From an uncultured Alcanivoracaceae bacterium (GTDB lineage: Bacteria; Pseudomonadota; Gammaproteobacteria; Xanthomonadales; Marinicellaceae): DNA of 34,646 bases. The position numbers were made by a program, and so were the translations under genes. The number at the start of each line of letters is the position of its first letter. The first letter of the stretch is position 1. The DNA lies in assembly GCA_947311585.1 (NCBI GenBank), contig CAMZLQ010000122.1:1-34646 (forward strand). The letters are read 5' to 3'. The notes under the pieces were generated by a model that was not told the origin of the DNA, ran no database searches, and saw only the letters and a list, made by a program, of their open reading frames with translations. This document shows positions 1-34,646 of the stretch, in pieces.

Positions 1-1
1 A

Positions 2-1045
2 AATGTTGATACGAAAGACACTTCAAAAAACCAATCTACTGAAAAAACATCGAAAAAAGATAAAAAAGGAAAAAGCAAAGAAGAAGAGGTTGTTATCAAT
101 GTAGAGGCAAGCAAAGTCACGACTGGAGATGCGGTTTTGTTGTTTAAGACCACAACTATATTAGAGGCTGATTTGGAGTCAGCGGTCACATCAAAAGCCA
201 GTGGTATTATATTGAAGGTTAATGTTGAGGTTGGTGATAAGGTTAAAGCGGGTGATGTCTTGGCTGTTTTGGAGTCTGATGTACAGCAATTAAATTACCA
301 AAGTGCCAAAGCGAACTACCAAAAAGTGTTGAATAATTTCGAGCGTGCTAAATCTTTATTAAAAAAAGGACTGGCAAATAAAGAGTCGGTTGACAACCTT
401 AAATTTGAATCACAAGCCTTAAAAACGAGACTGCAACAAACTAAGTTAGATTTAGATTTTACAAAAATAACGGCTCCGATTTCAGGTGTTGTGACTAAAC
501 GCAATATTAAAAAAGGCAACCTAATCCAAAGCAATACCCAAGTGTATGAAATTGTTAATTTTGACTCATTGCAAGCGGTGATTAATGTGCCTGAAGATAA
601 ATGGAATGTTTTTAAAAAAGGACTGGAAGTTGATTTTTTATTCACCAGTATGAGTCAAAAAGTCAAAGGGCATATCCTACGGATTGATCCAATTGTTGAT
701 AGTACTACAGGAACATTTAAGGTAGTAATAGCACTGGATGAAGGCGCAAGCAGTCAATATAAACTTCGTCCTGGTTTGTTTGGTAAGACTCAAATTATCC
801 TTAATAAACACGCCAATACGTTGTTGGTTTCTAAAAATGCCGTCATTCGTGAAGATGACAAGGCTTACGTTTATGAAATTAATCAGGACAATACCGTCAC
901 TAAACGCAACCTGGTTTTGGGTTATGAAATGGATGATGCTTTGGAAATCATTTCAGGAATTGAAGTTGATAAACGTGTGGTGACAACGGGTAAAAACAAC
1001 CTTTCAGAAGAATCTAAAGTTGAAGTTATTGAGTACAAGGACTAG
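2..1045 (+). CDS. RND efflux periplasmic adaptor (membrane fusion protein, HlyD/AcrA type), 5' partial
   Basis: The frame is open to the left window edge, so the N-terminus and any signal or lipid anchor lie outside. A Lys/Glu-rich stretch (about 2-95) precedes the folded part and looks like a flexible linker. It then shows the usual adaptor order: first half of a lipoyl domain (VGDKVKAGDVLAVLES), a coiled-coil hairpin rich in Lys, Gln and Leu, the second lipoyl half (ITAPISGVVTKRNIKKGN), and a beta-barrel plus membrane-proximal domain (LRPGLFGKTQIIL). In this family the adaptor links an inner-membrane RND pump to an outer-membrane TolC-like channel. The gene ends 4 bases before the first of two RND permeases, so it almost certainly serves them. 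No outer-membrane channel is visible; it may lie upstream. The ATG-less TTG at 137 falls inside the conserved domain and is not the real start. Confidence 0.93.
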   Translation, partial: NVDTKDTSKNQSTEKTSKKDKKGKSKEEEVVINVEASKVTTGDAVLLFKTTTILEADLESAVTSKASGIILKVNVEVGDKVKAGDVLAVLESDVQQLNYQSAKANYQKVLNNFERAKSLLKKGLANKESVDNLKFESQALKTRLQQTKLDLDFTKITAPISGVVTKRNIKKGNLIQSNTQVYEIVNFDSLQAVINVPEDKWNVFKKGLEVDFLFTSMSQKVKGHILRIDPIVDSTTGTFKVVIALDEGASSQYKLRPGLFGKTQIILNKHANTLLVSKNAVIREDDKAYVYEINQDNTVTKRNLVLGYEMDDALEIISGIEVDKRVVTTGKNNLSEESKVEVIEYKD

Positions 1046-1049
1046 CTAA

Positions 1050-4000
1050 ATGATTAAATCATTAATAAATTTCGCTACCAATCGCCGTGTGACTATTTCC
1101 ATGCTGGCACTAACCATGATGTTGTTTGGTGGTATTGCCTTAAAGGAAATGTCACAAACGCTTTTGCCTGATTTGCAATACCCAACATTTACTGTGCGTA
1201 CCGAATACGAAAATGCAGGTCCCGAGGAGATAGAATTGTTGATTACCAAACCCGTGGAAGAATCGGTTGGTGTGGTTAAAGGTTTGTCTCGTATTTATTC
1301 GGTTTCAAGTACCGGACGCTCGGATGTGAAGTTGGAGCTCAATTGGGATGCGGATATAAAGCAAGCGGCTTATGAAATTCGCGATAGAATTGATTCGGTG
1401 CGTTTGCCATTGGATGCGGATTCGCCTGTTTTGTTGCGTTTTAATCCATCAACTGCGCCAATTATGCAAGTGGTGTTGATGATTGATAAAAAAACCGACA
1501 ACCTTAATCAACTTAAAACTATTCGAACACTAAGCGAGCAGTTGTTTAAGAAAAAACTCGAACCCGTTGCAGGTGTTGCGGCTGTCAAGATTAGTGGTGG
1601 CTTGGAGCAAGAAATCCAAGTTGAACCTGACCAATATAAATTAGCCCAATTAGGCATCAGTATCAGTCAAATATCTGCCCGTTTACGCCAAGAAAACATT
1701 AATCTTTCAGGTGGTGCGATTAAACAAGGCACGCAGTTATTTTTAGTGCGAACGGTTAACCAATTTCAATCCTTAGACGCCATTCGAGACATTATTATTA
1801 GCCTTAAAGATGGCACGCCCATTCGCATTCGTGACGTTGCTAGAGTGAGTTTGTCACACAAAGACCGCACCTCAATAAACCGTTTGGATGGCAAAGAAGC
1901 GATTGAAATAGCGATTTACAAAGAAGGCGATGCCAATACCGTGGAAGTAGCTCAAAATGTTAAGAATAAGCTGGATGAATTAAAAAAGAATTTACCAAAT
2001 AATACTTCATTAAAAATCATCAATGACCAGTCTATTTTTATTAAAGATGCCATTGGTAATGTCACCAGTGCTGCCATTATTGGTGGGATTTTGGCAGTTT
2101 TTGTTATTTACTTATTTTTACAAGATGTTCTTGCCACTATGGTGATTGCTACCTTAATACCTATTTCAGTGGTGGCAGGGTTTTTCTTGATGTACAAAGC
2201 TGGCATTTCATTTAATATCATGTCATTGGGTGGTATTGCTTTAGCCATTGGCTTATTGGTGGATAACGGTATTGTCGTACTGGAAAATATTGCCTCTAAG
2301 CGAAAAAAAGGTTTGGATAAACTCGAGTCAGTTAAACAAGGCACCATCGAAGTGGGCGGAGCCATTGTTGCTTCAACCATGACCACTGTAGCGGTATTTC
2401 TGCCTTTGGTGTTTGTTAAAGGCATTGCAGGGCAGTTATTTAAAGACCAAGCCTTAACCGTGACTTTTACCTTGTTGGTTTCACTTTTTATAGCCTTAAC
2501 CTTAATGCCTATGTTGATGAGTTTGGGAACAAAACGTCGCACACACATGGAAAAAAGCAACGAGCAAGAGTATCAATCGAAAACCAAGATTGGTACAAAA
2601 TTGAGACGTGGACGAAAATTTGTTTTCAATAGGCTTTTGGATTATGTTTTTTTGTTTTTTAAGAAGATATTCAAAGGCATTGGCTGGTTTTTCCACAAAG
2701 TTTTTTGGTTGCCATCAAAAGCAGTTCAGTTGATGTTTGCAACGATTGCAAAAGCTTACCAAAAACTTTTGCCTTGGGCGTTACGCTTTCGATTGTTAGT
2801 GCTGGCAGCAACGATTGCTGTTTTTGTTATCACTTTAGGAATTATTCCAAAATTGGGCATGAATTTGATTCCAGATTTAGATGCCAGTACTGTGCGGGTT
2901 AATTTTAAATTGGCTGAAGGTGAAGTCATTGAAAAAACCGACAGCGTTATCCAAAAAATCAGCAAGGAATTAACGGCTCTGGATAGCATTGAGTTTGTTT
3001 ATGGCATTGGTGGACAAGGCGCAAAATTAGATGTGTCGGCATTATCGGCAGGAGAAAATGCGGGTCAATTATTAATACGAACGGCTAAAGGTTTTGAAAA
3101 ATCACAAGTTGAGTCCGATGTTTTGTCGGTTTTGGATAAACAACCGGGTTTGAGTAGCGAATTGCAAGCGGGTGAATATTTTGAATTAAGTAACCCTATA
3201 GAAATTGAATTATCGGGGTTTGATATTGATGTGCTCAAAAAAGAAGCCCGAAAAATTCGCGATGCTGTTAGTGCTAGCCCCTATTTGGTCAATGTCGATG
3301 ACGGTTTGTCCGCAGGTAATCCTGAAGTGCAAATCTATTTTGACCAAGAACGCATTGCTCAACTCGGTTTAACTAATCGCCAAGTGGCAGATGTGGTGGT
3401 CAACAAGGTTTTGGGTAAATCGGAGACCACTGTGCATTGGCAAGATCAAAAGATTGGTATATTGATTCGTAACCCTCTGCAACAACGCAATTCAATCCAA
3501 AGCGTCGCTAATTTACTCGTCAATCCCCAATCAGCCAATCCCGTTACCTTAGGTGATGTGGCAGAAATAAAGATAGCCCAAGGCCCAGGTCAAATACTGC
3601 GTCGTGATCAAGATAGGGTGGTGGTAATAACTGCCGATATTGCCGGTATTGATTTGTCATCTGCGGTTACAATCGTGCAAGACATTGTTGCAAACAGTCA
3701 ATTAAGCCCGTTGGTGCATTATCAAGTCACGGGTCAAAACAAGGATTTACAAGAGTCCAATAACTCCATGATTTTTGCTTTGGTTTTGGCGATATTTTTG
3801 GTTTACATGGTGTTGGCATCGCAGTTTGAATCCTTTATTCACCCTTTTGTTATTCTGTTTTCGATTCCACTTGCCATGATTGGCGCGGTGTGGGCATTGT
3901 ATTTAACAGGCACACAAATATCGGTGGTAGTGTTTATTGGTTTAATCATGTTGGCAGGTATTGTGGTGAATAATGCCATCGTTTTGATAGACAGAATAAA

Positions 4001-4292
4001 ACAACTCCAAGCCCAAGGCATTGCCTTAACGGATGCCATTATTCGAGCAGGTAATGCCCGATTGCGACCGATTATTATGACGACCATGACAACGGTATTG
4101 GGCTTATTGCCTATGGTTGTAACATTGTTTGGTGACCAAAGTGCGGGCGCTGAAATTCGGGCTCCCATGGCAATAACGGTTATGGGCGGTTTAATTGTTT
4201 CAACCTTTTTAACCTTGGTGGTTGTGCCGATTATCTACTCTTTAGTAACCAAAGATAAAGTGCCGCTTAAATTGCGTGAATCCAATGAGTAA
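1050..4292 (+). CDS. RND family efflux permease, first of a tandem pair
   Basis: 1080 residues, a full-length RND proton antiporter with two copies of the one-helix, periplasmic domain, six-helix unit. The TM4 signature LLVDNGIVVLENI places the proton-relay Asp near residue 405, where AcrB has Asp407; the second acidic residue of AcrB is Asn here. TM10 carries GIVVNNAIVLID, lacking the AcrB lysine, a form common in the wider hydrophobe/amphiphile efflux group. The loop between TM6 and TM7 (about residues 489-573) is roughly twice the AcrB length and is basic and amphipathic. It follows the adaptor by 4 bases and overlaps the next permease gene. The substrate cannot be read from sequence; drugs, detergents or lipids are possible. 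The metal-pump (CusA/CzcA) signature is absent. Confidence 0.95.
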   Translation: MIKSLINFATNRRVTISMLALTMMLFGGIALKEMSQTLLPDLQYPTFTVRTEYENAGPEEIELLITKPVEESVGVVKGLSRIYSVSSTGRSDVKLELNWDADIKQAAYEIRDRIDSVRLPLDADSPVLLRFNPSTAPIMQVVLMIDKKTDNLNQLKTIRTLSEQLFKKKLEPVAGVAAVKISGGLEQEIQVEPDQYKLAQLGISISQISARLRQENINLSGGAIKQGTQLFLVRTVNQFQSLDAIRDIIISLKDGTPIRIRDVARVSLSHKDRTSINRLDGKEAIEIAIYKEGDANTVEVAQNVKNKLDELKKNLPNNTSLKIINDQSIFIKDAIGNVTSAAIIGGILAVFVIYLFLQDVLATMVIATLIPISVVAGFFLMYKAGISFNIMSLGGIALAIGLLVDNGIVVLENIASKRKKGLDKLESVKQGTIEVGGAIVASTMTTVAVFLPLVFVKGIAGQLFKDQALTVTFTLLVSLFIALTLMPMLMSLGTKRRTHMEKSNEQEYQSKTKIGTKLRRGRKFVFNRLLDYVFLFFKKIFKGIGWFFHKVFWLPSKAVQLMFATIAKAYQKLLPWALRFRLLVLAATIAVFVITLGIIPKLGMNLIPDLDASTVRVNFKLAEGEVIEKTDSVIQKISKELTALDSIEFVYGIGGQGAKLDVSALSAGENAGQLLIRTAKGFEKSQVESDVLSVLDKQPGLSSELQAGEYFELSNPIEIELSGFDIDVLKKEARKIRDAVSASPYLVNVDDGLSAGNPEVQIYFDQERIAQLGLTNRQVADVVVNKVLGKSETTVHWQDQKIGILIRNPLQQRNSIQSVANLLVNPQSANPVTLGDVAEIKIAQGPGQILRRDQDRVVVITADIAGIDLSSAVTIVQDIVANSQLSPLVHYQVTGQNKDLQESNNSMIFALVLAIFLVYMVLASQFESFIHPFVILFSIPLAMIGAVWALYLTGTQISVVVFIGLIMLAGIVVNNAIVLIDRIKQLQAQGIALTDAIIRAGNARLRPIIMTTMTTVLGLLPMVVTLFGDQSAGAEIRAPMAITVMGGLIVSTFLTLVVVPIIYSLVTKDKVPLKLRESNE

Positions 4293-7200
4293 AAAGAAAA
4301 ACAAAGCCAGTGGCTTTAGTGCCATAGCCGTTTTTTCATTAAAGCGTCCAATTACAATTATCATGATTTTTTTAAGTTTGGTTGTTGTGGGCGTGATTTC
4401 ATCGCGTTTACTGTTATTGGAAAAGTGGCCTGAAATAAAATTTGCCTACGTCAATGTTAATGTTGCCTATCCATCTTCCACACCTTATGAAGTTGAGCAA
4501 AGCATTACCCGTCCACTGGAAGAAGCCTTTGCCACCATTGGTGATATTGAAGCCATTAATTCTCAGTCAACAACAAATGGAGCCAATATTGGCATTCAAT
4601 TTAAATCGGATGTCGATGTTAATGAAAAAACCATGTTGGTTAAGGAACAGGTTGATTTGGTCAAGTCGCAATTGCCTGATGATGTCAGGCGAATTGTCGT
4701 TCAAAAAGCCGAAATGGGTAATGATGCCATTATGCAAATTCGGATTACGGGTAAATTGGATTTAGAAAATGCCTATGATTTGCTCAATCGTTATTTGGTG
4801 CGACCTGTTGAGCGGGTACCTGGAGTGGCACGAGTGGATTTTCAAGGAATTGAACCCAAAGAATTGCAGATTATTATTGATAACGATGCCTTGAAAAAAT
4901 ACGGCATTGGTTTTGCAGAATTAACCCAAAAGTTACGTGATGTTAATTTCACCATTGCCTCAGGAACTTTTAAAACGGGTTCGGATAAAAATGCTCAACA
5001 AATCAGAATTGTCCCCAAAGGGCAAATAACCGATATTGAAAAAATTAAAAACGTGGTGATCAATCAAATGGGCATCCGCTTATCGGATGTTGCTTCGGTT
5101 AAAATAGTCAATGGGCATCGAAATTATGCACGCCATTTAGATAGGAAATATTCGGTTGGATTGGAAATATTTAAAGAATCCACTGCCAACATGGTCGATG
5201 TCGCAGAACGGGTTTTGGAGCGTATTGAGGAAATTGGACAATCACCACAACTTAAAGGCATTAAACTGGTTTTTTTAGAAAACTCGGCGCTTAATGTTAA
5301 GACTTCATTGCGTGATGTAATTAGTGCAGGAGTGATTGGGGCATTTTTGAGCCTATTGGTGCTGTATTTTTTCACCCGTGATTTAGCAACGACTTTGTTG
5401 GTGTCTTTATCCATTCCTATCTCGATTGTGATAACACTCGGTGCTTTGTATTTCTTTGGCTTCACTTTAAATGTTTTATCCTTGATGGGTTTAATGTTGG
5501 CAGTTGGGATGCTGGTTGATAATTCGGTGGTCATTAGTGAAAGTATTTTGACCAAAAGAGATAACCCTGATTTCACTGTAGTTGATGCCATTCAAGAAGG
5601 TGTTTCTGAGGTGATGGTGCCTGTTATTGCAGGAACAGTGACATCCATATGCATCTTTTTACCGATTATATTTGGTTCTGGTGACATGCTGATTACTTTT
5701 TTAAGTCACGTGGCAGTTTCCATAATTGCAGCGATGGTTATTTCCTTGTTTTTGGCGATTACCGTTGTGCCATTAATTATTTCCAAGTTAAAGCCCAAAC
5801 CCATTGTGCATAAAAAGGATTGGTTTGATTGGTTAAAGATAAAATACCTTTGGGCATTAAATTTTACCTTAAATCATCGTTGGTATACCGCATTATTGGT
5901 TACTGCAGTCTTAAGTTTGGGTGTTTATTCTTACACTTTGACCGATGATGATGACGGTTTTTCTCAAAGTGTTGGGCGTGATTTTTGGTTGCCGTATCAT
6001 GTGGATGGTTCTTACAGTTTAGAACGTATTAAGAAAGACGTGGATAAAATAGAAAATTACCTGTATGACCACCAAGACGAATTTGATATAAAATCGGTTT
6101 ACACTTATTACCAAGACAATGGATTTGTGCTTTCTAAAATTTATTTAGTCGATGAGGAGGTGGCAACAAAGACCATCAGTGAAGTTAAAAAAGCCATCAT
6201 CAAAGATTTGCCAAAGATAGCCATAGGCAAGCCCAGTTTCCGATGGAGAAGAGGTGGCGGTGGAAACAACAATAAATTAAGTCTCTATTTACAAGGGGAT
6301 TCGCAACAAGTTCTTAAAGAGTTATTGCCATCTGTGTTGCTTGATATTAATCACATGGATGATGTCATTGTCGCTTCGGTTGAAAAAAAGAATAAAAGAG
6401 AAGAGTTAAAAATAGTGGTTAACCGAGAACGAGCCATACGCCTAGGCTTAAATCCTACTTTTATTGCACAAAGCATTGGTGTGGCAATGCGAGGAACCAA
6501 TTTAAAAGAAATGGTCACAGCAAATGGCGAATTGCCGGTGGTTTTGAGGTTTTATAAAGAAGGGGAGTTCAAGGTTGAGCAACTCACCGATTTGCCCATA
6601 AAAACCGCTTCCGGAATGCAAGTCAGTCTGGCGAGCGTGGCCGATATTATTCACAGTAATTCGCAACAATCCATTTCTCGTCATAATCGATTGGGTGCGA
6701 TAAAAATTGATATTGAACTGGATGAAAATGCCAATAAAAAAGACATTAAAGAAGAAATCACGCTGCTAATGGACAGAACAAATTTTCCCAGTGGTTACCA
6801 GTGGACTTTTGAAGGGCAAACTCGAGGCATGAGCATGAATATGGACACATTGGTGGAAGTGCTAAAAATTGGCTTTGTACTTATTTTTATTGTTATGGCT
6901 GCTTTGTTTGAATCACTGGTATTTCCTTTTATTGTTATTACATCTATTCTTTTCTCTTGGGTGGGTGTGTTTGCCTTTTTTGCCTTAACGGGCACAAAGT
7001 TTGATATTATGGCAGGCATTGGCATGTTGATATTGATGGGTGTTGTGGTCAATAATGGCATCGTTTTAATTGATCACATTAATCAACTGCGCATAAAAGG
7101 CATGAAACGCAGAGAAGCAATCATGCAAGCTGGACATGATAGACTGCGTCCGATACTGATGACGGTTGCCACGACTGTTGTCGGTTTGATTCCTCTAGCC

Positions 7201-7437
7201 GTGAGTGCTTCATCCATTGCTGGTGACAGCAATATGCCTGGTTACTTTCCGATGGCTCGTGCTATAATTGGTGGTTTGACTTTTTCTACCTTTATCAGTT
7301 TGTTGGTGTTGCCTAGTTTGTACTGTTGGTTTGATGATATGCGTTATTGGATGTCGGATCGGTTTAAAACCAAAACTCTTAAACGTCCTTTGGCTAAAAA
7401 ACTTTCTTCATATAATTGTTCTAAGTCAATTATTTAA
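4285..7437 (+). CDS. RND family efflux permease, second of a tandem pair
   Basis: 1050 residues from the ATG at 4285, which overlaps the previous gene by 8 bases; a GTG at 4276 in the same frame is possible but adds only three residues. The N-terminus (FSLKRPITIIMIFLSLVVVG) is the RND TM1. TM4 reads MLVDNSVVISES with its Asp near residue 412, and TM10 reads GVVVNNGIVLIDHI. The protein is clearly diverged from the upstream permease. It lacks that protein's long TM6-TM7 insert and has a Gly/Arg-rich patch (RWRRGGGGNNN) in its second periplasmic half. Two unlike permeases with one adaptor resemble MdtABC-type operons, where the two form a mixed trimer. That they do so here is inference. Confidence 0.94.
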   Translation: MSKKKNKASGFSAIAVFSLKRPITIIMIFLSLVVVGVISSRLLLLEKWPEIKFAYVNVNVAYPSSTPYEVEQSITRPLEEAFATIGDIEAINSQSTTNGANIGIQFKSDVDVNEKTMLVKEQVDLVKSQLPDDVRRIVVQKAEMGNDAIMQIRITGKLDLENAYDLLNRYLVRPVERVPGVARVDFQGIEPKELQIIIDNDALKKYGIGFAELTQKLRDVNFTIASGTFKTGSDKNAQQIRIVPKGQITDIEKIKNVVINQMGIRLSDVASVKIVNGHRNYARHLDRKYSVGLEIFKESTANMVDVAERVLERIEEIGQSPQLKGIKLVFLENSALNVKTSLRDVISAGVIGAFLSLLVLYFFTRDLATTLLVSLSIPISIVITLGALYFFGFTLNVLSLMGLMLAVGMLVDNSVVISESILTKRDNPDFTVVDAIQEGVSEVMVPVIAGTVTSICIFLPIIFGSGDMLITFLSHVAVSIIAAMVISLFLAITVVPLIISKLKPKPIVHKKDWFDWLKIKYLWALNFTLNHRWYTALLVTAVLSLGVYSYTLTDDDDGFSQSVGRDFWLPYHVDGSYSLERIKKDVDKIENYLYDHQDEFDIKSVYTYYQDNGFVLSKIYLVDEEVATKTISEVKKAIIKDLPKIAIGKPSFRWRRGGGGNNNKLSLYLQGDSQQVLKELLPSVLLDINHMDDVIVASVEKKNKREELKIVVNRERAIRLGLNPTFIAQSIGVAMRGTNLKEMVTANGELPVVLRFYKEGEFKVEQLTDLPIKTASGMQVSLASVADIIHSNSQQSISRHNRLGAIKIDIELDENANKKDIKEEITLLMDRTNFPSGYQWTFEGQTRGMSMNMDTLVEVLKIGFVLIFIVMAALFESLVFPFIVITSILFSWVGVFAFFALTGTKFDIMAGIGMLILMGVVVNNGIVLIDHINQLRIKGMKRREAIMQAGHDRLRPILMTVATTVVGLIPLAVSASSIAGDSNMPGYFPMARAIIGGLTFSTFISLLVLPSLYCWFDDMRYWMSDRFKTKTLKRPLAKKLSSYNCSKSII

Positions 7438-7448
7438 CTTGGCTTTGT

Positions 7449-7525
7449 GAGTATTATTACCTCTTAGGTAAGCGTAAACAATTGCAAACTGAAGCAATTA
7501 ATACTCTCTTCAATGCATAAAGAGA
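7449..7525 (+). other. Structured intergenic leader: nested inverted repeats upstream of the roadblock gene
   Basis: An 8-bp perfect inverted repeat (GAGTATTA 7449-7456, TAATACTC 7499-7506) encloses two smaller hairpins: ACCT-ctt-AGGT (7459-7469) and AATTGC/GCAATT (7480-7485 and 7494-7499). A competing hairpin TCTCTT/AAGAGA (7505-7510 and 7520-7525) overlaps the outer arm. Together they could form a three-way junction or switch between two folds. The position, between the RND stop and the next gene, fits either an RNA leader or a processing/termination structure for the RND transcript. There is no U-tract after it. I do not recognise a known riboswitch. Confidence 0.35.
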
Positions 7526-7526
7526 A

Positions 7527-7551
7527 TATAATCCTGCAAAAATTATAGGAG
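7527..7551 (+). promoter_or_regulatory. Possible -10 box and Shine-Dalgarno for the sensory cassette
   Basis: TATAAT at 7527-7532 matches a sigma-70 -10 box exactly, but no good -35 lies 16-18 bases upstream, so this promoter is tentative. AGGAG at 7547-7551 sits 6 bases before the ATG at 7558 and is a strong ribosome binding site. Confidence 0.35.
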
Positions 7552-7557
7552 AATACT

Positions 7558-7920
7558 ATGCGTATAGATATGCTAAATAATATATTAAATGAGCTTAATA
7601 GTTCATCAGCAGATGTTGAAGCATCGGCAATCATTTCAACAGATGGTCTTATCATGGCATCGCAATTGCCTGCGAGTATCGATGAAGATCGCATGGGTGC
7701 GATGAGTGCGGCGATGTTATCATTGGGTGATCGAACCGCTCAAGAGTTGGAGCGTGGTGGTCTTGATCAAGTGCTTATCAAAGGATCAAACGGTTATGTT
7801 TTAATGGTAAAAGCCGGTGAAGATGCGGTGTTAACTGTTATGGCAAAAGCCAATGCAAAACTTGGATTAATTTTTCTGGATGTAAAAAGGGCAGCGAAAA
7901 AGACGGCAGAACTTATTTAA
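7558..7920 (+). CDS. Roadblock/LC7 domain protein (MglB-like)
   Basis: 120 residues forming a single roadblock/LC7 fold: an N-terminal helix (LNNILNELN), then the conserved strand-turn-strand with STDGLIMASQLP, a long middle helix (AAMLSLGDRTAQELERGG), two strands (QVLIKGSNGYVLMVKAG, AVLTVMAKANAKLGLIF) and a C-terminal helix. Roadblock proteins dimerise and in bacteria usually regulate small Ras-like GTPases, as MglB does with MglA in polarity and motility. No GTPase gene is visible beside it. It is the first gene of a cassette with a PAS protein (15 bases downstream) and a PhnD-like protein. Family assignment is firm; the role in cell signalling or motility control is inferred from context. 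Confidence 0.88.
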   Translation: MRIDMLNNILNELNSSSADVEASAIISTDGLIMASQLPASIDEDRMGAMSAAMLSLGDRTAQELERGGLDQVLIKGSNGYVLMVKAGEDAVLTVMAKANAKLGLIFLDVKRAAKKTAELI

Positions 7921-7935
7921 GAATTGGAGGATAAC

Positions 7936-8388
7936 ATGAGTACAATAGAATTAAAACACCATGATCAATCAACCAGTTCTCGAGAAGTATCTGATGAAGA
8001 AGTGCCTTATCCAGAGGGCAAACTCATTGTGTCACGTACCGATACCAGGGGAAAAATTACCCATTGCAATCAATCTTTTGTCGATATGTCGGGATTTGAG
8101 GAAAATGAATTAATTGGTCAACCCCATTATATTTTGCGTCACCCTGATATGCCTGCAGCAGCATTTAAGGATTTATGGGATACCATAAAAGCGGGCAATA
8201 AATGGAAAGGTTATGTAAAAAATTTGCGTAAAGATGGTAAGTTTTATTGGGTTTATGCTGTTGTGGTGCCGAATGTAAGAAATGGCAAGGTGGTGGGATA
8301 TGCTTCAGTGCGAAGAAAGCCCTCACGAACAAAAATTAATGAGTGTATAGCTCTTTATAAAACCATGTTAGCGGAGGAGCAATCATGA
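7936..8388 (+). CDS. Aer-type PAS domain sensor protein
   Basis: 150 residues from the ATG at 7936, which has GGAGG 5 bases upstream; an in-frame TTG at 7924 precedes the ribosome site and is rejected. The body (about residues 26-130) is one PAS domain of the aerotaxis-receptor type. It shows the hallmark order ITHCNQSFVDMSGF, LIGQPHYILRHPDMP, AAFKDLWDTIKAG, WKGYVKNLRKDGKFYWVYA and a closing GYASVRRKP. Aer binds FAD in this domain and reports redox state to a chemotaxis signalling domain. Here there is no HAMP, transmembrane or methyl-accepting part, so this is a stand-alone cytoplasmic PAS module that must signal through a partner. The stop overlaps the next start (ATGA), implying coupled translation with the PhnD-like protein. 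FAD binding is expected by homology only. Confidence 0.88.
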   Translation: MSTIELKHHDQSTSSREVSDEEVPYPEGKLIVSRTDTRGKITHCNQSFVDMSGFEENELIGQPHYILRHPDMPAAAFKDLWDTIKAGNKWKGYVKNLRKDGKFYWVYAVVVPNVRNGKVVGYASVRRKPSRTKINECIALYKTMLAEEQS

Positions 8389-9143
8389 AATTCACCATGA
8401 CAGTAAGTCCTGATTTTTCACCAGACTATATTGCTGGTTGGTATATATTCAACACGTGGTTGCAAAACCAAACCAAGCAAGCCATTCATTTGGAATTATA
8501 CAATTCGTTTGATAAGCAGCGTGAAGACATAAAAGCAGATAAAATCGATTTAATTTATGCAAACCCTTACGACGCATCCATGTTGATTCGCGATAAAGGT
8601 TTTGTTGCTATTGCTTCACCCTATCGCAAGACTGATGAAGCCGTAATCTGTGTTAATAGTGAGTCCGAATACACTTGTGTTGAGGATTTAAAATCAGGTT
8701 GCACCATCGCCACAGCAGATGACCCAGAAGTCAGTACCATTGGGATGATTATGTTGGAACCTGCTGATTTATCTAAAGAGAATGTCACCATTGAAGAGTT
8801 GAAAAACTATGTTATGGTGGCAAAAAGTCTTATTGGCAATAAAGCCGATGCAGGGTTCTTTTTAAAAGAAGCATTTGATGACATGTCCAAGTTTATTAAG
8901 AGCCAAATTAAACCGATTGTAACCAGTCAAATATCAGTTATACGTCATACCTTTTTGATTGGACCTGATTTTGTTAATAATTCAGGAATCTGTGAAGAAG
9001 ATTTCCGTCAATTAATTAATAGTATGCATGAGTCAGAAAAAGGAGCTTCAACTTTAAAGTCTTTGGGCTTTGAGAGGTGGGAGAATCAAGACCATGAAGA
9101 AGCGGAGTTTATGATTGATTTAATGGATACTTTAGTCAGTTAG
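8385..9143 (+). CDS. PhnD/SsuA-like substrate-binding-fold protein lacking a signal peptide
   Basis: 252 residues. The sequence follows the phosphonate-binding (PhnD) fold: an opening strand (MKFTMTVSPDFSPDY), a helix, then DLIYANPYDASMLIRDKGFVAIA, a hinge strand and second lobe (LKSGCTIATADDPEVSTIGMIML, VAKSLIGNKADAGFFLKEAFDD), and a return to lobe one. Members of this family are normally exported binding proteins of ABC importers. This one begins directly with the first strand and has no signal peptide or lipobox, and no ABC genes are adjacent. It is translationally coupled to the PAS gene. A cytoplasmic ligand-sensing role within the roadblock/PAS cassette is therefore more likely than transport. 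The ligand is unknown. A terminator follows at 9164. Confidence 0.82.
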   Translation: MKFTMTVSPDFSPDYIAGWYIFNTWLQNQTKQAIHLELYNSFDKQREDIKADKIDLIYANPYDASMLIRDKGFVAIASPYRKTDEAVICVNSESEYTCVEDLKSGCTIATADDPEVSTIGMIMLEPADLSKENVTIEELKNYVMVAKSLIGNKADAGFFLKEAFDDMSKFIKSQIKPIVTSQISVIRHTFLIGPDFVNNSGICEEDFRQLINSMHESEKGASTLKSLGFERWENQDHEEAEFMIDLMDTLVS

Positions 9144-9163
9144 AATCAATTGAGTTGTTCAAT

Positions 9164-9193
9164 AAAAAATCTCCCAACTAGGGAGGTTTTTTT
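9164..9193. terminator. Bidirectional rho-independent terminator between convergent genes
   Basis: Stem of A6-T-CTCCC (9164-9175) and GGGAG-G-T6 (9181-9192) with one T.G wobble and the loop AACTA. There is a T-run on the plus side and, read from the other strand, also a T-run, so it can stop both the PhnD-like operon and the convergent response-regulator gene. Confidence 0.88.
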
Positions 9194-9218
9194 ATTGTCT
9201 ATAGGAAGTTAGTATTAT

Positions 9219-9584
9219 TTAAGTTGGCAAGTATTCTTTAATCGCTGCGGTTAATGCTTTTTCAGCAACTGGTTTAACTAAATAGTCTTTTGCACCCTGT
9301 CTCATTCCCCATACTTTGTCAGTTTGTAAGTTTTTGGTGGTAACCATAATGATAGGAATATGCGAAGTTCTTTCGTCACGAGAAATTTTACGTGTCGCCT
9401 GAAAACCATTGAGTTCTGGCATAACCACATCCATTAAAATCATGTCTGGAATTTGCTCTTTTGCAGTCCTAACACCTTCCTCACCATTGGTTGCGGACAG
9501 AACCTCGTGCCCCATTTTTTCAATGATTTTTTGCATGCCAAATAACTGTGATGGAGAATCATCTACAACTAATATACGAGCCAT
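9219..9584 (-). CDS. pilH: PilH-type single-domain response regulator
   Basis: 121 residues, a CheY-like receiver with nothing attached. The acidic pocket is D8-D9, the phospho-accepting Asp is D52 (MILMDVVMPELNGFQ), the switch Thr is in IIMVTTKN and the conserved Lys is K104 (DYLVKP). GFQATRKISRDERTSHIPIIMVTTK and WGMRQGAKDYLVKP closely follow the twitching-motility regulator PilH, which with PilG receives phosphate from ChpA and tunes type IV pilus retraction. The ribosome site AGGAA precedes the start. The usual pilG/pilI/pilJ/chpA neighbours are absent here; it faces the sensory cassette tail to tail. PilG or a chemotaxis CheY variant is the alternative. Confidence 0.85.
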   Translation of the reverse strand: MARILVVDDSPSQLFGMQKIIEKMGHEVLSATNGEEGVRTAKEQIPDMILMDVVMPELNGFQATRKISRDERTSHIPIIMVTTKNLQTDKVWGMRQGAKDYLVKPVAEKALTAAIKEYLPT

Positions 9585-9761
9585 TTATTTTTCCTAAAAT
9601 ATTTTATAACCTATTAATAATAATATATTTTTTATAAACTTGAAACATAATTAATGAAAATAGTTTAAATTCTAACGGATAAATGGTGGGTATATGCTCT
9701 TTCATCTATTTGTTTTATTGCTATTGTGACGTATTTTGCCATACAATTAAAAAATAATTAA

Positions 9762-9878
9762 CCCGCATATTTCATAAAACCATTCAGGCACAAACTGTAA
9801 CCGTAACTTAGTTAAACTAAGCCATTGAAATATAGGATAAATATACCCGTTTTATGCCGCAGATATGAAATATTCGGG
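9762..9878. mobile_element. Candidate 117-bp MITE-like element with imperfect terminal inverted repeats and TTAA flanks
   Basis: CCCGCATATTTCAT at 9762-9775 is matched in inverse by ATGAAATATTCGGG at 9865-9878 with one mismatch. Each end is bordered by TTAA (9758-9761 and 9879-9882), as expected of a 4-bp target duplication. A central hairpin CTTAG-TTAAA-CTAAG lies at 9807-9821. There is no coding capacity. CCC ends with TTAA targets recall IS1380/piggyBac-like transposition, but no transposase is in the window, so this would be a non-autonomous derivative. It forms most of the 317-bp gap between the response regulator and the glutaredoxin gene and sits just before the latter's ribosome site (9888-9894). 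The remaining part, 9585-9757, is AT-rich and must hold the pilH promoter. Confidence 0.5.
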
Positions 9879-9901
9879 TTAACTCTTAAAGGAAGTCAAA
9901 T

Positions 9902-10120
9902 ATGATACTTTATAGCCGCAATGATTGCCCACTATGTGAAGATGTGGAGGATACTTTGTTAAGATTAAATATAGCCTATACTTTTATCGATATTGATACC
10001 GATGAAAAGTTAGTGCAAAAATACCACGTTCGTATTCCTCTTTTAGTTAATGCTCAAAAACAAGAACTCGGCTGGCCTTTTGATGATATACAACTAAAAG
10101 AGTTTGCCCGTCATGATTAG
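9902..10120 (+). CDS. Glutaredoxin-like (DUF836) small thiol-redox protein
   Basis: 72 residues, a minimal thioredoxin-fold domain: MILYSRNDCPLCEDVEDTL with the redox pair in CPLC at residues 9-12, then strand YTFIDIDTDEKL and the cis-proline region VRIPLLV. It closes with GWPFDDIQLKEF, the typical end of the DUF836/glutaredoxin-like group. Such proteins may reduce disulfides, but their partners are rarely known. AAAGGAAG at 9888-9894 supports the ATG at 9902. The gene stands alone after the TTAA-flanked repeat, which probably provides part of its 5' leader. No U-rich terminator is visible in the 233 bases before the next gene. Confidence 0.82.
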   Translation: MILYSRNDCPLCEDVEDTLLRLNIAYTFIDIDTDEKLVQKYHVRIPLLVNAQKQELGWPFDDIQLKEFARHD

Positions 10121-10353
10121 GGCATACTGATTTGAAAGCTTGCAATAATCAATCCTTTGGCAAGTTAATTGAGTTGGATGTAATGGCCAACTAACGACTT
10201 AGTCACAGCACTTTCTATTATTTCTTATCGGATTCAAACATGTAGCTCAAGCCCCTGATAATATTATTGAATTTAAATTCGACGAATAATTTAAATTACT
10301 TGCAAAATAAGTTAGTATGTCCGCAAAATAATTCCCCAAATAGTAAAAAAAAT

Positions 10354-12909
10354 ATGAATACAAAAGTTATCCTTTTTAGCGTGCTTGTGTTTTTCACCGC
10401 ACTTGTTTCTTCTGAACCAACTCAACAACTCCCTGCAAAAGGCACAGGACCTTGGATTGTTAATGTCTATTATAAGGATTTAAAGCAATTACAAAATTAT
10501 GCGAACCAAAGCGATGTTTGGAAAGTAGAGCGTAAAGCAAAATACTTTATCACCTCTGTTGCAAACCTGCACGAATACCAACAATTATTTTCTTATGGTT
10601 TTACCGTTGAAGTCAATCAAAAACAAATGGAATATAAACGAGAAGACGATTTAAGGCGTATACTTGATAAGTCATCATCAACAGGAATTAAGTCCATTCC
10701 TGGCTTTGTCTGTGAAAGAACAGTCGAAGAAACTTTTGCAACGATTGATAGTTTGGTGGCAACTTATCCTACACTTGCAACCAATATAGATGTTGGCGAT
10801 ACGTGGGAAAAGACCCATGTTGGAGGTCAATCTAATGGTTATGATTTGAGGGTAATAAAAATCACAAACTCTGCGATTGCTGGACCTAAACCAAAGTTAT
10901 TTGTCACCAGTTCTATGCATGCGCGAGAATTGGCTCCTGCAGAGTTAAATACGCGATTTGCTGAATACCTTCTAAATAACTATGGAACCGATGCTGATGC
11001 GACTTGGATTGTAGATCATCGCGAAGTGCATCTTATGTTGCAAGCCAATCCCGATGGACGAAAACGAGCAGAAAATGCTGATACCAATAAACGTAAAAAC
11101 CAAAACAATAACCATTGTTCAGGTTCGAATACGCGTGGTATAGACATGAATCGGAATTTTATTTGGATGTGGAATCAAGGTTCGGGTTCAAGTGGCATTG
11201 CGTGTAATCAGACTTACCGAGGACCCAGTGCGCAGTCTGAATCTGAAAATCAAGCAATAGATACCCATTTAAAATCACTTTTTATTGACGCACGAGGCAA
11301 TAATCTTGCCGATGCAGCTCCTGATACGACTACGGGCGTTTACATTGACATACACAGTGAAGCTTCATTGATTTTATGGCCTTATGGTTTTGACAACCCA
11401 AATGTGATTCCCGAGGCTCCTAATCACGACCAATTACAAACTTTGGGACGTAAATTTGGTTGGTATAATGGTTATTTTCCTGAAAAATCAAATGAACTTT
11501 ATGGTGCAGATGGAGCAGCTGATGATAATGCTTATGGGCAATTAGGCGTAGCAGCTTATACCTTTGAATTAGGAGGAGATGCAGCCACATTTAGACCAAC
11601 CTGTGATTATGTCGATAATACACTGGTGCCAGACAATATAAAAGCCTTGATTTATGCTGCTAAGGTAGCAAAAACTCCGTACATAACAGCATCAGGCCCA
11701 GATGTGGAAACAATGGGTTTATCAAGTGACTATGTAGTGGCAGGAACCTTGGTACAGCTTAATGGTACAGCCAGTGATTTACACTTTAATAATGTCAACA
11801 CATCCGCAGCACATCCAGCAGAAGTGTCGCAAAATATTTCAGCAATAGAGCTATTTGTGGATGAATTTCCAGAAGATGTTGGTTCGACTCCGATAAATTT
11901 AAGTGCGACAGACGGTGGTTTTGATGCGACAACAGAGGCGTTTAGTGGTTCTATTGATACTACGGGATTTGCATTGGGGCAGCATGTTCTTTATGTTCAA
12001 GCCATCGATTCAGCGGGCGTAACAGGTGTGCCTTATGCGCGTTATTTTGACGTAGTTAATGCAGCTGATTTAGGAACTTTGTCAGGCATCATTACGGATG
12101 CTGTTACAAACCTGCCCATTGATGCGGTTATGTTGAGTTATAACGGCTTACAAGCTAGCAGTGATGCATCGGGTCATTACAGTTTTAGTTCTTTAGCCAG
12201 CACAGCAGATTTGATGGTTTCTAAACAAGGCTATGCACCACAAACAATAAATAACGTTTCAATTGTCGCCAGCCAGACAACAACTCAAAGTATTCAACTG
12301 CAACCGATATGTGCTTTGTTGGATGAAAATGTTGAGACTTATAATGTCATAGTCGATGCCCAAAGTGCGGGTTGGTCACATGGTTTTGCCTCGGGCACAG
12401 ATGATTGGACTGTTACTTTGACTGGTGGAAATTTGGCTCCTCATGCTTTTTCTACACTAGATCCAGATGTGACAACAGATAAATGGTTAATCAGTCCAGC
12501 GATGGATTTAACGGCTGACAGTGTTTTGGAATTTTGGCATAAATTTGGTTTTGAAGGAAATTCGCCTTATTATGATGGCGGTGTGCTAGAAATTGCAACC
12601 AATGCATCCTTTAGTAATTGGGTGGATTTAGGCAATTTATCTTCTGTTGGTGGGTACAATGTGACGCTCAATAGCGGTAACCCTTTAGGTGCAGTTGCTG
12701 CTTGGGGAGGAAGTCAGTCAACTTTCCAAAAGGTTGAAGTGGCTTTGTCCTCTTTTGCTGGCACAACAGCCAAAATCAGATGGAGAATGGTAGCTGACTC
12801 CACAGTTGGTGGGACAGCACCATGGATAATCGATGACATCCAAGTATTAGACCCAAATGCCTGTAATACAGTAAACCCTGATGTATTATTCCTTAATGGC
12901 TTTGAATAA
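10354..12909 (+). CDS. Secreted M14 zinc carboxypeptidase with C-terminal beta-sandwich domains and an NGFE tail
   Basis: 851 residues from the ATG at 10354, whose product starts with a clear signal peptide (MNTKVILFSVLVFFTALVSS); the frame is open upstream to 10267 but those 29 residues have no signal and are rejected. The M14 catalytic domain (about 115-470) has the zinc ligands H189 and E192 (HARE) and H334 (YIDIHSE), and the catalytic E405 (YTFELGGD). DMNRN and QANPDGRKR are also as in carboxypeptidases A/B. A linker beta domain follows, then a carboxypeptidase-regulatory-like sandwich (about 572-650) and a jelly-roll-like C-terminal region (about 655-835). The last residues are DVLFLNGFE, a tail type I recall on secreted proteins of related bacteria. 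It probably degrades extracellular peptides; specificity is unknown. No strong Shine-Dalgarno is visible. Confidence 0.9.
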   Translation: MNTKVILFSVLVFFTALVSSEPTQQLPAKGTGPWIVNVYYKDLKQLQNYANQSDVWKVERKAKYFITSVANLHEYQQLFSYGFTVEVNQKQMEYKREDDLRRILDKSSSTGIKSIPGFVCERTVEETFATIDSLVATYPTLATNIDVGDTWEKTHVGGQSNGYDLRVIKITNSAIAGPKPKLFVTSSMHARELAPAELNTRFAEYLLNNYGTDADATWIVDHREVHLMLQANPDGRKRAENADTNKRKNQNNNHCSGSNTRGIDMNRNFIWMWNQGSGSSGIACNQTYRGPSAQSESENQAIDTHLKSLFIDARGNNLADAAPDTTTGVYIDIHSEASLILWPYGFDNPNVIPEAPNHDQLQTLGRKFGWYNGYFPEKSNELYGADGAADDNAYGQLGVAAYTFELGGDAATFRPTCDYVDNTLVPDNIKALIYAAKVAKTPYITASGPDVETMGLSSDYVVAGTLVQLNGTASDLHFNNVNTSAAHPAEVSQNISAIELFVDEFPEDVGSTPINLSATDGGFDATTEAFSGSIDTTGFALGQHVLYVQAIDSAGVTGVPYARYFDVVNAADLGTLSGIITDAVTNLPIDAVMLSYNGLQASSDASGHYSFSSLASTADLMVSKQGYAPQTINNVSIVASQTTTQSIQLQPICALLDENVETYNVIVDAQSAGWSHGFASGTDDWTVTLTGGNLAPHAFSTLDPDVTTDKWLISPAMDLTADSVLEFWHKFGFEGNSPYYDGGVLEIATNASFSNWVDLGNLSSVGGYNVTLNSGNPLGAVAAWGGSQSTFQKVEVALSSFAGTTAKIRWRMVADSTVGGTAPWIIDDIQVLDPNACNTVNPDVLFLNGFE

Positions 12910-13785
12910 ATGCGTTTGATAATCTTGACTTTAGTTTGCGTTGGGTTGAGTTCATGTGCAGTGCATTCAAAAAAAGCACAACAACTGCATTTAATTAAAG
13001 CTTATGAAGTCGAGACTCAGGGTTTTCTTGAACCATCAGGATTGACTTGGTGGGATGGGGAGTTTTATACGGTTTCTGATAAGCAGGATAATATCTATCA
13101 ATTGAAATTCAATGAAAATACGGTTGAACTTGTTCCCATTATTTCAATACGAAACGATAGAAATACAAAACTGGATTTTGAAGGTATTACCCACGATGAA
13201 AATTACTTTTATTTGATGAGTGAGATGTATTTTCAAATTCTTAAGGTTTCTAAAGATGGAAAAATACAGCAATGGCTACCAAAAAATGAATTGTTAAAGC
13301 ACAGCGGTGAAAAAGTTGGACTGTTTCAACGGCATAACGCTTATTTTGAAGGAATTTGTTATTTAGGGGATAAACAATTTTTACTCGCAGCCGAACGTGA
13401 CCCACGAGGATTTGTTCACTACGATTCGAGTAATGAGTTGGTAAATGCCTATGTGAGAAATGACTCAATTTACCCATCAGCACAACACCGTTCGACTGAT
13501 TTTACGGGCTTAAGTTGTGGTTATAAAAATTATGTTTTGGAAAGAAATGCACATGTTGTTTCCGAGTTAAAGTTTAAACATGGTCAGTATTACGAATCAA
13601 GAGGGTGGAGTTATCAAAACATTATTGAAAAGCCAAATTTACAATACCAAGACATGCAATACGGTCATGCCGAAGGTTTGGTTGTCAAAGGCAATACAAT
13701 CTACTTAATTTTAGACAATAACCGCAATCCCCATAAACAAAACACCAAGAATAATAACTCCTTATTCTTGGTGTTGCGAAAATAA
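12910..13785 (+). CDS. Lipoprotein with phytase-esterase-like / SdiA-regulated-type beta-propeller
   Basis: 291 residues beginning with a lipoprotein signal, LSSC, with the lipidated Cys at residue 16. The mature part resembles the esterase-like phytase family and SdiA-regulated propellers: EPSGLTWWDGEFYTVSD, KLDFEGITHDENYFYLMSE, HNAYFEGICYLGDKQFLLAAE, STDFTGLSC and HAEGLVVKGNTIYLILDN are spaced like propeller blades. The ATG directly follows the carboxypeptidase stop with no gap and no separate ribosome site, so it is probably translated by re-initiation in the same operon. The last bases (about 13740-13785) are rich in A and T. Enzyme activity is uncertain; a binding or sensing role is equally possible. 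Confidence 0.72.
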   Translation: MRLIILTLVCVGLSSCAVHSKKAQQLHLIKAYEVETQGFLEPSGLTWWDGEFYTVSDKQDNIYQLKFNENTVELVPIISIRNDRNTKLDFEGITHDENYFYLMSEMYFQILKVSKDGKIQQWLPKNELLKHSGEKVGLFQRHNAYFEGICYLGDKQFLLAAERDPRGFVHYDSSNELVNAYVRNDSIYPSAQHRSTDFTGLSCGYKNYVLERNAHVVSELKFKHGQYYESRGWSYQNIIEKPNLQYQDMQYGHAEGLVVKGNTIYLILDNNRNPHKQNTKNNNSLFLVLRK

Positions 13786-13787
13786 CG

Positions 13788-14555
13788 TTATTTAGCTTGT
13801 AAGCGAATGGCTCCATCAAGGCGAATAACGGAACCATTAAGGTAGGTGTTTTCAACAATATGCGCCATGGTATCAGCAAACTCTGCAGGATTGCCCAGGC
13901 GGGAAGGAAAAGGCACGGCTGCACCTAATGCCTCTTTGACGTTATCTGGCATGCCCGAAACCATCGGTGTCATAAATACCCCCGGAGCGATAGTCATAAC
14001 TCGCACACCAATGCGCGTAAACTCACGAGCCATGGGCAAAGCCATGCCAATAATACCTGCTTTTGATGCCGAATAAGCGGCTTGCCCAATTTGCCCTTCA
14101 TAGGCGGCAATTGAGGCAGTATTAATGATAACACCACGTTGACCATCGTTATCGCTTTCATTGTTTTGCATGATATTGGCAGCAGTTTTAGCAATATTAA
14201 AACTGCCAATCAAGTTAATCGTAATTGCTTTAGAAAAGTAATCCGTTGCCATTGGGGCTTCTCTACCCAATACTCTGCCTGCTGATAAAACACCTGCGCA
14301 GTTAATGGCAACATTTAGACCATTCATGTCGTCATTGGCTTGTGCGCATGACTGTATTACATTATTTTCGTTACTGACATCGGTTTTGTAAAAACTGGCA
14401 CGTGAGCCGAGTTCATCCAGTACCGTTTGTGCTGCCTCTTGGTTAATGTCAAAAAGAGCAACTTGACCACCATCGGAGATGATTTTTCGAGCACAGGCTA
14501 AACCTAAGCCTGAAATTCCGCCAGTAATAATGGCTTTTACATTTTTTAGTTTCAT
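13788..14555 (-). CDS. SDR family dehydrogenase, 3-hydroxyacyl-CoA dehydrogenase type 2 (HSD10-like)
   Basis: 255 residues, a classical short-chain dehydrogenase. The cofactor motif TGGISGLG is at 11-18, Asp36 at the end of strand two (ALFDIN) favours NAD over NADP, and NCAG is at 85-88. The catalytic S148, Y161 and K165 lie in NTASIAAYEGQ and AAYSASKAG. TIAPGVFMTPM and the closing GSVIRLDGAIRLQ are typical of 3-hydroxyacyl-CoA or 2-methyl-3-hydroxybutyryl-CoA dehydrogenases, which act in beta-oxidation and isoleucine breakdown. It begins 11 bases after the upstream aspartoacylase-like gene on the same strand, so the two likely share a transcript. It converges on the lipoprotein gene with 2 bases between stops. 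Confidence 0.86.
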   Translation of the reverse strand: MKLKNVKAIITGGISGLGLACARKIISDGGQVALFDINQEAAQTVLDELGSRASFYKTDVSNENNVIQSCAQANDDMNGLNVAINCAGVLSAGRVLGREAPMATDYFSKAITINLIGSFNIAKTAANIMQNNESDNDGQRGVIINTASIAAYEGQIGQAAYSASKAGIIGMALPMAREFTRIGVRVMTIAPGVFMTPMVSGMPDNVKEALGAAVPFPSRLGNPAEFADTMAHIVENTYLNGSVIRLDGAIRLQAK

Positions 14556-14566
14556 GTTTATTTACC

Positions 14567-15580
14567 TTAGATCTTATTTATTGGTTGCATAATATAACAA
14601 AGGCAATCATTCTTAATTGCTTTTATGTTTTGAGTAATCATTGCAGGAACAAAGCTTTTGCTGCAAATAATGTGGTTGTTTTTGATTGTGAAATAATTAT
14701 TAGCAACTTCACAATTATTTTCATCAATAATGGCAAAGGGCATAATTTGTTTTTCCGCTAATTTGCCATTTATCTTGCCAAAATTTTCTCCAACTGTCAC
14801 TTGATGAAAGTTCAAATAATCCAAATCTTTGGCTAAGATTAAGTCGTTATCTTGGTCAAAGCCAAATTCTATGCCTTCTTTTATTCTTATTGAATATTGA
14901 ATCTCATAGACTTTTTGGTGTTCAAGTATGCCAGGAATTTTGAGTAAATTAGATTGAGAAAGCAATAGTTCAAGAAAAGTATGGGTTTGTTCCTTACCAT
15001 CTGCTGTTCCGGATAATCCACATTCAACGGTAACAGACGGACAAAACTTGGCAAAAGCTCTTGATTGGATTCCGGCAGGGCTGGTAAAATAAATCATCGT
15101 ATCTGAAAACAAAGAGGCTAAATTGATAAATTCTGGCTCTAAGGAATTAATTCCTGAATAATGGGGGTTTCTTCCCGAATTGTTATGTATATCAACACTG
15201 GCAAAAGGTTTTCTTTGAATCATGATGTCAGTTATTTCACGCATGGTTCGTGCAATTGGCCCATCAAGGTTGAGGTGACTTGGCCATCTGCGGTTAAAGT
15301 CAGCTTCCCCTTCAATTTGTCTGATGTTGTATTTAGCGGCTTGAATATTGCCAAATAAGATGCTCAAAGAACGGGGTAAAATATGTTGGTGGTTGTTCAA
15401 GTAATCTTTAAGAGCATCCCAGCCAGTGTATTCATTTCCATGTTGCAGGATAGAAATAAACACAGGGCGTTGAATTTTCCCTGTCAAATGGATGAGCGTG
15501 TGGTTATCAATTTTGGTGTAAAGTTGGTCTGCGCTTAAGTCTAAAATACCTTCTGGTAATTTATTGAGTTGTGTTATCAT
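14567..15580 (-). CDS. Succinylglutamate desuccinylase / aspartoacylase family zinc hydrolase
   Basis: 337 residues. The metallo-carboxypeptidase-like AstE/AspA zinc site is complete: H47 and E50 in ILQHGNEYTG, H132 in SVDIHNNSG, and the catalytic E186 in VTVECG. DFNRRWP at about 94-100 corresponds to the substrate-carboxylate Arg region. Family members remove an acyl group from an amino acid (N-succinylglutamate, N-acetylaspartate) or deacylate related amides. No ast arginine-succinylation genes are nearby, so the substrate cannot be named. It lies upstream of the SDR gene on the minus strand and is divergent from the Gld-type ABC operon. The C-terminal beta domain (about 230-337) is Ile/Asn-rich, in line with local base composition. 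Confidence 0.8.
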   Translation of the reverse strand: MITQLNKLPEGILDLSADQLYTKIDNHTLIHLTGKIQRPVFISILQHGNEYTGWDALKDYLNNHQHILPRSLSILFGNIQAAKYNIRQIEGEADFNRRWPSHLNLDGPIARTMREITDIMIQRKPFASVDIHNNSGRNPHYSGINSLEPEFINLASLFSDTMIYFTSPAGIQSRAFAKFCPSVTVECGLSGTADGKEQTHTFLELLLSQSNLLKIPGILEHQKVYEIQYSIRIKEGIEFGFDQDNDLILAKDLDYLNFHQVTVGENFGKINGKLAEKQIMPFAIIDENNCEVANNYFTIKNNHIICSKSFVPAMITQNIKAIKNDCLCYIMQPINKI

Positions 15581-15691
15581 ATTTTTTAAATTTTAATTGA
15601 ACTTTTTAATAAGAAAGTCTCTCTAAAAGAAGTTGTTTTTACCGTGTTGATTTTACACTTGATTTTTTTCAAAAAAATGGTAAAAATAATG

Positions 15692-15721
15692 CCGACAATT
15701 CTAACACAGAATTCAGATAAT
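15692..15721 (+). promoter_or_regulatory. Probable sigma-70 promoter of the Gld-type ABC operon
   Basis: CCGACA (15692-15697) and GATAAT (15716-15721) are separated by 18 bases and lie about 26 bases before the ATG at 15748, which has GAGGGA as ribosome site. A TTCT-aacac-AGAA inverted repeat between the boxes could be an operator. Also nearby is a T7-C-A7 palindrome (15662-15678), likely bent DNA. Confidence 0.4.
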
Positions 15722-15747
15722 ATAATAATATTTATTCGAGGGAAATT

Positions 15748-16683
15748 ATGATTGAATGTAAAAACTTATCGAAGGTTTTTAACCAATTCACAGCAGTTGA
15801 TGATTTATCATTTGTTGCCAATAAAGGTGAAGTGCTTGGGTTTCTTGGGCCAAATGGTGCAGGTAAGTCAACCACAATGAAAATGATTACTGGTTTTTTA
15901 CAGCCCACATCTGGTGAGATTAAAGTTTGTGGTATTGATTTGTTCAGTGACCCAATTGCGGTAAAAAACAAAATTGGTTATTTGCCTGAAGGTGCTCCGA
16001 GTTACGATGAAATGAAAGTTTGTGATTTTTTAATTTTCATTGCTCAGATGCGAGGTATTCCTAAAGAGATGATTGCAACTAAAGTGGATGAAGTCATTGA
16101 AAGAATTAATTTAAACAAAGTCTATTACCAACGCATAGAGACCTTATCAAAGGGATACAAACGTCGAGTAGGACTTGCTCAAGCGATAATTCACAACCCT
16201 GAAGTATTGGTCATGGATGAGCCAACTGATGGTTTAGACCCAAATCAAAAGCACGATGTTAGAGAACTCATTACATCCATGGCAAAAGAGAAAACGATTA
16301 TTATTTCAACCCATATCTTAGAAGAGGTCCATGCGGTTTGTGATCGTGCGATTATTATAGCCAATGGTAAAATTGTAGCAGATAATACACCTGCAGAATT
16401 AGAAAACATGTCTAAATACCACAATGCAGTCACTTTTGATGCCACAATAGATTTTTCATTATTAGAAGAAATTAAAGCGATGGGTTGCGTGCGCGATGTT
16501 GAATACGATGCAAAGCGAAAAAAGACAACCGTATTTCCAGCACAAAGCATTTATATATTTGATGAAATCAGTGGTTTTTTAAAGAAACACAAAATTTCGG
16601 TTACACGATTATCCATGGAAGCCGGGCGTTTAGATGAAGTGTTTAGAAATGTCACCCTAGATGATGTTAAGGAGGTGGCGTAA
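15748..16683 (+). CDS. ABC transporter ATP-binding protein, GldA-like
   Basis: 311 residues. The complete nucleotide-binding domain shows Walker A GPNGAGKST (about 35-42), signature LSKGYKRR (133-140), Walker B VLVMDEPTDGLDP (about 153-165) and the switch His189 (ISTHILEEV). The Q-loop reads YLPEGAPSY with Glu in place of Gln, as often in GldA-like ATPases. A C-terminal extension of about 100 residues carries a ferredoxin-like regulatory fold. The stop overlaps the permease start. In Bacteroidetes, GldA with GldF and GldG affects gliding; in Proteobacteria the same set is an ABC exporter of unknown substrate. No gliding machinery is seen here. Confidence 0.9.
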   Translation: MIECKNLSKVFNQFTAVDDLSFVANKGEVLGFLGPNGAGKSTTMKMITGFLQPTSGEIKVCGIDLFSDPIAVKNKIGYLPEGAPSYDEMKVCDFLIFIAQMRGIPKEMIATKVDEVIERINLNKVYYQRIETLSKGYKRRVGLAQAIIHNPEVLVMDEPTDGLDPNQKHDVRELITSMAKEKTIIISTHILEEVHAVCDRAIIIANGKIVADNTPAELENMSKYHNAVTFDATIDFSLLEEIKAMGCVRDVEYDAKRKKTTVFPAQSIYIFDEISGFLKKHKISVTRLSMEAGRLDEVFRNVTLDDVKEVA

Positions 16684-17417
16684 TGAGTGCTAAAATGGCA
16701 ATTATTAAACGTGAATTACAAGGTTATTTTTCAACACCGATTGCCTATGTTTTTATTGTGATTTTCTTAATGTTAAGCGGTGTTTTTGCTTTCTATCTTG
16801 GTGGCTTATACGAACGAGGTCAGGCAGATTTGTCTCCATTTTTTAATTTCCATCCGTGGTTATACCTGTTTTTAGTGCCAGCGGTGTCAATGCGCATGTG
16901 GTCAGAGGAAAGGCGCAGTGGTAATATTGAATTGTTGATGACTTTGCCCGTCAAACAAAGTGATTTAGTCTTAGGTAAGTTTTTATCGGCTTGGATATTT
17001 GTTGCCATAGCTCTATTTCTGACTTTTCCAATCTGGATTTCGATTAACTATTTAGGAGAACCTGATAATGGCTTGATTTTTGCCAGTTATCTTGGCAGTT
17101 TATTGTTGGCAGGGGCTTTTTTAGCTATTGGTTCATGCATTTCTGTCGCTAGCAAAAATCAAGTGATTGCCTTTATCTTAACAGCCGTTATTTGTTTTTT
17201 ATTTTTGTTGGCTGGTTTGCCCATGGTTTTAGATTTCTTTAATGCGTGGCTGCCTCAGTTTTTAGTGGACACCATTGCATCAATGAGTTTTTTGACGCAT
17301 TATATCAGCATAAACAAGGGTGTGCTTGATTTGGGAGATATGTTGTATTTCCTTATGGTCATTTCTGTATGGCTTTATGCAACGTCACTTGTTTTAGACA
17401 TGAAAAAGGCAGATTAA
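16683..17417 (+). CDS. ABC-2 type permease, GldF-like
   Basis: 244 residues with six hydrophobic segments: AYVFIVIFLMLSGVFAFYLG, LYLFLVPAVSMRMW, SAWIFVAIALFLTFPIWISI, SYLGSLLLAGAFLAIGS, VIAFILTAVICFLFLLAG and the C-terminal MLYFLMVISVWLYATSL. The sequence RMWSEERRSGNIELLMTLPVKQSDLVLGKFL is the conserved cytoplasmic coupling segment of ABC-2 permeases. It overlaps the ATPase stop by one base and is followed after 10 bases by the GldG-like gene, whose ribosome site AAGGAG lies in the gap. It forms the inner-membrane channel of the exporter. Substrate unknown. Confidence 0.9.
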   Translation: MSAKMAIIKRELQGYFSTPIAYVFIVIFLMLSGVFAFYLGGLYERGQADLSPFFNFHPWLYLFLVPAVSMRMWSEERRSGNIELLMTLPVKQSDLVLGKFLSAWIFVAIALFLTFPIWISINYLGEPDNGLIFASYLGSLLLAGAFLAIGSCISVASKNQVIAFILTAVICFLFLLAGLPMVLDFFNAWLPQFLVDTIASMSFLTHYISINKGVLDLGDMLYFLMVISVWLYATSLVLDMKKAD

Positions 17418-17427
17418 GGAGAAAACA

Positions 17428-19272
17428 ATGAAATCAAATACAACTAAAATTTTATTATTAATTGCAATATTCCTTTTGGGTTCGATTATTATCAGTCAAT
17501 CGGGTGTTTTTTCTCAGGCTCGAATGGATTTGACCGAAAACAAGCTCTTTACTTTAAATGATGGAACAAAAAACATCCTTAAATCGATAGATGAAAACAT
17601 ACAATTAAAAGTGTATTTTTCTGACGAAGCCACACACAATATTCCCATGTTGCGCACCTATAAAAACACCGTTATGGATTTGCTCAACGAGATGAAACGC
17701 TATTCTGGGTCAAAGCTTAAGGTTAGTTTGATTGACCCAAAAACATTTTCACCAGAAGAAGATGAAGCCTCTCAATATGGCTTGCAAGCATTGCCAGTTG
17801 GAGATGGGGGTGAAAATATATTTTTTGGTTTGGTCGGTGAAAATACACTAGATAGTGTTGAAATCATTCCCTTTTTACAGCCCGATAGAGAGTCTTTTTT
17901 AGAATACGATATCGCTCAATTAATCAATAGTTTGAATAAACCTGAAAAGAAATCTATTGGCGTATTAAGTTCAATTGATGTTATGGCTCATTATGACCAG
18001 AGCACGGGGCAATCTATTCCTGCGCAAGTTTTTGTTAGTCAATTACAAAAAGATTATGAGGTTATAAAGATTGCGTCAGATGCGCAAACTATTGATACCG
18101 ATGTGTTGTTGTTGATTCATCCCAAAAACTTACCAGAAAAAACCCTTTTTGCCATTGATCAATTTGTTATGAGAGGCGGACGATTAGTGGTTTTTGTTGA
18201 TCCATTTGCACAAGCAGAGGTTATTATTCCAGACCCAAACAACCCAATGAATGCTTATCAAGCCGAAAGAAATTCTGATTTAGCGCCTTTGTTTAAGGCT
18301 TGGAATGTCAACTACGATGCAAAAAAGTTATTGCTTGATGAAAAATATGCCCTGAATGTGCAAACACGACAAGGTGCTCGACCACAACGGCATCTTGCTA
18401 TTTTGGCTCTTACCGATGATGCATTTAATAAAGAGGATATCATTACTCGTGATTTAACAACAATCAATGTTGCGGCAGCAGGGTATTTTGAATCCGATAA
18501 TATGCAGAATATTTTAACTAGCTCCAAATCAGCAACAACAAAGTCCAGTGATGTCATGAAGTTTTTGATTGATCCCAACACTTTGGCAAAAAACTACAAA
18601 GCAGATGGAAAAAATTATTCCATAGCAGGGCGTTTAACAGGTGCGATAAAAACAGCTTTTCCCAAAGGCATAGAGGGGCAAGATGAATCTGCTGTAGTGA
18701 TGGAGAATAATGAGCCCAAAGTTGTTTTGTTTGCTGATGTGGATATTTTATTTAACCAAATGTGGGTAAAAAGCCAGAACTTTTTTGGTCGAAGTGTTTT
18801 TTCTGCTTTTGCTGATAATGGCAATCTCGTGATAAATTTATTGGATAATATGTCAGGTAGCCCAGATTTGATAAATATTCGCGGACGTAAAAATTCAGCC
18901 CGCCCATTTACTAAAGTGCTTGAGCTGCAAAAAGCCTCGGATAAAAAATTCAGAGAACAAGAAAATGTCCTGAAACAAAGACTGCGTGAAACCGAGCAAA
19001 AGCTTAATCAAATTCAGCGTGAAAAAGGTCAACAAGATCGCATGATAATGAGTCCCGAACAAGAGCAAGAATTGAAAAAGTTTCAAGAAGAAAAGCTAGA
19101 GGTGCGTAAAAAGCTCCGAGAAGTTCGCCGTTCATTGGATAAAGACATAAAAGATTTAGGAACGCGATTAAAAATTATCAATATAGGACTTTTGCCATTA
19201 TTAATAAGTTTAATTGGGGTGTTTGTCTTGTGGTTCAAACCCAGAAAGAATGGAGGGAAATATGAAAAATAG
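17428..19272 (+). CDS. GldG-like ABC transporter auxiliary protein
   Basis: 614 residues. One N-terminal membrane helix (about 8-25) is followed by the family hallmark DLTENKLFTLNDGTKNILKSI and a large periplasmic region with a glutamine-amidotransferase-like fold (IGVLSSID, RGGRLVVFVDPFAQAE). A long charged coiled coil (about 500-580, rich in Lys, Glu, Arg and Gln) precedes a second helix near the C-terminus (LLPLLISLIGVFVLWF), which ends in a basic tail. This architecture is that of the uncharacterised ABC-type auxiliary component of the GldG group. It presumably sits beside the ABC-2 permease and works on exported material in the periplasm; the mechanism is unknown. It overlaps the DUF4340 gene by 11 bases. 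Confidence 0.87.
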   Translation: MKSNTTKILLLIAIFLLGSIIISQSGVFSQARMDLTENKLFTLNDGTKNILKSIDENIQLKVYFSDEATHNIPMLRTYKNTVMDLLNEMKRYSGSKLKVSLIDPKTFSPEEDEASQYGLQALPVGDGGENIFFGLVGENTLDSVEIIPFLQPDRESFLEYDIAQLINSLNKPEKKSIGVLSSIDVMAHYDQSTGQSIPAQVFVSQLQKDYEVIKIASDAQTIDTDVLLLIHPKNLPEKTLFAIDQFVMRGGRLVVFVDPFAQAEVIIPDPNNPMNAYQAERNSDLAPLFKAWNVNYDAKKLLLDEKYALNVQTRQGARPQRHLAILALTDDAFNKEDIITRDLTTINVAAAGYFESDNMQNILTSSKSATTKSSDVMKFLIDPNTLAKNYKADGKNYSIAGRLTGAIKTAFPKGIEGQDESAVVMENNEPKVVLFADVDILFNQMWVKSQNFFGRSVFSAFADNGNLVINLLDNMSGSPDLINIRGRKNSARPFTKVLELQKASDKKFREQENVLKQRLRETEQKLNQIQREKGQQDRMIMSPEQEQELKKFQEEKLEVRKKLREVRRSLDKDIKDLGTRLKIINIGLLPLLISLIGVFVLWFKPRKNGGKYEK

Positions 19273-20248
19273 TAAATACCTTATTGTTCTTGTTTTGTTG
19301 TTGGCGGTGATTAGCTATTTTGTATTGCAAAATAAAAAAACCACAAGTGTTGAAAGTTCGCTGCTCATTCCTGCGTTACAGAATAAAATCAATGACATTG
19401 ATGCAATCACATTAAGTCAAGGTCAAGAAAGACTGCACCTTTCCAAAAAGGATAGCACATGGCGTATTCAAGAACTTGATTCGTATTTTGCGGATACCAA
19501 TAAAATTGCTGACATGCTATTGAGCTTAAGAAAATTTAAACTAAAACAAGCCAAAACCAGTAACCCTCAAAATTACATTCGACTCGGATTGGACGAAGCT
19601 GGTGCGGTTCATGTTAAGTTGCTGGCATCTGGAGAGGTTTTAGCTGATGTTTTTATGGGTAAAAATTCCACAAAAGGGCAGGGAACTTACGTCCGAAAGA
19701 ATGCAGATAAATTGTCGTGGTTGGCAGAAGGTCGATTGCAAATTAATATGGATAAGAAATATTGGATGATAAAAACCATTGTTGATGTGGACAGTTCTGC
19801 AGTTAAATCCGTTTCTTATAAGTCAAGCGACAAAGAAGCCTTCAAAATTGCAAAGGAATCACCACAAGATGAATCTTTTACGCTTGAGAATATCCCTAAA
19901 AATAAACAGGTTAAAAAAGCCATTATGTTTAAGGTTTTAGCCAATGGTTTGTCTAAATTTACTGTTGATGATGTCGTTAAGGAAATTGAATTGGCGGAAT
20001 CACAATTAATCAATACCGTAACTTATGAACTGTTTTCAGGGGTTGTTTACCATATGAATCTGTATAAGTACAAAGACAAAAACTACGTAAAATTCACAGT
20101 TGAGCAAGCAGATTCTTTGCCAGCTATAGAGAAACAAGTGGGTCAGTGGTTTTATTTGGTGCCCCAGTTTAAAATTGATGCACTGAATAAAAACTTAAGT
20201 GATATAATAGAAGACATTCCAAAAAAAGCAAAAGAGAAAGCTAATTAA
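19262..20248 (+). CDS. DUF4340 domain membrane-anchored protein
   Basis: 328 residues from the ATG at 19262, supported by GGAGGG at 19251-19256; an earlier in-frame start at 19214 lies inside the GldG-like gene and lacks a ribosome site. An N-terminal anchor (YLIVLVLLLAVISYFVL) leads to a periplasmic body with repeated beta units (ITLSQGQERLHLSKKDSTW, VKSVSYKSSDKEAFKIAKE), the DUF4340 pattern. Genes of this type consistently follow GldA/F/G sets, so the four genes are one functional unit, presumably an export or envelope-maintenance complex. Function not established. Confidence 0.82.
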   Translation: MKNSKYLIVLVLLLAVISYFVLQNKKTTSVESSLLIPALQNKINDIDAITLSQGQERLHLSKKDSTWRIQELDSYFADTNKIADMLLSLRKFKLKQAKTSNPQNYIRLGLDEAGAVHVKLLASGEVLADVFMGKNSTKGQGTYVRKNADKLSWLAEGRLQINMDKKYWMIKTIVDVDSSAVKSVSYKSSDKEAFKIAKESPQDESFTLENIPKNKQVKKAIMFKVLANGLSKFTVDDVVKEIELAESQLINTVTYELFSGVVYHMNLYKYKDKNYVKFTVEQADSLPAIEKQVGQWFYLVPQFKIDALNKNLSDIIEDIPKKAKEKAN

Positions 20249-20627
20249 TACCAATAAAATAACCTTCATCATTGCTGCCGTCTATGGAATGACGGCAGTA
20301 ATTTTAGCTGCAGCAGGAAGTCATTTTTTTAAACTCGATAGAAGTTCTGAGATGTATTTGTTGTTCAATAACGCCATTGTTTTTCAGTTGTTGCATGCCG
20401 TTTTACTGTTGTGGTTAGCTTCGATAAAATCATCTGATTTTTGGATTCGTTCCACAATAATCAGCATGCTGTTAGGTGTTTTGCTGTTTTGCGGTGGTTT
20501 ATATGTTTTGGTTTTATTTGGTCAATCTTCATTGACTTGGTTGATACCCATAGGTGGCAGTTTATTGATTCTGGGTTGGTTGAATTTAAGCATATCAGGG
20601 TTTAAAAAATTAGGGCAGTCGGATTAA
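20244..20627 (+). CDS. DUF423 (YgdD-like) small inner-membrane protein, probable ATT start
   Basis: 127 residues if begun at ATT 20244; the first conventional start is ATG 20289, giving 112 residues. Homology decides for upstream: the segment FIIAAVYGMTAVILAAAGSH matches the first helix of DUF423 proteins (E. coli YgdD: FAAISGFIFVALGAFGAH), and ATG 20289 would cut that helix in half. No ATG, GTG or TTG exists between the in-frame stop at 20208 and 20289. ATT 20244 overlaps the DUF4340 stop, which suggests coupled initiation. Four helices follow the family pattern, ending LIPIGGSLLILGWLNL. Function of the family is unknown. A base error near the start is the alternative. Confidence 0.72.
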   Translation: MNTNKITFIIAAVYGMTAVILAAAGSHFFKLDRSSEMYLLFNNAIVFQLLHAVLLLWLASIKSSDFWIRSTIISMLLGVLLFCGGLYVLVLFGQSSLTWLIPIGGSLLILGWLNLSISGFKKLGQSD

Positions 20628-20718
20628 TCAACTTAGTTTTTTAAAAAATGCAGTTAAAACATTGATTATTTAAGCAAAAAACTTCATACTAAATCTTTCA
20701 AATCGAACCAAATCATTT

Positions 20719-22404
20719 ATGAGCTACCAAGCCCTTGCACGCCAATTTAGACCACAAAACTTTACGGAACTTGTCGGGCAAGAACACGTGTCTCAAGCAC
20801 TGATAAATGGTTTAGAAAACGACAGAATCCACCATGCCTTTTTATTTACTGGAACACGAGGTGTGGGCAAAACCACCGTGGCACGAATCCTTGCCAAAGC
20901 ATTAAACTGTGAAAAAGGCGTAACAGGCTCTCCTTGTGGAGTTTGTTCGGCTTGCACGCAAATATCAGAAGGACGTTTTGTGGATTTGGTTGAAGTCGAT
21001 GCCGCTTCACGAACAGGAGTGGATGACACCCGAGAGTTGCTCGAAAATGTTCAATACGCACCAACCAGCGGACGTTACAAAATCTACCTCATTGATGAAG
21101 TCCACATGTTTTCTAAAAGTAGTTTTAATGCCTTGTTAAAAACGCTCGAAGAACCACCTCCTCATGTTAAATTTTTATTGGCAACAACAGAACCCAAGAA
21201 ATTACCCGTAACGGTACTCTCTCGTTGTTTACAGTTTAACCTTAAACGATTAAGCCTAACGCAAATCAATAATCACTTAATAAAGCTATTGGAGTTGCAA
21301 AATATTGCCTACGATGCCAGTGCCATAGAACTTATTGCACGTGCAGCTGAAGGCTCTATGCGCGATGGATTGAGTTTGCTAGATCAATCCATAGCCTTTG
21401 GTGCTGGAAATGTCAAAGAAGAAGGCGTTAAGCTCATGCTTGGCACCATTGATAAAAACAGTGTTGTGGACTTGTTGACTTATATTGCTGCAAAGGATGC
21501 TGAAAATTTATCATCGCAACTGCAACAAATATTTGAAATGTCGCCAGATTATGCCTTGTTCTTAAATGATATGGCATTGTTGTTACATGAAATCTCATTG
21601 CTGCAAATTTTAAACAAATATGTCGAAAGTTCACGGTTCGATAAACAAACCCTTGTTAAATTTGCTCAAGGCATTTCTCATGAACAAGTTCAACTGTATT
21701 ACCAAATCGTGATTAAAGGACAAGAAGAAATAAATTTAGCACCCGATAGCAAAACAGGCTTTGAAATGACAATATTGCGATTGTTCGCTTTTAAAATTGG
21801 ACAATTTCCAACAGCAGAAAAAAAAACACCTGAATCGACTCCAGGTCAACTAAATCAGCAGCAAAACACAACTCAATCCACTATTAATCAACCCAATCAA
21901 ACTAATCATACTAATTCCGCACAAAACTCAAGGGTGGAACCGATATATCAAGAACAAACTCCGACAGTGCAAGAAACACCACCAGTTCAACAACAGTTCA
22001 ATCTAAATGAAATAACCCAAACAAATTGGGCAACCATTTTTAATGCCTTGCCGATACGCGGAACAGCAAGAGAATTGGCAAGAAATTCACTGGTTATGAG
22101 TAATGATAAGGGTAAGCTGGTGTTATCGGTTGATAAGCAAACCCATGCTTTTATGACGGATAGAGCGTGTAAAAATTTAAAGAAAGCCTTGCAGGATTGT
22201 GTTCGAGAAACCATTGCAGTAGAAATTTGCGAAGGCGGCGACCACTCCCAAACAATCGCTCGAACAGAACAACTAATTCAAGATACAAATGTACAAGAAA
22301 CTAAACAAAAAGTTTCGCAAAACCCATTTGTGCAAAACATGCAAGAAAACTTTGATGCACAAGTGATTCAAATCAAAGACGGTCAAAACTTTTTAGAGGT
22401 ATAG
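20719..22404 (+). CDS. dnaX: DNA polymerase III subunits gamma and tau
   Basis: 561 residues (tau form). The clamp-loader AAA+ domain has Walker A GTRGVGKTT (45-53), zinc-binding Cys64, Cys73, Cys76 and Cys79, Walker B YLIDEVHMF (about 123-131) and the sensor/arginine motif LSRC (167-170). Domain III ends near residue 360. A Gln/Asn/Thr/Pro-rich linker (about 366-430) then leads to the tau-specific C-terminal region that in other bacteria contacts DnaB and the polymerase alpha subunit. An A9 run at the linker start probably generates the shorter gamma protein (separate entry). It heads the dnaX-ybaB-recR-hinT operon, with 4 bases to ybaB. No strong Shine-Dalgarno precedes the ATG. Confidence 0.97.
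   Translation: MSYQALARQFRPQNFTELVGQEHVSQALINGLENDRIHHAFLFTGTRGVGKTTVARILAKALNCEKGVTGSPCGVCSACTQISEGRFVDLVEVDAASRTGVDDTRELLENVQYAPTSGRYKIYLIDEVHMFSKSSFNALLKTLEEPPPHVKFLLATTEPKKLPVTVLSRCLQFNLKRLSLTQINNHLIKLLELQNIAYDASAIELIARAAEGSMRDGLSLLDQSIAFGAGNVKEEGVKLMLGTIDKNSVVDLLTYIAAKDAENLSSQLQQIFEMSPDYALFLNDMALLLHEISLLQILNKYVESSRFDKQTLVKFAQGISHEQVQLYYQIVIKGQEEINLAPDSKTGFEMTILRLFAFKIGQFPTAEKKTPESTPGQLNQQQNTTQSTINQPNQTNHTNSAQNSRVEPIYQEQTPTVQETPPVQQQFNLNEITQTNWATIFNALPIRGTARELARNSLVMSNDKGKLVLSVDKQTHAFMTDRACKNLKKALQDCVRETIAVEICEGGDHSQTIARTEQLIQDTNVQETKQKVSQNPFVQNMQENFDAQVIQIKDGQNFLEV
21818..21833 (+). other. Probable programmed slippage site in dnaX producing gamma
   Basis: Nine consecutive A (21818-21826) fall at codons 367-370, just after the clamp-loader core. 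In the -1 frame the reading continues AAC ACC and meets TGA at 21831-21833, giving a product of about 371 residues. A small hairpin ACCTG/CAGGT begins at 21828, one base after the A-run and its following C. E. coli dnaX uses A-AAA-AAG frameshifting and Thermus uses transcript slippage on nine A; the position and immediate stop here match that design. Confidence 0.65.
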
Positions 22405-22408
22405 AAAA

Positions 22409-22732
22409 ATGAAAGGACAATTAGGAAACATGATGCAACAAGCTCAAAAAATGCAAGAGCAAATGCAAAAGCAACAAGCCGAACTCGCCAATAAAATAAT
22501 CGAAGGTCAAGCGGGTGCAGGAATAGTCAAGGTTTTGATGACAGGCAAAGGCATGCTTAAAAAACTCGATATCGACTACGATATGCTTGATGGTGATAGG
22601 GAAATGATGGAAGACTTGATTATTGCTGCATTTAATGACGCCCAAAATAAAATAGTTGCCGAAACTCAAGGATCAATGGCTGACATGATGGGTGGAATGC
22701 AATTACCAGAAGGATTCAAACTGCCTTTTTAA
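22409..22732 (+). CDS. ybaB: YbaB/EbfC nucleoid-associated protein
   Basis: 107 residues: an N-terminal amphipathic helix (GNMMQQAQKMQEQMQKQQAELA), the central sheet (GQAGAGIVKVLMTGKGMLKKLDID) and a second helix (MMEDLIIAAFNDAQNKI), ending with a Met/Gly-rich tail (MADMMGGMQLPEG). This is the complete YbaB/EbfC pattern. The dimer binds DNA with little sequence preference and is thought to affect chromosome structure or replication repair. The ribosome site GAGG (22396-22399) lies inside the end of dnaX. One base separates its stop from the recR start, as in many Proteobacteria. Confidence 0.95.
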   Translation: MKGQLGNMMQQAQKMQEQMQKQQAELANKIIEGQAGAGIVKVLMTGKGMLKKLDIDYDMLDGDREMMEDLIIAAFNDAQNKIVAETQGSMADMMGGMQLPEGFKLPF

Positions 22733-22733
22733 G

Positions 22734-23324
22734 ATGTCATTACTTGCACAACTCATGCATTCATTTCAAATTCTGCCTGGCGTTGGACCAAAATCGGCAC
22801 AAAGAATTTGTTTTAACCTATTGCAAAAAAATAAAGATGAAGCCATTAAATTGGCAGAAATCTTAAAACAAGCGTGCGAAAAAATTGGTGAATGCCAACG
22901 CTGCAGAACATTGACAGAGCACAAATTATGCCGAATTTGCCTTAGCGATAAGCGTAATGCCGAACAATTATGCATCGTCGAAACACCTGCTGATTTAATG
23001 CAAATAGAACAATCCACCGACTTTTCAGGCACTTATTTTGTCCTGCATGGCAACTTAAGTCCATTAGATGGTTTAGGTCCAAGTGAATTGGGTTTTCCAA
23101 AGATGATAGATATATTTACAAACGAACCCATCAAAGAAGTCATCATTGCCACAAACTCAACATTAGAAGGGCAAACCACAGCCCAATACATCGCACAACT
23201 GTGCTCTAAAGTTGATATAAAAGCCACAACCTTAGCCCGCGGAGTTCCATTAGGCGGCGAGTTGGAATACGTCGATGCTGGCACAATCGCCCATGCTTTT
23301 GGTAGCCGAGAGGAAATACAATGA
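22734..23324 (+). CDS. recR: Recombination mediator RecR
   Basis: 196 residues from ATG 22734 (an upstream in-frame start lies inside ybaB and is rejected). The N-terminal helix-hairpin-helix carries LPGVGPKSAQRICF, the Cys4 zinc finger is C54, C57, C66 and C69, the Toprim domain begins LCIVETPADLMQIE and continues YFVLHGNLSPLDGLGPSEL, and the C-terminal motif is ARGVPLGGELEYVDAGTI. With RecO it helps load RecA on gapped, SSB-coated DNA. Its stop overlaps the hinT start by 4 bases (ATGA), so the two are translationally coupled. Confidence 0.97.
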   Translation: MSLLAQLMHSFQILPGVGPKSAQRICFNLLQKNKDEAIKLAEILKQACEKIGECQRCRTLTEHKLCRICLSDKRNAEQLCIVETPADLMQIEQSTDFSGTYFVLHGNLSPLDGLGPSELGFPKMIDIFTNEPIKEVIIATNSTLEGQTTAQYIAQLCSKVDIKATTLARGVPLGGELEYVDAGTIAHAFGSREEIQ

Positions 23325-23671
23325 AACAACAAGAAACAATATTTGATAAAATCATTAATAAAGAAATTCCAGCCGAAGTCGTCTATGAAACCGAAACAGT
23401 TTTAGGATTTAAAGACATTAATCCGCAAGCACCCATTCATGTCTTATTTATACCCAAAACTCGCATAGCAACGATTAATGACATAAAAGACAGCCAAGCA
23501 GAGCTTATGGGTCAATTGTTTTTAGCAGCCAGGGATTACGCCAAACAAATTGACGAAGACGAAAACGGTTTCCGAGTGGTGATGAATTGCAACCAAAATG
23601 GTGGCCAAGACGTTTACCACCTTCACTTACACTTCCTTGCCGGACGACAAATGAAATGGCCTCCAGGTTAG
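23321..23671 (+). CDS. hinT: HIT-family purine nucleoside phosphoramidase (HinT-like)
   Basis: 116 residues. TIFDKIINKEIPAEVVYE and VLGFKDINPQAPIHVLFIPK are the HIT-domain opening, and the histidine triad H100-x-H102-x-H104 lies in YHLHLHFLAGRQM, the exact HinT form. The Ser/Asn pair of the active site is represented by NCNQNGGQDV. HinT hydrolyses adenosine phosphoramidates and aminoacyl-adenylates in the cytoplasm. It ends the dnaX operon. The 213 bases after it hold no clear terminator, only a 51-codon open stretch on the minus strand that I do not call as a gene. Confidence 0.94.
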   Translation: MKQQETIFDKIINKEIPAEVVYETETVLGFKDINPQAPIHVLFIPKTRIATINDIKDSQAELMGQLFLAARDYAKQIDEDENGFRVVMNCNQNGGQDVYHLHLHFLAGRQMKWPPG

Positions 23672-23884
23672 CGTGTTAGTTAGCAGGAGTTGTATTCGAT
23701 TATTAAGACAAGTCTATTAATTTCTTAGGAGAATTTCTTTCATTCTTTAACCGTTGTTCTAAGGCTGTGCAAAGGTTTTCAATAATAAAAGAGAGAAGTC
23801 TTTCTATGTAAGTTCTCGTGGATGGTGCGAATAATTGATTGCACTTTAATTTGCATTTTTATGTCGGGAATCAGGCGAGCAAGC

Positions 23885-26209
23885 TTAATATATACAGAGG
23901 GTAATATTACTCGGTGCTAAACAAATCTTATCACTGCACGCTTGCAGTTTTATGTTTAATTTTTGTGGAAATTTCATGCCATCAGGGATTGGAGCTTTAA
24001 CTTTAACCGTATCTTCAAAAGTGCTTAAGTCTTCTTGGCTGAAATCAAGACGTGTTGTTTTTGCTTGTGGGTAGTCGAAATTAAGATTTGTTGTTGAAAA
24101 AATTCTTAATGGAATAAGTGATTTAATCGTCGCTTGATTGGAGTTTATGTGCCACCCTTTTGCGATAGTAAAATTCACAATCAAGGAATCACCTTGCTTT
24201 GAACTATTGATTTTGACCTTGCCATTTGCGGTGTAAACAGTATCGCCTTTCTCACCATTATCATAAATATCTTTAGCGCGGAGCATGCTGGTATGGGAAA
24301 CGGGTTGAGTCATTATTTTATGTGAAAAAGCCGCTAAGGCATTAGTAAATAGTTCATCAATGGTTAAATTACCAGTGCGGCGAACAAGACGGGCTAAGGC
24401 AATAAGCATTTGACCATTGGATGAAACCGTAGCACCATCTTCGGATTTTTTTATGCGAGTGGTATTTGGAATGCCCTTTTCAGGTATGTTATCAAAAAAA
24501 CCGCCTTTGTCTTTATCTTCAAAAAGCTCAGCCGTCTGTTGCGTTAATTCCTTGGCGTATTTTAACCATTTATCATTACTGGTTACATCGTACAATTCTA
24601 TTGCTGCCGTTATCATCCAAGCGTAATCTTCCAGCTCTGCGTTTATGTTTGAAGCTTTGCCGTTGAGCGAATTTCTCACCAAATGCCCTTTATCATTGCG
24701 GTGGTTTGCCAGAATGAAATCCATTGACTTAATTGCCGCCCTTAAGTAGTGAGGTTGTTTTAATAAATGCGAGGACAACACTAAAGAATAAATCATTTGT
24801 GCATTCCAACTGGTGATGGCTTTGTTATCAATTAATGGGTGAATGCGTTTTTTCCTGACTGCATAAAGTTTGGCGTTAATGGCATCAAGTCTTTCAACCA
24901 ATGCAGTATAACTGGTCTTTTGTTTGATTGCTATTTGTTGCAACGGCTCTTCGAGTTCAAATATATTGCGGTGTTCAAAGTTGCCATTTTTGTTGAAATG
25001 GTAAATTTTTTGCAACCAATCAAACTCATTAGTCGTTAAATTTTGATGGAGTTCGTCAATAGTCCAGGTAAAAAATAAGCCTTCTTGCCCTTGCGAATCG
25101 GCATCGCCAGCACTGTAAAAGACACCGTCTTTGCTGACCATTTCGTTTAATACGTAGTCGAAGGTTGCTTGTGCTGTGCGTTGATAGGACGGATTGTTAA
25201 ACTGTAAAGCAGCACGGGTGTAAACCTCTCCCAGCTGGGATTGGTTGTAAAGCATTTTTTCAAAATGCGGCACCAACCATTGGTTATCCACACTGTAACG
25301 GTGAAAGCCGCCACCTATTTGGTCATAAATTCCACCTTGTTGCATTTCATCTAAGGTAAAAGTTAAGGCGGGGTTTGTTTCAGTTTTATCTTGTGCCAAT
25401 AAATACAGTAACCAGGGTTCTTGTGGAAATTTAGGAGCACTCGAAAAGCCGCCTTGCAATTCATCGTGCATGGAGGTCAGTTGCGTGTTGACTTTAGTGT
25501 ATATTTCGTCATTAATTTCGCGTGTTTTTTCAGATTTAGATAAATATTTTGTAATGGCAGAATCCATTTGTACTGCTTGCTTGCGCAAATCAGCTTCTTG
25601 GCTTTTCCAAACTTCATCAACTCGCTTGAGTAGGGTGGTAAATTGGCTTGGATTATAATAAGTCCCGCCAAAAAATGGTTTGCCCTCAGGTGTGATAAAA
25701 TTAGACATCGGCCAACCGCCATGTCCCGTCATCATTTGCACGCCTGTCATGTAATAGGCATCGATGGCAGTTCGCCGTTCTCTGTCCACTTTAATGGCAA
25801 TAAAATGTTGGTTGATAAACTGGGCAATTTCTTTGTTTTCAAAACTTTCATGCTCCATCACATGACACCAATGGCAGGTTGCATAACCAATGGATAAAAA
25901 AATCGGTTTGTTTTGTTTTTTTGCCAGAGCAAAAGCTTGTGGTGACCATGCCATCCAATTAACAGGGTTATGTGCATGTTGTAACAAATAAGGGGATTCT
26001 TCAAAGATTAAGTCATTAAAAAAAACCGCAGAACCCTCCTTGTTTAAGTGTTCGGTACGAGGTTTGTAGTCTGTGCCAAGTGAGGCAATGCGTATTTGCA
26101 TCGCTTTTTGTGTTTCTGCTGAATAACTGGAGAGGTAGGGCAAAAAATCTTTCATGGCAAAACTCATTGATGAGGTTGAAAAAAGGATAAGAAGAATACA
26201 CTTCTTCAT
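23885..26209 (-). CDS. Exported DUF255 thioredoxin-fold protein fused to a DsbD N-terminal-like domain
   Basis: 774 residues. A signal peptide ([14 protein letters not shown]) precedes the DUF255/YyaL-SPATA20 domain, with [20 protein letters not shown] and the CxxC motif C112-HW-C115 ([16 protein letters not shown]), followed by an (alpha/alpha) barrel region resembling N-acylglucosamine epimerases ([31 protein letters not shown]). The last about 110 residues match the DsbD alpha domain, with its Cys pair in [16 protein letters not shown]255 proteins are usually cytoplasmic and lack this domain. Export and a DsbD-type module suggest a periplasmic thiol-disulfide role. It is the last gene of the yhbY operon; its start lies 1 base after the preceding stop. 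Confidence 0.87.
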
Positions 26210-26210
26210 T

Positions 26211-26576
26211 TTAAAGAATAAGTAAACATGCCGCTTTGCGTTCTTCGGCTATCAAAACATTGTAGGTTCGAGCTGCGGATTGATTATTCATGACTTCAAA
26301 GCCAATGTTTTTTAGTGCAATCGGGTTAAGTAATTCAACGGCGGGAAATTCATGCTTAATTCCGGAACCCAGTATAACAATTTCAGGATTGCTGGCCAAT
26401 AATTGTTCGATGTGTTGAGGTGTTAATTCGTTGATATTATTGATTGAGAGTTCACTAATGGTTTCTTTGTTGATAGCTAAGGAGTTAGTGTAGCTTTGTT
26501 GGTTAACCACTATTTGGTGGTCAGTAATAGTGGTTATAAGGTTGGCTTGAGCGGTCTTGTTTTGATGCAAATCCAT
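26211..26576 (-). CDS. Mth938-like (DUF498/Xcc1710) domain protein
   Basis: 121 residues covering one Mth938-like domain: [15 protein letters not shown], then [19 protein letters not shown] and [29 protein letters not shown], the characteristic second half. The family relates to the assembly factor NDUFAF3 of mitochondrial complex I, and its bacterial role is not settled. It sits between yhbY (3-base gap) and the DUF255-DsbD gene (1-base gap) on the minus strand and is clearly co-transcribed with them. Confidence 0.85.
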
Positions 26577-26579
26577 AAG

Positions 26580-26867
26580 TTAGAGTGTTAAATCAAATTG
26601 AGGGTCATCAGGATTGGCACGAAAAATAGTTAAAGTTTGACCAATGGAATGAACTTTATGGGCTTTGCATTGTTGGATAATATCCTCGGAAATTGAAGCG
26701 CGTTGTTCTTTGTCTAAGCGTATTTTGATTTTAATCAATTCATGCCTGTCCAGTGCAATGTCAATGTCATTTAAGATGTTTTCGGTGAGTCCTTTGTCGG
26801 CAATCATGACAACTGGATTGATGTGGTGGCTGATGCCGCGTAAGTACTTTATAACTTTTTTATTCAT
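26580..26867 (-). CDS. yhbY: YhbY RNA-binding protein (CRM domain)
   Basis: 95 residues forming a single CRM domain: KYLRGISHHINPVVMIADKGLTENILNDIDIALDRHELIKIKI. The usual GxxG loop reads ADKGLTEN here. The later part (CKAHKVHSIGQTLTIFRANP) is typical of YhbY, which associates with pre-50S ribosomes. It is divergent from rlmE across 60 bases, the same arrangement as in E. coli, and heads a minus-strand operon of three genes. Confidence 0.94.
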   Translation of the reverse strand: MNKKVIKYLRGISHHINPVVMIADKGLTENILNDIDIALDRHELIKIKIRLDKEQRASISEDIIQQCKAHKVHSIGQTLTIFRANPDDPQFDLTL

Positions 26868-26927
26868 TGAACGTTTAATAGTTGATATGTTTGTGGTAAC
26901 GTTGCATTTTATTGTTCTAAGGTCATA

Positions 26928-27548
26928 ATGGCAAGAAGTAAGAGTTCAAATAGTTGGTTACGTGAACATTTTGATGATCATTGGGTGAAACTGGCACAAG
27001 AAAAGGGTTATCGTGCACGTTCGGCTTTTAAGTTGGAAGAATTACACGAAAAAGATGGTCTATTGAAAAATGTCACGAATGTGGTGGATTTGGGTTGTGC
27101 TCCTGGTGGATGGTGCCAAGTGGCACGCCGAATTGCTCCAAGTAATGTGCGAATTATTGGTATGGATATATTGCCCATGGAAGCCATCCAAGGAGTGGAG
27201 TTTATTCAGGGTGATTTTCGTGAAGAGTCCGTGTTAAATGAACTGTTGGAATTGATTGGCGATGAAAAAATAGACCTTGTTTTATCGGATATTGCCCCAA
27301 ACCTTAGTGGTGTATTTGCCGTTGATCAACCTCGAATCATGTATCTTGCGGAGTTGGCATTGGATTTTTGTTTGCATTGTTTAAAACAAAATGGCAACTA
27401 CGCGGTCAAAATATTTCAAGGCGAGGGCTTTGATGAGTATTTGGCAGAAATGAAAAGAAACTTTAAAAAAGTAGTGATGAGAAAGCCAAAGTCATCACGA
27501 CCAAGAAGCCGAGAAGTCTATGCCGTGGGCATTGGATTTAAAGGTTAA
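26928..27548 (+). CDS. rlmE: 23S rRNA (uridine-2'-O)-methyltransferase RlmE (FtsJ/RrmJ)
   Basis: 206 residues. The catalytic tetrad K35-D121-K161-E196 is complete ([38 protein letters not shown]), and the SAM site reads [13 protein letters not shown]. It methylates U2552 of 23S rRNA in the A-loop of the large subunit, and loss slows 50S assembly. It leads the rlmE-ftsH-folP-glmM run, with 28 bases to ftsH, as in enterobacteria. YhbY, another large-subunit factor, is transcribed divergently from the same 60-base gap. Confidence 0.97.
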
Positions 27549-27576
27549 TAACAAATTTATATTATAGGAATGTGTT

Positions 27577-29535
27577 TTGAATAATAGTACCACAAAAAAT
27601 TTAATATTATGGGTCATTGTTTTACTGTTTGTATTAACGGTATTCAATACAATGATGCAACAAACAACGCAATCATCGGAAGTCTCTTACACTAACTTCT
27701 ACCAAATGTTGCAAAACGGTGAAATTAAATCTTTAGATGTCAATAGCACGACCAGTGTGCATAAAATCATAAAGGCAGAAACAAAGTCGGGTCAGCAAAT
27801 TATTGTTAACGCGCCTAATGACCCAAAGCTCATTGATGAAATAATTGCCCAAAAAATTGATGCTAAATTTGAGCCAGTGCAAGAAGATAGCATGGTTTTT
27901 AGAATCTTTGAAACCATCTTCCCTATTATTTTATTAGTTGGTTTATGGTTTTTTATCATGCGTCAAATGCAAGGCGGCGGCGGTAAAGGCGGAGCCATGA
28001 GTTTTGGCAAATCTAAAGCGAAACTACTCACCGAAGACCAGATCAAGGTCACCTTTGCCGATGTCGCAGGTGTTGAAGAAGCCAAAGAAGAAGTCGGTGA
28101 AATTGTTGATTTCTTGCGAGATCCCAGTAAATATCAGAAACTTGGTGGACATATACCTCGGGGTGTTTTGATGGTTGGTTCACCAGGTACAGGTAAAACA
28201 TTATTAGCCAAAGCCATTGCTGGTGAAGCCAAAGTGCCATTTTTTACTATATCTGGTTCAGACTTTGTGGAAATGTTCGTTGGTGTTGGTGCCTCACGTG
28301 TTCGTGACATGTTTGAGCAAGCCAAAAAGAATGCGCCGTGTATCATCTTTATTGATGAAATTGATGCAGTTGGTCGCCAACGTGGCGCTGGCATGGGTGG
28401 CGGTCACGACGAACGAGAACAAACATTAAATCAATTATTGGTTGAGATGGATGGTTTTGAAGGCAACGAAGGCGTTATTGTCATAGCGGCAACCAATAGA
28501 CCTGATGTATTGGATTCTGCTTTATTGCGTCCAGGGCGATTTGATAGGCAAGTGGTTGTGCCTTTACCAGATATTCTTGGGCGAGAGGCAATCTTAAAGG
28601 TTCATATGAAGAAAGTACCACTTTCCGATAATGTTGTTCCAAGAGTTATAGCTAGAGGTACACCAGGTTTTTCTGGTGCAGACTTAGCTAACTTGGTCAA
28701 TGAAGCCGCATTATTTGCCGCACGTAATAATGCTAAAATTGTTACAATGGACTATTTTGAAAAGGCCAGAGATAAGATAATGATGGGAGCTGAGCGAAAA
28801 TCTATGGTTATGGATGAACACGATAGAGAAGTTACAGCTTATCATGAAGCTGGACATGCTATTGTTGGTTATCTTTCTCCAGAGCATGATCCAATTTATA
28901 AAGTTACAATCATACCAAGAGGTAGAGCTTTAGGATTAACCATGTATTTACCTGAAAAGGATGCAATATCTATTAGCAAAAGAAAACTTGAATCACGAAT
29001 TGCAACTGCTTACGGTGGTAGGATAGCTGAAGAACTACTTGGTGGGAAAGATGCTATTTCAACAGGCGCATCAAGTGATATTCAAGCAGCTACAGATATT
29101 GCCCGAAACATGGTAACCAAATGGGGTTTCGGAGAAGGGCTTGGGCCTTTACTTTATTCAGAAGATGAAGGAGAAGTGTTTTTAGGGCGTCAAGTAACTC
29201 AACATAAAAATTTATCAGATGCGACTGCTAAATTAATTGATGATGCAATAAAGAAGATTATTGATAAAAATCATGAAAAAGCCTTCAAATTATTAAATGA
29301 AAATATGGATATACTTCATTCGATGTCGATGGCACTATTAAAGTATGAAACAATTGATGCAAATCAGGTTAAAGAATTAATGGAACGTAAGGAAGTTACT
29401 CCACCTGAGGGTTGGGAAGAAGATGACAATGATACAACCAGTAAGCCTACTGCACCCAAATCCGAAGACAAAGGTGCTGAAAATAATAATACTAAGAAGA
29501 AAGGCAATATTGGTGATGAAGCACCGTCAGTCTAG
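27577..29535 (+). CDS. ftsH: ATP-dependent zinc metalloprotease FtsH (TTG start)
   Basis: 652 residues. The start is TTG 27577: the first residues [20 protein letters not shown] align with other FtsH N-termini, TAGGA lies about 7 bases upstream, and no ATG is in frame before the first helix. Two membrane helices (about 8-27 and 110-128) flank a small periplasmic domain. The AAA+ module has Walker A GSPGTGKT (201-208), Walker B IIFIDEID (256-263) and the second region of homology [20 protein letters not shown]. The protease site is HEAGH (423-427). It degrades misfolded membrane proteins, sigma-32 and LpxC in E. coli. Arginine codon use changes in the 3' half: 7 of the last 14 Arg codons are AGA against 2 of the first 14. 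Confidence 0.97.
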
Positions 29536-29547
29536 TCGTTATTTTTG

Positions 29548-30348
29548 ATGAAATACAGTTTTAAAATAATGGGGGTCATTAACGTGACCCCTGATTCGTT
29601 TTCAGATGGAGGAAAATTTCTTCGTACCGACAAAGCAGTGATCCAAGCTGTGCAGCTTATTAAACAAGGAGCCAATATTATTGATATAGGGGGGGAATCG
29701 ACACGTCCAGGAGCAGAGGTTGTTTCGGTTGATGAAGAAATTAAACGTGTGGTTCCTGTTATTGAAGCACTTCGTAAAGAAAATTCGTCTATAACCATTT
29801 CAATTGATAGCAGCAAGCCAGAAGTCATGTCTGCAGCAATTAAAGCTGGTGCTAACTTTATAAACGACGTCAATGCTTTGCAGGAAAATGGAGCTTTAAG
29901 TGTTGCGGCACTAGCCAACTTACCTGTATGTTTAATGCATAAGCAAGGCCAACCAAAAACTATGCAAAACAAACCAGAATACCGTGATGTTTTGACCGAA
30001 GTCATGGATTTCTTTCAGCAAAAAGTGGATAATTGCTTGCTTGCGGGAATTAAGGCAAAAAACATCATCCTTGATCCAGGTATTGGATTTGGAAAAACCT
30101 TAGAACATAATTTAACCTTGTTGCGAAATATTAAAAAAATAAAATCACTAGGTTATCCAGTCTTGATAGGCGTTTCACGAAAGAGCATGATTGGAGAGAT
30201 TCTTAATGCAGAAGTGGAGGACAGATTGTATGGGTCATTGGCAATAGCCCAGTTTGCTTACACCCAAGGAGCAGAAATTTTCAGAGTGCATGACGTGAAA
30301 GCAACCAATGATGTACTTAAAGTAACACAGGAATTATTGATACCGTAA
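29548..30348 (+). CDS. folP: Dihydropteroate synthase
   Basis: 266 residues from the ATG at 29548; a TTG directly before it would add one residue. All DHPS motifs are present: MGVINVTPDSFSDGG, ANIIDIGGESTRPGAE, SIDSSKPEVMSAAIKAG, LMHKQGQP, ILDPGIGFGKT, VLIGVSRKSMIG and FRVHDV. It joins 6-hydroxymethyl-7,8-dihydropterin pyrophosphate with p-aminobenzoate in folate synthesis and is the sulfonamide target. It follows ftsH by 12 bases. A repeat region separates it from glmM, so coupling with glmM may be weaker than in E. coli. Confidence 0.97.
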   Translation: MKYSFKIMGVINVTPDSFSDGGKFLRTDKAVIQAVQLIKQGANIIDIGGESTRPGAEVVSVDEEIKRVVPVIEALRKENSSITISIDSSKPEVMSAAIKAGANFINDVNALQENGALSVAALANLPVCLMHKQGQPKTMQNKPEYRDVLTEVMDFFQQKVDNCLLAGIKAKNIILDPGIGFGKTLEHNLTLLRNIKKIKSLGYPVLIGVSRKSMIGEILNAEVEDRLYGSLAIAQFAYTQGAEIFRVHDVKATNDVLKVTQELLIP

Positions 30349-30364
30349 GGTGGGCTTGCCCACC
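30349..30364. repeat. Perfect hairpin GGTGGGC-tt-GCCCACC directly after folP
   Basis: A 7-bp stem with a 2-base loop starts on the base after the folP stop. There is no U-tract, so it is more likely a stabilising or REP-type hairpin than a classical terminator. It may be the first part of the repeat at 30376-30441. Confidence 0.6.
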
Positions 30365-30375
30365 AATATAACCTA

Positions 30376-30441
30376 TCATCCTCGCGAACGCGGGGATCCT
30401 GAGATTCAAAAGAAGCTGGGTTCCCATTTTCATGGGAATGA
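30376..30441. repeat. REP-like two-hairpin repeat between folP and glmM
   Basis: Two hairpins: ATCCTCGC-gaac-GCGGGGAT (30378-30397) and TTCCCAT-tttc-ATGGGAA (30421-30438), with TCAT and ATGA as outer ends. The arrangement matches the widespread bacterial repeat with consensus near TCATTCCCGCGAA...GGGAATGA; its chance translation HPRERGDPE is the familiar spurious peptide of such repeats. It lies fully within the intergenic space and explains why the glmM frame is open upstream of its true start. Confidence 0.65.
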
Positions 30442-30469
30442 AAAAAACAAAAAAGAAGTTATTAAAGAC

Positions 30470-31807
30470 ATGAAAGAAAAAAAATATTTTGGAACAGATG
30501 GTATACGTGGAGAAGTAGGCGGTAAAATAATGACGGCAGAATTTGCTCTCAAACTTGGTCGTGCAGCGGGTAAAGTCTTAGGGAAATTATCCCCATCCAA
30601 TACCATTGTTATTGGTAAAGATACGCGTATCTCGGGTTATATGTTTGAAGCAGCATTGGAAGCGGGGCTTTCCTCTGCGGGCGTTAATTCATTGATGCTT
30701 GGGCCGATGCCAACACCAGCCATTGCTTGGATGACCAGTTCCATGCATGCCAGTAGCGGTATCGTGATTTCAGCTTCACATAATCCTTATTACGATAATG
30801 GTATAAAATTTTTTAATCAGTTTGGTGAAAAATTATCTGATGAACAAGAACTCGCCATTGAAGCGGAGTTGGACAAACAATTTACCACTGTTGCCAGTGA
30901 AAAGCTGGGCAAGGCAAAACGAATTGATGATGCAGCGGGGCGTTATATTGAGTTTTGTAAAGGGGTATTTCCGCGTCAACAATCATTAGCAGGCTTAAAA
31001 ATCGTGGTGGATTGTGCCAATGGTGCAACCTACCACATTGCGCCAAAAGTGTTTGCCGAGTTGGGCGCTGATGTTACGGTTATTGGCAATAAACCCGATG
31101 GCTTGAACATTAATCAAGACTGTGGTTCAACCGAACCACAAATCTTACAGGAAATTGTCTTAGAAACAGGAGCCGATTTGGGTATTGCTTTGGATGGTGA
31201 TGGTGATCGGGTGTTAATGGTTGACCATTACGGAGAAGTGATTGACGGCGACCAATTAATTTTTATCGTGGCAAAACACCTGCATAAGAACAAAAAATTA
31301 ACTGGTGGTGTGGTTGGTACACTGATGTCCAATCAAGCCATGGAAGTTCAACTTGCAAATTTAGGCATCCCTTTTTTACGGGCTAATGTCGGAGACCGTT
31401 ATGTACACCAACTGTTAAAGAAAAATAATTGGAATTTAGGTGGTGAATCATCAGGGCATATCCTTAATTTAGAATTGGCAACCACAGGTGATGGCATTAT
31501 CAGTGCCTTAATGGTATTGGTGGTGATGAAAAATGAAGGAAAAAAACTCAAAGAATTAGCCAAAGAGATACCGTTGTATCCCCAAATTTTGATTAATATT
31601 ACCATTGAGAATGCTAAACAAGTAGCAAAGCATCCTGAATTAGTTAAACACGCTCGAGCAGTGGATGAAAAACTAGGCGACAAGGGAAGAACATTAATAC
31701 GCGCATCAGGTACACAACCTATGCTTCGAGTAATGGTCGAAGCTCAAGATAAGAACTTGGCAGAACAATACGCAAACGAATTAAAAGAAACTGTAGAAAA
31801 TTTATGA
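30470..31807 (+). CDS. glmM: Phosphoglucosamine mutase
   Basis: 445 residues from the ATG at 30470, the standard GlmM length; the frame stays open to a GTG at 30350 only because a repeat lies in between. KKYFGTDGIRGEVG is the N-terminal signature, the phospho-Ser is S103 in VISASHNPYYDNG, the metal motif is ALDGDGDRVLM, the sugar loop is GGESSGH and the phosphate-binding loop is IRASGTQPMLRVMVE. It converts glucosamine-6-phosphate to glucosamine-1-phosphate for UDP-GlcNAc, and so for peptidoglycan and LPS. The stop overlaps the next gene's start by 4 bases (ATGA). The usual downstream secG is absent. Confidence 0.97.
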   Translation: MKEKKYFGTDGIRGEVGGKIMTAEFALKLGRAAGKVLGKLSPSNTIVIGKDTRISGYMFEAALEAGLSSAGVNSLMLGPMPTPAIAWMTSSMHASSGIVISASHNPYYDNGIKFFNQFGEKLSDEQELAIEAELDKQFTTVASEKLGKAKRIDDAAGRYIEFCKGVFPRQQSLAGLKIVVDCANGATYHIAPKVFAELGADVTVIGNKPDGLNINQDCGSTEPQILQEIVLETGADLGIALDGDGDRVLMVDHYGEVIDGDQLIFIVAKHLHKNKKLTGGVVGTLMSNQAMEVQLANLGIPFLRANVGDRYVHQLLKKNNWNLGGESSGHILNLELATTGDGIISALMVLVVMKNEGKKLKELAKEIPLYPQILINITIENAKQVAKHPELVKHARAVDEKLGDKGRTLIRASGTQPMLRVMVEAQDKNLAEQYANELKETVENL

Positions 31808-32937
31808 AAAAACTCATTATACTCAGCACGATTGCCTTAGCATCGTGTTCTCAAAACCCTAAAGTGGTAACTACGCAAGAAGCACCGAAGCCACCTGCGA
31901 TGAAGTCGGTGTTAAAACCTGAAAAAGTGGACTTATTAACCGATATAAATCAGCTGACCTTTGCGGGCAAACGCTCTGGAGAAGCCTATTTTTCTGCTGA
32001 TGGCAGTGAGTTAATTTTCCAAAGTGAACGTGATGATGATAATCCTTTTTACCAAATATTTAAAATGGATTTAGAAACTGGTGATGTGGAACGTGTTTCA
32101 AATGGAGTGGGGAAAACCACGTGTTCGTGGATACATCCAGATGGAGACAAAATAATCTACGCATCAACTCATTTAGACCCACAGGCAAAACAAAAACAGA
32201 AAGATGAAATTGCTTTTCGTGCATCAGGAAAAACCCGCCGTTATTCGTGGGATTACGATGAAAACTATGACTTGTTTGTTAAAGAAAAGGGTCAATTAAA
32301 GCGTATGACAACAGCCGTTGGTTATGATGCAGAAGGCAGTTATTCGCCCGATGGCAAATGGATTGTCTTTTCATCAAATCGCAATGGTTACAACAAAAAA
32401 GCTAAGGAATTAACTCAAGAACAGCGCAACACTTTCAGTAAAGACCCTTCATTCATGATGGATATTTACATCATGAAAGCTGATGGAAGTGACTTAAAAC
32501 AACTAACAACCTATAAAGGCTATGACGGAGGACCTTTTATTTCTCCTGATTCAAAAAAAGTTATATGGCGACGCTTTGCCGTTGATGGTATGACCGCAGA
32601 GATATACACAATGAATTTAGATGGCAGCGATAAAAAACAATTAACGCACTCAAACACCATGAACTGGGCACCTTACTACCACCCTTCGCAAAAATATATA
32701 ATCTACACAACCAACACCCAAGGTTTTGCTAATTTCGAACTCTATATTGTCGATGCACAAGGCAAGCATGAACCCGTAAGAGTCAGTTTTTTAGATGGTT
32801 TTGATGGTTTGCCAGTCTTTACGCCTGATGGTGACGAAGTCTATTGGACCCGTAAAAAAGACAACAACGATGTCTCACAAGTTTACCGTGCCAATTGGGA
32901 CCACCAAGCCGCATTAAAGGCATTGGATTTAAAATAA
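31804..32937 (+). CDS. TolB-like PD40 beta-propeller lipoprotein
   Basis: 377 residues. The lipobox ALASC puts the lipidated Cys at residue 15. The mature protein has repeated PD40/WD40-like units of the form ...YFSADGSELIFQSERD, CSWIHPDGDKIIYAST, GSYSPDGKWIVFSSNRNG, FISPDSKKVIWRRF, YYHPSQKYIIYTTN and FTPDGDEVYWTRK, so about six blades. No protease domain is attached, so it is a binding or scaffold propeller in the envelope. It is coupled to glmM by ATGA overlap and followed after one base by the M28-PDZ peptidase, suggesting that propeller and peptidase work together. Confidence 0.86.
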   Translation: MKKLIILSTIALASCSQNPKVVTTQEAPKPPAMKSVLKPEKVDLLTDINQLTFAGKRSGEAYFSADGSELIFQSERDDDNPFYQIFKMDLETGDVERVSNGVGKTTCSWIHPDGDKIIYASTHLDPQAKQKQKDEIAFRASGKTRRYSWDYDENYDLFVKEKGQLKRMTTAVGYDAEGSYSPDGKWIVFSSNRNGYNKKAKELTQEQRNTFSKDPSFMMDIYIMKADGSDLKQLTTYKGYDGGPFISPDSKKVIWRRFAVDGMTAEIYTMNLDGSDKKQLTHSNTMNWAPYYHPSQKYIIYTTNTQGFANFELYIVDAQGKHEPVRVSFLDGFDGLPVFTPDGDEVYWTRKKDNNDVSQVYRANWDHQAALKALDLK

Positions 32938-32938
32938 C

Positions 32939-34183
32939 ATGAAGAAAATAGTCCTAATATCACTGTGTTTAATCGTTTTTAATGCACAGGCTAAACGTCA
33001 AAGCGTATTAAGTGCAAAAAATACAGAAAAGCATGTCACTGCAATCACGCAAACAGGTGGTCGTTTAATCGGCAGTCAAAGTGCAAAAAAAGCAGCAGAG
33101 TATATTGATGCAGAATTAAAAAGAATCGGTCTGCAACCTTGGCATTCTCAAAGTTATAAATGGCCCTTTAAGTTCATATCGACCATTGATAAATCAAAAC
33201 AAAGCGGAACAAATCTAATTGCTGTTATTAAAGGCACTACAAAATTACCAGGTGTTATTATAGGTGCTCATTATGATCACCTTGGTCATGGACAAACCGA
33301 CAAATCTTTAGCAAGAGAGGATGAAAAAGGGCAAGTTCATCCAGGGGCTGATGATAATGCCTCAGGTGTGTCTGCTTTATTGTCCATAGCTGAATATTTA
33401 GTCGCCTTAAAAAATAAAGGCAAATTCTCACCCAAACGCGATATTGTTTTTGCTTTTTGGACTGGAGAAGAAGAAGGCTTGCTTGGTTCAAAAAGTTTTG
33501 TCAAAATGTTCGGGCAAGATGATTTGTCGCATATATTTATGGCATACCTCAATATGGACATGATTGGTCGTTTGGATAATGCCTTAATTTTACAAGGAAC
33601 AGGTTCGAGTAAAAGTTGGAAACAGATTATTGAACAACGCAATGCACCCGTGCGATTAAATATCGTCACTCAAGATGACAGTCAATTACCGACGGACACT
33701 AGCAGTTTTTACCAACATCACGTGCCGATATTGTCGGCATTTACGGGCAACCACGAACAGTACCATTCACCGCGTGATAGCACTGATTTATTAAATTATC
33801 AAGGCATAGCAAAAATAGCCAAATTAATGGCATTAATCACTCGCGGTCTGGCACTGAAAGAAGAAGCTTTAGACTATCAACAAACATCATTAAAAAAAGC
33901 CAGTCGAAAAAATCTCAAAGCCTATCTTGGAACAATTCCTGATTATGCACAAGCAGATGGAGTGGGCGTATTAATTGGTGGAACCGTCAAAAACTCACCT
34001 GCACAAAAAGCAGGTTTCCAAAAAGGTGATATACTAATCGAAATGAAAGGCATGAAGATTGATGATGTTTATGACTTTACCGACGTTCTACAAACCCTTG
34101 TTATTGGTGAAAAGATAACAGCAAAAGTACAACGTCAAGACAAAATAGTAGTTTTAGAAGTTGTGCCAGGCGTTAAAAAATAG
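32939..34183 (+). CDS. Secreted M28 family aminopeptidase with C-terminal PDZ domain
   Basis: 414 residues. A signal peptide (IVLISLCLIVFNAQA) precedes the M28 catalytic domain. The zinc ligands are H111 (IGAHYDHLG), the bridging D138 (GADDNASG), E178 with the catalytic E177 (TGEEEGLLGS), D207 (LNMDMIGR) and H276 (QYHSPRDS). The set is complete, so the enzyme should be active on N-terminal residues of peptides. A PDZ domain follows (about 345-412: GVLIGGTVKNSPAQKAGFQKG). Start spacing to the lipoprotein is one base, with the ATG immediately after its stop. The operon glmM-PD40-M28 is unusual in pairing cell-wall precursor synthesis with a secreted peptidase. Confidence 0.92.
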   Translation: MKKIVLISLCLIVFNAQAKRQSVLSAKNTEKHVTAITQTGGRLIGSQSAKKAAEYIDAELKRIGLQPWHSQSYKWPFKFISTIDKSKQSGTNLIAVIKGTTKLPGVIIGAHYDHLGHGQTDKSLAREDEKGQVHPGADDNASGVSALLSIAEYLVALKNKGKFSPKRDIVFAFWTGEEEGLLGSKSFVKMFGQDDLSHIFMAYLNMDMIGRLDNALILQGTGSSKSWKQIIEQRNAPVRLNIVTQDDSQLPTDTSSFYQHHVPILSAFTGNHEQYHSPRDSTDLLNYQGIAKIAKLMALITRGLALKEEALDYQQTSLKKASRKNLKAYLGTIPDYAQADGVGVLIGGTVKNSPAQKAGFQKGDILIEMKGMKIDDVYDFTDVLQTLVIGEKITAKVQRQDKIVVLEVVPGVKK

Positions 34184-34206
34184 ACTTTAAGTTGGGTTTC
34201 AACTCT

Positions 34207-34225
34207 ACAGCTAAAAACTGGCTGT
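34207..34225 (+). terminator. Possible weak terminator after the M28 peptidase
   Basis: Stem ACAGCTA / TGGCTGT with one T.G wobble and the loop AAAAC, followed by TCTATATAAAT rather than a clean T-run. Position after an operon end supports termination, the poor tail argues against it. Confidence 0.3.
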
Positions 34226-34548
34226 TCTATATAAATGGTTGTAATGGTCAAGTTTTATCGGAGACATTTTTAGCTTTTTTATAGATTTAATTTTGTTCAC
34301 TATTACGTTTTGCATGGTAACGTATCGAAAACCCAAGTATCCACAAATATAAGCATTGCCATGCAGAGCCTAGTAACGAGTAAAGAATCTAGCACAGTTT
34401 ATAACAAATCTTTATTATTCTCATTTATTTGTGTTTTTTAGCCAACTGTTTAACACTTTTACTGGTATTCAATATTGTTCAAACTTCATTCAAGATGTTT
34501 GTTGTGTTTTTTGTTACATTAAAGCTTAATAATAATTTTGAGATAAGT
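34226..34548. other. Intergenic stretch without a recognised gene
   Basis: AT-rich, with no open frame of note on either strand, no tRNA-like fold and no repeat that I recognise. It must contain the promoter of the gene starting at 34549; TAATAAT near 34527-34533 could be a -10 box but no well-placed -35 is seen. Confidence 0.5.
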
Positions 34549-34646
34549 ATGAATAAATTGATAAAACTTTGTTTTGCATTTACATTTTTTAGTGGAATGT
34601 CACATGCAAGTTCTGTAACTATACCGAATAACTTTTTGGCGAATAC
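34549..34646 (+). CDS. Secreted protein of unknown function, 3' partial
   Basis: Only the first 32 complete codons are in the window. They encode a clear signal peptide (MNKLIKLCFAFTFFSGMSHA) followed by SSVTIPNNFLAN, a start seen in exported proteins whose mature region begins with VTIPN. AGATAAG lies just upstream as a weak ribosome site. The body is beyond the right edge, so no family can be assigned. Confidence 0.65.
   Translation, partial: MNKLIKLCFAFTFFSGMSHASSVTIPNNFLAN

Follow-up and report, generated by a model that had tools for sequence, protein, structure and literature searches.

The window, by which we mean the whole stretch of 34,646 nucleotides analysed here, carries at 20719-22404 on the plus strand a dnaX gene whose full-length zero-frame product, a protein of 561 amino acids and 62.7 kDa, is the tau subunit of DNA polymerase III. 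Membership in the DnaX family is indicated both by the dnaX_nterm equivalog score (TIGR02397) and by the presence of tau domain V. Directly after dnaX, at 22409-23324, lie open reading frames which, from a look at their sequences, we take to be YbaB/EbfC-like and then RecR-like; dnaX followed by YbaB/EbfC-like and RecR-like genes is the usual bacterial gene order. The features of the gene that bear on its expression are the following.

20719..22404, plus strand: dnaX, full length (tau); NCBIfam NF005942 697 bits (cut-off 613), TIGR02397 443.1 bits (cut-off 250), and Pfam domains
20719..21789, plus strand: clamp-loader core, domains I-III, amino acids 1-357 (PF13177, PF22608, PF12169)
21818..21826, plus strand: putative A9 slippage run, read GAA AAA AAA ACA, codons 367-370; runs of nine or more stand at the same place in relatives
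21828..21846, plus strand: weak 5-bp hairpin ACCTG/CAGGT, probably incidental (z -1.34; one pair broken in a relative; no structure excess over 42 sites)
21831..21833, plus strand: TGA stop in the -1 frame, which would be entered by one extra A or by a ribosomal -1 shift; 371-amino acid product
21851..21853, plus strand: TAA stop in the +1 frame, which would be entered by one A fewer or two more; 377 amino acids when one A is lost
21973..22365, plus strand: tau domain V, amino acids 419-549 (PF12170, E 7.1e-14, 52.6 bits, cut-off 28.8), missing from the short product

The Pfam matches carry the ATPase, the lid and domain III (PF12169) as far as amino acid 357, and the run of nine adenines starts ten codons further on, at amino acid 367 of 561. 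The first-pass annotation had placed this run at the junction between the clamp-loader core and the tau linker, a placement borne out by the end of domain III, by the position of domain V, and by the crystallised E. coli gamma construct (1jr3, 373 residues), which matches amino acids 1-371. Reading the frames also confirmed the proposal that a -1 shift gives Asn-Thr-stop: the -1 frame continues as AAC ACC TGA, two codons and then the stop, for a product of 371 amino acids and 41.3 kDa. The early +1 stop that had been expected as well was found as TAA, after eight sense codons. The predicted C-terminal ends are AEKKNT for the 371-amino acid form and AEKKHLNRLQVN for the 377-amino acid form, and both short forms would stop near the end of 1jr3. 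E. coli gamma itself also retains some of domain IV, which follows domain III. What would be looked for in a Thermus-type site, a sense-strand run of at least nine A's after the clamp-loader core and near stops in both non-zero frames, is present in the window. As to the E. coli type, there is an in-frame heptamer A_AAA_AAA (21819-21825) with the TGA close by in the -1 frame, and neither an upstream Shine-Dalgarno-like stimulator nor a conserved stable stem-loop at the proper spacing (2 nt here) was found.

No other A run of the window reaches nine, and matches to A8 are rarer there than expected (5, against 25.7 in shuffled sequence); genome-wide, A9 matches number 73 over both strands of 2.24 Mb. 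The window also holds a G7, at 29689, which encodes the DIGGESTRP motif of a protein that is presumably dihydropteroate synthase-like, and this run we judged to be ordinary.

The proposal of a programmed site had been made to depend on conservation of the run in close relatives, and such conservation was for the most part observed. Of the 11 genomes in the genus, 8 contain at least nine consecutive A's behind domain III, and this holds for proteins as little as 62% identical; the run is either an A9 at an offset of 29 nt past domain III or an A10 at an offset of 33 nt and in another codon phase, and the codons beside the run vary among genus members while the run stays put. The three remaining genomes (G002, G005 and G010; loci L012, L013 and L014) lack such a run. 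Past domain III they contain no stretch of eight or more A's and no persuasive heptamer with a -1 stop nearby, and they would either make tau only or make gamma by another route. Of the 30 genes fetched from the family, 13 have a run of nine or more no further than about 45 nt from domain III and 17 lack one. Its absence from these members of the genus and the family counts against a programmed site, and gamma would there be either dispensable or made otherwise. The closest named records are metagenome-assembled genomes (MAGs) labelled Lysobacterales, and Marinicella is more distant; a cultured member of the latter, M. litoralis KMM 3900 (L046), also has the A9.

Three sets of dnaX genes were compared more widely: 90 distinct near relatives (111 loci before identical coding sequences were merged), 147 genes of the class (from 147 of 177 matching genomes examined, as 30 + 117 loci) and 69 genes of the phylum from outside this class (69 of 90 non-gamma genomes); in the order sample 144 of 150 matched. 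Some genes sit in both the near and the class sets (e.g., L070/L186 and L075/L178); these duplicates were removed by context clustering in the collapsed stop test described below and kept in the tree. Among the near relatives, the tail beyond the core has 11 runs of A7, 4 of A8, 23 of A9 and 3 of A10, so that counts rise again at nine, and in the core of the same 90 coding sequences all A runs are shorter than eight. In the class set the tail counts level off rather than drop (A7 17, A8 14, A9 15, A10 4, A11 1), again with no run of eight or more in the core, and in the non-gamma set they are A7 10, A8 5, A9 6 and A10 3, with one A9 in the core. A tail run of nine or more is present in 20 of the 147 class genes, against a mean of 7.7 and a maximum of 13 in 300 within-gene synonymous codon shuffles, which yield as many as they do because the linkers often hold several lysines. 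Leaving the window out of the class sample, the frequency is 19 of 146 there and 8 of 69 outside the class, or about one dnaX in eight. The runs are also clustered, in that 29 of 44 independent contexts with nine or more A's, but only 20 of 161 with six to eight, are found no more than 65 nt from domain III; all three codon phases are used (9/24/11), and the flanks of the recurring runs in dnaX of Gammaproteobacteria and of other proteobacteria are unrelated. In a quick FastTree of 236 core proteins, 44 rows have a run of nine or more, and their distribution takes 20 changes, of which well-supported branches require at least 9; this tree does not separate gain from loss, and the run seems to have been gained or lost many times in related bacteria. 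One dnaX gene of 71% GC (L206) has its A9 at 113 nt past domain III, followed by CACCTGA, the same seven bases as after the run of the window, with a different position and different flanks.

Transcript slippage would lead translation beyond the run into both of the alternative frames and a ribosomal -1 shift into one only; a test for stops in both frames, controlled by runs of six to eight A's, separates the two mechanisms. Such stops were scored within nine codons of the run, leaving aside three split genes (L179, L231 and L342) and runs too near a contig end. Stops in both frames follow 36 of 40 runs of nine or more, against a fraction of 0.34 at random tail positions, and none of 500 permutations was as low. 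After shorter runs they are at or near the null fractions of 0.27-0.30 (A8 8/18, A7 9/27, A6 28/95), and the stop distances of A6, A7 and A8 runs do not differ from null. When contexts at least 60% alike were counted once, both stops were present in 36 of 41 contexts with nine or more A's versus 50 of 159 with six to eight (p 4e-11), and each frame taken singly was about equally enriched at the longer runs (-1, 39/41; +1, 38/41). At distances of up to 65 nt from domain III the signature is observed (26/28 against 4/19 for runs of six to eight), and at more than 200 nt past it the signature is absent (1/4). As the nine-codon limit was set after the first two sets had been seen, only the 69 non-gamma genes, fetched later, test it afresh, and in these it again marks the longer runs (6/8 against 10/38, p 0.015); in the class set by itself, runs of nine or more are not separable from A8 alone (p 0.074). 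It could be objected that A-rich sequence breeds TAA and TGA in shifted frames, but the shorter A runs, which serve as controls, do not carry the signature.

The three split genes show an inverted arrangement, in which the zero frame closes within three codons of the run (A9 in L179, A11 in L231, A9 in L342) and the open stretch in the -1 frame amounts to 198, 208 and 167 codons, respectively. L179 and L231 belong to the Gammaproteobacteria and L342 to another class. The -1 frame of L179 encodes tau domain V (PF12170, 5.9e-16), and those of L231 and L342 have no Pfam match to this domain, leaving L179 as the sole firm inverted gene; in L179 tau appears to depend on slippage. The inverted arrangement may also be an error of a single assembly. 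In a GeneTack study of 2013 (PMC3711429), two-ORF dnaX genes are described with an A run after the core and recoding between frames, which is the same arrangement as in L179, L231 and L342. Tau there needs the slip, in contrast to the window, where tau is the zero-frame product.

The run, both stops and the domain boundary observed in the window, together with what is observed in relatives, namely that such runs recur, that the effect sets in at nine and that stops follow in both frames, point to the A9 as a programmed transcriptional slippage site of the Thermus type from which this organism would make tau and a short gamma-like protein, and we consider this likely. RNA polymerase would realign on the A9, adding A's to the dnaX mRNA or leaving some out. 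Transcripts with nine (or 9+3n) A's would be translated into tau; on those with other counts, translation would end at 21831 in the -1 frame or at 21851 in the +1 frame and yield gamma-like proteins of 371 or 377 amino acids. The gamma-like product would keep the clamp-loader core (domains I-III) and lose the tau linker and the alpha-binding domain V. Slippage in this organism, the efficiency it may have and the assembly of the short protein into the clamp loader are what we infer from this pattern. The first-pass annotation had suggested production of gamma by either the E. coli or the Thermus type. A putative gamma-producing slip site is well supported by the comparisons, and the Thermus type is favored because the effect starts at nine A's and the stops lie close in both other frames.

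The E. coli type, a programmed -1 ribosomal frameshift, would have tandem tRNA-Lys slip on A_AAA_AAA and terminate at the TGA two codons on; the heptamer is in frame, as it would be in any phase of A9. By pattern search, a tRNA-Lys(UUU) gene and no CUU gene are present in the near-complete genus members G001, G006 and G008, as is stated for E. coli in PMC5009743, and ribosomal slippage is thus possible in principle; the organism's own genome (85% complete) gave no match to the tRNA-Lys(UUU) pattern, and its sole CUU-pattern match is no tRNA. However, a ribosomal -1 shift requires neither nine A's nor a +1 stop; seven A's would be enough, yet the signal begins at nine, and +1 and -1 stops are equally enriched. 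The stem beside the run that the first-pass annotation had pointed out is real as a pairing, ACCTG (21828-21832) with CAGGT (21842-21846) across a 9-nt loop at -4.9 kcal/mol, but 20 of 200 shuffles fold as well, a relative that is 98% identical (G007, locus L008) has lost one of the five pairs, and the stem starts 2 nt after the heptamer. The spacing of the E. coli dnaX stem-loop is about 5-6 nt. There is no trend across the 42 sites with nine or more A's, where mean downstream structure shows no excess (z -0.21 versus -0.13 at control positions), and we rejected the hairpin as a stimulator. No Shine-Dalgarno-like motif precedes the run in the window, and one is found at 5 of the 42 sites. Short perfect hairpins do follow the run immediately in L095, L009 and L010, the neatest candidate being that of L095 (Legionellales MAG SP289), a perfect 8-bp hairpin that abuts the A9 and has the -1 stop TGA as its 3-nt loop. 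Weighing these points, we regard an E. coli-type shift as the mechanism at this site as unlikely; ribosomal frameshifting might also act jointly with transcript slippage.

It could also be that nothing is programmed: in a linker that is rich in A and bears lysines, the A9 would be an accident that is tolerated, and any slippage on the run would be noise. The linkers are of low complexity, the synonymous shuffles alone produce runs of nine or more in 7.7 of 147 genes, and the run is missing in many relatives; against this, the 20 genes observed exceed every one of the 300 shuffles, the window has fewer runs of such length than expected, an A9 is present even in the 71% GC gene, and positional clustering and two-frame stops appear at nine or more only, making an accident quite improbable. 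Homopolymers are hypermutable, and the closing of the zero frame right after the run in the three split genes would fit a replication-slippage or phase-variation tract or an error of assembly. Such an origin is hardly credible for the A9, as its length is kept at 9-10 across separate assemblies, the frame continues in nearly all genes with nine or more A's, and neither cause predicts two-frame stops.

The number of bacteria making gamma, and the route by which they do so, is poorly known. Two-frame stops follow runs of nine and not of six to eight, and a slippage dnaX may for this reason be recognizable by sequence alone; the test also yields a list of genes that can be checked in existing RNA-seq. 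Extending this to the Pseudomonadota as a whole, we lean toward the view that A9 transcriptional slippage may be a widespread, repeatedly gained and lost route to a minimal clamp-loader subunit of domains I-III only, recognizable from sequence and sometimes flipping to a slippage-dependent tau. In the literature searched we found no study that surveys slippage in single-ORF dnaX genes of Gammaproteobacteria, which is weak evidence of absence given that few subscription journals were covered.

Frameshifting in E. coli dnaX is established (PMC5009743). The window shares with the E. coli gene, in which a -1 ribosomal frameshift occurs at A_AAA_AAG, the same kind of product pair, predicted here, and a -1 stop just past the slip. 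It differs in having nine A's rather than A6G and in its close +1 stop; a Shine-Dalgarno-like stimulator is absent upstream, and no stem-loop at a suitable spacing is convincing. For T. thermophilus dnaX, transcriptional slippage on an A9 and stops close by in both other frames are described (Larsen et al. 2000, through PMC1088944 and PMC5009743). The T. thermophilus gene and that of the window both have a single tau ORF, a sense-strand A9 and close stops in both frames, and in both the shorter product retains, or in the window would retain, the clamp-loader core; slippage has been demonstrated in Thermus and is predicted from sequence in the window, whose host is a gammaproteobacterium, unlike T. 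thermophilus. The run in T. thermophilus is placed seven-eighths of the way through the coding sequence (PMC1088944), whereas that of the window stands at amino acid 367 of 561, and this earlier position would make the short form smaller than in T. thermophilus. Both mechanisms are already known, slippage from T. thermophilus and frameshifting from E. coli; what we find informative in the present case is the signature that emerged from the comparison, along with a predicted cut immediately behind domain III.
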